From NCBI GenBank assembly GCA_012524025.1, contig JAAYSC010000040.1:1-64000 (forward strand): a stretch of DNA of 64,000 bases, written 5' to 3'. The notes beneath the pieces were generated by a model. That model saw only the letters and a program-made list of their open reading frames with translations, did no database searches and was not told the origin of the DNA. A program made the translations under genes and the position numbers. How positions within the stretch are numbered: position 1 is the first letter of the stretch; every line of letters begins with the position of its first letter. Shown piece by piece: positions 1-64,000 of this stretch. This stretch comes from Clostridiales bacterium. GTDB taxonomy: Bacteria > Bacillota > Clostridia > Oscillospirales > Acutalibacteraceae.

Positions 1-6
1 AATCAT

Positions 7-68
7 CTTGCATACACCTCAGTTCGTGTTTTTTCGCAAATTCATTGTACTGATTCTTTGTATGCAAG
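7..68. repeat. Perfect 10-bp inverted repeat (CTTGCATACA ... TGTATGCAAG) with a 42-nt loop, overlapping the next terminator
   Basis: Arms at 7-16 and 59-68 are exact reverse complements. Confidence 0.6.
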
Positions 69-101
69 GGAAGTGGTTCGCGCCATTTCCCTTTATTTTT
101 T
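66..101 (+). terminator. Rho-independent terminator
   Basis: AAGGGAAGTGG-TTCGCG-CCATTTCCCTT stem (one G.U) followed by TATTTTTT. Confidence 0.75.
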
Positions 102-179
102 GCCAATGATAATTTTACACTAAGAATAATTTGAGACGGCAGACTTTAGAAACGAAGATAATTAATAAGTTTATAACTG

Positions 180-215
180 ACCGGATGGCATGTGAATGCT
201 GTCCGGTTTTACCTT
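180..215 (+). terminator. Possible second terminator hairpin
   Basis: ACCGGATGGCA..TGCTGTCCGGT stem followed by a T-rich stretch. Confidence 0.5.
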
Positions 216-299
216 TTGAATTTTTCAAAAAGCAATCCAAAACCAAATAAACTATTGTTAACAAAAGACTTGAACAGGCTAAACAAATCGGCCGGAATG

Positions 300-308
300 T
301 GTTATAAT
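300..308 (+). promoter_or_regulatory. Extended -10 promoter element upstream of the PBP gene
   Basis: TGTTATAAT (TGnTATAAT) just upstream of the PBP start. Confidence 0.45.
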
Positions 309-325
309 ATCAGCCATAAAGGGGA

Positions 326-2599
326 GTGTGCTTTTTGAGTCAAAATAATTTTAACGACATTACTTTTAATCAAAAACCAAATAAACCATCCCATAATGAC
401 AGGAAGTTTAAGCCGTTTAAAAAAGCTATAACGGTTTTACTTGCTTTCATTGCTGTTGTTGCCATAACTTCAGTCACTGTCTTGGCTTATGTTGTTGGCA
501 ACATTTATTCTTTTGCAAATGGTGAAGCGAAAATAGTTTTAGAAGAATACATGCGCGGCCAAAGCAGAACTTCTTTTGTCTATGCAACCGATAAGGAAGG
601 CAAAGAGGTTCTTATAGAAAAACTGCATGGCGAAGAAAACAGAGTATGGGCCAATTTGGAGGAAATGTCGCCTTATATTTCAAAAGCTTTTGTAGCTCTT
701 GAAGATAAACGCTTTGAGGATCACAAAGGCGTTGATTGGATTCGTTTTGTAGGTGTAATGACTAAATATAACTTTGAACAAGGGGCCTCAACAATAACAC
801 AACAGCTTATAAAAAACTTGACCGGTGAAAATGATGTAACGGTTGTAAGAAAATTCAGTGAAATATTATCAGCTCTAAATCTAGAGCGCCATTATTCAAA
901 AGACTTGATTTTAGAAACTTACCTGAATACAGTGGCACTTGGTAACGGTTGTTACGGTGTCAGAACCGCTTCCGAAAAATATTTCGGTAAAGATGTAAAT
1001 GAGCTTAACATTGCCGAAAGTGCCTGTTTGGCTGCAATTACTCAGGCCCCTTATACTAAAGATCCGCTTTATCATTTTGAAAACAACAGGGAACGGCAAA
1101 AAATCTGCTTAAAATATATGTTGGAACAAGAAATGATATCTAAATCGGAATATGAAGAAGCTCTTAATCACAAAGTTTTATTGACTAACAGCCCGGATTA
1201 TATCCCCAAAAAAGATGACAAGAGTAAAGTAGATAAAGAGCAAAAATTTCAAAGCTTTTATATCGACTTTATTATTCAAAATGTTATTGACGACTTGGTT
1301 GAAAAACATGACTTAACCGTTCAAGAAGCTACAAGAAAAATTTATTACGGTGGTTTGAAAATTTATGCCGCCATTGATTTAGATGTTCAAAAAGCTTTGG
1401 AAGATGTTTATGTTAACAGGGTTACCTTTCCAAAACAAACTGACACTAAAGAAAGACCGGCCGTGCAATCTGCAATGACGGTTATGGATTATGAAGGAAG
1501 GGTGCTGGGTATTATTGGTCAAGCCGGTGAAAAAACCGGTAACAGGGTCCTCAACAGAGCAGCAAACTCACCCAGGCAACCGGGCTCTTCTATCAAACCT
1601 TTAGCTACCTATGCGCCGGCAATTGAGCGAAATTTAGTTACCTGGTCAAGCCTAATTCTTGATAAGGCTTTTCCTTATCAAGGTAAGACGCAGTGGCCCA
1701 AAAATGTTGACAACAGCTACGGCTCCGGCTCTCGGGTTACTGTGCAAAGGGCTTTGGAGAAATCGCATAACACAGTGGCGGCAAGGCTTTGTGTTGATTA
1801 TGTTACACCGTCAAAAGCCTTTGACTTTCTAAAAGAAAATTTTCACATTTCCACACTTGACCCTAAAGGCGATCCTTTCGCAGCCCCCATGGCCTTAGGG
1901 GCCTTAACAAAAGGTGTAACAACCTTGGATATGGCTGCGGCCTATGCCGCTTTTGGCAACGGTGGCTTATACTATAAACCTTATAGTTATTATAAGGTGA
2001 CAAACAATGATGGCAGCGAAGTATTGCTGGAAAACAAACCTTCAGGTGAACAAGTTATCGCCCCGGATACCGCCGATGTTATGTGTTCAATGTTGCAAAC
2101 AGTTCCGATTGGAGCTTATGGAAAGGCCGCAAATGCAAGACGTTTTCAAATTATGTGCAAGACAGGTACTACCGACAAAGAGCATGACAGATGGTTTTGC
2201 GGTGGCTCGCCGCACTTTGTTGCAGCCGTTTGGTATGGTTATGATTTACCAAGAAAAATTAATCAATCCCCAAACCCTGCCGGCATGATATTTTTCGAGG
2301 TGTTTGACAGAATCAGCAAGGGGATGCCGGATAAGACTTTTTCGCGAAGCGATCTGGCCGTCGAAAAGAACTACTGCCTTAATTCCGGATTGTTAGCGAG
2401 CGCAAACTGTCAATCAACCGCAAAGGGCTGGTATCGAATCGGAAATCTCCCTTCAACTTGTACTTCTTGCAGTGCTCCGGCTCAAAAGCTTCCGGATGGT
2501 GTTGATGATCTAATTGATGGTGTACTCGACGGTATTGCAGGTGTCGTGGACGAAATTGCCGGCCAATTTACCAAACCTGCGGTTAGAAATGATGATTGA
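326..2599 (+). CDS. ponA: Class A penicillin-binding protein (PBP1A type); likely start is the downstream TTG near 335
   Basis: N-terminal TM segment; glycosyltransferase motif EDKRFEDHKGVDW; transpeptidase SSIKPL (SxxK), SHN, KTGTT. Confidence 0.93.
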   Translation: MCFLSQNNFNDITFNQKPNKPSHNDRKFKPFKKAITVLLAFIAVVAITSVTVLAYVVGNIYSFANGEAKIVLEEYMRGQSRTSFVYATDKEGKEVLIEKLHGEENRVWANLEEMSPYISKAFVALEDKRFEDHKGVDWIRFVGVMTKYNFEQGASTITQQLIKNLTGENDVTVVRKFSEILSALNLERHYSKDLILETYLNTVALGNGCYGVRTASEKYFGKDVNELNIAESACLAAITQAPYTKDPLYHFENNRERQKICLKYMLEQEMISKSEYEEALNHKVLLTNSPDYIPKKDDKSKVDKEQKFQSFYIDFIIQNVIDDLVEKHDLTVQEATRKIYYGGLKIYAAIDLDVQKALEDVYVNRVTFPKQTDTKERPAVQSAMTVMDYEGRVLGIIGQAGEKTGNRVLNRAANSPRQPGSSIKPLATYAPAIERNLVTWSSLILDKAFPYQGKTQWPKNVDNSYGSGSRVTVQRALEKSHNTVAARLCVDYVTPSKAFDFLKENFHISTLDPKGDPFAAPMALGALTKGVTTLDMAAAYAAFGNGGLYYKPYSYYKVTNNDGSEVLLENKPSGEQVIAPDTADVMCSMLQTVPIGAYGKAANARRFQIMCKTGTTDKEHDRWFCGGSPHFVAAVWYGYDLPRKINQSPNPAGMIFFEVFDRISKGMPDKTFSRSDLAVEKNYCLNSGLLASANCQSTAKGWYRIGNLPSTCTSCSAPAQKLPDGVDDLIDGVLDGIAGVVDEIAGQFTKPAVRNDD

Positions 2600-2608
2600 G
2601 GTGTTAAC

Positions 2609-3886
2609 TTGAAGAGTATTTTAATTAAAAACGCTGAGGTCTTTTCAAGGGAGGAAAAAAGTTTTATAAAATCAGATGTCTTAATTATCGGTGGCCTCAT
2701 ATCAAAAATAGATGACGATATTAATTTTGATGCTGACCTTGAAATTAGGGCTGATGGTTTATTTTTAGCACCCGGGCTGGTAGATATACATGTGCACACG
2801 CGAGACCCGGGCTTTACTTATAAGGATGATATCCTGACCGTTGCCGATTGTGCGGTGGCAGGCGGGGTTACCACCATAGTGGCCATGCCAAACACCAAGC
2901 CCACCACCGATAACGAAACTACTATTAAATATATATGCGATAAGAGCAAAAAAGCTAAAGTTAAAGTTTTGCCTTGTGCAAGTGTGAGTCATGGCCTCAA
3001 AGGCGAAGAAGCGGTGAATTTCGAGAGCTTGATAGCTGCGGGGGCATGTGCCTTTTCTGATGATGGGGAACCTGTTTCCAACGCAAAAATGTTAGCCCAT
3101 GCCATGTTAGAGTGTGAAAAACACAATAGTATTATTTTTGCGCATTGTGAAGACAAAAGCCTTGTTGGAAAGGGGATTGTTAACGAAGGCCCTATTTCAG
3201 AAAGATTGAGTGTCGAGGGCATACCGATTTCAAGTGAAAGTGTCGGTGTTGCTCGCGAAATAGCTTTGGCCAAATCCTTGGGGGCACGCATTCATATTTG
3301 CCATGTCAGTACGAAAGATGCTATTGACATAATTAGAAGTGCAAAGGCTGATGGGGTTAGAGTTACCGCCGAAACCGCGCCTCACTATTTTGTGTTTACA
3401 GAAGAAAACTTGCTTGTAAAAGATGCAGATTTTAGAATGAATCCTCCACTTAGAAGGGTAGAGGACAGGGCCGCCATAATAGAGGCTTTACAAGATGGCA
3501 CTTTGGATCTTATCGCCACAGACCACGCTCCACACACGGTTGAAGAAAAAAGCGACTTTGAAAAAGCACCCAACGGAGTTGTCGGTCTTGAAACATCTTT
3601 GGCTGCCGGGATTACCTACTTAGTCAAGGCAGGTCACATTGATATGTATCGCTTGATTGAGCTTATGAGTACTCTTCCCGCTGCAATTTTAGGACTGCCC
3701 GAGCCCGCAATAGCACCCGGTGAAACAGCGGACCTTGTCTTATTTGATCCTGATGAAGAATGGACGGTAAGCCCAGAAAAACTCGCCGGTAAATCTAAAA
3801 ACACACCCTTTAAAGGTATGAAATTAATAGGAAAAGTTAAACACACAATCTGTGCCGGTAAAATGGTTTACAATGATAACATGTGA
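2609..3886 (+). CDS. pyrC: Dihydroorotase
   Basis: DIHVHTRDPGFTYKDDI metal site, ATDHAPHT motif, amidohydrolase architecture. Confidence 0.95.
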   Translation: MKSILIKNAEVFSREEKSFIKSDVLIIGGLISKIDDDINFDADLEIRADGLFLAPGLVDIHVHTRDPGFTYKDDILTVADCAVAGGVTTIVAMPNTKPTTDNETTIKYICDKSKKAKVKVLPCASVSHGLKGEEAVNFESLIAAGACAFSDDGEPVSNAKMLAHAMLECEKHNSIIFAHCEDKSLVGKGIVNEGPISERLSVEGIPISSESVGVAREIALAKSLGARIHICHVSTKDAIDIIRSAKADGVRVTAETAPHYFVFTEENLLVKDADFRMNPPLRRVEDRAAIIEALQDGTLDLIATDHAPHTVEEKSDFEKAPNGVVGLETSLAAGITYLVKAGHIDMYRLIELMSTLPAAILGLPEPAIAPGETADLVLFDPDEEWTVSPEKLAGKSKNTPFKGMKLIGKVKHTICAGKMVYNDNM

Positions 3887-3895
3887 GGTGTAATT

Positions 3896-4828
3896 ATGTC
3901 TTTTGGCTCAATGATTGAAAAAATCGTGGCAAAGAGTAATCCTACCGTAGTAGGTCTTGACCCTACCTTGGAAATGATTCCGCGTTTTATACTGGACTCA
4001 AGCCTGGAAAAGCACGGCAAAGGGTTGGAAGCGGCTGCTGAGGCGGTTTTAAGCTTTAATAAAGCTTTAATTGATGCGCTGTATGATATTGTTCCGGCTG
4101 TAAAGCCACAGTGTGCGTATTATGAAATGCTTGGTTGGCCTGGGGTAAAAGCCTTAAAAGAAACAATTGATTATGCCAAGTCAAAAGATCTGTTCGTCAT
4201 AATCGACGGTAAAAGAAATGATATCGGAACAACCATGCAAGCTTACGCTAATGCACATTTAGGTTATTCAGACATATTTGGGGAAAGTATTTCTGCATTC
4301 GGCGGTGATGCCCTGACAGTTAACGGTTACTTGGGTACAGATGGAATAAAGCCTCTTCTTACTATTTGTGATGAAGAAGATAAAGGTATTTTCGTTTTAT
4401 GCAAAACTTCCAACAAATCATCGGGTGAATTGCAGGACAAACTCATTGACGGACAATCTGTGTACAGCCATATGGGTGACTTATGCCGTCAATGGGGGGA
4501 AGATACAAGCTCAAACTATGGCTATTCGGCAGTGGGCGCCGTTGTGGGTGCCACATACCCTGAACAACTTGAAGAGCTCCGCCGTCAGCTGCCTAATACT
4601 TATTTTTTAGTCCCCGGTTATGGTGCACAGGGCGGTAAGGCTCAAGGCATTGCAGCGGCATTTGACAGCAATGGTTTAGGTGCAATTGTCAATTCATCGC
4701 GCGCTATTATGTGTGCTTACAAAAACAAAGGTTTTGATGAAAAAGATTTTGCATTAGCGGCCAGAGAAGAAGCTTTAAGAATGCGTGATGAGTTATTGGC
4801 TTATATTGCAAAACCACAATTAAAATAA
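3896..4828 (+). CDS. pyrF: Orotidine 5'-phosphate decarboxylase
   Basis: DGKRNDIGTTM active-site motif; ~310 aa; pyr operon context. Confidence 0.94.
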   Translation: MSFGSMIEKIVAKSNPTVVGLDPTLEMIPRFILDSSLEKHGKGLEAAAEAVLSFNKALIDALYDIVPAVKPQCAYYEMLGWPGVKALKETIDYAKSKDLFVIIDGKRNDIGTTMQAYANAHLGYSDIFGESISAFGGDALTVNGYLGTDGIKPLLTICDEEDKGIFVLCKTSNKSSGELQDKLIDGQSVYSHMGDLCRQWGEDTSSNYGYSAVGAVVGATYPEQLEELRRQLPNTYFLVPGYGAQGGKAQGIAAAFDSNGLGAIVNSSRAIMCAYKNKGFDEKDFALAAREEALRMRDELLAYIAKPQLK

Positions 4829-4880
4829 AAAGAAATACTTTGATTATAAATCTCAAGTTATATAGGAGGACTATTGTCCA

Positions 4881-7874
4881 ATGCAGCTTAAACACAGAAA
4901 AGTACTCATAATAGGTGCCGGCCCCACAGTTGTCGGCAGATCTACCGAATATGATTATGCAGCTGCTCAAACCTGTCTTGCCTTAAAAGAAGAGGGTATT
5001 AAAGTAATAATCTTAAACCCTAATGCAGCCACCATGCACACCAATAAAGAGTTTGCCGACAGTGTTTATTTAGAGCCTTTAACAGTAGAAGTGCTGGAAA
5101 AAGTCATAAAAAAAGAAAGGCCGGATGCCATCTTATCAAACCTTGGCGGATTGAGTGCGCTTGACTTAATTAATCAAGAAAAAGTTGCAGAAATTTTAGA
5201 AGAATTTGATGTGAAACTTTTGCCCTTTGGCCTTGAGGTAATTAGGCAAACCACAACCACGCAAGGGTTGAAGGAATTTTTGGCAGACATTAGCGAGCCT
5301 TTTATCAAGTCTTATCATATTAGTAATGTTGATGAGGCCACAGATCTTTCACAAAAACTTGATTTCCCCTTGGTGGTTAAAGCAGGCTTGGAATCCGAGA
5401 GGCTACCAGCAAGTTTTTGTGCAAATGAAAAAGAGCTTAAAAGCACCTTAGAAGAGCTTTTAAAAAACCAAGAGCGATATACCTATGCTCTTGAAAAAAG
5501 CATAATAGGCTGGAAAGAAGTCGAATTTGAACTTGTTAGGGACACAGATGGGCAAGTCTATATTGTTTCTAACCTTGAAAACATTGACCCGGTTGGGGTA
5601 CATGCCGGCGACAGCGTTGCAGTGACACCGGCTAAAACAATTTCAAGTGCTTTAAACAAGCTAATGGCGAAAAGTGTTGAGAACATTGCAAACAAATTAG
5701 GTCTTATCGGCTCTTGCAGTATTAAATTTGCAATAAGACCTAATTCAACTGATGAATTTGTGGTTTTGGGTATAACCCCGGGCTTTAACAGAAATTCAGC
5801 CCTTATATCAAAAGTTACCGGATATCCGATTGCACGCGTTTCCGCAAAACTGATACTTGGAAAGAAACTAAAAGAAATTCATCTTGATGTTAAATCCAAT
5901 CCGCTTCAAAATTCCGGGCCTTGTGCTGTACGCTTTCCCAAGTGGTCATTTGATAAATTAGGTTCCTTTAAAAGAAAAACCAGCAGTGTTATGCAAGCAA
6001 CCGGCGAAATCGTAGCTCTGGGTTCTAACTTTGAATCTGCCTTTATGAAGGCAGTCCGCTCTGTCAATAATAAAAATCTAACTCCGACACTTTCTCATCT
6101 TGCTGATTTGGCAGACAGTGAAATATTAAGCTTGTTGGAAGAGACGGGCGAAGATAAGATTTTTGTTGTTTATGAAGCTGTTAAGAGGCAGTTTGATAAA
6201 ACACAAATTCTAAAACTGTCCGGGATAGATATTTGGTTTCTTGAAAAATTTGCACGCTTGTCAGAAATGGAAAATGCTCTTAAATTTTCGCTTGACGAAA
6301 ATCTTTATATTGAGGCAAAGAGCTTAGGGTTTTTAGATGAAGCTATATTAATGCTAAATCCCTTGTCAACTTTTACACCCGCTCCGCCAAGCTATAAGAG
6401 TGTCAAACCTGTTAAAAAACTAATCGGGTCAAACAAGCCCTATCTTTTTTCTACATATAATCTTTCAAAAGAAGAAGAACATTCAGAAATAAAAAACAGC
6501 ACGATTAACAAGGTGCTTGTGGTAGGTGCCGGTCCCTTATCTGCAGGCCAAGCAGGGGAGTTGGACTACTGTAATGCTCAAAGTATGGCTTGTTTGAAGA
6601 AATTGGGCTTTGAGATTGTTTTGCTAAATAATAATCCGGCCTCTGTCAGCACAGGCTCGGGTTTTTCCGATAAGGTTTATATAGAACCTATTACAAACGA
6701 AGATTTTAAAAACATTTTAGAGCAGGAAAAACCGGGCTATGTTTTGGCACAATTTGCAGGCGAAAGCTCTTTGGAAATAACCCGCATAGCCGAAGAGTCC
6801 GGTGTCAGGGTCCTTGGTAGCTCATCTGAAGTTGAAGCTATTGTAAACAACAGGGATAAGCTAAAAAGACGCATTACAAACTTGGGGCTTAAAAAATTGG
6901 ACAAAGGTCTGCATAAAGCTGTAGCATTTGAGTTAGCGGTAATCAGTGACGGAAATGATGTTATTGTACCCGGTATATCGGAAAACATTGAGAAGTACCT
7001 TATAAATGCAGGTGATTCCATCGCTGTTTATCCAAGCATCAGCTTAAATCAACGAGCCAAAGATTCTGCCTTGGATTGTGCAAAAAAAATTGCACTTGAA
7101 TTGGGGATTAAAGGAATATTTAACCTACAGTTAGCCTTGTTTGAACAAGAGGTTTATGTTTTAAGTGTTTCTACCAAGGCCATGCACAATGTTCCGATGT
7201 TCAGTAAGGCGACCGGGTTTCCACTGATAAAAACAGCCGTAAACTGCATGCTGGGCAAAACAGTTGAAAAAATGGATTTGCCTGTCGGTCTGCTAAAAGA
7301 ATCTGAATATAAATATGTCAGGGTGCCGGTCTTTAGTTTTGACAAAATCAGTGGTGTCGACAGTCAATTGGGTAGTACCATGAAATCCACAGGGGAAGTT
7401 CTGGCATTTGCACCAACCTTTGAAGACGCCCTTTACAAGGGCTTGATTGCATCGGGTATGCAAATAAAAAACAAGGGAAATGTTATTATTACCGTGCGTA
7501 ATTCAGACAAAGAAGAAGTAATTGAAATAGCTGAAAAGTTTGCTCAACTGGGCTTTAATTTATATGCTACATCAGGCACTGCCTACAAACTAAATTCTAA
7601 CTGGGTCGCCACAAATTATTTAAGAAAAATTCATGAAGGCTCGCCTAATATCTTGGACCTTATCTACGAAAAAAAGGTTGTTTATGTCGTATCCACATCC
7701 GAAGAAAATAGAATTTCAATGGGGGACGATGTCTTAATCAGGCGCAAGGCTTTAGAAAATAAGATACCTACACTAACAACTATGGAAACCGCCAGAGCAC
7801 TTTTGAGATGCTTAAGTCTTAAGCGAGTTTTAGGCGATTTAGATATCATGGATATTATGAAAGTTAAGGAGTAG
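4881..7874 (+). CDS. CarB-like protein (carbamoyl-phosphate synthase large subunit homologue) with degenerate ATP-grasp sites; probable pseudoenzyme
   Basis: Whole-length similarity to CarB (tandem halves plus C-terminal MGS-like domain), but EMNPR/EVNPR motifs replaced by GITPG/SVSTK, Gly-rich loop lost and ~70 aa missing in the second half. Confidence 0.85.
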   Translation: MQLKHRKVLIIGAGPTVVGRSTEYDYAAAQTCLALKEEGIKVIILNPNAATMHTNKEFADSVYLEPLTVEVLEKVIKKERPDAILSNLGGLSALDLINQEKVAEILEEFDVKLLPFGLEVIRQTTTTQGLKEFLADISEPFIKSYHISNVDEATDLSQKLDFPLVVKAGLESERLPASFCANEKELKSTLEELLKNQERYTYALEKSIIGWKEVEFELVRDTDGQVYIVSNLENIDPVGVHAGDSVAVTPAKTISSALNKLMAKSVENIANKLGLIGSCSIKFAIRPNSTDEFVVLGITPGFNRNSALISKVTGYPIARVSAKLILGKKLKEIHLDVKSNPLQNSGPCAVRFPKWSFDKLGSFKRKTSSVMQATGEIVALGSNFESAFMKAVRSVNNKNLTPTLSHLADLADSEILSLLEETGEDKIFVVYEAVKRQFDKTQILKLSGIDIWFLEKFARLSEMENALKFSLDENLYIEAKSLGFLDEAILMLNPLSTFTPAPPSYKSVKPVKKLIGSNKPYLFSTYNLSKEEEHSEIKNSTINKVLVVGAGPLSAGQAGELDYCNAQSMACLKKLGFEIVLLNNNPASVSTGSGFSDKVYIEPITNEDFKNILEQEKPGYVLAQFAGESSLEITRIAEESGVRVLGSSSEVEAIVNNRDKLKRRITNLGLKKLDKGLHKAVAFELAVISDGNDVIVPGISENIEKYLINAGDSIAVYPSISLNQRAKDSALDCAKKIALELGIKGIFNLQLALFEQEVYVLSVSTKAMHNVPMFSKATGFPLIKTAVNCMLGKTVEKMDLPVGLLKESEYKYVRVPVFSFDKISGVDSQLGSTMKSTGEVLAFAPTFEDALYKGLIASGMQIKNKGNVIITVRNSDKEEVIEIAEKFAQLGFNLYATSGTAYKLNSNWVATNYLRKIHEGSPNILDLIYEKKVVYVVSTSEENRISMGDDVLIRRKALENKIPTLTTMETARALLRCLSLKRVLGDLDIMDIMKVKE

Positions 7875-7877
7875 ATT

Positions 7878-8645
7878 ATGGCCCCGCTTCAAAAAAAGTT
7901 TGAAATAAAAGAGAACAAAAAACTAAATGAGACTACTTTTAAGATAGTTTTTAATGCCCCGGAAATCGCTTCTATTGCCAAAGCCGGTCAATTTGTCAAT
8001 ATTCTTTGTGAAAATCGGACCTTAAGAAGGCCGATTTCAATTTGTGAAACAGAGCCCGATAAAGGACTTGTCAAAATAGTGTTTGATGTTAGGGGGGAGG
8101 GGACCGCTTGGCTTTCAAAACAAAAAAGCGGTAAAAAAATCGATATACTGGGGCCCTTAGGCAATGGTTTCCCTTGTGAAAAAGGAAACAGAGCTTTGCT
8201 TATCGGCGGTGGCTTGGGAGTTCCGCCACTCCTTGAAACTACAAAGTTTTTTGGTAAAAAGGCTGATGCAATCCTGGGATTTAAGTGTAAGGAAAATTTA
8301 ATCTTACTCGAAAATTTCAAACAAATTTGTGAAAACACTTATCTGACAAGTGATGATGGCAGCTGCGGTACCAGGGGCTTGGTTACGGATGTGATGCAAG
8401 ACCTGATCAAAACAAAAGATTACGACATCGTTTATGCTTGTGGTCCGGAAGCTATGCTAAAATCTGTGGCCAAAATATGTAGTGAGAACAAGTTGGCATG
8501 TTTTGTGTCATTAGAAGAAAGAATGGGTTGCGGCATCGGTGCTTGTTTGGTTTGCGCTTGTGCCGTTAAGGTAAACGGTGAAGTTGACTACAAGCATGTT
8601 TGTAAAGACGGGCCTGTTTTTAATGCAAGGGAGGTGGCTTGGTAA
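7878..8645 (+). CDS. pyrK: Dihydroorotate dehydrogenase electron transfer subunit (FAD, 2Fe-2S)
   Basis: RRPISI flavin motif, GGGLGVPPL, C-terminal CGIGACLVCACAV..HVCKDGPVF 2Fe-2S motif. Confidence 0.94.
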   Translation: MAPLQKKFEIKENKKLNETTFKIVFNAPEIASIAKAGQFVNILCENRTLRRPISICETEPDKGLVKIVFDVRGEGTAWLSKQKSGKKIDILGPLGNGFPCEKGNRALLIGGGLGVPPLLETTKFFGKKADAILGFKCKENLILLENFKQICENTYLTSDDGSCGTRGLVTDVMQDLIKTKDYDIVYACGPEAMLKSVAKICSENKLACFVSLEERMGCGIGACLVCACAVKVNGEVDYKHVCKDGPVFNAREVAW

Positions 8646-9559
8646 TGGCTGATTTAAGTATTAATATTGCAGGTGTTAATTTTAAAAACCCGATAATTAC
8701 AGCCTCCGGTACATTTGGTTTTGGTAAGGAATATAATGATTTTTATGATATAGATAAGCTGGGCGGCATTTCTTGTTCGGCAGTCACCTTGGAAAAGCGA
8801 CCGGGAAACCCACCACCTCGAATAGCAGAAACACCTGCGGGAATGCTAAACAGTGTCGGTCTGCAAAACCCAGGCGTAAAGTCTTTCATCAAAGATGATT
8901 TGCCATGGCTTAAAAAACAAGATTTAGTTGTCATTGCCAATATCGCCGGAAGCACTTATGAAGATTACTCAGAGTCTGTTGAGCTTGTCAGCTCATCAGA
9001 TGTTGATATGGTCGAGCTTAATATTTCCTGCCCCAATGTTAAAGAGGGTGGGGTCGCTTTTGGCACCAACTGCCAAAGTGTCGAACTTATAACAAAGACA
9101 GTTCGCAAAGTTTGTAAAAAACCTTTAATTGTTAAGCTTTCACCCAATGTTACGGATATTTCTGAAATAGCCAAAGCCGCTGAAGCTGCCGGCGCTGATG
9201 CAATTTCACTTATCAATACCTTAACCGGCATGCAAATCGACATTGAAACTAAAAGGCCCTTGCTAAAAAATAATGTAGGCGGGCTTTCCGGGCCTGCTGT
9301 TTTTCCGGTAGCTCTCAGAATGGTCTGGCAGGTTGCAAACTCGGTAAAATTACCCGTCATTGGAATGGGCGGAATCAGCACTTGGCAAGATGCGGTTCAA
9401 ATGTTCTTGGCGGGTGCAAGTGCCATTCAGGTAGGAACTGCAAACTTTTTAGATGTATATGCGCCTTTAAAGATTATAGACGGCTTAGGCGCCTATTTAA
9501 ATGATAAAGGCCATGCTAACATTAAAGATATTATAGGGAAAGTTGAGGTCTGGCAATGA
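8639..9559 (+). CDS. pyrD: Dihydroorotate dehydrogenase, catalytic subunit (class 1B)
   Basis: ASGTFGFGKEY, LNISCPNVKEGG, GMGGI; overlaps pyrK. Confidence 0.95.
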   Translation: MVMADLSINIAGVNFKNPIITASGTFGFGKEYNDFYDIDKLGGISCSAVTLEKRPGNPPPRIAETPAGMLNSVGLQNPGVKSFIKDDLPWLKKQDLVVIANIAGSTYEDYSESVELVSSSDVDMVELNISCPNVKEGGVAFGTNCQSVELITKTVRKVCKKPLIVKLSPNVTDISEIAKAAEAAGADAISLINTLTGMQIDIETKRPLLKNNVGGLSGPAVFPVALRMVWQVANSVKLPVIGMGGISTWQDAVQMFLAGASAIQVGTANFLDVYAPLKIIDGLGAYLNDKGHANIKDIIGKVEVWQ

Positions 9560-9978
9560 AAATCTTGGCAATAGATTTTGGTGATGCCAGGACGGGGCTT
9601 GCTGTTTGTGATGAGCTTGAAATACTTGCTACGCCGCTCAAAGTAATAAAACACAAAAACACAGAAGCTTTAGTTGAAGAAATTAAGAAAATTATAGATG
9701 AAAACTCAATCCAAGGCCTTGTTTTAGGTTTACCTAAAAACATGGATTCGAGTTTAGGTTTCAGAGCTCAAAAAAGCCTCGAATTTGCCAAAAAACTTGA
9801 AGAAGAAACCGGTATAGAAGTAGCGCTTTGGGACGAACGATTGACAACGGTTGCCGCGCATGGTTTTTTAAACACAACAAATGTCAGAGGAAAAAAAAGA
9901 AAAAACTTAGTAGACGCAGTCGCTGCCACAATAATTTTGCAAGATTATATTAACAGCAGAAAAAATCAGAATTTTTAG
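9556..9978 (+). CDS. ruvX: Putative pre-16S rRNA nuclease / Holliday junction resolvase-like YqgF
   Basis: LAIDFGDARTGLAVCD, LGLPKNMD, WDERLTTVAA motifs. Confidence 0.92.
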   Translation: MKILAIDFGDARTGLAVCDELEILATPLKVIKHKNTEALVEEIKKIIDENSIQGLVLGLPKNMDSSLGFRAQKSLEFAKKLEEETGIEVALWDERLTTVAAHGFLNTTNVRGKKRKNLVDAVAATIILQDYINSRKNQNF

Positions 9979-9986
9979 GAGATTTT

Positions 9987-11354
9987 ATGGCTAAGTCAAA
10001 GGCTAAAAGTGTATATGTATGCAGTAGTTGTGGCTACGAGAGTGCAAAATGGTTTGGATGTTGCCCCGGCTGTGATGAATGGAACACTATGCATGAAGAG
10101 CTTAAAGCTACCGGAAGAACAGCATCAAAATCTCTCTCGAATAAAAATCTAAAAGTTTTAAAACTCTCACAAATAACCTCTGATAGCGAAATTCGTCATA
10201 AGACCGGAAGTGACGAGTTAGACAGAGTTTTGGGCGGTGGGCTCGTAACCGGCTCCTTGGTTTTGTTAAGTGGTGATCCCGGAATCGGCAAGTCAACAAT
10301 TTTGCTTCAAATTTGTGAACACTTGGGTAATTTTCTTGATATACTTTATGTCTCGGGTGAAGAGTCTGCCCACCAGCTGAAAATAAGAGCAGAAAGGCTT
10401 AATGTTAAAACCTCAAGGCTTAATTTTATGTGCGAGACCGACACCGAGCTTGTGTCTTCTTATATTCGGTCTTCAAATGTGGATTTGGTAATTATCGATT
10501 CTATCCAAACCATGAATCTTAATGAGCTGTCATCATCGCCGGGCAGCGTTTCTCAGGTCAGAGAGTCAACCAATATGCTGATGCGGTGTGCAAAAGAATT
10601 AAGTATCCCCCTTATCCTTGTTGGTCATGTCAATAAAGACGGTAATATTGCCGGGCCCAAAGTTTTGGAACATGTTGTTGATGCTGTTTTATATTTGGAA
10701 GGGGAGAGGCATCTTTCCTACCGTATACTCAGGGCTGTTAAGAACCGCTTTGGCGCCACGAATGAAATCGGTGTGTTTGAAATGAAAAAAGAGGGTCTGG
10801 TTGAAGTGCCCAACCCTTCACAGATGTTGATTGCCGGCCGACCTTTAAAAACGCCGGGCACATGTATTTCGTGCGTTATGGAGGGCTCCAGACCGATTTT
10901 GGCAGAAGTGCAGGGTCTGGTTACACCTACAGGCTTTGGTAATCCGCGCCGTACATCAACAGGATTTGATTATAATAGAATGTCTATGTTACTGGCTGTC
11001 TTAGAAAAGCGAGCAGGTTTTTTCTTTGGAAATATGGATGCCTATTTGAATATTGTTGGTGGCTTGAAATTGGAGGAACCTGCAAACGATTTGCCGGCGG
11101 CAATTGCCTTGATTTCCAGCCTTAAAGATTTACCGGTTCGTGATGACGCTTTGGCTTTTGGTGAAATTGGCCTGGCCGGTGAGCTGCGTTCCGTGGGTAA
11201 CTGTGAGCTCAGAATTAAAGAGGCAGCAAGATTGGGCTTTAAGCTTTGCGTAATTCCTCAACATAACTTCCGTTCTTTGAATACCGCTTCCTTTAAAAAC
11301 ATCGAAATCATTGGGGCAGCCTCTGTCAGGCAAGCCTTTGAAGCAATCTTATAA
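9987..11354 (+). CDS. radA: DNA repair protein RadA
   Basis: N-terminal CxxC..CPGC zinc finger, GDPGIGKST Walker A, KNRFG motif. Confidence 0.96.
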   Translation: MAKSKAKSVYVCSSCGYESAKWFGCCPGCDEWNTMHEELKATGRTASKSLSNKNLKVLKLSQITSDSEIRHKTGSDELDRVLGGGLVTGSLVLLSGDPGIGKSTILLQICEHLGNFLDILYVSGEESAHQLKIRAERLNVKTSRLNFMCETDTELVSSYIRSSNVDLVIIDSIQTMNLNELSSSPGSVSQVRESTNMLMRCAKELSIPLILVGHVNKDGNIAGPKVLEHVVDAVLYLEGERHLSYRILRAVKNRFGATNEIGVFEMKKEGLVEVPNPSQMLIAGRPLKTPGTCISCVMEGSRPILAEVQGLVTPTGFGNPRRTSTGFDYNRMSMLLAVLEKRAGFFFGNMDAYLNIVGGLKLEEPANDLPAAIALISSLKDLPVRDDALAFGEIGLAGELRSVGNCELRIKEAARLGFKLCVIPQHNFRSLNTASFKNIEIIGAASVRQAFEAIL

Positions 11355-11360
11355 TTCGCT

Positions 11361-12122
11361 ATGAACCAAAAACTGACGCCAGTAAAAAGGGCTAATTTAC
11401 CTTGTAACAAAGTAGGCCTTGCAATCGGATCTTGTTCGGCAAAAGCCTATAAAAGCTTAAAGGAGCGAGGCATTGAGCTTTTAGAACCGCTTGCAGAGCC
11501 AGGGTTGGAAAGAGCTTTATCCCGGCATTCAGACTTAGTATTTTTACATTTGGGTGATAAAAACATTGTAGTTAGTGAGCATCAGGCGACCTTAGCCGAA
11601 AAATTAGGAGAATATGGCTTTACAGAACCTCATTCAAGGCCCTTAATTAATTCACCTTACCCGCAAGATGTGCCTTTAAACCTGGTTTTACTGGGTGAAA
11701 ATGTAATTTGCAACACAAAAACTGCCTGGCCAAGCCTTTTAGAGCATCTTTATAGTGAAAATTTTAATATAATTGATGTTAAGCAAGGATATACCAAATG
11801 CTCTGTCTGTGTTGTCAATGAATCCGCCGTAATAACAGAAGATCGCACAATTGCATTGGCCTGTAATAAAGCGGGGATTGATGCCTTGCTCATAAGTAAA
11901 GGGACAATTAAGCTTAAAGGCCATGAATATGGCTTTATTGGTGGTTGCAGTGGATTGGTAGCCGGTGATTGCTTGGCGTTCCATGGCAAGTTGGAAGAGC
12001 ATAAAGATTCCCAAGTAATATATGATTTTTTAGACAGCCATAAAATTCAAGCTCTTTCTTTAAGCGATGAGTCATTAACCGACATCGGGGGAATATTGCC
12101 GATATTAGAATATGAACCTTGA
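11361..12122 (+). CDS. Conserved hypothetical, DUF6873/GME-fold-like
   Basis: GGCSGLVAGDCLAFHG motif and repeated CNTKTAWPSLLEHL/VKQGYTKCSV segments resemble this family; adjacent to a Xer gene. Confidence 0.6.
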   Translation: MNQKLTPVKRANLPCNKVGLAIGSCSAKAYKSLKERGIELLEPLAEPGLERALSRHSDLVFLHLGDKNIVVSEHQATLAEKLGEYGFTEPHSRPLINSPYPQDVPLNLVLLGENVICNTKTAWPSLLEHLYSENFNIIDVKQGYTKCSVCVVNESAVITEDRTIALACNKAGIDALLISKGTIKLKGHEYGFIGGCSGLVAGDCLAFHGKLEEHKDSQVIYDFLDSHKIQALSLSDESLTDIGGILPILEYEP

Positions 12123-12243
12123 TGCAAGTATCGAAAACAAAATTCAAACGAATTATTAATGACTCTTACAGTGTAAGAACAATAATTAAAAAAGGATCTC
12201 TTCAAGGGGGAGCAGTAAATTTCCCATGATTTACAAAACCACT

Positions 12244-12273
12244 AACTTCGCAAAAGAAATGTTTTGCGAAGTT
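12244..12273. repeat. Perfect 12-bp hairpin AACTTCGCAAAA-GAAATG-TTTTGCGAAGTT upstream of the Xer recombinase
   Basis: Exact inverted repeat with 6-nt loop, no downstream T-tract on either strand. Confidence 0.7.
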
Positions 12274-12309
12274 GAGGGGATTAATTAAGCGAAAAGTAGG
12301 TATTTTTGA

Positions 12310-13293
12310 TTGAAACAGGAAAATTCAGAGCAAATGCCGGAACTTCTTATAGACTACATCAGGTATCTTGATGTGGTTAAAAACCGTTCTCCATTGACCG
12401 TTGAAGAATACGCACGCGACTTGAGAACCTTTTTTAAATTTCTTTTGAGGCTTCGCGGTAACTATGCCCCAAATGTTGATTTGAATGAAATCGATATTTC
12501 AGGGCTTGATATTGATTTTTTTAAAACCGTCACGCTAAATGATGCCTATTCCTTTTTGTCTTACTGTAGGCACGACAGAAACAATGCTGCGGTTACCCGA
12601 GCTCGCAAGGCGGTGTCTTTAAAACGATTCTTTCGATACTTGAGCGTACAGCTTAAGCTTTTGGAAGAAAACCCTTTACAAGAGCTTGAAACGCCTAAAA
12701 TTAAAAAAGCTTTACCAAAGTATTTGACCTTAGAGCAAAGCATTGATTTGTTAAACTCAGTTGAAGGTAAATTTAAGGAACGCGATTACTGCATTATGAC
12801 CCTGCTTCTGAACTGCGGTTTGAGACTGTCGGAATTGACGGCCTTGAATTTGAACAGCATTAGGTCCGATAACACAATGAGTGTCATCGGTAAAGGTAAT
12901 AAGGAAAGGATTGTTTATCTCAACGGAGCTTGTGTTAATGCCATAGAAAGATATCTGTCAGTTAGGCCCGGCGAAGCGCTAATAGACAGAAACGCATTGT
13001 TTATAAGCAGGAACAGACGCAGAATCAGCAACCGCGCTGTTGAGAATATTATTGAAAAATATGTAAAAAAGTCCGGCCTTGACGGCCAAGGAATAACTGT
13101 TCATAAGCTCCGACATACCGCGGCAACCTTAATGTATCAACACGGCGGTGTCGATATTTTACTTATTAAGGAAATATTGGGGCATGAAAATCTTTCTACA
13201 ACAGAAATATATACTCACCTTGTGGATTCGCAATTAAAAAATGCGGTTGATCAGAATCCCCTAAATAAACACTTTAAAAACGATAAAAGCTAA
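12310..13293 (+). CDS. Tyrosine recombinase, XerC/XerD type
   Basis: Core-binding N-domain; catalytic NCGLRLSEL, HKLRHTAAT, LGHENLSTTEIYTHL. Confidence 0.93.
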   Translation: MKQENSEQMPELLIDYIRYLDVVKNRSPLTVEEYARDLRTFFKFLLRLRGNYAPNVDLNEIDISGLDIDFFKTVTLNDAYSFLSYCRHDRNNAAVTRARKAVSLKRFFRYLSVQLKLLEENPLQELETPKIKKALPKYLTLEQSIDLLNSVEGKFKERDYCIMTLLLNCGLRLSELTALNLNSIRSDNTMSVIGKGNKERIVYLNGACVNAIERYLSVRPGEALIDRNALFISRNRRRISNRAVENIIEKYVKKSGLDGQGITVHKLRHTAATLMYQHGGVDILLIKEILGHENLSTTEIYTHLVDSQLKNAVDQNPLNKHFKNDKS

Positions 13294-13344
13294 CTGCTAC
13301 TCTGTCGTCGGTCGACTCCCCTAAGTGAATTAATTAAGACTGTT

Positions 13345-13394
13345 GAAAAACTCCCCATCCGTCCAATAATGACGGAAAAGGGAGTTTTTTCTAT
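13345..13394. terminator. Bidirectional-looking Rho-independent terminator
   Basis: GAAAAACTCCC..CCGTC-CAATAAT-GACGG..GGGAGTTTTTTC between convergent genes. Confidence 0.8.
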
Positions 13395-13409
13395 TCTTTT
13401 ATTAGTCAT

Positions 13410-14777
13410 TCATTGAGCCAACGCTACCTTGATCATTATAGCACATTCCAAGCGTTTCTTTTCAATTTCACAGCTTATGGTATGGGGAAGTTTGATACTC
13501 CCCTCGTAAAGGTAATTATTTGCATCACAGCCACCGCTACAATAAAATTTCGCCCAGCACTTCTTACATTCTTCCTTACTATAAACAGTGGCTGAAGCAA
13601 AATCTACCTTAAGTTTATTGTCAAACTCGCCGCTTAAAACACTCCCCATTTTTTTCTCTTCAATGCCCACAAATTGATGGCAAGGGTAAATATCACCTTC
13701 GGGGGTAACTGCAATGTATTCATTGCCGCAGCTGCAGCCTCTTAAGCGCTTATAGACACATGGCCCTTGCTCTAAATCAAGCATAAAGTGAAAAAAGTTG
13801 AGTTTTTTGCCTTGCTTTTTATTTTCCAACATTAATAGGGCCAGCTTTTCATATTCTTTAAAAATTCGTGTTAAATCTTCTTCTCTTACTGAAAAAGGAA
13901 GTTCTTTCTCGGTAACGGCAGGTTCAATAGATACTTGGTCAAAACCAAGAGCAAAAAGGTGTTCAACATCATTTGAAAAGTCCAAGTTAAAACGAGTATA
14001 GGTTCCACGGACATAATATTCTTTGCCGCCGCGTTCTGCTACAAGCTTTTGGAATTTAGGCAAGACTATGTCATAGCATCCTTTGCCGGTTTGAAAACAC
14101 CTGAACCTGTCGTTAATTTCTTTGCGTCCGTCAAGCGACAAAACAACATTTGACATTTCTTTATTTATAAAGTCGATCTTTTCATCGTTTAACAGTACAC
14201 CGTTTGTAGTAAGCGTGAAGCGAAAGTTTTTATTATGCTTTTTTTCTAAAGAACGAGCATAGGAAACAAGTTTTTTTATAACTTCAAAATTCATGAGCGG
14301 CTCACCGCCAAAAAAATCGACCTCTAAATTATATCTATCGGCGGAGTTTTCTATAAGGAAATCGAGAGCTTTTTTACCTACTTCGTAAGTCATCAGCTTT
14401 CTTCCATGCCCAAAATCACCTTGCGAGGCAAAACAATAGCCGCACTCTAAGTTACAGTCATGTGCTATATTCAGGCACATGGATTTTATAGGAGCAGTTC
14501 CCAGTTTTTCTACAAATGGTAAATAGTCATCTTTTGAAAATAAAAGCCCTTGTTCCACAAGCTCTTTTATCTCACTGTAAGTTTCACTTATTTCATCATT
14601 AGAGAATTCTTTTAATTTGATATAAATATCTTTCGGGCATTCAGCGGGCAATGGCAAATCGATGAAGTCTAACATTTTATAAGCACAATCATCAAGTTCA
14701 AAAACAGCACCGCTGTTGACATCTAAGACTATCTTATAATCATTTAGGGTAAATTTATGTATCATTGTTTTCACCAC
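13410..14777 (-). CDS. scfB: Thioether cross-link-forming SCIFF peptide maturase (radical SAM/SPASM)
   Basis: CNLECGYCFASQGDFG radical SAM cluster, SPASM Cys set (CGNEYIAVTPEGDIYPCHQF, CKKCWAKFYCSGGC), adjacent SCIFF precursor. Confidence 0.94.
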   Translation of the reverse strand: MVKTMIHKFTLNDYKIVLDVNSGAVFELDDCAYKMLDFIDLPLPAECPKDIYIKLKEFSNDEISETYSEIKELVEQGLLFSKDDYLPFVEKLGTAPIKSMCLNIAHDCNLECGYCFASQGDFGHGRKLMTYEVGKKALDFLIENSADRYNLEVDFFGGEPLMNFEVIKKLVSYARSLEKKHNKNFRFTLTTNGVLLNDEKIDFINKEMSNVVLSLDGRKEINDRFRCFQTGKGCYDIVLPKFQKLVAERGGKEYYVRGTYTRFNLDFSNDVEHLFALGFDQVSIEPAVTEKELPFSVREEDLTRIFKEYEKLALLMLENKKQGKKLNFFHFMLDLEQGPCVYKRLRGCSCGNEYIAVTPEGDIYPCHQFVGIEEKKMGSVLSGEFDNKLKVDFASATVYSKEECKKCWAKFYCSGGCDANNYLYEGSIKLPHTISCEIEKKRLECAIMIKVALAQ

Positions 14778-14810
14778 AAAAAAATAAAAGGCGGAGCATA
14801 AGGCTCCGCC
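14778..14810 (-). terminator. Terminator/attenuator-like hairpin between SCIFF precursor and maturase
   Basis: On the minus strand GGCGGAGC-CTTAT-GCTCCGCC followed by TTTTATTTTTTT. Confidence 0.8.
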
Positions 14811-14828
14811 CGGGAGTCATTATATGAT

Positions 14829-14966
14829 TTATTTTTCACACTTTTGATTTGCAACCGTGCAGGATGTTTTACAGGCTGATTGACAAGAAGCCTGACATTC
14901 ACCGCAGCCGCCCTTGTGAGCCGTTTCTTTTAGATTGGCTTTGTTAACAATTTTAATGTGTTTCAT
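14829..14966 (-). CDS. scfA: SCIFF ranthipeptide precursor (six cysteines in forty-five residues)
   Basis: Translated by eye: MKHIKIVNKANLKETAHKGGCGECQASCQSACKTSCTVANQKCEK, 45 aa with 6 Cys; GGAGG ribosome-binding site upstream; absent from the supplied ORF track. Confidence 0.96.
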   Translation of the reverse strand: MKHIKIVNKANLKETAHKGGCGECQASCQSACKTSCTVANQKCEK

Positions 14967-14996
14967 TTTAGTCCCTCCACAAGAAATTTCAAGGTC

Positions 14997-15025
14997 AGTT
15001 TAGCATATATGGCCGAAAATATCAA
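14997..15025 (-). promoter_or_regulatory. Putative promoter for the SCIFF operon
   Basis: Minus strand TTGATA-17 nt-TAAACT. Confidence 0.45.
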
Positions 15026-15026
15026 G

Positions 15027-15671
15027 TTACTTGGTGCCGAAAATCCTGTCACCGGCATCACCTAAACCGGGCACGATATAGCCGTGCTCATCCAGCTTTT
15101 CATCCAGGGAAGCTAAGAACACATCAACATCCGGATGAGCTTCCTCAAGAGCTTGCAGGCCTTCGGGGGCAGCAATAATTCCAATAAACTTTATAGATTT
15201 GGGCGCATGTTCTTTTATGCGCGAGATAGCATCTATTGCCGAACCCCCGGTAGCTAACATGGGGTCCAAGACAATTACATCACGCTCTGAAACATCTATG
15301 GGTAGTTTACAGTAGTAATCAACCGGCTGCAGGCTATCGGGGTCCCTGTACAGGCCGATGTGACCCACGCGGGCAGACGGCACTAAATTTAAAACACCGT
15401 CGATCATCCCGAGGCCGGCGCGCAAGATTGGCACAAAGGCAATTTTTGTGCCCGAAATAACTCGGGTATTAGTAATGGTAAGTGGAGTTTCCACTTCTAT
15501 TTCCACCAAGGGCAGATCACGCATAGCCTCAAAGCACATAAGCATGGCCATTTCGCCTACCATTACCCTGAAATCCTTTGAACCTGTATTTTTGTCACGC
15601 AAGAGGGCAAGTTTGTGTTGAATCAGCGGGTGTTTAGTTATGACAACCTTTCCCATAAAAACCTCCATCAA
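15027..15671 (-). CDS. upp: Uracil phosphoribosyltransferase
   Basis: [20 protein letters not shown] motif, [23 protein letters not shown]-terminus. Confidence 0.96.
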
Positions 15672-16114
15672 CCTTCATAGTTTTCAATTTGGCTTATTTT
15701 GTTGATTCTGTCCATATGCCTTGCTTCGCCGCTAAAAGGGGTTTTAATAAAGGCATCTACGAGCTCAAAAGCTAAACCGAGGCCTATAACTCGACCGCCA
15801 AAACACAAAACATTGGCATTATTGTGCTGACGAGTTAGTTTGGCTGAATAAGGCTCAGAGCAACAGGCGGCCCGTATTCCTTTTGTTTTATTGGCTGCGA
15901 TTGACATACCAACCCCTGTGCCACAAATCAAGATACCCAAATTATTATCTTTTTCCAAGACTTTGTCAGACAGTTCCTTGGCGATAACCGTGTAATCACA
16001 GGAATTTTCACTATGAGTGCCAAGGTCTGTAAATTCAATGCCTGTTTCATGTAAATATTTTTTTACCGATTCTTTCAATTGAAAGCCTGCGTGGTCGCTA
16101 CCGATATAAAGCAT
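15668..16114 (-). CDS. rpiB: Ribose-5-phosphate isomerase B
   Basis: [23 protein letters not shown] motifs. Confidence 0.95.
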
Positions 16115-16115
16115 A

Positions 16116-16826
16116 TTATTCTTGACTCCTTTTTAAATTTCTTTCTGCTTGTGATGGTCGTAGGTATATGGGATTTAAGTCTTCATAAGAAAAAAACAAG
16201 TCTTCTCTATCGCGTAAATTAAAAGCGGCAGTAGCCAAACTTCCGGCCCGCTGCATGCGAAGGTGTGGGGGTGCCAGAAAGGTTTTTGATTTTAAACTTG
16301 AATCCAACTGACCGTATAGCAAGTCTGCTCCGTCACCGACCAGATAAATTGATTTTTCTCGGCTGACTTCGTAAAGCATGCTGACAAGTTGCTCGGTGGG
16401 GATAGCTAAGTCTCCGCTGTATCTGCTTATGCCGTCGGGTGTACTTGTAAACAAAGCAGTGTAAACTTGCTGACAACGGGCATCCATAACCGAGCAAATC
16501 ATAAAATCCGAGTTTAGTGCACTGTAGGCCATGGATTCGAGGGTTGATATACCGAAACACTTCATCTTTTTAGCATGAGCCATACCTTTGACACATGCTA
16601 TGCCGATTCTCACCCCTGTATATGACCCGGGGCCCAAAGCGACTGCCAAGGTATCAAGCATTGAAAGGTCCCAGCCGGTTAAAGAAAAAGCCTCATCAAC
16701 CATTTTCATTAAAGTACGGCTATGGGTGAGTCCGGAATCTGAAAACAACTCACAAATAAGTTTATCGTCTTTTGATAAAGCTACGCTACAAGCATGAGCA
16801 GAACTTTCTATTGCAAGTATATTCAA
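16116..16826 (-). CDS. tsaB: tRNA t6A biosynthesis protein TsaB
   Basis: LAIESSAHACSVAL, GPGSYTGVRIG. Confidence 0.94.
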   Translation of the reverse strand: MNILAIESSAHACSVALSKDDKLICELFSDSGLTHSRTLMKMVDEAFSLTGWDLSMLDTLAVALGPGSYTGVRIGIACVKGMAHAKKMKCFGISTLESMAYSALNSDFMICSVMDARCQQVYTALFTSTPDGISRYSGDLAIPTEQLVSMLYEVSREKSIYLVGDGADLLYGQLDSSLKSKTFLAPPHLRMQRAGSLATAAFNLRDREDLFFSYEDLNPIYLRPSQAERNLKRSQE

Positions 16827-17260
16827 GTTTTCTTGACCTCCCTTACCACAATTTGCCTTTGTTCAAGATTATTGTTTTGAGGGGAAATTTCAACTTTAAT
16901 ATAATTTGGCGGAAGCGCGTTTTCGATATTTTCACTCCACTCTATTATAATAATACCCTCACGCTTTAAATAATCGTAATAGGCGGTTGATTCCAAGTCG
17001 TCAAAGCTCTCAACTCTGTACATATCGAAATGGAAAAGAGAAACAGGGCCTTCATATTCATGCACAAGCGCAAAGGTGGGGCTGTGAACGCAATCCCCCA
17101 ACCCTAAACCGTCAGCCACTCCCCTGACGAAGGTTGTCTTCCCCGCCCCCATAGGACCGAACAAGGCAACAACATCCCCTGCTTTTAGCTTTTTGGCAAG
17201 TTGAAAACCTACCTTTTGTGTCTCATAGGAACTGTTACTTATAATAACTAATGTAAGCAC
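16823..17260 (-). CDS. tsaE: tRNA t6A biosynthesis ATPase TsaE
   Basis: GPMGAGKTTFVRG Walker A, SPTFALVHEYEG, HFDMYR. Confidence 0.94.
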   Translation of the reverse strand: MLTLVIISNSSYETQKVGFQLAKKLKAGDVVALFGPMGAGKTTFVRGVADGLGLGDCVHSPTFALVHEYEGPVSLFHFDMYRVESFDDLESTAYYDYLKREGIIIIEWSENIENALPPNYIKVEISPQNNNLEQRQIVVREVKKT

Positions 17261-17326
17261 CTTCTTTTCCTAAAGAATTATAGCATAAGAAAAAAGCCAT
17301 TAAAAGACTAAGCAAAATCCAAGAGC

Positions 17327-17355
17327 TTGATTTGCCTATTTAAAAGCCTTATAAT
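17327..17355 (+). promoter_or_regulatory. Putative sigma-A promoter for rodA
   Basis: TTGATT-17 nt-TATAAT. Confidence 0.6.
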
Positions 17356-17410
17356 TAATCGGCATAGTAGCCTTATAAAGTAGGTTTGCAAAAACGATTG
17401 GGGTTTAATA

Positions 17411-18592
17411 GTGAAAATCTTAAACGACTTTGTTAAAAATATTGATAAATTACTGCTATCACTCTGTTTACTTGCCTCTGCCCTTGGTGTTCTAATGGTT
17501 TACAGTGCCAGTTTAAGTTCTAAGTCGCAAGATCAAGTATTGTCGCGCGATGTTATTATAATGTTGGCGGCAGTCGGCTTGGGTTTGGTTTTATGTTTTA
17601 TCATTTCGGCCCTGGATTATGAGGCAGTGTTAAAATTATGGCCATTTTTTACAGCAATTTGTTTAGCTTTAATGTTTGCGCTTTTTATTTGGGGTGTGGG
17701 CCCCGGTGACAGGCCGGACGCAAAATCTTGGCTTTCTATAGGCGGAATACACTTTCAACCTTCAGAACTGCTTAAAATCGGCTTTATTTTGACCTTTTCC
17801 CTTCATATTGACGCCGTGAAGGGAAAGACCAATGATTTGAAAAACATTGCTTTATTAGCCCTTCACGGGATTTTTCCGGCACTTCTGGTCATAGTCACGG
17901 GTGATTTGGGTTCAGCCTTGGTTTTTGTTGGTATGTTTTTAGGCATGATGTTCTTAGCCGGTGTTAAATTTAAATTTTTTCTTATTGGCGGTGCTTTCGC
18001 TCTTGCCGGCCTTCCGGTGTTATGGCTAAAGTTTTTTTCTCAATTTCAAAAAGACAGGTTCCTTGCGATTTACTACCCACAGGGTTTATCCGAAAGCACT
18101 TATAAAACCATAATATATCAACAGCAACAAAGTGTAAATGCCATTGGTGCGGGCCGCCTGACCGGTAGCGGGCTTTTTAAGGGTGTTTTTACTCAGAACA
18201 ATCTTATACCGGTAGATGAAAGTGATATGATTTTTGCTGTTATAGGTGAAGAATTAGGTTTTATAGGTGCAGTTTTGTTTCTACTTTTATTAGCTTTTAT
18301 TGTTGTTAAAATTTTAAGTATAGCTCACAAAGCCAACACTTACTCGGGCAAGCTTATTAGTTACGGTATGGCGCTTATGCTGGGTGTGCAAACTATTATT
18401 AACATAGGTGTAAGCCTTAAGCTTTTGCCTTGCATCGGTATTACACTCCCCTTTTACAGCGCCGGGGGCTCTGCCAATATTTGCGTTTATATAGGTATAG
18501 GCATTTTATTGAGCATTTATCGTTCAAGTGTAATAACCAAACCTGTAAATTTCAGGCTCAGTCATATCAGCACGCCTTTTTCCGAAGCATAA
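17411..18592 (+). CDS. rodA: SEDS peptidoglycan polymerase, RodA type
   Basis: Polytopic; FQPSELLKIG, TGDLGSALVF, GEELGFIGAV, LPFYSAGGSA motifs. Confidence 0.88.
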   Translation: MKILNDFVKNIDKLLLSLCLLASALGVLMVYSASLSSKSQDQVLSRDVIIMLAAVGLGLVLCFIISALDYEAVLKLWPFFTAICLALMFALFIWGVGPGDRPDAKSWLSIGGIHFQPSELLKIGFILTFSLHIDAVKGKTNDLKNIALLALHGIFPALLVIVTGDLGSALVFVGMFLGMMFLAGVKFKFFLIGGAFALAGLPVLWLKFFSQFQKDRFLAIYYPQGLSESTYKTIIYQQQQSVNAIGAGRLTGSGLFKGVFTQNNLIPVDESDMIFAVIGEELGFIGAVLFLLLLAFIVVKILSIAHKANTYSGKLISYGMALMLGVQTIINIGVSLKLLPCIGITLPFYSAGGSANICVYIGIGILLSIYRSSVITKPVNFRLSHISTPFSEA

Positions 18593-18610
18593 AACAAAAA
18601 AATAAATCTT

Positions 18611-20974
18611 TTAAGATGGCACTTTTTGTAAGTTTGCAAAATTTGCCATCAATTTTTTTGTTCCAACCTTATCAAAAGCTACTTCCAAGAGATAGTCGTT
18701 TCCGGCTTTTTCCATACTGATTAAAATGCCGCGCCCGAAAGTCTTGTGCTCTACACAGTCACCGACCTTATAACTTATCTTTACAACTTGTGAATCTTTT
18801 TGAGATTTTGAAAAAGCGCTCTTTGACCTTGCAACAGACGGTGTTCCCCGCCGGTCCAAAAACTCAATTCTGTTAATTCGAGTCTGAGGCTTGGTCAGGT
18901 TTTCAATTAATTCATCAGGAATTTCTTCTACAAAGCGCGATTTTGGGTTGTGAGATGTAGAGCCATACAAAAGTCTTGAATGAGCGTTCGAGATATACAA
19001 TTCTTCCTTTGCGCGTGTTATTGCAACATAGGCCAGACGCCGTTCTTCCTCAACATCTTCAACTTTAAAAGTTGAACGAGCTCCGGGGAAAATACCTTCT
19101 TCCATCCCAATCAAAAACACAGAAGGAAACTCCAGGCCTTTTGCAGAGTGAACAGTCATTAAGGTCACAGCATCTGTGTTGGCATTATAATTGTCAATAT
19201 CTGTTATCAGGGCAACTTCTTCAAGAAAATCATTAAGCTGAGCCCCCTCATTGTCTGCTTCAAAGGTATACAGGGTGGCGGAAAGTTCATTTAAGTTTTC
19301 GACTCTGTCAGAGTAAGAAAGTGGGTCGGCAGCCAAAGAACTAATATAGCTTGTCTTGTCAAGAATTGCTTGTAAAATTTCAGCCAAACTCAAGTTTTCT
19401 GCCTGAAGGCGTAAGTCATTAATTAAATTTGCAAATTGCTTGAGTTTTAAATGAGCTCTGCCCAGAATGGCATATTCATCTGAATTTTCAATTATCTCAA
19501 ATAAACTCAAGCCGGTTTCATCGGACAATTCTTGTATCCTGCTTAAAGTTGTGTTTCCTATCCCTCTTTTAGGCTCATTAATAATACGCCTAAGCCTTGT
19601 GTTATCGGAAGGGTTGTTGATAAGTGTCAAGTAAGCCAAGGCGTCCCTGACCTCCTTGCGTTCATAAAAGCGTAGGCCGCCAATTACTCTGTAAGGTATA
19701 CCGTTTCGCGCAAACGAGCTTTCAATTGTGTTTGACTGTGCGTTAAGCCTGTACAAAACAGCATGTTCACTGAATCTTTTGCCATCTGCTACACTTTTAA
19801 GAATCCACTGTGCTACATGGTTGGCTTCATCCACAGCATCATAGGCAGTGTAAAACTTGATTTTTTCGCCTTGCCCTTTATCGGTCCACAAATTTTTGCC
19901 TTTTCTGTTTTTGTTGTTTGATATAACACTGTTGGCGGCATCAAGTATTGTTTGAGTGGAGCGATAGTTTTTCTCTAACCTGATGGTTTTAGCTTGTTTA
20001 AAATGTTTTTCAAAGTTTAAAATGTTTTCAATAGTGGCCCCCCTGAACTTGTAAATGCTTTGATCATCATCGCCGACAACACATATATTTTCATGTTTTT
20101 GTGCCAGCAAGGATACCAAACGGTATTGTGCAAAGTTGGTGTCTTGATATTCATCGACTAAAATGTATTTAAACCTGTTGTTGTAATAGTCTAAAATATC
20201 AGGATAGCCTTCCAATAACTTAACAGTGTTGAATATTATATCATCGAAATCCATTGCATCAGCAGTTTTCAGATAACTTTGATATTTTTCGTAGGCAAGT
20301 GCTATTTCTTGCATTCTAATGTCCGTGCCTGCATTTTCTTTAAAAAGTTTACAATCTATCAAGTTGTCTTTAGCCCTGCCTATAACTGACAAGATGGTTT
20401 TATGAGGCAAGCGCTTATCACCTATCTTAAGTGCTTTTTGACATTCTTTAATTATCTTACGCGAGTCATCCATGTCATAAATCGTGTAATTTGATGTATA
20501 ACCTAAAAGATCTGCATGTTTCCTTAAAATTCGAGCGCAAGCGGAATGAAAGGTGCTGGCCCAAACTTTTGATGCATCTTCACCTAACATTGCAGCCAAC
20601 CTGTCTTTTAATTCCTGTGCTGCTTTATTTGTAAAAGTTATAGCCAAAATTTCCCAAGGTTTTGCCGGGTTAACACTGATTAAACCGGGATCAAGGGGTA
20701 AAGTTTCTCGCTCCCCTTTGAGGTAGGAGCGTAAGATTTCGACTTCTTCAGAACTCGGCTCATAAGCGAGACGGTCGAATGTCAGGGCTTCGCCGTATTT
20801 TATAAGATGGGCGATTCTGTTGATTATTACAGTCGTTTTACCGCTACCGGCACCCGCAAGCACTAAAAGCGGCCCTTTTGTGCAAAAGACCGCTTCGGCT
20901 TGTGCTTCATTCATTTTTTTAAAATCAGCCTTAATAAGACGATTTCTTAATTTTAAAAACTCTTCTCTGCTCAT
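18611..20974 (-). CDS. pcrA: UvrD/PcrA superfamily 1 DNA helicase
   Basis: LAGAGSGKTTVI, VDEYQDTNFAQY, VGDDDQSIYKFRGA, AYVAITRAKEEL. Confidence 0.95.
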   Translation of the reverse strand: MSREEFLKLRNRLIKADFKKMNEAQAEAVFCTKGPLLVLAGAGSGKTTVIINRIAHLIKYGEALTFDRLAYEPSSEEVEILRSYLKGERETLPLDPGLISVNPAKPWEILAITFTNKAAQELKDRLAAMLGEDASKVWASTFHSACARILRKHADLLGYTSNYTIYDMDDSRKIIKECQKALKIGDKRLPHKTILSVIGRAKDNLIDCKLFKENAGTDIRMQEIALAYEKYQSYLKTADAMDFDDIIFNTVKLLEGYPDILDYYNNRFKYILVDEYQDTNFAQYRLVSLLAQKHENICVVGDDDQSIYKFRGATIENILNFEKHFKQAKTIRLEKNYRSTQTILDAANSVISNNKNRKGKNLWTDKGQGEKIKFYTAYDAVDEANHVAQWILKSVADGKRFSEHAVLYRLNAQSNTIESSFARNGIPYRVIGGLRFYERKEVRDALAYLTLINNPSDNTRLRRIINEPKRGIGNTTLSRIQELSDETGLSLFEIIENSDEYAILGRAHLKLKQFANLINDLRLQAENLSLAEILQAILDKTSYISSLAADPLSYSDRVENLNELSATLYTFEADNEGAQLNDFLEEVALITDIDNYNANTDAVTLMTVHSAKGLEFPSVFLIGMEEGIFPGARSTFKVEDVEEERRLAYVAITRAKEELYISNAHSRLLYGSTSHNPKSRFVEEIPDELIENLTKPQTRINRIEFLDRRGTPSVARSKSAFSKSQKDSQVVKISYKVGDCVEHKTFGRGILISMEKAGNDYLLEVAFDKVGTKKLMANFANLQKVPS

Positions 20975-21936
20975 TATATCGAAATCTCATGTGCCATATT
21001 GTAAAAAGCTTGGTCGATAGTTTTTTTCATATTTAAAGCTTCATAAATATCGTAGTTTACAATTTCATCTTTTTTTATTGCAACTACTCTGTTGCCCATA
21101 CCTTGCATAAGCAACTTTACTGCACTATAACCCATTTCACTGGCTAAAACCCTATCACGCACCGTGGGCGAGCCACCGCGTTGTACATGGCCTAAAATAC
21201 TGGCCCTTGATTCAATTCCTGTTTTCTCTTCAATATATTCGGCAAGAGCTTCAACTCCGCCAACACCTTCGGCTATCATGATTATAAAATGTTTTTTACC
21301 TTTTTCACGGCTGTTTTCAATATGACTGATAATATGTTCTTTTACATGAACTTTAATTTCCGGAACCACAATGGCCGTTGCACCGACAGCTATACCGGCG
21401 TTTAAAGTTAAGAAACCTGCATCACGCCCCATTACTTCCACAACTGTGCACCTGTCGTGTGATTTTGCTGTGTCACTTATTTTGTCAACCATGTCCATAA
21501 CAGTGTTCAGGCAGGTGTCGTAACCAATAGTATAATCACTGCAAGCTATATCGTTGTCGATGGTGGCAGGTACCCCAACACAGGGCAAACCCCTTTCAGA
21601 GAGAGCACTCGCACCCCTAAAAGAACCGTCCCCGCCTATAACAACTAAACCTTCAATGCCGTTTTTTCTGCAAGTCTCAATGGCTTTTTGCATGCCGTCT
21701 TCACTTTGAAACTCCTTGCAACGAGCCGAACCAAGCGCGGTTCCACCTTTGTATAAAATATCTGAAACACTGTTTACATCAGCTTGTTCAAGTTGGCCCG
21801 AGATCAATCCGGCATAGCCGCGTTTTATCGCAAAAACTTTTATATTGTTGGCACAGCAGGTCCTGACAACTGCCCTAACAGCAGCATTCATACCCGGGGC
21901 ATCGCCACCGCTTGTTAAAACACCGATAGTTTTCAT
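20974..21936 (-). CDS. pfkA: ATP-dependent 6-phosphofructokinase
   Basis: TSGGDAPGMNAAVRAVV, IGGDGSFRGA, PATIDND, GYDTCLNT. Confidence 0.96.
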   Translation of the reverse strand: MKTIGVLTSGGDAPGMNAAVRAVVRTCCANNIKVFAIKRGYAGLISGQLEQADVNSVSDILYKGGTALGSARCKEFQSEDGMQKAIETCRKNGIEGLVVIGGDGSFRGASALSERGLPCVGVPATIDNDIACSDYTIGYDTCLNTVMDMVDKISDTAKSHDRCTVVEVMGRDAGFLTLNAGIAVGATAIVVPEIKVHVKEHIISHIENSREKGKKHFIIMIAEGVGGVEALAEYIEEKTGIESRASILGHVQRGGSPTVRDRVLASEMGYSAVKLLMQGMGNRVVAIKKDEIVNYDIYEALNMKKTIDQAFYNMAHEISI

Positions 21937-22016
21937 AATATCCTCCTAAAATGTAAAAATAGTCTCAACGAATATAAGCTCTAACATAATAAAAGTCAAA
22001 CTTGTAAAAAGTCTTT

Positions 22017-25000
22017 TTATTTTACCACTACATTTTCTTCGCCTACAATTCTGCGCAGTTCGGCCAGCATTGTAGGATTAATTTGTGTTGAATTTTTTAA
22101 AGCTTGTTTTTGATATTTTTTTGTGCTTTGGAAAAAATAAACAACAGCAGTTTGCCCGGGAAACAAGGAAAGAACCCTTTCGGCTTTTTCAATTTCAGGA
22201 GCTTCTTCTTGATCAAACCTCAAATACAAAGTTTTTGCTTTTTTGGGGCTCTTGTTTTTTCCATTATACTCTTTTTCGGGCTCTCGCATACCCGTGGTGA
22301 GGTGGCTACGGTCCTCGACTGTGTTTATAAAGTCTTCATCACTTATAATTTCAGCAATTACTTTTGGCTCCTCATCTTCTCGCATGCTTAAACGGCCACT
22401 AACCTGAACTATTTGCCCTTCGTTAAGTTTAAGTGAATTCTCTTCATAAGTTCTTGGGAAAACAATTAGCTCAATAGATCCAAATAAATCTTCAAACACA
22501 ACAAATGCCATGGTTGAATTTGAGCGTGTCGTTTTTTTCTTTACATTTGATATTATACCCAACAAACGAACTTTAGAACCATCATTATAATCAGAAAGTT
22601 CGTCCTCTTGCGCACCTAACAAATCATCTATTCTGGCAAAGCGATGCCCGGTGTAAAACTTTTCAAATTTACTCATTGGGTGGCCGGAAATATAAATGCC
22701 GGTAGTTTCTTTTTCAAGAGCCAACTTTTCTTCTAAAGGCATTTCGGGTACAGTCGGCATTTCAGGTTCTGCACTGCTTCCGTCCGGTCCCACATCAAAA
22801 AAGCCTATTTGGCCGCTGATACTTCTTTTCTTTTCATCGTTAACCCATGCAATTATGTTTGGCAAGGCTTGCAGCATCTGTCGCCTATTACCGCACAAGC
22901 CATCCATGGCACCGCTCTTAATCAAATTTTCTAAAGCTTTACGATTAAGATCTTTTCCGTTAACTCGCTTATAAAATGAATAAAGTGACTCGTAAGCGCC
23001 ATCTGATTCGCGCTGTGATATAATTTCGCTAATCGCGTTTTTGCCAAGACTTTTAATTGCTAAAAGCCCGAATAAGATTTCATCGTTTACCACGGTGAAA
23101 TTTTCAAAGCTTTTATTGACATCAGGCCCCTGTACTTTAATTTTTAACCTACTGCACTCTGCAATATAGCGTGTTACTTTACCGTTATTACTGCTGTCAT
23201 TAATTACACTGCTTAAAAGTGCGGCCATGTATTCACGCGGGTAAAACACTTTGAGCCAAGCGGTTTGATAAGAAAGCAAGGCATAGGCAGTTGCATGTGC
23301 TTTATTGAAAGCATAGGATGAAAACGAAATTAGCTGGTCAAATAGTTCACTGGCATCTTCTTCTTTAACACCCCGAGCGACAGCTCCTTCACAAGTTTTT
23401 GTTTTTGAACCGGTAACCATACCGCTTATGAACCTACTTTTTTCCTCCAACATTACTTTGTGATCTTTTTTGCTCATGGCTTTCCTAACAATATCAGCCT
23501 GGCCGTAAGAATATCCTGCTATTTCACGAAAGATTTGCAGTACCTGTTCTTGATAAACAACACAACCATTGGTAATGTCAAGAATTGATTTAAGCTTGGG
23601 AATTTTATATTTTATTAATTCCGGATTATGTCTGTTTTGTATAAAGTTTCCAATTGAATCCATAGGCCCCGGCCTAAAAAGGGAAATTACAGCGATCAAG
23701 TCTTCAAGACTTTCGGGTTCAAGGCCGGTTAAAACTCGCTTCATGCCGGCCGACTCAAACTGGAAGACACCTTCAGATTGCCCCAAGGAAAGCATTTTAT
23801 ATACTTCTTCCTCATTGAGGGAAATATTTTCAATATTAAAATCGGGAACTCTTTCCTTAACAGCTTTTTGAGCGTTATGAATTACAGTCAGGGTCCTCAA
23901 GCCCAAAAAGTCCATTTTAAGTAAACCCAGTTTTTCTATGGTTTCCATGGGAAATTGAGTTACTATAGTCTCATCATTTTTTGCCAGAGGAAGATAATTG
24001 TTGATTGGCTCGCGCGTAATGACCACCCCGGCAGCATGCGTGGAAGCGTGCCTTACCATTCCTTCGACTTTTTGTGCCATGTCTATAAACTCTTTATTAG
24101 CTTCAGAAGCTGCATATTCGGCTCGAAGTTCAGCTGACTTTTCAAGGGCAGATGAAATAGTGATGCCAAGTTCATCCGGGATTAATTTTGCGACTTTGTC
24201 AACAGTGTCATAGGGCACTCCCAGGGCACGGCCGACATCACGAATGGCAGCTTTGGCAGCTAATGTGCCAAAGGTCACAATCTGGGCTACATGGTCAACA
24301 CCATATTTTTCTTTAACATAATCTATAACTTCATCACGACGAACATAGCAAAAGTCAATGTCAAAATCAGGCATGCTGATTCTTTCCGGGTTGAGAAATC
24401 TTTCAAATAAAAGTTGGTATTTAATCGGATCAACACCGGTTATGCCGATACAATAAGCCGCCATGCTCCCGGCACCGGAGCCACGCCCGGGGCCCACGGG
24501 AATATCTTTACTTCTTGCGTACTCGATAAAGTCGTGCACAATTAAGAAATAGTCAATGTAGCCCATTTTTTCAATGGTGGTGATTTCATAATTTAGGCGT
24601 TCAATGTATTCGGGTCCGGGGTTATCACCATAGCGCTGACTAAAGCCTTCCCGGCAGAGCTTTTTAAAATATTCGATGTTGTCGCTGCCATCGGGAGTTT
24701 CAAATTGCGGCAGTATTGTGTCTTTAAATTCAAAGCTTACATTACATTGTTCTGCTATTAAAGCGGTATTATCGACAGCTTGAGGGTAGTTTGAAAAAAG
24801 ATCCCTCATTTCTTCTTCGGACTTTAAGTAAAATTCGTCGGTATCAAAAGAAAAATCGGTTTCATCCCCTACTTGTTTATTGGTTTGAATACCTATTAAA
24901 ACTTCTTGAATCTTTGAATCTTCTTTTTTTACATAATGGACATCGTTGGTTGCAACCAAGGGGATGCCGGTTTCCTGTGACAAACGCCCCAACAAAGGGT

Positions 25001-25556
25001 TGATTTTAAGTTGTTCATCCAAACCGTGGTCTTGAATTTCTATATAAAAATTACCCTGACCAAAAACTTCTTGGTACCATAAAGCAGTCTCTTTGGCTAA
25101 TTCATAGTCCCCCTTTAAAAGAGCTTGAGGGATTTCACCGGCTAAACAGGCAGACAAAGCAATTATTCCTTGATTGTATTTTTCTAATAGTTCCTTGTCA
25201 ACACGAGGCTTGTAATAGAAGCCGGAAAGCCAAGCTTGAGAAACCATTGCACTTAAATTTTTATAGCCTGTGTTATTTTTGCACAACAAAATAAGGTGAT
25301 TTTGCCTACTGTCAAACTCCTTAACCTTATCAAGGCGAGATCGTGGTGCGACATAAACTTCGCAGCCTATTATGGGCTTGACACCTTTTTTCTTTGCGTA
25401 GTTATAAAAATCTAAAACACCATACATTGCTCCGTGGTCGGTAATAGCCAATGCAGATTGACCAAGTTCTTGTGCCATATCAACAACTTGTTCAATCCTA
25501 CAAGCTCCATCCAGTAGACTGTATTCGGTGTGCAAATGCAAATGAGTAAATGCCAT
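22017..25556 (-). CDS. dnaE: DNA polymerase III subunit alpha (DnaE type)
   Basis: PHP domain HLHTEYSLLDG, GPGRGSGAGSM, PDFDIDF; C-terminal OB domain. Confidence 0.97.
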   Translation of the reverse strand: MAFTHLHLHTEYSLLDGACRIEQVVDMAQELGQSALAITDHGAMYGVLDFYNYAKKKGVKPIIGCEVYVAPRSRLDKVKEFDSRQNHLILLCKNNTGYKNLSAMVSQAWLSGFYYKPRVDKELLEKYNQGIIALSACLAGEIPQALLKGDYELAKETALWYQEVFGQGNFYIEIQDHGLDEQLKINPLLGRLSQETGIPLVATNDVHYVKKEDSKIQEVLIGIQTNKQVGDETDFSFDTDEFYLKSEEEMRDLFSNYPQAVDNTALIAEQCNVSFEFKDTILPQFETPDGSDNIEYFKKLCREGFSQRYGDNPGPEYIERLNYEITTIEKMGYIDYFLIVHDFIEYARSKDIPVGPGRGSGAGSMAAYCIGITGVDPIKYQLLFERFLNPERISMPDFDIDFCYVRRDEVIDYVKEKYGVDHVAQIVTFGTLAAKAAIRDVGRALGVPYDTVDKVAKLIPDELGITISSALEKSAELRAEYAASEANKEFIDMAQKVEGMVRHASTHAAGVVITREPINNYLPLAKNDETIVTQFPMETIEKLGLLKMDFLGLRTLTVIHNAQKAVKERVPDFNIENISLNEEEVYKMLSLGQSEGVFQFESAGMKRVLTGLEPESLEDLIAVISLFRPGPMDSIGNFIQNRHNPELIKYKIPKLKSILDITNGCVVYQEQVLQIFREIAGYSYGQADIVRKAMSKKDHKVMLEEKSRFISGMVTGSKTKTCEGAVARGVKEEDASELFDQLISFSSYAFNKAHATAYALLSYQTAWLKVFYPREYMAALLSSVINDSSNNGKVTRYIAECSRLKIKVQGPDVNKSFENFTVVNDEILFGLLAIKSLGKNAISEIISQRESDGAYESLYSFYKRVNGKDLNRKALENLIKSGAMDGLCGNRRQMLQALPNIIAWVNDEKKRSISGQIGFFDVGPDGSSAEPEMPTVPEMPLEEKLALEKETTGIYISGHPMSKFEKFYTGHRFARIDDLLGAQEDELSDYNDGSKVRLLGIISNVKKKTTRSNSTMAFVVFEDLFGSIELIVFPRTYEENSLKLNEGQIVQVSGRLSMREDEEPKVIAEIISDEDFINTVEDRSHLTTGMREPEKEYNGKNKSPKKAKTLYLRFDQEEAPEIEKAERVLSLFPGQTAVVYFFQSTKKYQKQALKNSTQINPTMLAELRRIVGEENVVVK

Positions 25557-25557
25557 A

Positions 25558-26463
25558 TTAAGTCTCCAAATCTTTAGCCAATTTAATTAGAGTCTTAAAC
25601 CTGTGGTTTAGGCCCGAGCGTGAAATTGGTTTTTCCAAAAGCTTACCCAAGTCACTCAAACTTAACTCGGGGTTGCTTAATCTTAAATTAGCCACTTCTT
25701 TTAAATGTTTAGGCAAATCATCAAATTTATCATGGGCCAGGATTAAATCGATTGCATGTATTTGTTCACCTGCTGCCTTAACAATGCGGTCAAGATTAGC
25801 CATGTCACAATTTGTTCTGCGATTAACCCTGTTTCTTAAATCGCGTTCTGCCTTAATGCCCATAAACTCCAAAGCAGCCTTGTCGGACCCCATAAAAGCT
25901 AAAAGATATTCAATCAAACCGCTGTCTTTTAGATACAAAATATTATTGCCCTTGCGCAATACATACTTAGTGGGAAAACCGACTTCGGTTAAAATTAAAG
26001 CCAAATCGTCTGACAGCTTTTTATAAGCTACAACAAATTCCAAATGGTAACTTTTATAGGGCGAACTTATAGTGCCGCAAGCCAAAAAAGCACCACGCAA
26101 AAAAGCAGAAAAACAACACTCATCACTTAAATTTGCTCGATTAACTCTCAAATGCAAACCTTCTGCGTCATGCCCAAAATGCTTTAGAAGCTTTTCGCGT
26201 TCGGCTTGTGTTTCCAATGAGACAAAAAAGTTGTTACTCTTGGTAGACTTATAGGTTAAATCGGGTGAAGCAACAAGGGCAACGCTTTTGGTGTATAGGC
26301 TTACAAGCTCTTCAATTTCACTCATAAACGAAACATCACGGGACGAGAAAGCCCTGCCGAAAAGCACAAGACCGTAAGATTGTGCTTTTTGGCAGCAGTT
26401 AGACATTAGAGAAAACTTTGCTAATTCACTTTTTAAATTCGTTGAAAAAGATATATTCGACAT
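25558..26463 (-). CDS. whiA: DNA-binding protein WhiA
   Basis: RGAFLACGTIS (LAGLIDADG-like), NRRTNCDMANLDR, C-terminal HTH; next to rapZ. Confidence 0.93.
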   Translation of the reverse strand: MSNISFSTNLKSELAKFSLMSNCCQKAQSYGLVLFGRAFSSRDVSFMSEIEELVSLYTKSVALVASPDLTYKSTKSNNFFVSLETQAEREKLLKHFGHDAEGLHLRVNRANLSDECCFSAFLRGAFLACGTISSPYKSYHLEFVVAYKKLSDDLALILTEVGFPTKYVLRKGNNILYLKDSGLIEYLLAFMGSDKAALEFMGIKAERDLRNRVNRRTNCDMANLDRIVKAAGEQIHAIDLILAHDKFDDLPKHLKEVANLRLSNPELSLSDLGKLLEKPISRSGLNHRFKTLIKLAKDLET

Positions 26464-27320
26464 TATTTTTCAATATCCCTATGGTTTACACTAATTAAAT
26501 AGTCTTTGTCGGCAAAATAATCGCGTAAAATTTGTGAAAAAACAACAGATCTGTGCCTGCCACCCGTGCAACCGATAGAAACAACAAGCTGGCTCTTTCC
26601 TTCGCTCCTGTAAAGAGGAATTAAAAAGTCAAGCAAGTCGAGCAGTTTGTCTCGCAAGGTAAGCGCTTCTTGTTTTTGCATAACATAGTCAAAAACTTCT
26701 TTATCCAGCCCGGTTTTATTTTTTAATTCGCTCTTATAAAAAGGGTTAGGCAGACATCTCACATCAAAGACAAGATCCGAATCGGTGGGTATCCCGTATT
26801 TGTAGCCAAAAGAAATGCAGTGAATAAGCATTGCGCCGCTCGGATCTTCCAAGAACATATCTGTTACACGCTCACGGCATTCCATTGCACTCAAATTACT
26901 TGTATCAACAACATAATCGGCAATTTGCCTTGCAGGTTGCAAGCGAACTCTTTCAGCTTCTATTGCATCTATTAAGGAACCCTTAAATTCATCAATCAAA
27001 GGGTGTTTTCGCCTTGTTTCTTTAAAACGATGTAATAAAACTTTATTGTCAGCGTCAAAAAACAACATTTTAAATTTGATGCCCATGGCCCTTAATTCAC
27101 TTAAGGCGTTAAAAAGATCATTGAAAGACGAACCGAGGCGAATATCCGTGACAATCGCGACCCTTTGTCTTTGCTCTTTAGAATCAAGTATAAGTTTAAC
27201 AAAAGTTGATATAAGCTTGGGCGGCATATTATCGGCACAAAAAAAGCCTATGTCTTCCAAAGCGTTTACACCGCGTGACTTACCAGCACCGGAAAGCCCG
27301 GTAATAACCACAAGTTCCAT
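26463..27320 (-). CDS. rapZ: RNase adapter protein RapZ / YvcJ-like nucleotide-binding protein
   Basis: TGLSGAGKSRGVNALED, DVRCLPNP, IGCTGGRHRSV. Confidence 0.95.
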   Translation of the reverse strand: MELVVITGLSGAGKSRGVNALEDIGFFCADNMPPKLISTFVKLILDSKEQRQRVAIVTDIRLGSSFNDLFNALSELRAMGIKFKMLFFDADNKVLLHRFKETRRKHPLIDEFKGSLIDAIEAERVRLQPARQIADYVVDTSNLSAMECRERVTDMFLEDPSGAMLIHCISFGYKYGIPTDSDLVFDVRCLPNPFYKSELKNKTGLDKEVFDYVMQKQEALTLRDKLLDLLDFLIPLYRSEGKSQLVVSIGCTGGRHRSVVFSQILRDYFADKDYLISVNHRDIEK

Positions 27321-27335
27321 ATTTCCCCCTCTAAT

Positions 27336-28247
27336 TCATATTGATACAATTTCGGTTTCAAGCAAAACACCGGTCTTACCTCTGACGCTTTCTTGAACAA
27401 AGCTTATTAAATCTTTAATGTCTTTACTTGTCGCTTTACCTGTATTAATTATAAAACCGGCGTGTTTTTCACTGACTTGGGCACCACCGATTGAGTAACC
27501 TTTTAAGCCGCAAATTTCAATCAAACGCCCGGCGAAGTCATCGGGTGGGCGTTTAAAAATACTTCCGCCGCTTGGAAATTCCAGAGGTTGTTTTGCTATA
27601 CGCCTATGCATATAGTCATCCATTTTAGCTTTGATTTCGCTTGCCTCGCCTTGTTTTAACTGTAGCGTTAAAGATGTGATAAGGTAGGGTTTATTTTTAT
27701 AAACGCTGTTACGGTAAGAAAGCTCGAGCTCATCACCGCTAAAATTCCCTAATAAAAAATCAGACTTCAAGGCTTCCACATGCTTGCAACTCACCAAAAC
27801 ATCTTTCATCTCACCGCCATAAGCACCGGCGTTCATGTAAGCGGCACCTCCGGCACTACCGGGTATACCATAAGCGAATTCAAGGCCGGTAAGGCTGTTT
27901 TTTAAGGCAAAATTACACAAAGCAGACAGGCTGACACCGGCACCGCACTCTATTTTATTACCGGGAAGAAGCTCAAGCTTCTTAAAGGCACCGGTGCTTA
28001 TAACCAGACCTTTAAAACCTTGGTCCGATATCAAAACATTGCTGGCCTTGCCCAAAATTAAAACTTTGACATTCTCTTGTTTAGCCCATCGCCAAAGCCG
28101 GATTGCATCATCAGCCGATACCGGTTTAGCTAAAACATCGGCCGGGCCGCCAACCTTGAATGAAGTGATGGCGGACAAGGGAAAATCTTTAACTATCTCG
28201 CATTTTAATGTTTGCGCCAGTTCTAATAACCCGGAATAGTCGTACAT
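27336..28247 (-). CDS. murB: UDP-N-acetylmuramate dehydrogenase
   Basis: TSFKVGGPAD, YGIPGSAGGAAYMNAGAYG, FPSGGSIFKRP. Confidence 0.96.
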   Translation of the reverse strand: MYDYSGLLELAQTLKCEIVKDFPLSAITSFKVGGPADVLAKPVSADDAIRLWRWAKQENVKVLILGKASNVLISDQGFKGLVISTGAFKKLELLPGNKIECGAGVSLSALCNFALKNSLTGLEFAYGIPGSAGGAAYMNAGAYGGEMKDVLVSCKHVEALKSDFLLGNFSGDELELSYRNSVYKNKPYLITSLTLQLKQGEASEIKAKMDDYMHRRIAKQPLEFPSGGSIFKRPPDDFAGRLIEICGLKGYSIGGAQVSEKHAGFIINTGKATSKDIKDLISFVQESVRGKTGVLLETEIVSI

Positions 28248-28260
28248 GTTTTCACCACAA

Positions 28261-29208
28261 TCAATAGTCTAATAAGGCAGCACCGATTATTCCGGCGTCA
28301 TTGCCTAAAACAGCTTGACAAATTTCTGTTTGTTTGACTGCATGCATACTGTATCTTTCGTGTTCGACATGCCTGCGTAAGGGTGCAAGCAAAGTTTCGC
28401 CTTCATTTCCTATCCCGCCGCCAATGCAAAGCACTTGAGGCTGGAGAGCATTAATAATGTTGGTAATGCCGGCCGCCAAATAGTGAACATATTTTTTGAC
28501 GACCTCACTGCCGGCCTTGTCTCCGCTGCGCATTGCATCAAAGGCAGTTCGCCCGGTTACCCTGTGAATACTGTTGTCGGCCAATTTCCACATTAAACTG
28601 TCTTGATTTTTACGCATGGCAGATTTTGTTTGTGAAACCAAGGCGGAAGCCGAAGAATATTTTTCCCAACAGCCGCAGCGCCCACAATTACATGGCTCGC
28701 CATCTACTACTATCACCATATGGCCCATTTCACCGGCCGCATGGTTTACTCCGCTAACAATCTTGCCATCAATAATAATGCCGCTGCCTACACCGGTGCC
28801 CAATGTCACCGCTACAAGGCTTTTGACACCTTTGCCGGCACCGGCAAAAGCCTCGCCCAAGGCTGCACAATTGGCATCATTATCCAAATAAACCGGCTTT
28901 TTAATTATTTCTTCCAGCATTTTTTTGGCCGGAACATTGAAAAAGTTGAGATTATTCGCAAACTCAATATTTCCATTTTCTTTGTTAACAGAACCCGGTG
29001 TGCCGACACCGATTGATTTGACCTGTGAAATATCAATATTGGCCTTTTTAAGAGCTTGATCAATAGCCTTGGAAATATCTTTAAATATTTCTTCAGCGGG
29101 CCTTGGTAAATTCGTCTTAACTTTTCCTCTGCTGATAATCTTATAATTCTTGTCTACCAAACCTACCGCTATATTTGTACCACCTAAATCAACGCCTACT
29201 CTATACAT
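28261..29208 (-). CDS. glcK: ROK-family glucokinase
   Basis: GVDLGGTNIAVG, GTGVGSGII, GEMGHM..CNCGRCGCWEKY zinc motif. Confidence 0.9.
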   Translation of the reverse strand: MYRVGVDLGGTNIAVGLVDKNYKIISRGKVKTNLPRPAEEIFKDISKAIDQALKKANIDISQVKSIGVGTPGSVNKENGNIEFANNLNFFNVPAKKMLEEIIKKPVYLDNDANCAALGEAFAGAGKGVKSLVAVTLGTGVGSGIIIDGKIVSGVNHAAGEMGHMVIVVDGEPCNCGRCGCWEKYSSASALVSQTKSAMRKNQDSLMWKLADNSIHRVTGRTAFDAMRSGDKAGSEVVKKYVHYLAAGITNIINALQPQVLCIGGGIGNEGETLLAPLRRHVEHERYSMHAVKQTEICQAVLGNDAGIIGAALLDY

Positions 29209-29231
29209 AATTATCCTCCACAGCTTTATTT

Positions 29232-30200
29232 TTAAAAAGAATCTATTGTTTCAAGTTCTTTTTTTTCTGACACAATATCATCGGAAATACCTAAATTTTT
29301 TAAAAGCTCCAAGGCCGCGTTGTAACCCATTTTTTTCTGCCTGTTGTTCATGGCTGCCGCTTCAACAATTATTGAAAGATTTCGACCCGGTTTAACAGGT
29401 ACCACAACCATTGGAACTTCAATACCCAATATGTTTGCATACTCGTTGTCAATCCCCAACCTATCATAGACTTTATTATCTTCCCAAGGTTCAAGTTGCA
29501 CAACCATATCGATTTTTTCCGTTAACTTAACAGCACCCATACCGAAGATTTGCCGAGCATTTATTACCCCCACACCTCTAAGTTCTATGAAGTGCCTTAT
29601 ATTATCCGGTGCGGAACCGACCAAAGTTTTAGCGGAAACTCTACGGATTTCGACTGCATCATCGGCAATCAAACGGTGCCCCCTCTTGATGAGCTCAAGT
29701 GCTGTTTCACTTTTACCCACGCCGCTACCACCTAAAATCAAGACACCCTCACCACTGACTTCAACCAAAACACCATGTCTGGTTATCCTATCGGCCAGCT
29801 CTACACTTAAATAGGCTATAAGTGAAGCCATACTGCTTGAAGTTGTTTCAGATGTTCTTAATAGAGGCACCTTATATTCGGATGCAAAATCAAGGATTTT
29901 ATCACCGCAATCTAAAGATCTGGTTATAATAACAGCGGAAGGTTTTTTCTTAAAAAGTCTTTCAAGACTCTTATCCTTTTTTTCTTGACCTAAAGTGGAA
30001 AGATATTCAATCTCAGCCAAACCTAAAAATTGTATCCTGTCCGCATCAAAATAATCGGTAAAACCGGTAAAAATCAATCCGGGTCTATTAACTTCTGTTG
30101 AAGATATGTAAACTTCGCCTATATCCTTTGGCGTAAACAACACTTCAAAAGAGTTGTCTGTAACAACCTTTTCCAATGAAACGGAATATTTAGAAGACAA
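29232..30200 (-). CDS. hprK: HPr kinase/phosphorylase
   Basis: GGSGVGKSETALELIKRGHRLIADDAVEI and ELRGVGVINARQIFG signature. Confidence 0.96.
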   Translation of the reverse strand: MSSKYSVSLEKVVTDNSFEVLFTPKDIGEVYISSTEVNRPGLIFTGFTDYFDADRIQFLGLAEIEYLSTLGQEKKDKSLERLFKKKPSAVIITRSLDCGDKILDFASEYKVPLLRTSETTSSSMASLIAYLSVELADRITRHGVLVEVSGEGVLILGGSGVGKSETALELIKRGHRLIADDAVEIRRVSAKTLVGSAPDNIRHFIELRGVGVINARQIFGMGAVKLTEKIDMVVQLEPWEDNKVYDRLGIDNEYANILGIEVPMVVVPVKPGRNLSIIVEAAAMNNRQKKMGYNAALELLKNLGISDDIVSEKKELETIDSF

Positions 30201-30242
30201 TATGATTCCTCCTTTTGATTTTGGTCTTGTTAGTGAATTATA

Positions 30243-31811
30243 TTATACTTGAAAAAGCTCAAGGCTTTCAAATGTAGACAGCGTTTTGGGTATAAATTCA
30301 AGCAGTCTACTCGGTGTAAGCCCACGCATAGAATAATTTTCAACTGCCTTGTCTGCAGCCAAACCATGGATAAAGACGCCGGCTTGCGCAGCCTCTTCGG
30401 TTTTCATACCTTGTGCCAAAAAAGACGCTATCAATCCTGCCAGAACATCACCGCTACCTCCGGTTGCAAGGCCGGGGTTTCCTGTAGTGTTTATCGCTAC
30501 ACGCCCGTCACTGTGTGCAACAAGTGTATTTGCACCCTTAAGCACCAATGTCAAGCCATATTCTTTTGCAAAATCACGGGCAATTTGAATTTTATTTTTT
30601 TTGATCTCTTCAACTGTCATTGCGCACAATTTGGACATCTCGCCCAGATGTGGTGTTATAACAGCCTTGCTGCCCCTTAAGAGGCTTATTTTTGATGCCA
30701 AACAATTTAAGGCATCAGCATCAATGACCATGGGGCATTTAATTTTTTGTAAACATTGCTCGACAAAGGCAGAGGTTTCAGAATTGTTTCCGATCCCACA
30801 GCCGACAAGCAAGGCATTTGCATTTGATGCGGCATCCAAAAGTTTTGGAAAGCCCTCACTGTTGAAAGTACCATCAGCGCTTGCTTCAAGGGGCAAGAAG
30901 GTTGGCTCATCTAATCCGGATGCTATGGCAGAATAGGCTGTTTTTGGGAAAACTGCGGTTACCAAACCCGTGCCGGACAAAACTGCCGCTTTTGCGGCAA
31001 AAACAGCGGCACCGGGCATTTTATAAGACCCGCAAACACTGTAAAGTCGCCCAAAATCACCCTTGTGTGCCATAGGTGAAATAGGCTTAAACAAACTCTT
31101 GATATAATCTTCATTCAATGCAAAAATTTCTTGACCGTCTTTACTTATGAAGGGTGAAAAACCTAAATCAAGTTTTATTACTTGCCCGCAAAAAAGTGCC
31201 GCAGGTTTTAGAATATGGGCGGGTTTATAATTGGACAGTGCAAATGTGTAATCAGCTTTAATTGCGAGCCTTTCAGTGCTCCCCTCGTCACTTGCCAAAC
31301 CGCTTGGCAAGTCAACTGAGAAAACGGTGCCCACATATTTATTAACAGCTTTAAATATATTAGCGATTTCGGCTGATATTTTAAGCTTGGGATTAAAACC
31401 TATTCCGAAGATACAATCGACAATTACAGTGGACGATTCAAACAGCGGATTTATAGCTTTCGGATCCTTGTTCAACTCAATTACGGGTGTTTTTGACATT
31501 TGCATGTTTTCAAAATGACGCATTGCGTCCTTGCTTTTAGGTTGCCCTTTTAGAAGTAAAACCTTTACATCGGCACCCAAGTATCGAAGTTTTTGGGCTA
31601 TAACAAATCCATCCCCCGCATTATTGCCGTTGCCGCATAAAATTAAAAAACTTTCATCTTCGACTTTGCCGGGTTCAATAATGCCTACTATGGCCTCGGT
31701 GCATTTCTCACCGGCTTCTTTGATCATTTGATAATAGCTGATACCGCTTTTAAAAGCTCTTTCTTCAACTTTACGCATTTGTGTAGAATTTAAGATTCTC
31801 ACTTGAGGCAC
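30243..31811 (-). CDS. nnrE/nnrD: Bifunctional NAD(P)H-hydrate epimerase / ADP-dependent NAD(P)H-hydrate dehydratase
   Basis: YjeF_N motif GNGNNAGDGFVIA; C-terminal kinase-like NTTGNPGLATGGSGDVLAG. Confidence 0.95.
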   Translation of the reverse strand: MPQVRILNSTQMRKVEERAFKSGISYYQMIKEAGEKCTEAIVGIIEPGKVEDESFLILCGNGNNAGDGFVIAQKLRYLGADVKVLLLKGQPKSKDAMRHFENMQMSKTPVIELNKDPKAINPLFESSTVIVDCIFGIGFNPKLKISAEIANIFKAVNKYVGTVFSVDLPSGLASDEGSTERLAIKADYTFALSNYKPAHILKPAALFCGQVIKLDLGFSPFISKDGQEIFALNEDYIKSLFKPISPMAHKGDFGRLYSVCGSYKMPGAAVFAAKAAVLSGTGLVTAVFPKTAYSAIASGLDEPTFLPLEASADGTFNSEGFPKLLDAASNANALLVGCGIGNNSETSAFVEQCLQKIKCPMVIDADALNCLASKISLLRGSKAVITPHLGEMSKLCAMTVEEIKKNKIQIARDFAKEYGLTLVLKGANTLVAHSDGRVAINTTGNPGLATGGSGDVLAGLIASFLAQGMKTEEAAQAGVFIHGLAADKAVENYSMRGLTPSRLLEFIPKTLSTFESLELFQV

Positions 31812-32200
31812 AACCTTTCATTGGGGCTATAGCCAACCACAACCGCTGCGGCATATTTATCGGTATGAGTTATACTTACAGAAAGTTCAATCTTGTTTTT
31901 TTCTATTAATTTTTTAGCTTTACCTGTTAGAAAAAAATATGGCTTTCCGCTATCTTCGTGTAATAGCTGAACTTCTGTTAAAGAGAAAGCATTAAGACCG
32001 GTGCCAAGGGACTTGCCAAAAGCTTCTTTGGCTGCAAAACAAGCGGCAACTCTTTGGGCTTTTGACCCTGACAACCTATACTCTTCAAGTTCTTCCCTAC
32101 CCATTACTCGTTTGAGAAAACTTTCTCTCTTTAAAGAATTTTCTATTCTGGGAATCTCGACTAAATCGATACCGGTTAACAACATAAATATCACATCCAA
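31799..32200 (-). CDS. acpS: Holo-[acyl-carrier-protein] synthase
   Basis: GIDLVEIPRI, FAAKEAFGKSLGTG, SITHTDKYAAAV. Confidence 0.95.
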   Translation of the reverse strand: MDVIFMLLTGIDLVEIPRIENSLKRESFLKRVMGREELEEYRLSGSKAQRVAACFAAKEAFGKSLGTGLNAFSLTEVQLLHEDSGKPYFFLTGKAKKLIEKNKIELSVSITHTDKYAAAVVVGYSPNERLCLK

Positions 32201-32246
32201 GATTATTTAAAATTATATCATAGTTAAAAAATCTTTCCAACCGAGT

Positions 32247-32275
32247 TTGGTGAGAATACTTGATTTTTCTATAAT
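32247..32275 (+). promoter_or_regulatory. Putative promoter for the T-box/pheST transcript
   Basis: TTGGTG-17 nt-TATAAT. Confidence 0.5.
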
Positions 32276-32281
32276 ATTGTG

Positions 32282-32556
32282 ATATAAACTCACTATGCGC
32301 TTTGAAGGAGACAGTAAGCGATTCGCAAACCTTTGTTTCAGAGAAAATATGCCGTGGCTGAAAGCATATTTGAAGGTGAATCTGCTGAATTTCACTCCCG
32401 AGCTTTGTTGCCGAGGGCTTTAGGGTCTTGTAGGTTACAACGGTCAGCCACCGTTAAAGGGCAAAGAGCGTTCGAGTTTAAAAAACTCGAAAATGCAGGG
32501 TGGTAACGCGGAGTTTGTCTTCGTCCCTCGTTTGGGGCGAAGGCTTATTTTTTTGG
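32282..32556 (+). promoter_or_regulatory. T-box leader (tRNA-Phe-sensing riboswitch) with terminator/antiterminator
   Basis: T-box sequence GCAGGGTGGTAACGCGGAG at ~32495-32513; terminator CTTCGTCCC..GGGGCGAAG + T7 at 32519-32553; candidate specifier TTC in GCTGAATTTCACTCCC; directly upstream of pheS. Confidence 0.93.
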
Positions 32557-32566
32557 AGGAGTATAT

Positions 32567-33586
32567 ATGAAAGAGCAATTGAGCAAAGTAAGAGAGCTGG
32601 CATATGAAGCGCTTGAAGCTGTCAGGAGCAGCCAAGAACTTGATCTTGTCAGAGTAAAATATCTGGGCAAAAAAGGTGAACTTACCGCACTCTTGAAACA
32701 AATGGGGAAGTTGACTGCTGAAGAAAGACCCATTGTAGGGCAACTTGCCAACGAAATTCGATCTCAAATTGAACAGATGATCAGCCAGCGTTTGAAAGCC
32801 TTGAGGGCAGCCGATTTGGAAGAGCGACTTTCAAAAGAAAAGATTGATGTTACTCTGCCTGGTGTCAGGCATAAAATAGGCTCCAAACATCCCTTAACGA
32901 TCGTTTTGGAAGAAGTTGAAGAAATCTTTTTGGGCTTAGGCTTTTCTATAGCCGAGGGCCCGGAAGTTGAGCTCGATTATTACAATTTCGAAGCATTGAA
33001 TATACCTAAAAATCATCCGGCAAGAGATACTCAAGATACATTTTATATTAGCGAAACCACTCTCTTGCGTACCCAAACATCCCCGGTTCAAATACGGGTA
33101 ATGGAAACACAAACGCCACCGATCAGAATCATAGCCCCCGGCAGAGTTTATCGTTCTGATGCAGTCGATGCAACGCACTCCCCTTTATTTCATCAGATTG
33201 AGGGCTTGGTAATCGATAAGGGCATTACCATGGGGCACTTAAAAGGCTGCTTGGAAGCTTTCGCTAAAAGACTTTATGGGGATGAAACAAAAATTCGCCT
33301 CAGGCCTCACCATTTCCCCTTTACAGAACCATCCTGTGAAATCGATGTATCTTGTTTCAGATGTAAAGGAGCCGGTTGCGGTATGTGTAAAGGCGAAGGC
33401 TGGATTGAAATTTTGGGCGGTGGCATGGTTCATCCCAAAGTTTTAAAAACAGGCGGAATAGACCCTGAAATCTACAGTGGGTTTGCCTTTGGTGTTGGTT
33501 TAGAGCGACTAACAATGTTTAGATTTAATATTGATGACCTTAGGTTGTTTTTTGAAAATGATATTAGATTCTTGAGTCAGTTTTAG
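32567..33586 (+). CDS. pheS: Phenylalanine--tRNA ligase subunit alpha
   Basis: HPARDTQDTFY, GRVYRSDAVDATHSPLFHQIEG, GVGLERL. Confidence 0.97.
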   Translation: MKEQLSKVRELAYEALEAVRSSQELDLVRVKYLGKKGELTALLKQMGKLTAEERPIVGQLANEIRSQIEQMISQRLKALRAADLEERLSKEKIDVTLPGVRHKIGSKHPLTIVLEEVEEIFLGLGFSIAEGPEVELDYYNFEALNIPKNHPARDTQDTFYISETTLLRTQTSPVQIRVMETQTPPIRIIAPGRVYRSDAVDATHSPLFHQIEGLVIDKGITMGHLKGCLEAFAKRLYGDETKIRLRPHHFPFTEPSCEIDVSCFRCKGAGCGMCKGEGWIEILGGGMVHPKVLKTGGIDPEIYSGFAFGVGLERLTMFRFNIDDLRLFFENDIRFLSQF

Positions 33587-33595
33587 GGGGAAGAA

Positions 33596-35977
33596 ATGAA
33601 AGTATCAAAAAAATGGTTAAATGACTTTTACCAAATAAAAGTTAGTGATAAAAATTTTGCCGACGCTATGACTTTATCAGGCTCAAAAGTAGAGTCACTC
33701 AAATGCGAAGGCGACGAAATAAAAAATGTTGTAGTCGGTAAGATTATAGAAATATCTAAACATGAAGATGCAGACCGACTGCTTGTTTGCACTGTTGATG
33801 TAGGTGCAGCGGAAACCTTGAACATTGTTACCGGTGCGCAAAATTTGAGTCTTGGTGACTTCGTTCCCCTTGCCTTGGATGGTGCGGTTCTTGCCAACGG
33901 TACTGAAATTGAAAAAGGTGAGATTAGAGGAGTTGCAAGTGCAGGCATGCTCTGTTCTTTGGCAGAACTGGGGCTGACGCTTAATGATTTTCCATATGCT
34001 ATTGAAGATGGAATTTTTATTTTAGGCGAAGATTGTGTAAGAGAGCCCGGTCTTCCGATTCAAAGTGCTATTGGCTTGGATGATTTAACTATTGAGTTTG
34101 AAATTACATCAAACAGGCCAGATTGCCTATCTATTGTGGGGTTGGCTCGAGAAGCGGCCGCAACATTCAATGAAAAACTCCCCATGAAAGTCAGAAAAGA
34201 ATTAAATACAACAAATTCATTAACCGACAGATTGGATGTTGAAATTCATGACAGTTCACTTTGCTACAGGTATATAGGTGCAATAGTTGAAAATGTTAAA
34301 ATTGCCCCCTCACCTCGCTGGATGCGTGAACGCTTGCGAGCTTGCGGTGTTAGGCCGATAAACAACATTGTAGACATAACGAACTATGTTATGCTCGAGC
34401 TCGGCCAGCCTATGCACGCATTTGATATTCGATATTTAAAAGGCAATAAAGTAAATGTTCGCAGGGCAAAGCATGATGAAAAGATTGTGACTTTGGAAGG
34501 CGAAGAACGAAACCTGACACCCGATATGCTTGTAATTGCCGATGCTGAAAAGCCTGTTGCCATTGCCGGTGTAATGGGGGGCGAATACAGCGGTGTTATG
34601 GATGATACGACAACCGTAGTATTTGAATCAGCTTGCTTTAATGGCGCCAGTGTCAGAGCAACTGCCAAAGAGCTGGGTATGCGTACGGAATCTTCAGCAC
34701 GCTTTGAGAAGGGATTGGACCCTCACGGGTGCTTAAATTCCATGTCTTGCGCCCTGGAGCTTGTCGAAAAGTTGAAGATAGGAAAAGTTGTTGAACCTGT
34801 AGTGGACTGTATTGCCTTTCTGCCCAAAGAGCGGCAACTTGACTTTGACTGGAAATGGATAAATGATTTTATCGGTATTGATTTAGAAAAAGATAAGCAG
34901 GCTGTCATACTTGAAAACCTTAGCTTTAAAGTGAAGGGCAATACCGTGTCCGTACCCACTTTTAGGAATGATGTTGAACACAAGGCAGATCTTTCAGAAG
35001 AAATTGCGCGTTTTTACGGCTATGAAAATATAGACAATGTTGCTTTATCGGGTATTGCGGAAGGAATGCTCTCCGAAAAGCAATCTTTTGAAAAACTTAT
35101 AAACACAAGCTTGCTTGCTATGGGTTACTCTGAAGTACAAAGTTATTCATTTATATCTGATAAGGCTTATGACAAAATGAATTTAGCAAATGATAGCCAT
35201 TACAGAAACAGTGTAAGATTGCTCAACCCCTTAAGCGAAGACATTGCCGTTATGCGAACCACTCCCCTTCCTTCTATGCTTGAAATATTGGCGGCTAACT
35301 ATAATAAGCGCAACACAGAAGCCGGGCTTTTTGAATTGGCAACCGTATATATTCCGCGAAAAAACGAAGAACTGCCTTTAGAAAAGCAAAAAATCACAAT
35401 AGGAGCATACGGCGAAGATTACGATTTCTTTAAATTAAAGGGCAGTATTGAAGAATTGTTGGAAATTGCCGGTATAGAAAACATAAAATTTGAACCTGAC
35501 GCTGATCTAAGCCACTTTCATTCCGGAAGATGCGCAAGGGTTAAAAAAGACGAATTGAGCTTAGGGGTTTTAGGAGAAGTTCATCCCACTGTTTGCGAAA
35601 ACTTTGCCATATCTGCTCGTGTATTGTGCGCAGAGCTTGATTTTGAATTAATTTTTGCAAACAAAAACTTAAGAAGAAGTTATAAACCCTTACCTAAATA
35701 CCCTGCTATTGAGCGCGATTTAGCTTTGATATGTGACTTTGATACGCCTGTTGGTCACATAAGTGATTTAATAAGCGATGCTGCCGGCGAATTTTTGGAA
35801 AATCTGGAGTTATTTGATGTTTATGAGGGCAGCCAAATCAAAGAAGGCAAAAAAAGCGTTGCTTTCAGCTTGCGACTGAGGTCACATGAAAGAACCTTGA
35901 ATGACCGAGATGCTGATTTGGCAATGGAAAAAATCGTTAGTCACTTGAAAAACAGTGAAATTTACCTTCGTGATTAA
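33596..35977 (+). CDS. pheT: Phenylalanine--tRNA ligase subunit beta
   Basis: ITSNRPDCLSIVGLAREAAA, PINNIVDITNYVMLELGQPMHAFD; EMAP-like N-domain and FDX-ACB C-domain. Confidence 0.97.
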   Translation: MKVSKKWLNDFYQIKVSDKNFADAMTLSGSKVESLKCEGDEIKNVVVGKIIEISKHEDADRLLVCTVDVGAAETLNIVTGAQNLSLGDFVPLALDGAVLANGTEIEKGEIRGVASAGMLCSLAELGLTLNDFPYAIEDGIFILGEDCVREPGLPIQSAIGLDDLTIEFEITSNRPDCLSIVGLAREAAATFNEKLPMKVRKELNTTNSLTDRLDVEIHDSSLCYRYIGAIVENVKIAPSPRWMRERLRACGVRPINNIVDITNYVMLELGQPMHAFDIRYLKGNKVNVRRAKHDEKIVTLEGEERNLTPDMLVIADAEKPVAIAGVMGGEYSGVMDDTTTVVFESACFNGASVRATAKELGMRTESSARFEKGLDPHGCLNSMSCALELVEKLKIGKVVEPVVDCIAFLPKERQLDFDWKWINDFIGIDLEKDKQAVILENLSFKVKGNTVSVPTFRNDVEHKADLSEEIARFYGYENIDNVALSGIAEGMLSEKQSFEKLINTSLLAMGYSEVQSYSFISDKAYDKMNLANDSHYRNSVRLLNPLSEDIAVMRTTPLPSMLEILAANYNKRNTEAGLFELATVYIPRKNEELPLEKQKITIGAYGEDYDFFKLKGSIEELLEIAGIENIKFEPDADLSHFHSGRCARVKKDELSLGVLGEVHPTVCENFAISARVLCAELDFELIFANKNLRRSYKPLPKYPAIERDLALICDFDTPVGHISDLISDAAGEFLENLELFDVYEGSQIKEGKKSVAFSLRLRSHERTLNDRDADLAMEKIVSHLKNSEIYLRD

Positions 35978-35979
35978 AC

Positions 35980-36008
35980 TTGTAAACATTTGTTTTTTAG
36001 GTTATAAT
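35980..36008 (+). promoter_or_regulatory. Putative sigma-A promoter for ireB
   Basis: TTGTAA-17 nt-TATAAT. Confidence 0.6.
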
Positions 36009-36031
36009 GTTAAGGCTATGGGGGTGTAATT

Positions 36032-36274
36032 ATGAACGATTCAACAAAAGAAATGCCAATTTATGGGCAGGAAGAAATTGAAATGCGCAATACCATGCTT
36101 GAAATTTGCGAGGCATTGCGTGAAAAAAAGTATAACCCTATCAGCCAGATTGTCGGCTATATTCTTACCGAAGACCCGACTTATATTACCACCCATGGTG
36201 GTGCACGAAACAAGGTTCGCAAAATTGATAGGGACGAATTACTTTCGGCCTTGGTCAGAAATTACTTGGAATAA
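36032..36274 (+). CDS. ireB: IreB family regulatory phosphoprotein (UPF0297)
   Basis: ALREKKYNPISQIVGYILTEDPTYITTHGGARNKVRKIDRDELL signature. Confidence 0.95.
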   Translation: MNDSTKEMPIYGQEEIEMRNTMLEICEALREKKYNPISQIVGYILTEDPTYITTHGGARNKVRKIDRDELLSALVRNYLE

Positions 36275-36298
36275 TCTTATTTATAGAATGGAGCAATT

Positions 36299-36595
36299 AT
36301 GGCGAAAACTAAAAACAAAGATGACTTTCTGCTCTTCAAAGGTAAGCCCTTGGTGCGAAACGGTAATACCATCTACTATGGCAATATGAGTGACGAATAT
36401 GTTGTTTTGCTGCAAGTAATGGGCACCAGAAAAGTGCAAGACTTAGAACTGACAGATCGAGTTTTGGTTCAGTTGATAAAAACCGACCCCGACCTGTCCC
36501 CTTTTGAGAGAATCGTCAAAAAAGTTGAAAAAAGAGGGCTCTACAGCGCCCTGGATATTGGTTCGGTGTGGCTTGAGAGAGAGCTAAAAAAATAA
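36299..36595 (+). CDS. Conserved hypothetical protein
   Basis: 98-aa ORF with RBS, coupled to ireB; KGKPLVRNGNTIYYGNMSDEYVV resembles a clostridial protein of unknown function. Confidence 0.75.
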   Translation: MAKTKNKDDFLLFKGKPLVRNGNTIYYGNMSDEYVVLLQVMGTRKVQDLELTDRVLVQLIKTDPDLSPFERIVKKVEKRGLYSALDIGSVWLERELKK

Positions 36596-36623
36596 AATAA
36601 AGCAAATTAAATAAATCAAGATA

Positions 36624-36662
36624 AAAACAAAGAAGAAGATAAAATCCTCTTCTTTGTTTTTT
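36624..36662. terminator. Rho-independent terminator
   Basis: AAAACAAAGAAGAAGAT-AAAATC-CTCTTCTTTGTTTTTT. Confidence 0.75.
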
Positions 36663-36698
36663 CATTTTAACTTATAATTTTTAAAAGTAAAAGTTCTG

Positions 36699-37955
36699 TT
36701 AATCCCTGCGTAAAGCATCGATAGGAGTCATTTTTGCAGCCCTTCTTGCCGGGTAGATACCAAAGAAAATACCAATAGCACTTGAAAAACCTATGGCAAG
36801 TACAAGTGTGGCAAATTTAACCGCCATGGGTATCTTCATATAGGCCGATACCCCTATAGCTCCTCCGACGCCCAATATGAGGCCTATTGTTCCGCCTATA
36901 ACACATAAAATAACCGACTCGGTAAGAAATTGGAACAAAATGGTTGATGTTTTAGCCCCCAGAGCCTTTCTTATGCCTATTTCACGCGTACGCTCTGTAA
37001 CGGAAACAAGCATTATATTCATAACACCAATTCCGCCGACAACAAGCGAAATGGCACTGACGGCTGCAATAAAGATTGTGAAAATCTTAATAACACTGTC
37101 CAACAAATCGATAAGAGTTGCCATGTTAACCATCATGTATTTGTCACTGCCGGCATTATTGTGCCGAGAATATAAGACATTCAAAGCAGCATTGCCGGCA
37201 CTTTCAAGGTTTTCATCGGTATCTGCCATAATATAGCACATTTCATAATAGCCTTGGCTGCCCATCATGGCGTTTACAAGGTTCCCGGGTAAAATAAAAA
37301 TACAGGCAGCTCCCATTGCGTCCATTCCCGGCATACCGGGCATGCCGCCGGATCCGCCGGCTAAAGAAGAGGTTGCCGACCCCATAAGTTTTGAAAAGTC
37401 AAAAATACCGATAATTTTTAGCCTTACCGTCTGGTTGTTTAAGGTTAAATCAATGTACTCCCCAACACTGTTTTCATAACCAAACATTGTGTAAGAACTA
37501 AAGGTATCTATTAGCGTAACGGGCCGCATAGCATCATACTCATCCTGGTTAAAAAATCGCCCGTAAGCAATAGGTGTGTTCATAACCTTTGCAAAATCAA
37601 CGGTACCCGACATTGCAATGGCAAGACCCTGTTCTTTTTGTGTTTGTACACTACCCAGAGACATTACCATGGGCGACACATATTTGACCATATCAAGTTC
37701 TTTTATGGCTTTAATGTCTTCATCGGTAATATATTCGCTTGCGGTAGCGGTTGCTGCGTTAACACTGATGCTGATTGAATTTGAGCCCATATCTCTGATC
37801 ATGCCGACAATGTAATCGCGACCGCCGTTACCAACGGTAACAATAGCAATAACAGATGCTACGCCTATGATGATGCCCAACATGGTTAAAAGTGACCGCA
37901 TCATGTTTGTTCTGATACTATATATGGCGATTTTAATATTTTCTTTAAAATTCAC
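36699..37955 (-). CDS. MacB-like ABC transporter permease (no ATP-binding domain)
   Basis: N-terminal TM TMLGIIIGVASVIAIVTVGNGG; C-terminal FtsX domain GIGVMNIMLVSVTERTREIGIRKALGAK. Confidence 0.92.
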   Translation of the reverse strand: MNFKENIKIAIYSIRTNMMRSLLTMLGIIIGVASVIAIVTVGNGGRDYIVGMIRDMGSNSISISVNAATATASEYITDEDIKAIKELDMVKYVSPMVMSLGSVQTQKEQGLAIAMSGTVDFAKVMNTPIAYGRFFNQDEYDAMRPVTLIDTFSSYTMFGYENSVGEYIDLTLNNQTVRLKIIGIFDFSKLMGSATSSLAGGSGGMPGMPGMDAMGAACIFILPGNLVNAMMGSQGYYEMCYIMADTDENLESAGNAALNVLYSRHNNAGSDKYMMVNMATLIDLLDSVIKIFTIFIAAVSAISLVVGGIGVMNIMLVSVTERTREIGIRKALGAKTSTILFQFLTESVILCVIGGTIGLILGVGGAIGVSAYMKIPMAVKFATLVLAIGFSSAIGIFFGIYPARRAAKMTPIDALRRD

Positions 37956-37995
37956 GCACTGTCCTCCGATTTTCAGTCAAACAAAAAAACAAGCT

Positions 37996-39534
37996 TTAAG
38001 AAGCAGAGTTTGTCGAGCCTGTTGATGTAACTTCCTCGGTGGTAACAATGTTTACCTTGTCACCGTCTTTTAAGGTCAAGGGAGGGGCTTTCAGTATAGT
38101 GTCACCATCTTCAACACCTTCAAAAACTTGGTAGATTGCCCCGGAAAATATGCCTGTTTTGACTTCGCTGCGTGTAACTCTTTTGGTCTTTGAATTGTAA
38201 AAGAAGACATAAGACCCTTCGCTGTCAAACTGAATGGATTCAGCCGGTACGAGTACAGCATTTTCAGCTCTGTCAACATCAATGGAGATATCAACATCAA
38301 AGCCAATAATAATGCTTGAATCGGGGTTTGGTATTTTAACCTTTGCCTCAACGCCGTTAGAAGAACCGCCGCCGGCACCTAAAAGTGAATTTATGCTAAT
38401 ACTGCTGCTGGCAGAAGCGACAGGGCTTATATAAGAAATAACGCCTTCAAATTCTTGACCGCTGGCCGATTTAATAACTGCCGGTTGGTCCATTTCCACT
38501 TTAAGAACATCATATTTGCCAAGAATAAAGGAAGCTTCAAAAGGATAGTATTCAATAATCATGCCAACTTGGTCGGGCATGATATACTCCTTAATTAAGC
38601 CCATAATGTCTAAATCATCGCTGCCGGATGAAATAAGGTTCATAATGGAAGATAAATCAATTGCACTGTCAACCGCCAATTCGCTTTCAAAGGTTTTGCC
38701 TGCGGTAATTTTAACCTCTCGGACAATCCCGTCTGCTTCAGCGACCCAGCCGGTCTTTAAAACATCAACTGCAGCCTTTGTAGCATTCAGGTCATCCAAT
38801 GCGGAATCAGAAAATGCTTTCAAGGTCGTTTCTAAAGTTCCGCTTGCTTGCGCCTTGGCTATGGTCTGCTTGGCCTGCAGCTGCATAAGTTCAAATTGTA
38901 AGGTTGAAAGCTTTGTTTGCTCGGTAGAAAAGCCGGTAATGGAAGACAAGTCAAAATCGTTCATGCTTTTACCCGTCAGCAATGATATCAAAAAATTATT
39001 GCCAAATAAAGAGTTGAACTTGTCGGCAGCTGATTCTTTAACTTCCTCAGCTTCCTTTTTGTCTTCACTGCTCATTTTCTTTTCCAAATCTTTTATTTCA
39101 TTTTCAATGCGATTAACATCTTTTTCTAATTGAACGAGATCAGAAGCTGAGGTTTTTGCGCTATCCCTTGCACTCACATATGCGTCTTGCGCCATCTTGT
39201 AGTTTTTTTGTTTAGCGTCAATAATCTTCCCCAAGGAAGTAGTGTCAAAGGTAGCTAAAACATCACCTTTTTGAACTCTGTCACCCACGCGAAAATTCAC
39301 AGTTAAAACTTTTGTATCGTTCAAAACAGTAAACTTTTCTTGATTTGAGGATTCTACCGTGCCGGTTGCATCAAGCGTTTGTACAATCTCACCGCGCCCG
39401 ACAGTTACAAGTGAAACCTTTTGAGGAGGTTCGGGTTTAAAAATATAAAACAAACCCAAAGTTATAACTGCCACAACTAAGATTATAAAAACAGAAGTAC
39501 CAATCTTCTTTTTAGTGCTCCATCTATTTTCCAC
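37996..39534 (-). CDS. HlyD/MacA-like periplasmic adaptor (membrane fusion) protein
   Basis: N-terminal TM, biotinyl-lipoyl-like VNFRVGDRVQKGDVLATFDTTSL, coiled coil, beta-barrel LVPAESIQFDSEGSYVF. Confidence 0.88.
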   Translation of the reverse strand: MENRWSTKKKIGTSVFIILVVAVITLGLFYIFKPEPPQKVSLVTVGRGEIVQTLDATGTVESSNQEKFTVLNDTKVLTVNFRVGDRVQKGDVLATFDTTSLGKIIDAKQKNYKMAQDAYVSARDSAKTSASDLVQLEKDVNRIENEIKDLEKKMSSEDKKEAEEVKESAADKFNSLFGNNFLISLLTGKSMNDFDLSSITGFSTEQTKLSTLQFELMQLQAKQTIAKAQASGTLETTLKAFSDSALDDLNATKAAVDVLKTGWVAEADGIVREVKITAGKTFESELAVDSAIDLSSIMNLISSGSDDLDIMGLIKEYIMPDQVGMIIEYYPFEASFILGKYDVLKVEMDQPAVIKSASGQEFEGVISYISPVASASSSISINSLLGAGGGSSNGVEAKVKIPNPDSSIIIGFDVDISIDVDRAENAVLVPAESIQFDSEGSYVFFYNSKTKRVTRSEVKTGIFSGAIYQVFEGVEDGDTILKAPPLTLKDGDKVNIVTTEEVTSTGSTNSAS

Positions 39535-39629
39535 ACAATCACCCCTACTTCACTTATTCTACTTTACAGTTTAGAGATTTTAAGATCATTTTTAAAGTTT
39601 TTATCTGTAAATTATTTATGAACAATATA

Positions 39630-40895
39630 TTACATAGCACCAATGTCTTTTCTGTAAAAGCCGGACTTCATTTTGATTTCACCAATGGCACTGTAGGCTT
39701 TACTCAGGGCTTGGTCAAGTGTATCTGCTTTTGCGCTTACACCCAATACCCTTCCCCCGGAAGAGAGAAAATCACCATTTTTAATTGAAGTCCCCGAATG
39801 GTAAACTTCAACATCATTCAGTTTGGCTAATTTTTCCAAGCCTGTGATTTGGTACCCTTCCTCATAATCGCCCGGATAACCACCCGAAGCCAAAACAATA
39901 CAAACGCAGGCTTTGTCATCCCATTCGATTTTAATTTCGCTCAATTTACTATCTGTAACCGCTAAAACAATATCAATCAAAGGTGTTTTAAGCCTTGGCA
40001 AAACAACCTGTGTTTCGGGGTCACCGAAACGGGCATTATACTCTATAACTTTTGGCCCTTCCATTGTTAACATTAAACCAAAATATAAGCAACCTTTAAA
40101 AGGCCTGCTTTCCTTGCTCATGGCCCGCACCGTAGGCTTAAAAATGTGTTCCATACAGTATTGTGATGTTTTTTCATCATAGAAGGGGTTTGGGCTGATA
40201 GCCCCCATCCCCCCGGTATTGGGCCCTTTATCGCCATCGTAGGCTCTTTTGTGATCCATGGATGAAACCATAGGTATAATACTTTCACCATCTACAAAAG
40301 CCAGAATAGACACTTCCGGCCCTGAAAGATATTCTTCAACAACCAATTGTTTGCCGGCTTGACCGAAAATTTTCTTCTCCATAATACTGTTTACGGCTGC
40401 TTTTGCGCTTTCAAAATTTTCGGCTATTATTACACCTTTACCAAGAGCCAACCCATCTGCCTTTATAACAGTTGGGTATGAGTTTTGTTGTTCTATATAG
40501 TTAATTGCATCTGCCGACTTCTCAAAAACCTCATATTCTGCAGTCGGTATTGAGTGTTTTTTCATTAAATTTTTTGCGAAAACCTTGCTGGCTTCAATTT
40601 GAGCTGCTCTTTTATTTGGACCAAAGGCCTTAATTCCATTTTTTTCAAGCAGATCAACCAAGCCGGCAGCCAAGGGATCATCAGGGGCTACAAAGACAAG
40701 GTCTATCTTGTTTTTTTGAGAAAACGCAAGAATCTTTTCGCTATCCAAGGGGCCGATTTCCGGCAAGCATTGAGCATCAAGTGAAATTCCGCCATTACCC
40801 GGAGCGCAATAAAGGTGAGATACTTTTTCACTTTCCTTTAATTTCTTTATTAGGGCATGTTCGCGGCCACCCGATCCGATCATTAAAATTTTCAT
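39630..40895 (-). CDS. purD: Phosphoribosylamine--glycine ligase
   Basis: IGSGGREHAL, DHKRAYDGDKGPNTGGMGA, ARFGDPETQ. Confidence 0.97.
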   Translation of the reverse strand: MKILMIGSGGREHALIKKLKESEKVSHLYCAPGNGGISLDAQCLPEIGPLDSEKILAFSQKNKIDLVFVAPDDPLAAGLVDLLEKNGIKAFGPNKRAAQIEASKVFAKNLMKKHSIPTAEYEVFEKSADAINYIEQQNSYPTVIKADGLALGKGVIIAENFESAKAAVNSIMEKKIFGQAGKQLVVEEYLSGPEVSILAFVDGESIIPMVSSMDHKRAYDGDKGPNTGGMGAISPNPFYDEKTSQYCMEHIFKPTVRAMSKESRPFKGCLYFGLMLTMEGPKVIEYNARFGDPETQVVLPRLKTPLIDIVLAVTDSKLSEIKIEWDDKACVCIVLASGGYPGDYEEGYQITGLEKLAKLNDVEVYHSGTSIKNGDFLSSGGRVLGVSAKADTLDQALSKAYSAIGEIKMKSGFYRKDIGAM

Positions 40896-40928
40896 AACAT
40901 TTCGACCCTCAGGTCGCTCCCCTCCGAT

Positions 40929-42482
40929 TTAATGTTTAAAGTGACGCATTGAAGTGAACAACATTGCAATCCCGGCCTCGTCAGCGGCTTTTATGCTTTC
41001 ATCGTCTTTTATGGAGCCTCCGGGCTGTATTATTGCTCTTATACCCACCTTAGCGGCTAATTCGACACTGTCGGGGTAGGGGAAAAATGCATCACTTCCC
41101 ATAACAGAGCCTCCGGCTTCTTCTTTGGCATAATTTATAGCAATTTCGAGAGCTGTGACACGATTGGTCTGTCCGGGTCCTATACCGACGGTTCTATCGC
41201 CCTTAACCAAACAAATTGCATTTGATTTTACATGCTTAACTACTCGCCAAGCAAAGAAAAGCTGATCCAATTCACTCTCACTTGGTTGGCGCTTTGTAAC
41301 ACAGATTAAGTCTTGCGGCTTGTAAAGTTCGGTATCCAATCTTTGGACCAAAAGCCCACCGGCGACTTTTTTAAAATCCAATGAATCTTCGCTGTTCTTT
41401 GAAGTCAGGTGAGGCATTTCAAGTAAACGCAGATTCTTTTTTGTGCCCAAAACTTTTAAGGCTTCTTCTGTAAATGAAGGTGCAATAATTATTTCTAAAA
41501 ATATTTTTTGCATTTCAAGCGCAGTTTTCTCATCGATTTCTTTGTTTGCTGCTATGATTCCTCCAAAAATCGACAGAGGGTCTGCATCATGTGCATTCTT
41601 ATAGGCACCAAATATATTTTCACCTTGACCGACACCGCAAGGGTTGGCATGTTTAACGGCAACAACTGTGGGCCTTTCATCGCCAAATTCTTTAAGTAAA
41701 TCCAAGGCACCGTTGGCGTCGTTTATATTGTTGTAAGACAATTCTTTGCCTTGAAGTTGTTTAGCCTTAGGTAGGGTGTTTTGGCCTGCAAACACTTCGG
41801 CATAAAAAGCTGCACTCTGATGTGGGTTTTCACCATAGCGCATGTCTTGAACTTTTTCATAAGTAAGGTTCAAATTCTGTGGCCAGGTATCTTCAGAATC
41901 CAAATGAGTTCGTAGGTAGATGCTAATCAATGTGTCATAGGCCGCCGTGTGTTCAAACACAGAAGAGGCTAATTTGAACTTCGTATTTTCGGAAATTTCC
42001 CCGGATTTCTTTAACTCTTCAAGTATACCGCCATAATCTTCATGTTTGGTTACAACTATAACATCTTGCCAGTTTTTTGCGGCCGCCCTGAGCATTGTGG
42101 GGCCGCCGATATCAATATTTTCAATAGCTTCGTCAAGGGTTACACCTTCTTTTTTTATAGTCTCTTTGAAGGGGTATAGATTAATACATACTAAATCTAT
42201 AGTGTTAATCTCAAGTTCTTCCAATTGTTTTAGGTGTTCTTCGTCAGAGCGCTTGGCTAAAATACCTGCATGAATTTTAGGGTGCAAAGTTTTAACTCTT
42301 CCGTCTAAACATTCCGGAAATCCGGTTAATTGTGAGACTTCAATACAGTCTATGCCGGCTTTAAGTAAGGTGGCGGCAGTGCCTCCCGTTGATATAAGTT
42401 TGAAGCCGAGTTCTTCAAGCCCTTTTGCAAAATCAACAATTCCGGTTTTATCAGATACACTGATCAGCGCAAACTTTTTCAT
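40929..42482 (-). CDS. purH: Bifunctional AICAR formyltransferase/IMP cyclohydrolase
   Basis: [50 protein letters not shown]. Confidence 0.97.
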
Positions 42483-42494
42483 AGTTATCCCCTT

Positions 42495-43121
42495 TCACAA
42501 ACAAAGCTTTTCTAAAAATTTATTACACATCATTTGAGCAGCTTGCGGTAAAATTATCCATTCCGCTTCTTCCATTACTCTTTTTTGCAAGCTTAACGGA
42601 CTGTCATCTTCTTTAACTTCAACACATTTTTGAATTAATATTGGGCCGCCGTCGGTTACTTCATCAACAATGTGAACGGTTGCCCCCGTGACCTTGACAC
42701 CTCTCTTTAGTGCTTCTTCATGAACCTTCAAGCCATAAAACCCCGGGCCGCTAAAAGCCGGGATAAGAGAGGGATGGACATTAATTATTCTGCCTTTAAA
42801 AGCATCCGTAACAAACTTTTCAAGAACAGACATAAAGCCGGCCAAAATGACTAATTCAGCTTTACTTTCCAAGATAGCGGTGAGTAGGTTTTGATTGAAG
42901 CTTTGAGAGGACTCGTAATCTTTGCGGGCAATCACGCGAGTTTCTATGCCTTCACCGGCGGCTCTTTCGAGGGCATAAGCTCCTTTTCGACTGCTAATAA
43001 CACAATTTATCTTCCCAGATGATAAAATGCCGGATTTTTCCGCATCGATCAGGGCTTGCAAGTTTGAGCCCCCTCCGGAGACCAAGACTGTAATATTTAG
43101 TCTTCGTTTTGTTTCTAACAT
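42495..43121 (-). CDS. purN: Phosphoribosylglycinamide formyltransferase
   Basis: [48 protein letters not shown]. Confidence 0.96.
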
Positions 43122-44149
43122 AAAATCAAGTCCCCTGCACCCGCTTCGATTTCACCTATCAAAAAGGCTTTTTCACCTTCCCGGTTTAGAATTTTCACAG
43201 CTTCTTCGGCATCTTCTGCAGCTACGGCAATGCAAAGCCCTATCCCCATGTTAAAGGTGTTAAACATTTCTCTTTCCTCAAGCCCTTGAAATTGCAAAAG
43301 ATTAAAGATAGGAAGCCTTGGGATTGAATCTGATTTAACACGAGCGCTTAGGCCCTGTGGCAGCATACGCGGTATATTTTCATACAAACCTCCGCCGGTT
43401 ATATGAGAAATGCCGTGAATTTCAATTGACTCCATAAGGGTGAGAAGTGATTTAACATAAATTTTTGTAGGTGTAAGTAATTCTTCACCCAAGGTCTTAC
43501 CAAGCTCTTCCACATAAATTTTTAGCTTTTCTTCGGATACATTAAAAATTTTGCGTACAAGCGAAAAACCGTTGGAATGCAGGCCGGAAGAAGCAACACC
43601 GATTAGGGTGTCACCAACCTTGATTTTGTCACTGTCGACTATCCGGGACTTGTCGACGATTCCGACGCAAAAGCCCGCCAGATCATATTCATCTACGGGG
43701 TAAAAACCCGGCATTTCGGCAGTTTCGCCGCCAATCAAGGCACATCCTGCCCGGACGCAACCCTCGGCTATGCCCTTTACAATTTCAGCCACTCGCTCCG
43801 GCTTGTTTTTTCCAACAGCTAAATAGTCAAGGAAAAACATGGGTTTAGCCCCGGAACAGGCAACATCGTTTGCACACATAGCAACACAGTCAAGGCCGAT
43901 TGTGTCGTGTTTATCCATAAGAAATGCAATTTTGAGCTTTGTTCCCACACCGTCCGTACCCGACACCAAAACAGGTTCTTTTAAATTTTCAAGATTTGGT
44001 TGAAACAATCCGCCAAAGCCACCAATCGAAGAAAGGACACCGGGGATCTCTGTTTTTGCAATGTGTTTTTTAATTAGTTCGACACTCTTATAGCCTGCCG
44101 TAAGGTCAACGCCGGCATCTTTATAACTGTCACTGAAGCTTTTCATCAT
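43115..44149 (-). CDS. purM: Phosphoribosylformylglycinamidine cyclo-ligase
   Basis: [41 protein letters not shown]. Confidence 0.97.
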
Positions 44150-44163
44150 ATCTCCTTAAAATT

Positions 44164-44670
44164 TTAAAGATTGTTAATCTTGCTTTCGATTTCCTTGTCT
44201 TTCGCTAAAACTTCCGCTTCAAGATTTTCTTTAAATTCTTTTAACTTATCACTTAACTTTTCATCTGCCAAAGCCAAAATTTGCACCGCTAACAAAGCGG
44301 CATTCTTTGCACCGTTTATTGCCACAGTCGCGACCGGAACCCCTGCCGGCATTTGAACCGTAGACAATAAAGCATCAAGGCCATCCAATGTTGAGGACTT
44401 TATAGGAAGCCCTATGACAGGTAAAGTTGTATTGGCGGCAACGGCGCCGGCTAAATGAGCTGCCTTGCCGGCGGCGGCTATTATTACTCCAAAATTATTC
44501 TCATAAGCTTTTTTTGAGAAAGTCTCAGCGGCTTTCGGTGTTCTGTGTGCGGATATAACCCTCACTTCAAAACCGATATCGAAGCTCTTCAGTGTTCTAA
44601 CCGCTTCTTCCACTATCGGCAAGTCGCTGTCGCTTCCCATTAATATCGCTACCTTTTTCAAGTTACCCAC
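44164..44670 (-). CDS. purE: 5-(carboxyamino)imidazole ribonucleotide mutase
   Basis: MGSDSDLPIVEEA, SAHRTPKAAETF, AAAGKAAHLAGAVAANT. Confidence 0.96.
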   Translation of the reverse strand: MGNLKKVAILMGSDSDLPIVEEAVRTLKSFDIGFEVRVISAHRTPKAAETFSKKAYENNFGVIIAAAGKAAHLAGAVAANTTLPVIGLPIKSSTLDGLDALLSTVQMPAGVPVATVAINGAKNAALLAVQILALADEKLSDKLKEFKENLEAEVLAKDKEIESKINNL

Positions 44671-44687
44671 CCCCTATTTACACACTT

Positions 44688-44716
44688 ATATTAGTTTAAT
44701 TTCTATAAAAACTCAA
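44688..44716 (-). promoter_or_regulatory. Putative pur operon promoter
   Basis: Minus strand TTGAGT-17 nt-TAATAT; the -35 overlaps a CAAGCGCTTG palindrome. Confidence 0.5.
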
Positions 44717-44768
44717 GCGCTTGCCTACTTGTAAAGATAATTCTACAAAACACGCCAAGCGCTTGAGT
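44711..44768. promoter_or_regulatory. Inverted repeat built from two CAAGCGCTTG palindromes, 42 bp centre to centre
   Basis: CAAGCGCTTG at 44714-44723 and 44756-44765; outer arms ACTCAAGCGCTTG / CAAGCGCTTGAGT. Confidence 0.65.
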
Positions 44769-44813
44769 TGATTTGCTTAAATTTAGTGCTTTTAACTATC
44801 ATTTGCAAAAAGA

Positions 44814-45272
44814 TTACTGGTTTTTCTTTCTATCCCGATATCTTGCCAAGCCCAGCTCATAATCCTTTTTCTCTGACTCATCGGTTAAAACCAAACCCGG
44901 TATAGCAGAGGGCTTGCCATGATCATCTAAAGCGACATAAGTGAAAATCGCCTTTAATGCAACTTTCTCTTCCCCAATCATAAAGTCTTCAACCTTTACC
45001 TCAACCTTGACTTCAATTGATGACCTTCCGACAAATATCGGTTTTGATGTGCAAGTTACAAGGTGCCCCACCGAAATAGGTGTATAAAACACCAACTCGT
45101 CGACTCTGACGGTAACAACATTTTTTTTTGCATGCCTTGTGGCGGCAACACTGCCGCATGCGTCCATCATTTTCATGATTTCACCGCCGTGAACATTGCC
45201 TGAAGGGTTTGCGTGGCTTGGCAACATAACTTGTGCTAAAACTGATTTTGATTCATTTGGATTTTTATTCAA
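44814..45272 (-). CDS. Acyl-CoA thioesterase (hotdog fold)
   Basis: NPSGNVHGGEIMKMMDACGSVAATRHA signature. Confidence 0.9.
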   Translation of the reverse strand: MNKNPNESKSVLAQVMLPSHANPSGNVHGGEIMKMMDACGSVAATRHAKKNVVTVRVDELVFYTPISVGHLVTCTSKPIFVGRSSIEVKVEVKVEDFMIGEEKVALKAIFTYVALDDHGKPSAIPGLVLTDESEKKDYELGLARYRDRKKNQ

Positions 45273-45291
45273 AAAATCAACCCCTTCAAAA

Positions 45292-46332
45292 CTATAGTAT
45301 CGTTCCTCCGCCGACTAAATATTCGTCTTCATAAAAAACAATGGTTTGCCCTTGCGCAACTGCCCTTTGCGCTTGTTCAAACTCAACAATAACTTTATCC
45401 GTATCTGTTTGTTCAATTCGCGCCCACTGCTCTTTTTGATTGTAGCGTGTTTTAGCCTTGAAGCGTCTCGGGCTTTCCAAACTTTCGAAAGGAATTAAAT
45501 TCAAATTATCTGCTCTTAAATAACTACTATACAGGGCTTCTTCACTCGATAGAGTTATAGTTTTATCTTCAATATTTTTTGCTTTAACAAACATTGGCTT
45601 GCCAAAAGAAACCCCTAAGCCCTTCCTTTGCCCTATCGTATATTTGTGTATGCCTTCGTGCTGACCTAATAAGCTGCCGTCTTCATCAATGAAGTTTCCC
45701 TTCAGATTTGCTTGTGGATAGTATTGAGCTATAAAGTCAGCATAATTACCGTGAGGTAAAAAACAAACATCTTGGCTATCCTTACGCTTGGCATTAGAAA
45801 AGCCCTGTGACTGCGCAATTTCCCTCACCTGCGCCTTTGTCAGGCTACCCAATGGCAATAAAGTTTTTGCTAAAATATCTTGTTTTAACATATAGAGAAA
45901 ATAACTTTGGTCTTTATCTTCTTCAAAAGCTTTTTTTAACAAAAACCTTTGGCTTGCTTTATCATATTCAATTGTTGAATAGTGACCAGTTGCCATGCTA
46001 TTAACACCGTGTGAGCGGGCAAGCTCTAAAACTTTATCGAATTTTATATAGCGATTGCACTCAATGCAGGGATTGGGCGTTTTTCCCGCCATATAAGACG
46101 ATACAAAATAATCAATAACCCTCTTTTTGAATTCCGAGCTTATGTCATACACAAAAAAAGGCGCACCGATTGCTTGCGCAGTCAGTGCGGCCTGATTTAA
46201 AATTTCTTCATCCATGTTTTCATAAAGTTTGAGAGTAAGGCCGTAAACATCAAAGCCCTCCTCTTTTAACAAGTGAGCCGCTACAGAACTATCCACGCCC
46301 CCGCTCATGGCTACAAATAGCTTTTTGTTCAT
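45292..46332 (-). CDS. mnmA: tRNA-specific 2-thiouridylase MnmA
   Basis: AMSGGVDSSVAAHLL, NPCIECNRYIKF, SQDVCFLPHG. Confidence 0.95.
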   Translation of the reverse strand: MNKKLFVAMSGGVDSSVAAHLLKEEGFDVYGLTLKLYENMDEEILNQAALTAQAIGAPFFVYDISSEFKKRVIDYFVSSYMAGKTPNPCIECNRYIKFDKVLELARSHGVNSMATGHYSTIEYDKASQRFLLKKAFEEDKDQSYFLYMLKQDILAKTLLPLGSLTKAQVREIAQSQGFSNAKRKDSQDVCFLPHGNYADFIAQYYPQANLKGNFIDEDGSLLGQHEGIHKYTIGQRKGLGVSFGKPMFVKAKNIEDKTITLSSEEALYSSYLRADNLNLIPFESLESPRRFKAKTRYNQKEQWARIEQTDTDKVIVEFEQAQRAVAQGQTIVFYEDEYLVGGGTIL

Positions 46333-47247
46333 TTAACTGCCTAACCTTATCATCTGCTCAATACTCTTAGCGGCATCTCTTATTATATCTTCGGGCAGAA
46401 TTATTTCTTCGCCGCCCGTGCCCTTAACACTGTTTAAGACATCATTTAGAGTTGTAACCCGCATATCGGGACAAACGAGTTTTCGGGACAAGGGCAAGAC
46501 CTTCTTTGTGGGATTTGTGTATTGCAAGTGTTCAACAACCCCTACTTCCGTACCAATCAAAAATTCATCATGGTCCGAAGAGTTGACATAATCTAAAATT
46601 TGAGATGTCGAACCGATGAAATCCGCTCTTTCCAAAACTTCCGGTGTGCATTCCGGATGAGCCAAAACAAGGGCCCGTGGGTAGCGTTTTTTTGCATTAA
46701 CGACATCTTGTGCCGTCACTGCCGCATGTATTGGGCAACCACCATCAAGCAGTTTTATGTTTTTGCCTTCAACTTTGCCGGCAACATAAGCACCCAGGTT
46801 GCAGTCGGGTATGAAAAGAATATTCTTGTTATCAATCTTGTTCACTATGTCAACTGCCGAAGATGAAGTAACACAAACATCGCAGACCGTTTTTAGTTCT
46901 GCGCTGGTATTGATGTAGGCCACAACCGTGTAATCGGGGTATTCTTCTTTAACCTTAGTGATCATTTCACGGTCCATTTGTTCTGCCATGGGGCAACCTG
47001 CCACGGGGTTGGCTAAAATAACCTTCTTTTCAGGCGAAAGAATTTTTACGGTTTCTGCCATAAAGCGAACACCGCACATTATAATTGTTTTTTGACTTAC
47101 CTTTGAGGCTTCAACACTCAATTGATAAGAGTCACCTGTAAAATCAGCCACTTCAACAATATCGTAACCTTGATAACTGTGAGCCAAAATACAAATATCT
47201 TTCTCTTTTTTCAAACGCATAATTTCGGCTTGAACAGAGCCTAACAT
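46333..47247 (-). CDS. nadA: Quinolinate synthase
   Basis: AHSYQGYDIVEVADFTGDSYQLS, FIPDCNLGAYVA, AHPECTPEVLERADFIGSTSQI. Confidence 0.96.
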   Translation of the reverse strand: MLGSVQAEIMRLKKEKDICILAHSYQGYDIVEVADFTGDSYQLSVEASKVSQKTIIMCGVRFMAETVKILSPEKKVILANPVAGCPMAEQMDREMITKVKEEYPDYTVVAYINTSAELKTVCDVCVTSSSAVDIVNKIDNKNILFIPDCNLGAYVAGKVEGKNIKLLDGGCPIHAAVTAQDVVNAKKRYPRALVLAHPECTPEVLERADFIGSTSQILDYVNSSDHDEFLIGTEVGVVEHLQYTNPTKKVLPLSRKLVCPDMRVTTLNDVLNSVKGTGGEEIILPEDIIRDAAKSIEQMIRLGS

Positions 47248-47280
47248 AAAACCACTCCTTATAAGATTAGCGAAGGAAGA

Positions 47281-47712
47281 CTATAAATTATCGCATGAGT
47301 TGCAACAACCGGTACATTTGAAGAGCTCTGAATCGTGGGCAATATTGTTCCTTATATAGTAGTCGGAAATTGCCGCCTTGACTGCCTCTTCAGCCAAAAC
47401 CGAGCAGTGTACCTTTGAGGGTGGCAAGCCATCCAGGGCATCCACAACCGCTTTGTTTGATAAAGAAAGAGCTTCTTGCAGGTTTTTGCCCTTAATCATT
47501 TCTGTAGCAATTGAACTGGTTGCAATAGCGGAAGCACAACCGAAAGTGTTAAACTTAACATCGGTAATTATATCATCGTCTACTTTTAAGTAAACTTTCA
47601 TAATATCGCCGCATTTTGCATTCCCAACTTCACCTACGCCGTCTGCATTGTCCATCTTGCCGACATTTCTGGGGTTTGCAAAGTGATCCATTACTTTTTT
47701 ACTGTAAGCCAT
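47281..47712 (-). CDS. iscU: Iron-sulfur cluster assembly scaffold (IscU/NifU N-terminal type) with Cys-rich C-terminal tail
   Basis: [40 protein letters not shown]; tail [13 protein letters not shown]. Confidence 0.94.
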
Positions 47713-48892
47713 TTGTATTAGCCTCCTTTTCTAACTTTTCCCATACGGGTGACATATCTCGAAGTCGTTTAACAATTATTTTTAGGTTTTCTATTATATA
47801 TTCCATTTCTTCCATTGTATTAAAATTTGACAGTGAAAGCCTTAAAGAACCATGGGCAATCTCATGGGGTAAGCCTATTGCCAACAAAACATGGCTGGGA
47901 TCTAAAGAACCCGATGTGCAAGCCGAGCCGGAAGAGGCGGCAATACCGACCATATCAAGTGACAAGAGTAAGGCTTCGCCTTCTATGCCTTCAAAACAAA
48001 AGCTGATATTGCCCGGCAATCTTTTAATGGGATCACCGTTAAGGCGTGAACGAGGAATTTTAAGAAGTTCATCAATCAATTTTGCTTGCATTTTCTTTAA
48101 GGCGATATTGTTTGCTTGCATATTGTCTTTTGCTTGTTTTAAAGCTGCCGACATCCCAACTATAGCGGCTACATTCTCGGTGCCGGCACGCCTGCCCCGC
48201 TCTTGTGCACCGCCGATAATCAGCCCCCTAAGGGCAAGGCCGGTCCTGCAATACAAAACACCGACACCTTTGGGTCCGTGAAATTTATGGGCAGAAAGTG
48301 ATAGGAAGTCAATATTGTCTTCAACAACATTGACGGGTAAGTTCCCAACAGCTTGAACTGCGTCGGTGTGGAACAAAACACCTTTTTCACGGCATAGGGC
48401 TCCAATTTCGGTTATAGGCTGAATTGAACCAATTTCATTATTGGCGTACATTATAGTTACAAGGGCCGTATCTTCACGAATAGCACTTTTAAGATCTTCT
48501 AACTTAACAATCCCGTTTCCATTAACATCAAGATAAGTTACCTCGTAACCCTCTTTTTCCAACCTTTTCAGAACATGCAAGACGGCGTGATGCTCAATCT
48601 TACTGGACACTATATGTTTCTTCCCTCTTTTGGCACCAATCGAAAGCGCGGCATTAATTGCCCAGTTATCCGACTCGGAGCCACCGGAGGTAAAGTAAAT
48701 TTCTTTTGACTTTGCGCCTAATATTTCAGCAATTTCAAGGCGAGCCTTTTCCAAGGCCGCTGAGGCTTCTTGCCCAAATGAATGTATACTTGAGGGATTA
48801 CCGTAAACTTCTTGCATAAAGGGCATCATAGCCTCTAAAACCTCTGGGCTAATTGCTGTGGTAGCAGCATTATCGACATATATCCTTTGCAT
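47699..48892 (-). CDS. iscS: Cysteine desulfurase
   Basis: [52 protein letters not shown]. Confidence 0.96.
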
Positions 48893-48927
48893 AAATCAGC
48901 CTCCCAACATACTTAAAACGATGTTGA

Positions 48928-48956
48928 ATTATACATTATTTTATTAGCAAATGCAA
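48928..48956 (-). promoter_or_regulatory. Putative proximal promoter of the iscS-iscU-nadA-mnmA operon
   Basis: Minus strand TTGCAT-17 nt-TATAAT. Confidence 0.55.
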
Positions 48957-48996
48957 ATAATCGAATCAAATGTTAATTCATATCGTTTCAGTAGGT

Positions 48997-49025
48997 ATTA
49001 TACACCTAACACTGCTAATTGTCAA
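48997..49025 (-). promoter_or_regulatory. Perfect-consensus sigma-A promoter upstream of iscS
   Basis: Minus strand TTGACA-17 nt-TATAAT. Confidence 0.7.
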
Positions 49026-49043
49026 TAATTAAACTGCTGTAGC

Positions 49044-49460
49044 TTATTTTATCATATCGTGCAAAGTTACAGAATCGATATACTCGCTTACTACATCTTG
49101 AAGCCCTTTCCAAAAATCATAAACTTCGCATTTTTCTTGTCTGTTACAATCTTCCTCTTCCGGTGTTTCTGTATCATTTAGACAGGAAACAGGTGTCAAG
49201 GAACCTTCTGTCACACGCAGAATCTCACCTACGGTGATTTGTTCGGGCGAAACATTCAGCAAATAACCGCCTTGCGCTCCCCTGACGCTGCGTAAAATTC
49301 CGGCTCCGGTCAGTGATTTAACAATCTGTTCCAAATATTTATATGAAATTTCTTGACCAATGGAAATTTTCTTTAAAGAAACGGGGGTGTCTTGCTCTCG
49401 CTTTGCTAATTCAACCATTAACCTAAGTGCGTATCTTCCGCGAGTAGATACTTTCATCAT
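49044..49460 (-). CDS. iscR: Rrf2-family regulator, IscR-like
   Basis: STRGRYALRLMVELA, three-Cys region SCLNDTETPEEEDCNRQEKCEVYDFW. Confidence 0.92.
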   Translation of the reverse strand: MMKVSTRGRYALRLMVELAKREQDTPVSLKKISIGQEISYKYLEQIVKSLTGAGILRSVRGAQGGYLLNVSPEQITVGEILRVTEGSLTPVSCLNDTETPEEEDCNRQEKCEVYDFWKGLQDVVSEYIDSVTLHDMIK

Positions 49461-49491
49461 ATCACACCTATCTATTATTTTTAATTATTCT

Positions 49492-49842
49492 CTATTCCCA
49501 TTGCGACCATGTGTCGGGCTTATAGCCGACAGTCGCAAGTTTACCGTTTCTTACAATCGGTGTCTTATAAAGAAAGGGCATTTCAAGCAAGGCTTCTTTT
49601 TTATTTTCTTCCGATTGCAAGTATGGCAAGGTGGATGACTTATAATCATCCGAATCACTATTTACCAAGGCAGAAAACCCAACGGCTTTAAGAACACTTT
49701 GCAATTCGCCCTTACTTAACCCATATCTTAGTATATCAATGTATTGATAAGAAATCCGCCTCTCTTTAAAGTAGCGTTGAGCTTTTTGTGTATCAAAGCA
49801 TTTTTTCTTACCAAAAATTTGAATGTTCACTTTACACCTCAA
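49492..49842 (-). CDS. ArsC/Spx-family thioredoxin-fold protein (single catalytic-site Cys)
   Basis: IFGKKKCFDTQKAQRYFKERRISYQYIDI; TPIVRNGKLATVGYKPDTW. Confidence 0.85.
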   Translation of the reverse strand: MRCKVNIQIFGKKKCFDTQKAQRYFKERRISYQYIDILRYGLSKGELQSVLKAVGFSALVNSDSDDYKSSTLPYLQSEENKKEALLEMPFLYKTPIVRNGKLATVGYKPDTWSQWE

Positions 49843-49846
49843 AGAA

Positions 49847-50605
49847 TTATTTTAGTAGTTGACACTTACATCTCTTACAGACATCTGCCGATATATTAGA
49901 AAATTGGGCACAGGAAACACACAAGATATCGCTGTCGTGTGATTTGTCATACTTTTCGTAGAGATAAAGGCCCTTGTGGTGCCTTACCCTGTCCCCTATT
50001 TCATAATAGTTATAAACGCCGGCAGCAGAATTAAAATCATGTTTAAAAATTTTGCCGTCATCGTCGCGCTTAACCTTAATTTGATAAATCCAAGTGTAAC
50101 TGCTTGTATTATCATCATTTCGCACGCGTTTCTTAAAGCTTCTTTTGTCTACAACACTGCCGTCCCATGTTTTATCTGACTTTGATTTTATGCTTTGATA
50201 GAAAGCGAAGAAAAGAAAAAACACAGAAAGACCGAGGCCCAGAAACAAGGATTTGGGGAATGCCATATCCTCCTTATAGATGCCTGCAATATGGCTGGCG
50301 ACAATAGCAATAGCCGAAGCAATAAAAGCAAAAATAATTGTGGATTTGTTTCTTCGGTTTATTAGTTTCTTATAAACCGGATCGGAAATTTTTGGTGAGA
50401 AGCCAACCAAAGTGTTGGGCTGATAACTAAAATTGGTGTGGGTTTGATTTGTTTGGTCTGCGTGATCTTGATTTTGAGTAGGAGGTATTTGCTCGACGGG
50501 GTCGGGGGTGTTTTTAATATGATGGCCGCAATTGCTGCAAAATTGTTGCTCGGTATTAAGCTTGTTCCCACATTTTTCGCAAAACATTGTTGCATCTCCT
50601 TTCAA
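49847..50605 (-). CDS. Zinc-ribbon membrane protein
   Basis: N-terminal FCEKCGNKLNTEQQFCSNCG, two TM segments, C-terminal CVSCAQFSNISADVCKRCKC. Confidence 0.8.
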   Translation of the reverse strand: MKGDATMFCEKCGNKLNTEQQFCSNCGHHIKNTPDPVEQIPPTQNQDHADQTNQTHTNFSYQPNTLVGFSPKISDPVYKKLINRRNKSTIIFAFIASAIAIVASHIAGIYKEDMAFPKSLFLGLGLSVFFLFFAFYQSIKSKSDKTWDGSVVDKRSFKKRVRNDDNTSSYTWIYQIKVKRDDDGKIFKHDFNSAAGVYNYYEIGDRVRHHKGLYLYEKYDKSHDSDILCVSCAQFSNISADVCKRCKCQLLK

Positions 50606-50690
50606 AACAAAGCAACTTTTATATTCCGACCTTTATAAGGTTTTGCGTTTATAATAAACATGAAGTTAAAGGCAGCTATAACCAATTCGG

Positions 50691-51575
50691 TTAATGAGAT
50701 TTAAGAGATTTATCAAAAGGTGCATCACTCCAAGAGCACAGACAAATGTTCAGGCGCTTTGCCTCTTCAAGTAAGTCACCGCTTTGCAACAAGCGTAGCT
50801 CATACTCTCTTTTGAGCCATTCGTTTTCGGCACTTGTATCTGTTTCGAGGGAATAAGACGGATGCAGAAAGATTTCACTTATCCCCTGTTTCAAGTTTTT
50901 AATCTCATCAATATAATACTTTCGCAAATTTTCATAGGTTTGAATTTTTTTAATCGAGTGTGGGTTGCTGATTATATCATTGGGTAAAAGGACTTTATAT
51001 TTATCAGCCACACCGACAATTGCCGAATGAAGAAAATTAACAATAAAAGGGACTTTACGCCCAAGTTGCCGTTCTAAAAAATCCGGTCTACGAGGAAATC
51101 TGAAGGGTAGTGAATATTTTTGACAAAACTTGAAAGCATTAAAAAAGAATAGCCTTCCGTTAATGCCGTAAAGCGTACCGCTGTGACTGTCCGCATGGTC
51201 AGGTCTTATGCCACGCTCAAGCATAAACGAATACTGTGCTTCAAGTTCTAATGTTACATCCTTGCTTTTAGCCTTCAAGGCTAATTTTTTCTGTTCGTGC
51301 CATAAGCCTTTTGCACCGCCCAATGAAGCAGCACCGCTGTTAGACACCCAAGGTTTTTCAGCACTGTCGGAATTAAGTGTTAAATGAACACCTACCGGAA
51401 GATTGAGGCTTGCTGCCACAGAACAGGCCGAGTCTGATGATTCGGCAACAGTCAGCATGGATGCCGATGTAATTAAACCGGCGGAAAACAACTCACCGAT
51501 GGCCCTATTTGTGGGTTCATTAGCCCCAAAATCATCGGCGTTGATTATCAAGTAACGGTCACTGTCAAAAAGCAA
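50691..51575 (-). CDS. ChbG/YdjC-family carbohydrate deacetylase
   Basis: LIINADDFGANEPTNRAI, VGVHLTLN, HADSHSGTLYG, LHPSY. Confidence 0.88.
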   Translation of the reverse strand: MLFDSDRYLIINADDFGANEPTNRAIGELFSAGLITSASMLTVAESSDSACSVAASLNLPVGVHLTLNSDSAEKPWVSNSGAASLGGAKGLWHEQKKLALKAKSKDVTLELEAQYSFMLERGIRPDHADSHSGTLYGINGRLFFFNAFKFCQKYSLPFRFPRRPDFLERQLGRKVPFIVNFLHSAIVGVADKYKVLLPNDIISNPHSIKKIQTYENLRKYYIDEIKNLKQGISEIFLHPSYSLETDTSAENEWLKREYELRLLQSGDLLEEAKRLNICLCSWSDAPFDKSLKSH

Positions 51576-51653
51576 AGCTTCACCTTCCCCTCTTCAGGTA
51601 AATTGTATCACTCTTATGCCTGCCTGTAAACCAAGTAGTTAATTTTAAGCAAC

Positions 51654-51682
51654 TTGACTTGAGGGCTTTACAAGTTTAGTAT
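51654..51682 (+). promoter_or_regulatory. Putative promoter for the PfkB kinase gene
   Basis: TTGACT-17 nt-TAGTAT. Confidence 0.5.
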
Positions 51683-51718
51683 CTAAAAGAGACAGAAAAA
51701 AGTGAAGGAGGTAATACA

Positions 51719-52651
51719 ATGCTACTGACTGTTACTTTAAACCCGACACTTGATAAATCCTATGAGCTCCCCTCCTTTGGGTTGGGTGATGTGGTTAGGG
51801 TTAGAAAGATTACTTTAAGCGCAGGCGGAAAGGGAATAAATGTTGCAAAAGTAGCAAAGCTTTTAGGGCACGAGGTTATGGCAACGGGCTTTTTGGGTGG
51901 TGAGGTCGGTAAATACATTGAATCTGACTTAGACAAGAAGGGTATAGGGGCAAGGTTCGTTGAAACAAAGAACCCGACACGAACTTGCATAAACTTAAAT
52001 GATATCGAAAATTTCAGGCAAACGGTTGTATTGGAACCCGGAAGCTTTGTTGACACCTTTGAAGAAGAATCTTTTATAAAAGAATATGAGTCGCTACTCA
52101 AGTTAGCTGATGCTGTTGTTTTAGCCGGAACAACTCCGCAAGGTATTGATGCAAGTCTTATATATCCCCTGTTAATCAATTTAGCAAAAGAAAGCGGTAA
52201 AAGCGTGCTTTTAGACACAAGCGGTGATGCGCTCCGTAGCGCAATTTCCGCAAAGCCTGATTTTATAAAGCCCAATAGACACGAACTCAGCTATATTTAT
52301 AAAAGAGAGCTTACAAGCAGAGAAGAAATTTTAGAAGTTGCCCTCTCTCTGCAAAAAAATGGGATTAAAAATATTATTGTATCTATGGGTGAAGACGGAG
52401 CAGTTTTCGTTTTAGAATCAGGATCATTTTATGCTCATGTCCCACCGATAAAATCAATAAACACGGTAGGCTGCGGTGATGCACTTGTAGCAGGTTTTAT
52501 GTGCGCTTACTGTAAAGATATTGAAATTGAGGAGGCAATTCGCCAATCAATCGCTGTCTCGGCAGCTGCCGCGTTGAGCGGTGAAATCGGTGTTTTTGAG
52601 AAGGAAGACTTTGACCGCTTAATCACTCAAGTCAAGCTTATTAGTCTTTAG
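51719..52651 (+). CDS. PfkB-family hexose-phosphate kinase (1-phosphofructokinase type)
   Basis: TLNPTLDKSYEL, GGKGINVAKVAKLLG, NTVGCGDALVAGF. Confidence 0.9.
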   Translation: MLLTVTLNPTLDKSYELPSFGLGDVVRVRKITLSAGGKGINVAKVAKLLGHEVMATGFLGGEVGKYIESDLDKKGIGARFVETKNPTRTCINLNDIENFRQTVVLEPGSFVDTFEEESFIKEYESLLKLADAVVLAGTTPQGIDASLIYPLLINLAKESGKSVLLDTSGDALRSAISAKPDFIKPNRHELSYIYKRELTSREEILEVALSLQKNGIKNIIVSMGEDGAVFVLESGSFYAHVPPIKSINTVGCGDALVAGFMCAYCKDIEIEEAIRQSIAVSAAAALSGEIGVFEKEDFDRLITQVKLISL

Positions 52652-52672
52652 CATTACACAATCTTAAGTGAC

Positions 52673-52714
52673 TGAAAGCCGCATTTAGTTTAGCTATCTG
52701 CGGCTTTCATTTTA
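52673..52714. terminator. Rho-independent terminator between convergent genes
   Basis: TGAAAGCCGCA..TGCGGCTTTCA then TTTT. Confidence 0.75.
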
Positions 52715-54182
52715 AGAAGTCTTCGTGGCAGGCCTTGTTTTTATCCATCATTTCAAGAAACAGGGCTTTCGCCTTTTTATTTCCGATTCTTCTGACTGCC
52801 GGGTCTTTTAAAAAGACTTCTTCAATTTTTGAAGGGTCGCCATCCAAGTAAGCTTTGACGAATTCATGTTGATTTTCAGCATGGGGGCGGACAAGCTCAG
52901 CAACTTCTTCCTTCATATAGCCGGCATTAATCGCGAGCAATTTATCCTTTGAAAACTCTGCATTTGTTTCAACTACGGCCCCAATCGGAAGGTCGGCTGC
53001 CTGACCGGTGTTTGGCAGATTAACATTGCTGACTAAGTCACCCAAACCGCTTAAGGCTTCGATTTGTCTTACACCCTCTTCACCCGATGTTTTTATTTTA
53101 ACCCTAATAAAGGGTGAAATTCTAATTAATAAACGCAGCTTCAATAATAGGTTGTAAAATTGTCGCGCCCAAACCGGAGTTAAAACAAAGCCGTGTTTTA
53201 ATACTTTAGAGTCGGGCAAGTAGACAGAGGGTATAAATTCTGCAAGGTGCCTATCCCCTGCTGCTGCCATCTGTCCATGTTTTTCAAAAAGTTCAAACTT
53301 TACGCTTTCATAATTCCTTTTCATCTTAAGAAAGCCCGGAGTGTGTTTTTTAATCCTCTTGCGATTGTTAAGACGAAAAAGTTTTATATAAGCTCTATAA
53401 ATTTCAAAAAGGTCCTGCCCTTCGTAACTTGCCTCGTTCACCCAGGTAAAATGATTTATGCCCTGGACATTAACCTTAATTTGATCCCTGGCGATGGGTT
53501 CGTGCCCATACTTGTTTTCAAACTTTCTACCCTTGCCCTTAAGTTCTTTTTTTATTTGATTGAGATCACCTGACATAAAAGCTTCTTGCCCTTCATCAGA
53601 AAGGGAATTAAATAAACCCAATATAGCTCCCAGGAGTTTTTGAAGGCCAAAAACCTCATGGCAACATCCAAAAGCTTTAATCTCCGGAAATATTTCATAA
53701 AGCGTTTGCACACACATGGCCAAGGGGTTTGTATAGTTAATGACCCAAGCTTGCGGACAGTGTTCCCTGATAGCCTTGGCAAAGTCAACAAAAATCGGGA
53801 TGGTCCTAATTGCGCGGGAATATCCTCCGGGGCCTACCGTGTCACCGACCGATTGCCAAATTCCATACTTCTCGGGAAGATGCACATCGGTTTTCATATA
53901 TTTCAGTGAACATGGCAATACAGAAATAATAACAAAGTCCGCCCCCAACAGTGTATCTTCAAGGTTGTCGGTGACCATGCAAGTCCAGTCACTTAAAACT
54001 TTGTTTTTCTTATTGCTTTGTAATTTTGAAAAATATCTGCAGTTTCGCTCGGCAGCTTTTTTATCAATGTCAAAAAGCCTTAATTGGCCGCCAATCTTCC
54101 CGCTTGACAGAAGGTCTCCAAAATACTTATGAGCCCAATCTTTAGAACCACCGCCTAAATAGGCAATAACAATTTTTTTCAT
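52707..54182 (-). CDS. GH4 NAD-dependent glycosidase (CHEV-motif, alpha-glucosidase-like)
   Basis: AYLGGGSKDW, DTVGPGGYSRAIRTIPI, NYTNPLAMC, GCCHEVFG, NVQGINHFTW. Confidence 0.88.
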   Translation of the reverse strand: MKKIVIAYLGGGSKDWAHKYFGDLLSSGKIGGQLRLFDIDKKAAERNCRYFSKLQSNKKNKVLSDWTCMVTDNLEDTLLGADFVIISVLPCSLKYMKTDVHLPEKYGIWQSVGDTVGPGGYSRAIRTIPIFVDFAKAIREHCPQAWVINYTNPLAMCVQTLYEIFPEIKAFGCCHEVFGLQKLLGAILGLFNSLSDEGQEAFMSGDLNQIKKELKGKGRKFENKYGHEPIARDQIKVNVQGINHFTWVNEASYEGQDLFEIYRAYIKLFRLNNRKRIKKHTPGFLKMKRNYESVKFELFEKHGQMAAAGDRHLAEFIPSVYLPDSKVLKHGFVLTPVWARQFYNLLLKLRLLIRISPFIRVKIKTSGEEGVRQIEALSGLGDLVSNVNLPNTGQAADLPIGAVVETNAEFSKDKLLAINAGYMKEEVAELVRPHAENQHEFVKAYLDGDPSKIEEVFLKDPAVRRIGNKKAKALFLEMMDKNKACHEDFLK

Positions 54183-54194
54183 CGCTACCTCTTA

Positions 54195-56762
54195 TCATTC
54201 ATTAAACTTAATATCTTTAGGTCGTTTTAAGTAGAAAAGCCAAGGAAGGAAATTAACAGGTTTTAAAAAAATAAACATTCGTATCATAAAATCCTTTAAT
54301 GACCTCTTTTGAGGTATATGGTCACAGTAGCTTGTAGCCACAATATCAACTAACTCTCCCCCGCCCTCGAAGGATGTTTCAATTTTGATTACCCTTTCCT
54401 CGCCGGGCAAAAGGTCAAAATAATTGTCGGAAAAAATCACACCATTTTCTGATGCCTCAAGTCTGACGAAGCGAGCGTACTTTTCGCTGAAAACTCTGAC
54501 TTTGCCGTAATCATCGTTATAAGGATAATCCACTTCAATTTTTGCATCAGGTAATTTTATACTTTTTTCCGGTTTGTACAAAAGTGTCTTTTGAAAAATA
54601 ACTCGTCCCTGTTCATCGACAAGCTTTGCTCTAATTCCGGTGTCTGATAGTTTTGTACCACCCTCTTTATGCATAAATGTCAGACTTTTGTCAAACAATG
54701 ATCTTTTGCCGTTCGCATCAAGAGAAATTTTAAAACCGCCTTCCTCATAGCAACTTGAAAAAATATCAAAATATCTAATCCGTAAACCGCCTTCAAATTT
54801 TTCAAGGCTGTCATTTGAAATAAACGCCCTAAGTGATTTCCTTCCTATTTCAATTGAACAACTTATAGTTGAATTAAATGAGCGAGCTCCATACTGCAAA
54901 GCCTTAAAGTTACCTTTGTAATCTATGCCGGACCAAGATGTTACCGGCCAACAATCGTTAAACTGCCAATAAAGTGCACCGTTACAACGTCCCTTGTTGC
55001 GGCGCCAGTGCTCTGTTGCCTGCGTTATATATTCATTCTGAACTATTTGACTTGCATAAATCAAGCTTTTAAAATCTTTTGGTGTTCTATATTTTTTGCC
55101 TATGTAATAGAGCATTTTATCATTGCCTGACGGACACTTTTGATGGGATAAAACATCCTTATTGTAAAGACTGAGGTTTTCCGAATCAGTATATGATTTT
55201 ATTGTTTTAAGGTCGGGCAAAGATTCAAAGCCAAATTCACTGCAAAAGCGAGTTAATCTTTTTGAGTAGTAATTTGGCGAGTGCAAACCATGCCAAACAC
55301 CCCATAAATGGGTATCACCCACATTATCGCTGTTGACCCCTTTCAAATGCGCTATTCCACTTGGGGAGCCCGGGACATAGTCGGTCACGGAGTCATGTTT
55401 TTCAACTTCATTTTTCAGTATTTCATAAAAAAATACTTTTGTCCATTTAATATATTTTCTACTGTAAAACCACGCAGCAGACAGTTGCTCAATTTCATTA
55501 TTTCCACACCACAGTGCCAAACTGGCCCTGTGGCGTAGACGCTTAACATTATCAGCAACCTCAAGCAAAACATTATCTAAAAACTCTTGATCAAAAAAGG
55601 GATAAGGGTTACAGGCAAAGGCGAAATCCTGCCATACTAAAATACCTACTTTGTCGCAGATATCATAAAACTCTTCCGATTCATAATAACCGCCGCCCCA
55701 GACTCTTATCATATTAAAGTTTGCAAATAAGGCAGCATCGATAAGCCCTTTCAATCGTTTTGAATTAAATCGATTTATGAAAGAATCAGGCGGGATCCAG
55801 TTGGCTCCTTTTGCAAAAATCGGTTTACCGTTTAGCTCAAAACAGAAATTTTGCCCATATTCGTCACGGTCTGTGTTGAGCTTTATCGTACGAAGTCCAA
55901 TCGTTTTTTCAACACGGTCTATTATTTCATTTTCACTTAATAACTCAAAGCTGACAGTATAAAGCGGTTGTTCTTTTTTATCCGAAAGGTCATGAGTGTA
56001 CCAGAGCTCGGGAGCATGAATCTTTATGCTTTCTTCGATATTTTCCCTACAGGATCCCTTCTTACTGATCACTTGGCCTGAAGGCTCTTTAATAGTTATA
56101 ATGTAGTCATATGTTTTTGTTTTCAATAAGGCAACAGCACAAGAAAAGTCCAGTTTAACATATTTGTCAAAATGCTCTTGCCGGATAAGAGGAGTGCCAA
56201 GATATGCACCCTTAAGGCCTTTTAAATATACTTGACGGAAAATACCACAGGCCGGTAATTTGGGCCCCCAGTCCCATCCAAAATGCGATTGAGGTTTTCT
56301 TATATGCACAAGGCCTTTAATAAAGCTTGGATTATATGGGCTTTTTATCAATTTTTCTTTTTGGGCTATATATTTTAAAGGTGAATGGAAAACAAGATTG
56401 AGCTCATTTTCACCCAAGATTAAATGTTTTTTAACATCGAACTTAAAAGTTCTGTGTGCGTTTTCACATTTGCCAAGGCAGTGTTTGTTTAAATAGACAT
56501 CACAAACGGTATCCAGCATTTCAAATACTAAATAAACAGCATCATAACTTAAGAGTTCCTTTTCGATTTCAAATATTTTCCTGAACTCCCAAGTATGCTC
56601 TGCAGGCCATAAAAGTTTTTCTTCATTTCGGCCAAAAAAAGGGTCCTCTATTAGATTATTTTCAAGCAGTGCCGTATAATTACAGTCGGGCACCTTGGTT
56701 CTTAGCCATTCATCTTCATTTTCTTTCCTAATATACCAGTTTCCGGTAAGATCAATACGCAT
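54195..56762 (-). CDS. GH2 beta-mannosidase
   Basis: GWDWGPKLPACGIFRQVYL, VWGGGYYE, WCGNNEIEQ acid/base, FCSEFGFESLPDL nucleophile region. Confidence 0.93.
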   Translation of the reverse strand: MRIDLTGNWYIRKENEDEWLRTKVPDCNYTALLENNLIEDPFFGRNEEKLLWPAEHTWEFRKIFEIEKELLSYDAVYLVFEMLDTVCDVYLNKHCLGKCENAHRTFKFDVKKHLILGENELNLVFHSPLKYIAQKEKLIKSPYNPSFIKGLVHIRKPQSHFGWDWGPKLPACGIFRQVYLKGLKGAYLGTPLIRQEHFDKYVKLDFSCAVALLKTKTYDYIITIKEPSGQVISKKGSCRENIEESIKIHAPELWYTHDLSDKKEQPLYTVSFELLSENEIIDRVEKTIGLRTIKLNTDRDEYGQNFCFELNGKPIFAKGANWIPPDSFINRFNSKRLKGLIDAALFANFNMIRVWGGGYYESEEFYDICDKVGILVWQDFAFACNPYPFFDQEFLDNVLLEVADNVKRLRHRASLALWCGNNEIEQLSAAWFYSRKYIKWTKVFFYEILKNEVEKHDSVTDYVPGSPSGIAHLKGVNSDNVGDTHLWGVWHGLHSPNYYSKRLTRFCSEFGFESLPDLKTIKSYTDSENLSLYNKDVLSHQKCPSGNDKMLYYIGKKYRTPKDFKSLIYASQIVQNEYITQATEHWRRNKGRCNGALYWQFNDCWPVTSWSGIDYKGNFKALQYGARSFNSTISCSIEIGRKSLRAFISNDSLEKFEGGLRIRYFDIFSSCYEEGGFKISLDANGKRSLFDKSLTFMHKEGGTKLSDTGIRAKLVDEQGRVIFQKTLLYKPEKSIKLPDAKIEVDYPYNDDYGKVRVFSEKYARFVRLEASENGVIFSDNYFDLLPGEERVIKIETSFEGGGELVDIVATSYCDHIPQKRSLKDFMIRMFIFLKPVNFLPWLFYLKRPKDIKFNE

Positions 56763-56773
56763 TAAGCTCCCCT

Positions 56774-57601
56774 TTAAACATTTCCTAAATAAACATTTTT
56801 CAAATGGTATTTGGCAATACGATACAAAGCTTCCATTGTCTTGAAGGGTGTTGCACCCTTTTCTTTGACCTTGTAATTTGGGAAGAAACGGGAAATGTGT
56901 AGCGGAATATTTTCATCTAAAGTAGCCAACCAAGCAACCATTGATGTCATTTCTTCCGGCGAATCGTTTTCTCCCGGCACAATTAAGTTAGTTATTTCAA
57001 GATGGCAAGAACCTATGGCAGTAGCAATCGTTTCTTTCACAGTCTCAAGGTCCCCACCGAGTTTTCTGTAATAATCTTCATTGAAACACTTAAGATCAAT
57101 ATTCATAGCGTCTATATAAGGCAAGATCTTTTTAAAAGGTGCATCACAGATAAGACCGTTTGTTATGAGGACATTTTTTAGATTTTGCTTTTTAACCGAC
57201 TGTGTACAATCATATACAAACTCGTAGCCGACCAAGGGTTCGTTATAGGTGTAGGCCAAACCTATATTGCCTTTATTCTTTAAATCAAGAGCAAGTTCGG
57301 TAAGTTCTTCGGGGCTATAATTTTTTGTTTGGTTTTGGCCTTGTTCTGCCATTGAGATAGAATAATTTTGGCAAAAGGGGCAGCGCATATTACAACCAAA
57401 GCTTCCAACAGATAAGATTTTTTTACCGGGATAAAAGTGGCGCAAAGGTTTCTTTTCTATGGGATCAAGCGCAATAGCCGTTACCTTGCCGTAATTTAGG
57501 CTTACGATTTTTCCGCCAAGGTTGGCTCGTGCGCGACAAATGCCGGTTTGACCCGGCCCAAGCCTGCATTTGTGCGGACATATGCTGCATTGAAGAATCA
57601 T
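56774..57601 (-). CDS. amrS: AmmeMemoRadiSam system radical SAM enzyme
   Basis: CPHKCRLGPGQTGICRAR, CNMRCPFCQNYSIS, AYTYNEPLVGYEF. Confidence 0.95.
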   Translation of the reverse strand: MILQCSICPHKCRLGPGQTGICRARANLGGKIVSLNYGKVTAIALDPIEKKPLRHFYPGKKILSVGSFGCNMRCPFCQNYSISMAEQGQNQTKNYSPEELTELALDLKNKGNIGLAYTYNEPLVGYEFVYDCTQSVKKQNLKNVLITNGLICDAPFKKILPYIDAMNIDLKCFNEDYYRKLGGDLETVKETIATAIGSCHLEITNLIVPGENDSPEEMTSMVAWLATLDENIPLHISRFFPNYKVKEKGATPFKTMEALYRIAKYHLKNVYLGNV

Positions 57602-59001
57602 TGATAGCGCCTCACTTTAAAACGCTCAAGTGTATACTTTTCCCTTGGGCCGATACCGGCTTTTTTCAAGGCTATTTTAATTTGTTCTTCGGGGCTGTCA
57701 ACACCGGATAAATTGGGCAAAAGAAGGCCTCTTTTATGGCCCTTGCTAACAATCACACCATATATTTTTGCATCTAATTGTTTTACTGATGTAATCGGCT
57801 CCGGTTTTTCTAAAATATCTACACTATACTCAATAAAGGGAAGCTCTGCCAATGAAACTTCTTCAAACCTAAAATCTTCAGTGCCTGCCTTTATGGCATT
57901 ATCGGTTATTTCAAGCGCTATATTCGCTTTAGTCGGCATAAATGTGCCGATGCATCCGCGCAAGTCCCCCTCTTTCTTTAAAGTTACAAAGACCCCGGAT
58001 CTGTTTTCAAGCATTTCTTTTGGTAAATTATCAGGCAAGACGATTTCCCTTCCTTGACAAATGTAACCTTCGAGTGCGGCACGAGCCAAGGATACATAAG
58101 GGTTTTCAAGACGGCGATTTGATTCAAGCCTTGAAATCAGATCATCTTGATATTGCTTCAAAAAGTTACGATTTTTGTCTTGCCCAAGAACTTCAAAAGA
58201 AGCAACGGCGTAACCAACGCCAAAAGGCCCTTCATAGGACATTAAATCGCTTTTTAAGCTTAAAGCATCTAATGCACCGGCCATCATTAAAAGGCTGCGA
58301 AAGCCACATTCTGCGGCGTTTTCAATCAATGCCTTATCAAATTTGAAAAGCATGGAAAAGTTTGCTGTAGATAAAACATCACAGATCTTCTCATCAAATT
58401 CCGGGCCGGCAGGATTAAAGCCATAAGGCCCTTCTTGACTTAATTTGTGGGAAAGGTCACCGCTGGCTATAAAAACAAGATTTCTTTGCAGTTCTTCGCT
58501 CGCGGCTTTGATACTCATACCCATTTCATAATGTGCCGAAGCTGTTAGGCCTGAAAAACCCAGTCTGACGCTTTTAAAATCTTGATAATTTTTTTTGATG
58601 AACCTTAAAGGGATAAGAGTGGCATGGTCTAAATCTTTTTCTCTTTGCCCTTGTGTTCCTGTCGGTAGGTTAAATTTTTGTGCTTGTCGTATTATTTCCA
58701 AAACGAATTCATTGTCATACTCGGTTCTTTCTGCTATTTGGGGAGCACCATACATTGCGAAATTACCTTGGGCCCCTTCCCCCGGCGAAATATGAAAATA
58801 GTCTGAGTAAATAGTAGTATGAGGCGACACAAAAACAATGGTATCGGGTTTCAAGGCGGCAATCATTTGGGCCGCCTTCATATAAGCTTCAACTGTCGCT
58901 GAAATTGTTTTTTTCTGCCCTTTTCCAACCTCTTCAAAGATCAGTGGTGGATGTGGAAGAAAAAAAGCTGCTCTAATAGCCATAAAATCCTCCTTTATCA
59001 A
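57598..59001 (-). CDS. AmmeMemoRadiSam proteins B and A fused (LigB/Memo-like domain + AMMECR1 domain)
   Basis: N-half LPHPPLIF, VFVSPHTTIY, ASGDLSHKL; C-half GVFVTLKKEGDLRGCIGTF, IEYSVDILEKPEPI, LLPNLSGVDSPEEQI. Confidence 0.93.
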   Translation of the reverse strand: MIKEDFMAIRAAFFLPHPPLIFEEVGKGQKKTISATVEAYMKAAQMIAALKPDTIVFVSPHTTIYSDYFHISPGEGAQGNFAMYGAPQIAERTEYDNEFVLEIIRQAQKFNLPTGTQGQREKDLDHATLIPLRFIKKNYQDFKSVRLGFSGLTASAHYEMGMSIKAASEELQRNLVFIASGDLSHKLSQEGPYGFNPAGPEFDEKICDVLSTANFSMLFKFDKALIENAAECGFRSLLMMAGALDALSLKSDLMSYEGPFGVGYAVASFEVLGQDKNRNFLKQYQDDLISRLESNRRLENPYVSLARAALEGYICQGREIVLPDNLPKEMLENRSGVFVTLKKEGDLRGCIGTFMPTKANIALEITDNAIKAGTEDFRFEEVSLAELPFIEYSVDILEKPEPITSVKQLDAKIYGVIVSKGHKRGLLLPNLSGVDSPEEQIKIALKKAGIGPREKYTLERFKVRRYQ

Positions 59002-59003
59002 AC

Positions 59004-60197
59004 TTATGCACCGTTTTCTAAAAACCCTAAAATAGCAAGAGCTGTTGCTGCATAACTTGCTTGTTTATTGTAGTCGGAATTCAAAGAGAAGGCCGGTACT
59101 ACTCTCTTCTTTGATAATCGAATTTCAGATTTAAATTTTTTAAGAAAGTCTTTACTTTTAAAATAGTGGGAGTATATAAAAACATTGTCAGGCTCCAGCA
59201 AGTTTACACAAGCGCTCACACCTTGTGCCAGCGAAAAAGCAATAGAATCCATTATTTGAGCCGGGCCTTTATCTTTTTTTGAATATGCCTCAAATAATAA
59301 ATTTAAGTTTATTTGCTTGAAATCACCTTTCGATGAAGCATAAAGAAAGGGACAGGCATCTTCAGAGTAAACTTTTTTCAAGTTTTGTAATAAATAAGAA
59401 AATGATGCGCAGCGATTAAGTGGCATAAGCCCTCTATCGCTGTTTTCTTTGTCTCTGTTATAAACTGTTAAATTGCCAAAGTTTATTTCTTTTTCACAGT
59501 TGAATAGCTTACCCGAGGCACTCGGTATATAAACACCCGAAAAAACTTTATCGGCAATTAAAAATAAATTGTTTTCCTCAAAACAAGAACGCTTAAAAAG
59601 TCTGTCGGCATAAAACATTGCAAATGTATGCTTTTCAAAATATATACCTATATTGAAAAGGTTAATAAGCTCTGCTTTTAAAGCTCCGAGAAAAGATTCT
59701 TTTTCTTCTTTAGAGCTTAAAAAGTTCTCTGCAACGCTTATACCTATGGAATGAATTTTTATTTCTGAATTTAGCTTCTTGCTTAATTTGTATAATATCT
59801 TAACTAAACAATTTTGGGCATTCATATCTGTTTCAAATTTTTGGCTGGATCTTGATAAAGATTTGCCATTTAGAAGGCTTGTTATTAAGGTAAAGTTATC
59901 CTTTTGAATATCTATCGAAAGAAAAACAATTCCCCGGTAGTTGAGATCCAACAATTGTTCTTTTCTGCCGGCTCCGCCTGATCTACTAACTTTTTCAGCC
60001 TTGACCAAGACTCCTTCCTCAATCAGCCCAGCAGTGATATTGGTTATTGCCGCAGGCGTAAGTTCCAAGGCATCTGCTAAAAATTTTCTTGATTTGGGAC
60101 CGGAAAAGAATAAAGTTTTTAAAACAAGTGCTCGGTTTATTTTTTTTATATCATTAATTGTTTTGCCCGAAAGCCCAAAACCTTTATTTTCAATCAC
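59004..60197 (-). CDS. ROK-family transcriptional regulator with diverged ligand domain
   Basis: N-terminal winged HTH (RKFLADALELTPAAITNITAGLIEEGVL), ROK-length C-terminal domain, catalytic/zinc motifs not recognisable. Confidence 0.82.
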   Translation of the reverse strand: MIENKGFGLSGKTINDIKKINRALVLKTLFFSGPKSRKFLADALELTPAAITNITAGLIEEGVLVKAEKVSRSGGAGRKEQLLDLNYRGIVFLSIDIQKDNFTLITSLLNGKSLSRSSQKFETDMNAQNCLVKILYKLSKKLNSEIKIHSIGISVAENFLSSKEEKESFLGALKAELINLFNIGIYFEKHTFAMFYADRLFKRSCFEENNLFLIADKVFSGVYIPSASGKLFNCEKEINFGNLTVYNRDKENSDRGLMPLNRCASFSYLLQNLKKVYSEDACPFLYASSKGDFKQINLNLLFEAYSKKDKGPAQIMDSIAFSLAQGVSACVNLLEPDNVFIYSHYFKSKDFLKKFKSEIRLSKKRVVPAFSLNSDYNKQASYAATALAILGFLENGA

Positions 60198-61150
60198 TTA
60201 TAAATCCCCTCTTCCTGCCAAATTTTGTTCATGAGCTCATAGCGCTCAAGCGGCATACCGGTATAAATGCAGTTTGAAGTAGAAAAAATATAACCATAGC
60301 CGGGCATCCCATCCCTTAAAGAGCGTCGAACATCCGCTATGACATCATTTTCACTACCGGTTTGTAAAAGCCCACAGTTTACATTGCCTATTAAGCATAC
60401 CTTATCACCAATAAGTTTTTTTACTTCACGCAAACTGACGCCTGCTTGTGGGTCAATGGAATGAAGGGCATGCGGCTTACATTCAATAATTTGATCTAAT
60501 ATAGGCATAATATTGCCATCAGTATGCTTTATGGTATAAAAGCCCAATTCTTTATAGGCCTTAATAATTTCAAATAGATAAGGCGTCACAAACTCAGAAA
60601 ACATTGAAGGGCTGAAAAAGGGGTTTGTGTTAAAACAGTAATCCGAACACATGGCAAAGCCGTCAACCAAGCCCTCGTATTTTGAAAGTTTCTCGGCAAA
60701 TTCAATATGCTCCTTAACAGCCCGCTTTGCTTCCAATTTAATCTTGTTTGGCTCTTCTTGACAAAGAACGGACAGTTCAAGCATATCTTCACCGTTTGGG
60801 ATTCCAATTGTAGGGTCACCATATATCATGACAAAATACTCGTCATTGGTCTTCTCTCTTAACCTTTCATAAAAGCGGATTTGTTCATCGAAGTCATTAT
60901 TGGGTGCATCGGCAAATAAGGCACTGTGGTTATATTTTTTAGCTATTTCAATATAGCAATCAGCCTGATCGTCTATTAACAGCCTTTTTTCTTCTTCGCT
61001 CATCTGGTTCCATTGGGTAAACCTTCTATGTTGCGGATGAACCTTCCCAATCGCTTGCATAGTTAAGAAGAACACCAACTCAAAGTGAGGCACCAAACCC
61101 TTTATAGGCCTTCTTTCAAGGGCATCAATAAATCTTTGCTTATGTGTCAT
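60194..61150 (-). CDS. Uroporphyrinogen decarboxylase-like (URO-D superfamily) protein
   Basis: FIDALERRPIKGLVPHFE, IKHTDGNIMPILDQI, HSIDPQAGVSLREVKKLIGDKVCLIGNV, STSNCIYTGMPLERYELM. Confidence 0.85.
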   Translation of the reverse strand: MTHKQRFIDALERRPIKGLVPHFELVFFLTMQAIGKVHPQHRRFTQWNQMSEEEKRLLIDDQADCYIEIAKKYNHSALFADAPNNDFDEQIRFYERLREKTNDEYFVMIYGDPTIGIPNGEDMLELSVLCQEEPNKIKLEAKRAVKEHIEFAEKLSKYEGLVDGFAMCSDYCFNTNPFFSPSMFSEFVTPYLFEIIKAYKELGFYTIKHTDGNIMPILDQIIECKPHALHSIDPQAGVSLREVKKLIGDKVCLIGNVNCGLLQTGSENDVIADVRRSLRDGMPGYGYIFSTSNCIYTGMPLERYELMNKIWQEEGIYK

Positions 61151-61165
61151 AGATTCACCCCTTAA

Positions 61166-61187
61166 TTAATTATACGAGTTAATTATA
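61166..61187 (-). promoter_or_regulatory. Tandem 9-bp repeat (TTAATTATA x2, 13-bp period) overlapping candidate -10 elements
   Basis: TTAATTATA-CGAG-TTAATTATA immediately upstream of the URO-D/ROK operon. Confidence 0.4.
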
Positions 61188-61236
61188 TCAAAAGATCCGG
61201 TCACTATCCATTGACAATCTTAACAAAGTTTAAATT

Positions 61237-61266
61237 AAAAAAAGCGCCTCCGAAGAAGCGCTTTCT
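61237..61266 (-). terminator. Rho-independent terminator of the InlB-repeat protein gene
   Basis: Minus strand AAAGCGC-TTCTTCGGAG-GCGCTTTTTTT. Confidence 0.8.
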
Positions 61267-61277
61267 GAATTAAGAAA

Positions 61278-64000
61278 TTAATCTTTTAACCATTGGGCTG
61301 TAAATGTTTGCGACCCGCCGACTGCCTTTGATGGAACCGCAGGTGACCAACCAACAAATATATATCCCTCTCTGCTCACAGCCGGAATTTGAACATTTTC
61401 GCCCGGCGACAAGAGAATTTCGGTTCCCCCGCTTCCGCCGTTTGCATTAAAGGTATATTTTAATTTGGTGGGAGTCCACTGGGCAACATAGGTAATGTTT
61501 TCAGCCGGCACGGTTGAAGAAAGAGCGGGGCTCCAGCCGGTAAAGCTATAACCTTCACGGGTTATTGTGGGGGCATCAAGCGTGTCGCCATAGGTCATTA
61601 AGGCTCCGGTCGAGCCTGAACCGCCGTTGGCGTCAAAGGTCACATAGTACTTGTTGGGAGCCCATTGGGCAGAATAGGAGTGCACTCCTTCAAGGGCAAC
61701 CGAAGGCAAATCGGGGTTCCAACCGGTGAAGATGTAGCCTTGGCGAGTCATCAAAGGTGAATCTATCTTGCTACCCGGTGTTAAAAGATCCGACGAACCC
61801 CCGCTACCACCATTGGGCAGGAAGTAAAGATTGTTGCCGTCAACTTGCCATTTTGCTGTATAGGTCGTATCTTTAGCCGGAACCGAGTCAGGCACTTCAG
61901 GCTCCCAACCTAAAAAGGTGTAGCCATCGCGTGTAACAACAGGCGCTGTAAGTGTAGCACCATGAGCCATTTGTTGAGTGCTTCCGCCGGTTCCGCCATT
62001 TGCATCAAAAGTAATTTGGTATTTATTAGCTGTCCATTGGGCGGTATAGGTTGAATCTTTACCCGGTACGGTTGCCGGTACGGCCGGCAGCCAGCCTGAA
62101 AGTGTGTATCCGTCACGCGAAACAGCCGGTGCAGAAAGAGGTGCACCGTATGGCATTAAGCTAGCGCTACCGCCGGTGCCGCCATTTGCGTCAAAAGTAA
62201 TCATGTAGTTGTCAGAAGTCCATTTTGCAACATATACGGCATCACCCGTAACAGGTCCGATATTAGGTGACCAACCGGCAAAAACATAACCGTCTTTTGT
62301 AACAGTGGGCGGAATCGGAGTTTCACCATAAAGAACTTGCTTAACTGTGCCGCCTTGCCCACCGTCCGCATTAAAAGTAATGTTATAAGTATTTTTCTGC
62401 CATTGAGCAACATAGGTGGCATTATAGCCCGGAACTTTATCAGGAACAGCCGGATCCCAATGTGTAAAAGTGTGACCTTCCCTGTAAACAAAAGGAGGGT
62501 TTAAGCTTGTATCATAAGTTTGGGTGACGCTTGTTGAGCCTTGCCCACCGTTGGCATCAAATGTTTGCGTATAACTTCCAAGTTCCCAAATTGCATAAAA
62601 AGTGAGAAGGGAACCTTGAGTTGATGCAAGGTTTAAAACACTTTCCATATCTTCATATACCGGCGTTACAGCACCACTTTGGGTTGACCACCCAAGGAAT
62701 TCGTAGCCGTATTTAAGAAATCCGTTTGGAGTCAGGCTCTTACTTGTATCATAAGTATGTGTAGAGCTTGCAGTTGAGCCGGATGTATGACCATTGCCTG
62801 AATAATTAATATTATAAGTTATAGGAGTCCATTGGGCTTTATAAACGGTGTTAACGGAAGGTACGGTTGAAGGTAGTGCCGGAGACCAGCCCGATAAGGT
62901 ATAACCTAACTTTGACACGGAAGGCGCTTGCAAGGGCTGACCGACAGCCATTTCAGTCTGACCCTGTCCGCCTGTTCCACCGTTGGCATCAAAAGTTATT
63001 TGAACCGTTTGACCCCATTGAGCATAGAGGGTGTGGTCACTTGTTCCGACAGGAAAAGAAGCACCAGGGTTGTAAACAACACCGCTGGTTGGGGAGGTGC
63101 CCCAGCCTATATGTTCTGCCGCGCCATTTGAGAATTTATTGGCCGAAAGATTTGCTGATTGGTCTTTGTTGATCAGTTGCGGGTTCATCCCACCGGAACC
63201 GCCATTAGCATCAAAAAACACTGTTTGTGCATTGTTAAGGTCACTTTCAGTAGCGGTATAGCTCGTATAGCTGCCATCAATGTCAAGGTCAAAAACTCTT
63301 ACCCCGGGGTTACCGTCATTATAGGAGTTGACACCGGCCGACTTACCAAAGCCTAAATCAATTCCATCAGGGGTAGTAACAGTAAAAGAGTTCATGTGGT
63401 CATGACCAAAATAAGCTCCTTTAAAATTCCCGTAATCGCGCCAAGCTTCATACAAAGTTTTACTTCCGTATTGAGACGAAGAACGATGAGCCGTGGATTC
63501 ATAAGTGCTTTTATTTGCAGGGCACGGTTTTTCCTTGTAAATTTGCGCCTCTGTCGTTCCGTAGGCAGACTTTTCCCAATTGATTCTTTCGGGAATTAAA
63601 TAATAGGTTGAGCTACCATAGGGAGTACCGTGACCGACATAACCAACACTGTTATCGGTCGGCTTTGAAGTTGTCATCCCTAAATCATAGACATCGTTAA
63701 CGATTATATGTTGGAACTGAATAGCCGGTACGGTCGGATAGGTTTGTGCGGTTTGAATATAATAATTAATTTGGTCTGTATAGCAGCAGTCATAGCCAGA
63801 AGAAGCATATGCTCCCGAGTCCATAACATAAACCAAATAGCCGGGCGTCCCGCTTGTTTGACCACGAGGATATATCTCAATAACACCGTTGCCCGCCCCG
63901 GTAAGGCTCTGAACATCGTGATCAATGAAAAGGTCACCGCCACGCTGTTTATAGTATGCATACTGATCATCTTTGCTAGGAGGTTTGTTGGGCCAATTGC
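61278..64000 (-). CDS. Calcineurin-like phosphoesterase with C-terminal InlB B-type repeats (5' end beyond the window)
   Basis: GHGTPYGSSTYY and YFGHDHMNSF metallophosphoesterase motifs, then ten FDANGG..GY.F.GW.P..P...Y.AQW repeats; frame stays open to the window edge. Confidence 0.88.
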   Translation of the reverse strand, partial: NWPNKPPSKDDQYAYYKQRGGDLFIDHDVQSLTGAGNGVIEIYPRGQTSGTPGYLVYVMDSGAYASSGYDCCYTDQINYYIQTAQTYPTVPAIQFQHIIVNDVYDLGMTTSKPTDNSVGYVGHGTPYGSSTYYLIPERINWEKSAYGTTEAQIYKEKPCPANKSTYESTAHRSSSQYGSKTLYEAWRDYGNFKGAYFGHDHMNSFTVTTPDGIDLGFGKSAGVNSYNDGNPGVRVFDLDIDGSYTSYTATESDLNNAQTVFFDANGGSGGMNPQLINKDQSANLSANKFSNGAAEHIGWGTSPTSGVVYNPGASFPVGTSDHTLYAQWGQTVQITFDANGGTGGQGQTEMAVGQPLQAPSVSKLGYTLSGWSPALPSTVPSVNTVYKAQWTPITYNINYSGNGHTSGSTASSTHTYDTSKSLTPNGFLKYGYEFLGWSTQSGAVTPVYEDMESVLNLASTQGSLLTFYAIWELGSYTQTFDANGGQGSTSVTQTYDTSLNPPFVYREGHTFTHWDPAVPDKVPGYNATYVAQWQKNTYNITFNADGGQGGTVKQVLYGETPIPPTVTKDGYVFAGWSPNIGPVTGDAVYVAKWTSDNYMITFDANGGTGGSASLMPYGAPLSAPAVSRDGYTLSGWLPAVPATVPGKDSTYTAQWTANKYQITFDANGGTGGSTQQMAHGATLTAPVVTRDGYTFLGWEPEVPDSVPAKDTTYTAKWQVDGNNLYFLPNGGSGGSSDLLTPGSKIDSPLMTRQGYIFTGWNPDLPSVALEGVHSYSAQWAPNKYYVTFDANGGSGSTGALMTYGDTLDAPTITREGYSFTGWSPALSSTVPAENITYVAQWTPTKLKYTFNANGGSGGTEILLSPGENVQIPAVSREGYIFVGWSPAVPSKAVGGSQTFTAQWLKD
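61284..63240 (-). repeat. Ten tandem ~60-75-aa InlB B/Listeria-Bacteroides-type repeats
   Basis: Repeated FDANGGTGG...GYTFxGWxPxxPxxVPxxxxTYxAQW blocks counted in the translation. Confidence 0.9.

Follow-up and report, generated by a model that had tools for sequence, protein, structure and literature searches.

What does a pyrimidine operon keep when one of its genes has the length and domain order of CarB, the large subunit of carbamoyl phosphate synthetase (CPSase), and has lost the residues at which that enzyme works? The gene that raises this question lies at positions 4881–7874 (+) of the 64,000-nucleotide stretch of clostridial DNA analyzed here (the window), and reads from an ATG through 997 open codons without a frameshift, with a strong ribosome-binding site (AGGAGG, 4864–4869, +, read directly) 11 nt upstream of the ATG. 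Its surroundings form a conserved block in the order PBP-pyrC-pyrF-X-pyrK-pyrD-ruvX, where X is the carB-like gene, and the following forward-strand members were assigned from ORFs and gene order: pyrC (dihydroorotase, 2609–3886, in an order common to the degenerate loci and those of their sister clade), pyrF (OMP decarboxylase, 3896–4828), pyrK (dihydroorotate dehydrogenase electron-transfer subunit, 7878–8645), pyrD (dihydroorotate dehydrogenase, 8639–9559) and a ruvX/yqgF-like gene (9556–9978) that ends the block. Since the gap between pyrF and the carB-like gene is no more than 52 bases long, and relatives have carA there, carA has been deleted in the window; the first-pass annotation of this locus had noticed neither this loss nor the fact that the defect is common to relatives. 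Rfam finds no RNA regulator at the pyr operon, and its sole match in the window is a distant T-box leader (RF00230, 102.7 bits) at 32293–32531 (+), directly upstream of a pheS-like ORF at 32567. Elsewhere in the window, an ORF of 852 aa at 61278–63836 (−) carries nine Listeria-Bacteroides (InlB B-type) repeats (PF09479).

Comparison of the window protein with E. coli CarB shows that the two sequences align end to end (phmmer). The domain order is that of full-length CarB (two preATP-grasp/ATP-grasp halves, the oligomerization domain and the MGS-like domain) with the lid of half 2 missing, and Pfam detects CPSase, ATP-grasp and MGS domains only, with no DNA-binding or other added domain. An AlphaFold2 model prepared with an alignment of 41 other CarBs has a pLDDT of 82.5 and a pTM of 0.84, and when it is compared with the PDB using Foldseek, E. 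coli CarB structures take ranks 1–7 with a TM score of 0.91 over the length. Catalytic capacity was scored at 15 residues in E. coli numbering, the catalytic set of the structural literature, each letter being checked on the E. coli sequence. The window protein keeps 3 of the 15; among the 127 CarB sequences compared, every full-length CarB outside the clade of degenerate copies described below (the dead clade) keeps at least 14. In half 1 the phosphate loop (5373–5420, +), which is RPAYTLGGTGGG in intact CarB, has become KAGLESERLPAS (R169 to K167), the Gly-rich loop is gone, the metal-ligand motif (5763–5804, +) is altered (E299 to G297, N301 to T299, R303 to G301), and R129 and Q285 are replaced by T127 and K282; E215 and H243 are the only key residues kept in this half, which has no metal ligand. 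In half 2 the corresponding motif (7158–7199, +) shows E841 to S762, N843 to S764 and R845 to K766, accompanied by E761 to A682 and H788 to N709, with R715 deleted and Q829 retained as Q750. The ATP-grasp lid of half 2 is absent across a junction at 6891–6896 (+), where the model passes from helix 658–667 directly into strand 681–690. The first-pass annotation, which had described an unbroken CarB homolog with both ATP-grasp sites destroyed, is thus borne out by alignment and model, and its motif readings were correct; the deletion that it saw in half 2 is real as well, with its size revised from about 70 residues to about 62 (E. coli ~690–757) by alignment and model. A search of the alignment for metal ligands at shifted positions, which the first-pass annotation would have taken as a refutation, found none near the motifs of the window protein.

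Judged by these residues, the window gene is a catalytically dead paralog of CarB that has lost both ATP sites, and because the active-site features that define the catalytic CarB family were tested and are absent, its predicted product is not counted in that family. Profile scores divide on the matter: the protein falls below the cut-off of TIGR01369 (797 vs. 1027) and above that of NF003671 (807 vs. 599), and automatic annotation would therefore still label it a CPSase large subunit. Genome annotation and metabolic models can in this manner, for example via NF003671, count dead genes as enzymes.

The source genome was searched family by family for genes that make or use carbamoyl phosphate. 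OTCase, with arginine genes on contig C41, and ATCase, on contig C91, are both present, and carbamoyl phosphate is therefore needed for the arginine and the pyrimidine pathways. One other CarB was found, on contig C65, with all catalytic residues and adjoining the only CarA of the genome; this is the second carAB for which the first-pass annotation had advised a search, and its presence shows that the CPSase genes of this genome are not limited to the one in the window. Carbamate kinase was considered as an alternative source of carbamoyl phosphate and rejected, having no match above cut-off in the source genome. The C65 CarA has itself lost its catalytic Cys and His (C269 to G, H353 to Y), which are essential for glutamine hydrolysis (PMC6245113), and the CPSase of the source species therefore probably uses free ammonia. 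Loss of Cys269 (usually with His353) is seen in the C65 CarA (L131:12970–14049) and in 21 of the 102 CarAs compared; the protein is kept, with an intact partner CarB in most cases, and these are predicted to be ammonia-dependent CPSases. On a CarA tree, loss of the glutaminase residues takes six changes, of which at least four are forced by well-supported branches.

The degenerate gene is not peculiar to the window. It occupies the same operon place in seven further genomes (G100, G102, G006, G002, G139, G009 and G144), which brings the carriers, a small set of gut-type Clostridia, to eight genomes in four genera of one family, and orthologs at about 40% identity come from separately assembled genomes. 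Two carriers share the genus of the source organism: G100 has the order pyrF-carA-carB-pyrK with both subunits degenerate and lacks about 63 residues at the same place in the half-2 lid, and G102 has a C-terminal fragment (57% identical) where its contig breaks off, with pyrK and pyrD next to it downstream. The three other genera (G006; G002 and G139; G009 and G144) have degenerate CarA-CarB pairs. A separate CarB was read and found intact in 7 of the 8 genomes (G000, the source genome, and G100, G102, G006, G002, G139 and G009), and G144 has a second match. A survey of 398 genomes from the family (135 genera) and 394 genomes from the order, these being species representatives and mostly draft assemblies, revealed no further pseudo-CarB by score (clade range >1700 bits); single residues were read for the best hits only, and those outside the dead clade that were read have 15 of 15 key residues each. 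The closest named CarB relatives belong to Clostridia assigned to Ruminococcus and Oscillospiraceae.

In a maximum-likelihood tree of 52 CarBs (quick search, SH-aLRT support) a single clade (100%) unites the seven dead copies that are nearly full-length, and it nests with nine catalytically intact CarBs of the pyr-operon type (100%); the second CarBs of these genomes, which are intact, group far away in a clade of their own. No branch of the tree is longer than that of the window protein (2.95), and its joining with G100 was flagged as the meeting of two long branches, but genus and lid deletion are common to both. In the sister clade a canonical CarB stands at the same operon position, and the operon either lacks carA or encodes a CarA that reads GES or GEA at C269/H353/E355 and so has lost glutaminase residues. 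On this topology the dead CarB is of single origin and descends from the pyr-operon CarB of the family; the losses probably began with glutaminase activity, went on to CarB catalysis and, in the window, extended to carA itself. A canonical carB in close relatives, which the first-pass annotation would have taken as a sign of recent decay or of an assembly error, appears in the sister clade only, the copies in the same genus and in three other genera being degenerate, a mixed outcome that does not overturn the reading. Within the sister clade, one pyr operon (L190, G116:C2:37000–51000) has an intact CarB but lacks carA at its usual place after pyrF, which is an independent loss of that gene. 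The comparison also brought to light intact CarBs of ~1350–1430 aa with a C-terminal diaminopimelate epimerase fusion (PF01678, 162–220 bits) in many gut Clostridia and some Treponema (L143:6258–10337, L141:3615–7706, L012, L031, L032 [Treponema]), for which no paper was found in the literature searched.

Selection on the dead copies was gauged from dN/dS in two congeneric pairs, an analysis that the first-pass annotation had also recommended. For the dead CarB the values are 0.049 (G009/G144) and 0.065 (G002/G139), for its CarA in the same pairs 0.066 and 0.064, and for the pyrC, pyrF, pyrK and pyrD neighbors 0.03–0.11, all approximate, with dS of 1.2–2.0 for most gene pairs and thus near saturation. 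Relaxed, neutral evolution of the dead CarB is not tenable on such ratios. The distribution of constraint along the chain is more telling: the MGS domain has the lowest omega of all domains in both dead pairs (0.023 and 0.018), and in three intact CarB pairs it is among the faster domains. Between genera, with the sets matched in number of rows, the ratio of MGS distance to that of the rest of the protein is 0.50 (bootstrap 0.39–0.66) for the dead copies, 1.81 (1.34–2.52) for the intact CarBs carried by the same five genomes, and 1.94 (1.52–2.63) for the sister clade. Relative to the sister clade, divergence is raised 5–12-fold in the catalytic domains (9–12-fold in the ATP-grasp lids) and only 1.2-fold in the MGS domain. 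Among the dead copies the MGS domain has 47 invariant columns and among the intact CarBs 27, and every other domain shows the opposite, these counts being indicative only, as the intact set has more members and mixes two groups of paralogs. By all these measures constraint is inverted, the MGS domain evolving at about twice the rate of the other domains in intact CarBs and at half their rate in dead ones; the whole dead CarB is retained by selection, as the substitution patterns indicate, with the MGS domain under the strongest constraint. The proposal of the first-pass annotation that selection has kept a non-catalytic protein is therefore upheld by the single-origin clade, by dN/dS of 0.05–0.07, by the MGS constraint and by the separate intact CarB.

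The domain so favored (residues 859–997; 7455–7871, +; Pfam MGS, E 4.7e-16) is intact, as had been said of it, down to its effector site. K877, T897, T900, K916 and H918 of the window protein are the equivalents of E. coli K954, T974, T977, K993 and H995, and these are kept in 8 of 8 dead copies; in place of Asn1015 the dead copies have Ser or Cys, and the commonest residue there among the CarBs compared is Ser too. Inhibition by UMP and its binding have been linked to Thr977 and Lys993; CarB dimers form via the regulatory domains, and self-association involves both these and the oligomerization domains (PMC6245113).

Because the strongest constraint falls on the part with which E. coli CarB binds UMP and IMP, a UMP sensor is proposed. 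That the protein is a retained nucleotide sensor is well supported by the pattern of constraint; by analogy with prozymes it probably acts in trans on the remaining CPSase, ligand, partner and direction of effect being inferred. Like E. coli CarB, the window protein would bind UMP (or IMP), and it would join mixed oligomers with the catalytic C65 CarAB via MGS and oligomerization surfaces, thereby tying the output of carbamoyl phosphate to the pyrimidine pool on the pattern of trypanosome prozymes. The window copy has no CarA partner, and the proposed function is therefore independent of CarA. To this reading, a nucleotide-sensing pseudoenzyme acting in trans on C65 CarAB, we assign a probability of about one half. 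Three observations count against it: the C65 CarB retains its own UMP-site residues (K954, T974, T977, K993), so that a partner is perhaps unneeded; the oligomerization domain of the dead copies is not specially conserved (identity 0.39, omega 0.07–0.16); and the good conservation of the half-1 C subdomain (identity 0.54) is unexplained by MGS function alone. A fuller version, in which the pyr-operon CarB lost its chemistry in a lineage with two carAB sets and became a bacterial CPSase prozyme, a dedicated UMP-sensing subunit controlling in trans the sole remaining CPSase (which in the source species, with its glutaminase-dead CarA, should run on free ammonia), asks for more and is put forward tentatively, as somewhat less probable than its core.

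Purifying selection that extends beyond the MGS domain also suits a structural role, in which the protein would be the scaffold of a pyrimidine-enzyme complex (ATCase, PyrC, PyrK or PyrD) whose assembly is tuned by nucleotide binding. The first-pass annotation had offered sensor or scaffold as alternatives, and it is the former that the MGS constraint favors. The gene is kept in the pyr operon throughout the dead clade, and the pathway has a precedent in a pseudo-dihydroorotase that is required for Pseudomonas ATCase (PMC7053772). However, the operon position is inherited from a catalytic ancestor and is no evidence of contact, which leaves a scaffold for PyrC, PyrD or PyrK without specific support, and the positions at which all dead copies agree on a residue that is rare among the intact CarBs compared number only ten and outline no obvious new surface. 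A scaffold is considered unlikely. Still less probable is a regulator that senses nucleotides but acts on something else than CPSase (transport, transcription or another enzyme); the MGS constraint is silent on which target is read out, but Pfam detects no DNA-binding or other added domain, and CPSase itself is the nearest partner by homology. A changed enzyme, in which one remaining half uses ATP for a different reaction, ranks slightly lower again. Half 1 of G009 and G144 does keep R129, R169, both loop glycines, E215, H243 and E299 (with Q285R and N301D), but the window protein has little of this, half 2 is dead in all members, and no catalytic set is common to the clade. A decaying pseudogene or an assembly or frameshift artefact, to which the long window branch and the deleted carA might point, is rejected as very improbable given the open frame with its ribosome-binding site, the orthologs in seven other genomes and their low dN/dS.

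The lineage bears on a wider problem, as CPSase, with which pyrimidine and arginine synthesis begin, is a textbook allosteric enzyme and a lineage that keeps the effector domain and no catalysis separates sensing from chemistry. The mechanism of UMP inhibition of CPSase has been described as still obscure (PMC6022934), and the dead-CarB lineage offers a ready natural system for studying the effector domain of CarB. No report of a pseudoenzyme or prozyme of the CPSase large subunit was found in the literature searched, which excluded most subscription journals; pseudoenzymes, prozymes and an inactive dihydroorotase are already known, and the CPSase large-subunit case appears to be new.

One of the closest known systems is E. 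coli CarB itself (NF003671/TIGR01369), which the window protein resembles in domain order, whole-length fold, an MGS domain with UMP-site residues and position in a pyr operon, and from which it differs in lacking both catalytic sites and the half-2 lid and in falling below the TIGR01369 cut-off, though it exceeds that of NF003671. In vertebrate CPS I the glutaminase domain is inactive and both ATP sites are kept; there too a catalytic module was lost and the chain kept, but the window protein keeps neither ATP site. The prozymes of trypanosomatids (the AdoMetDC prozyme and the dead DHS paralog; PMC5201418, PMC3663545) likewise place a dead paralog beside an active one, with allostery in trans via hetero-oligomers of the kind proposed here; they involve unrelated enzymes and hosts, the hetero-oligomer is established there and only predicted for the window protein, and in the latter, unlike the prozymes, the part that is kept is the ligand-sensing domain. 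The pseudo-dihydroorotase of Pseudomonas aeruginosa ATCase (PMC7053772) is, like the window protein, an inactive homolog of a pyrimidine enzyme that a bacterium has kept, and differs from it in being a structural subunit of ATCase and no CPSase.
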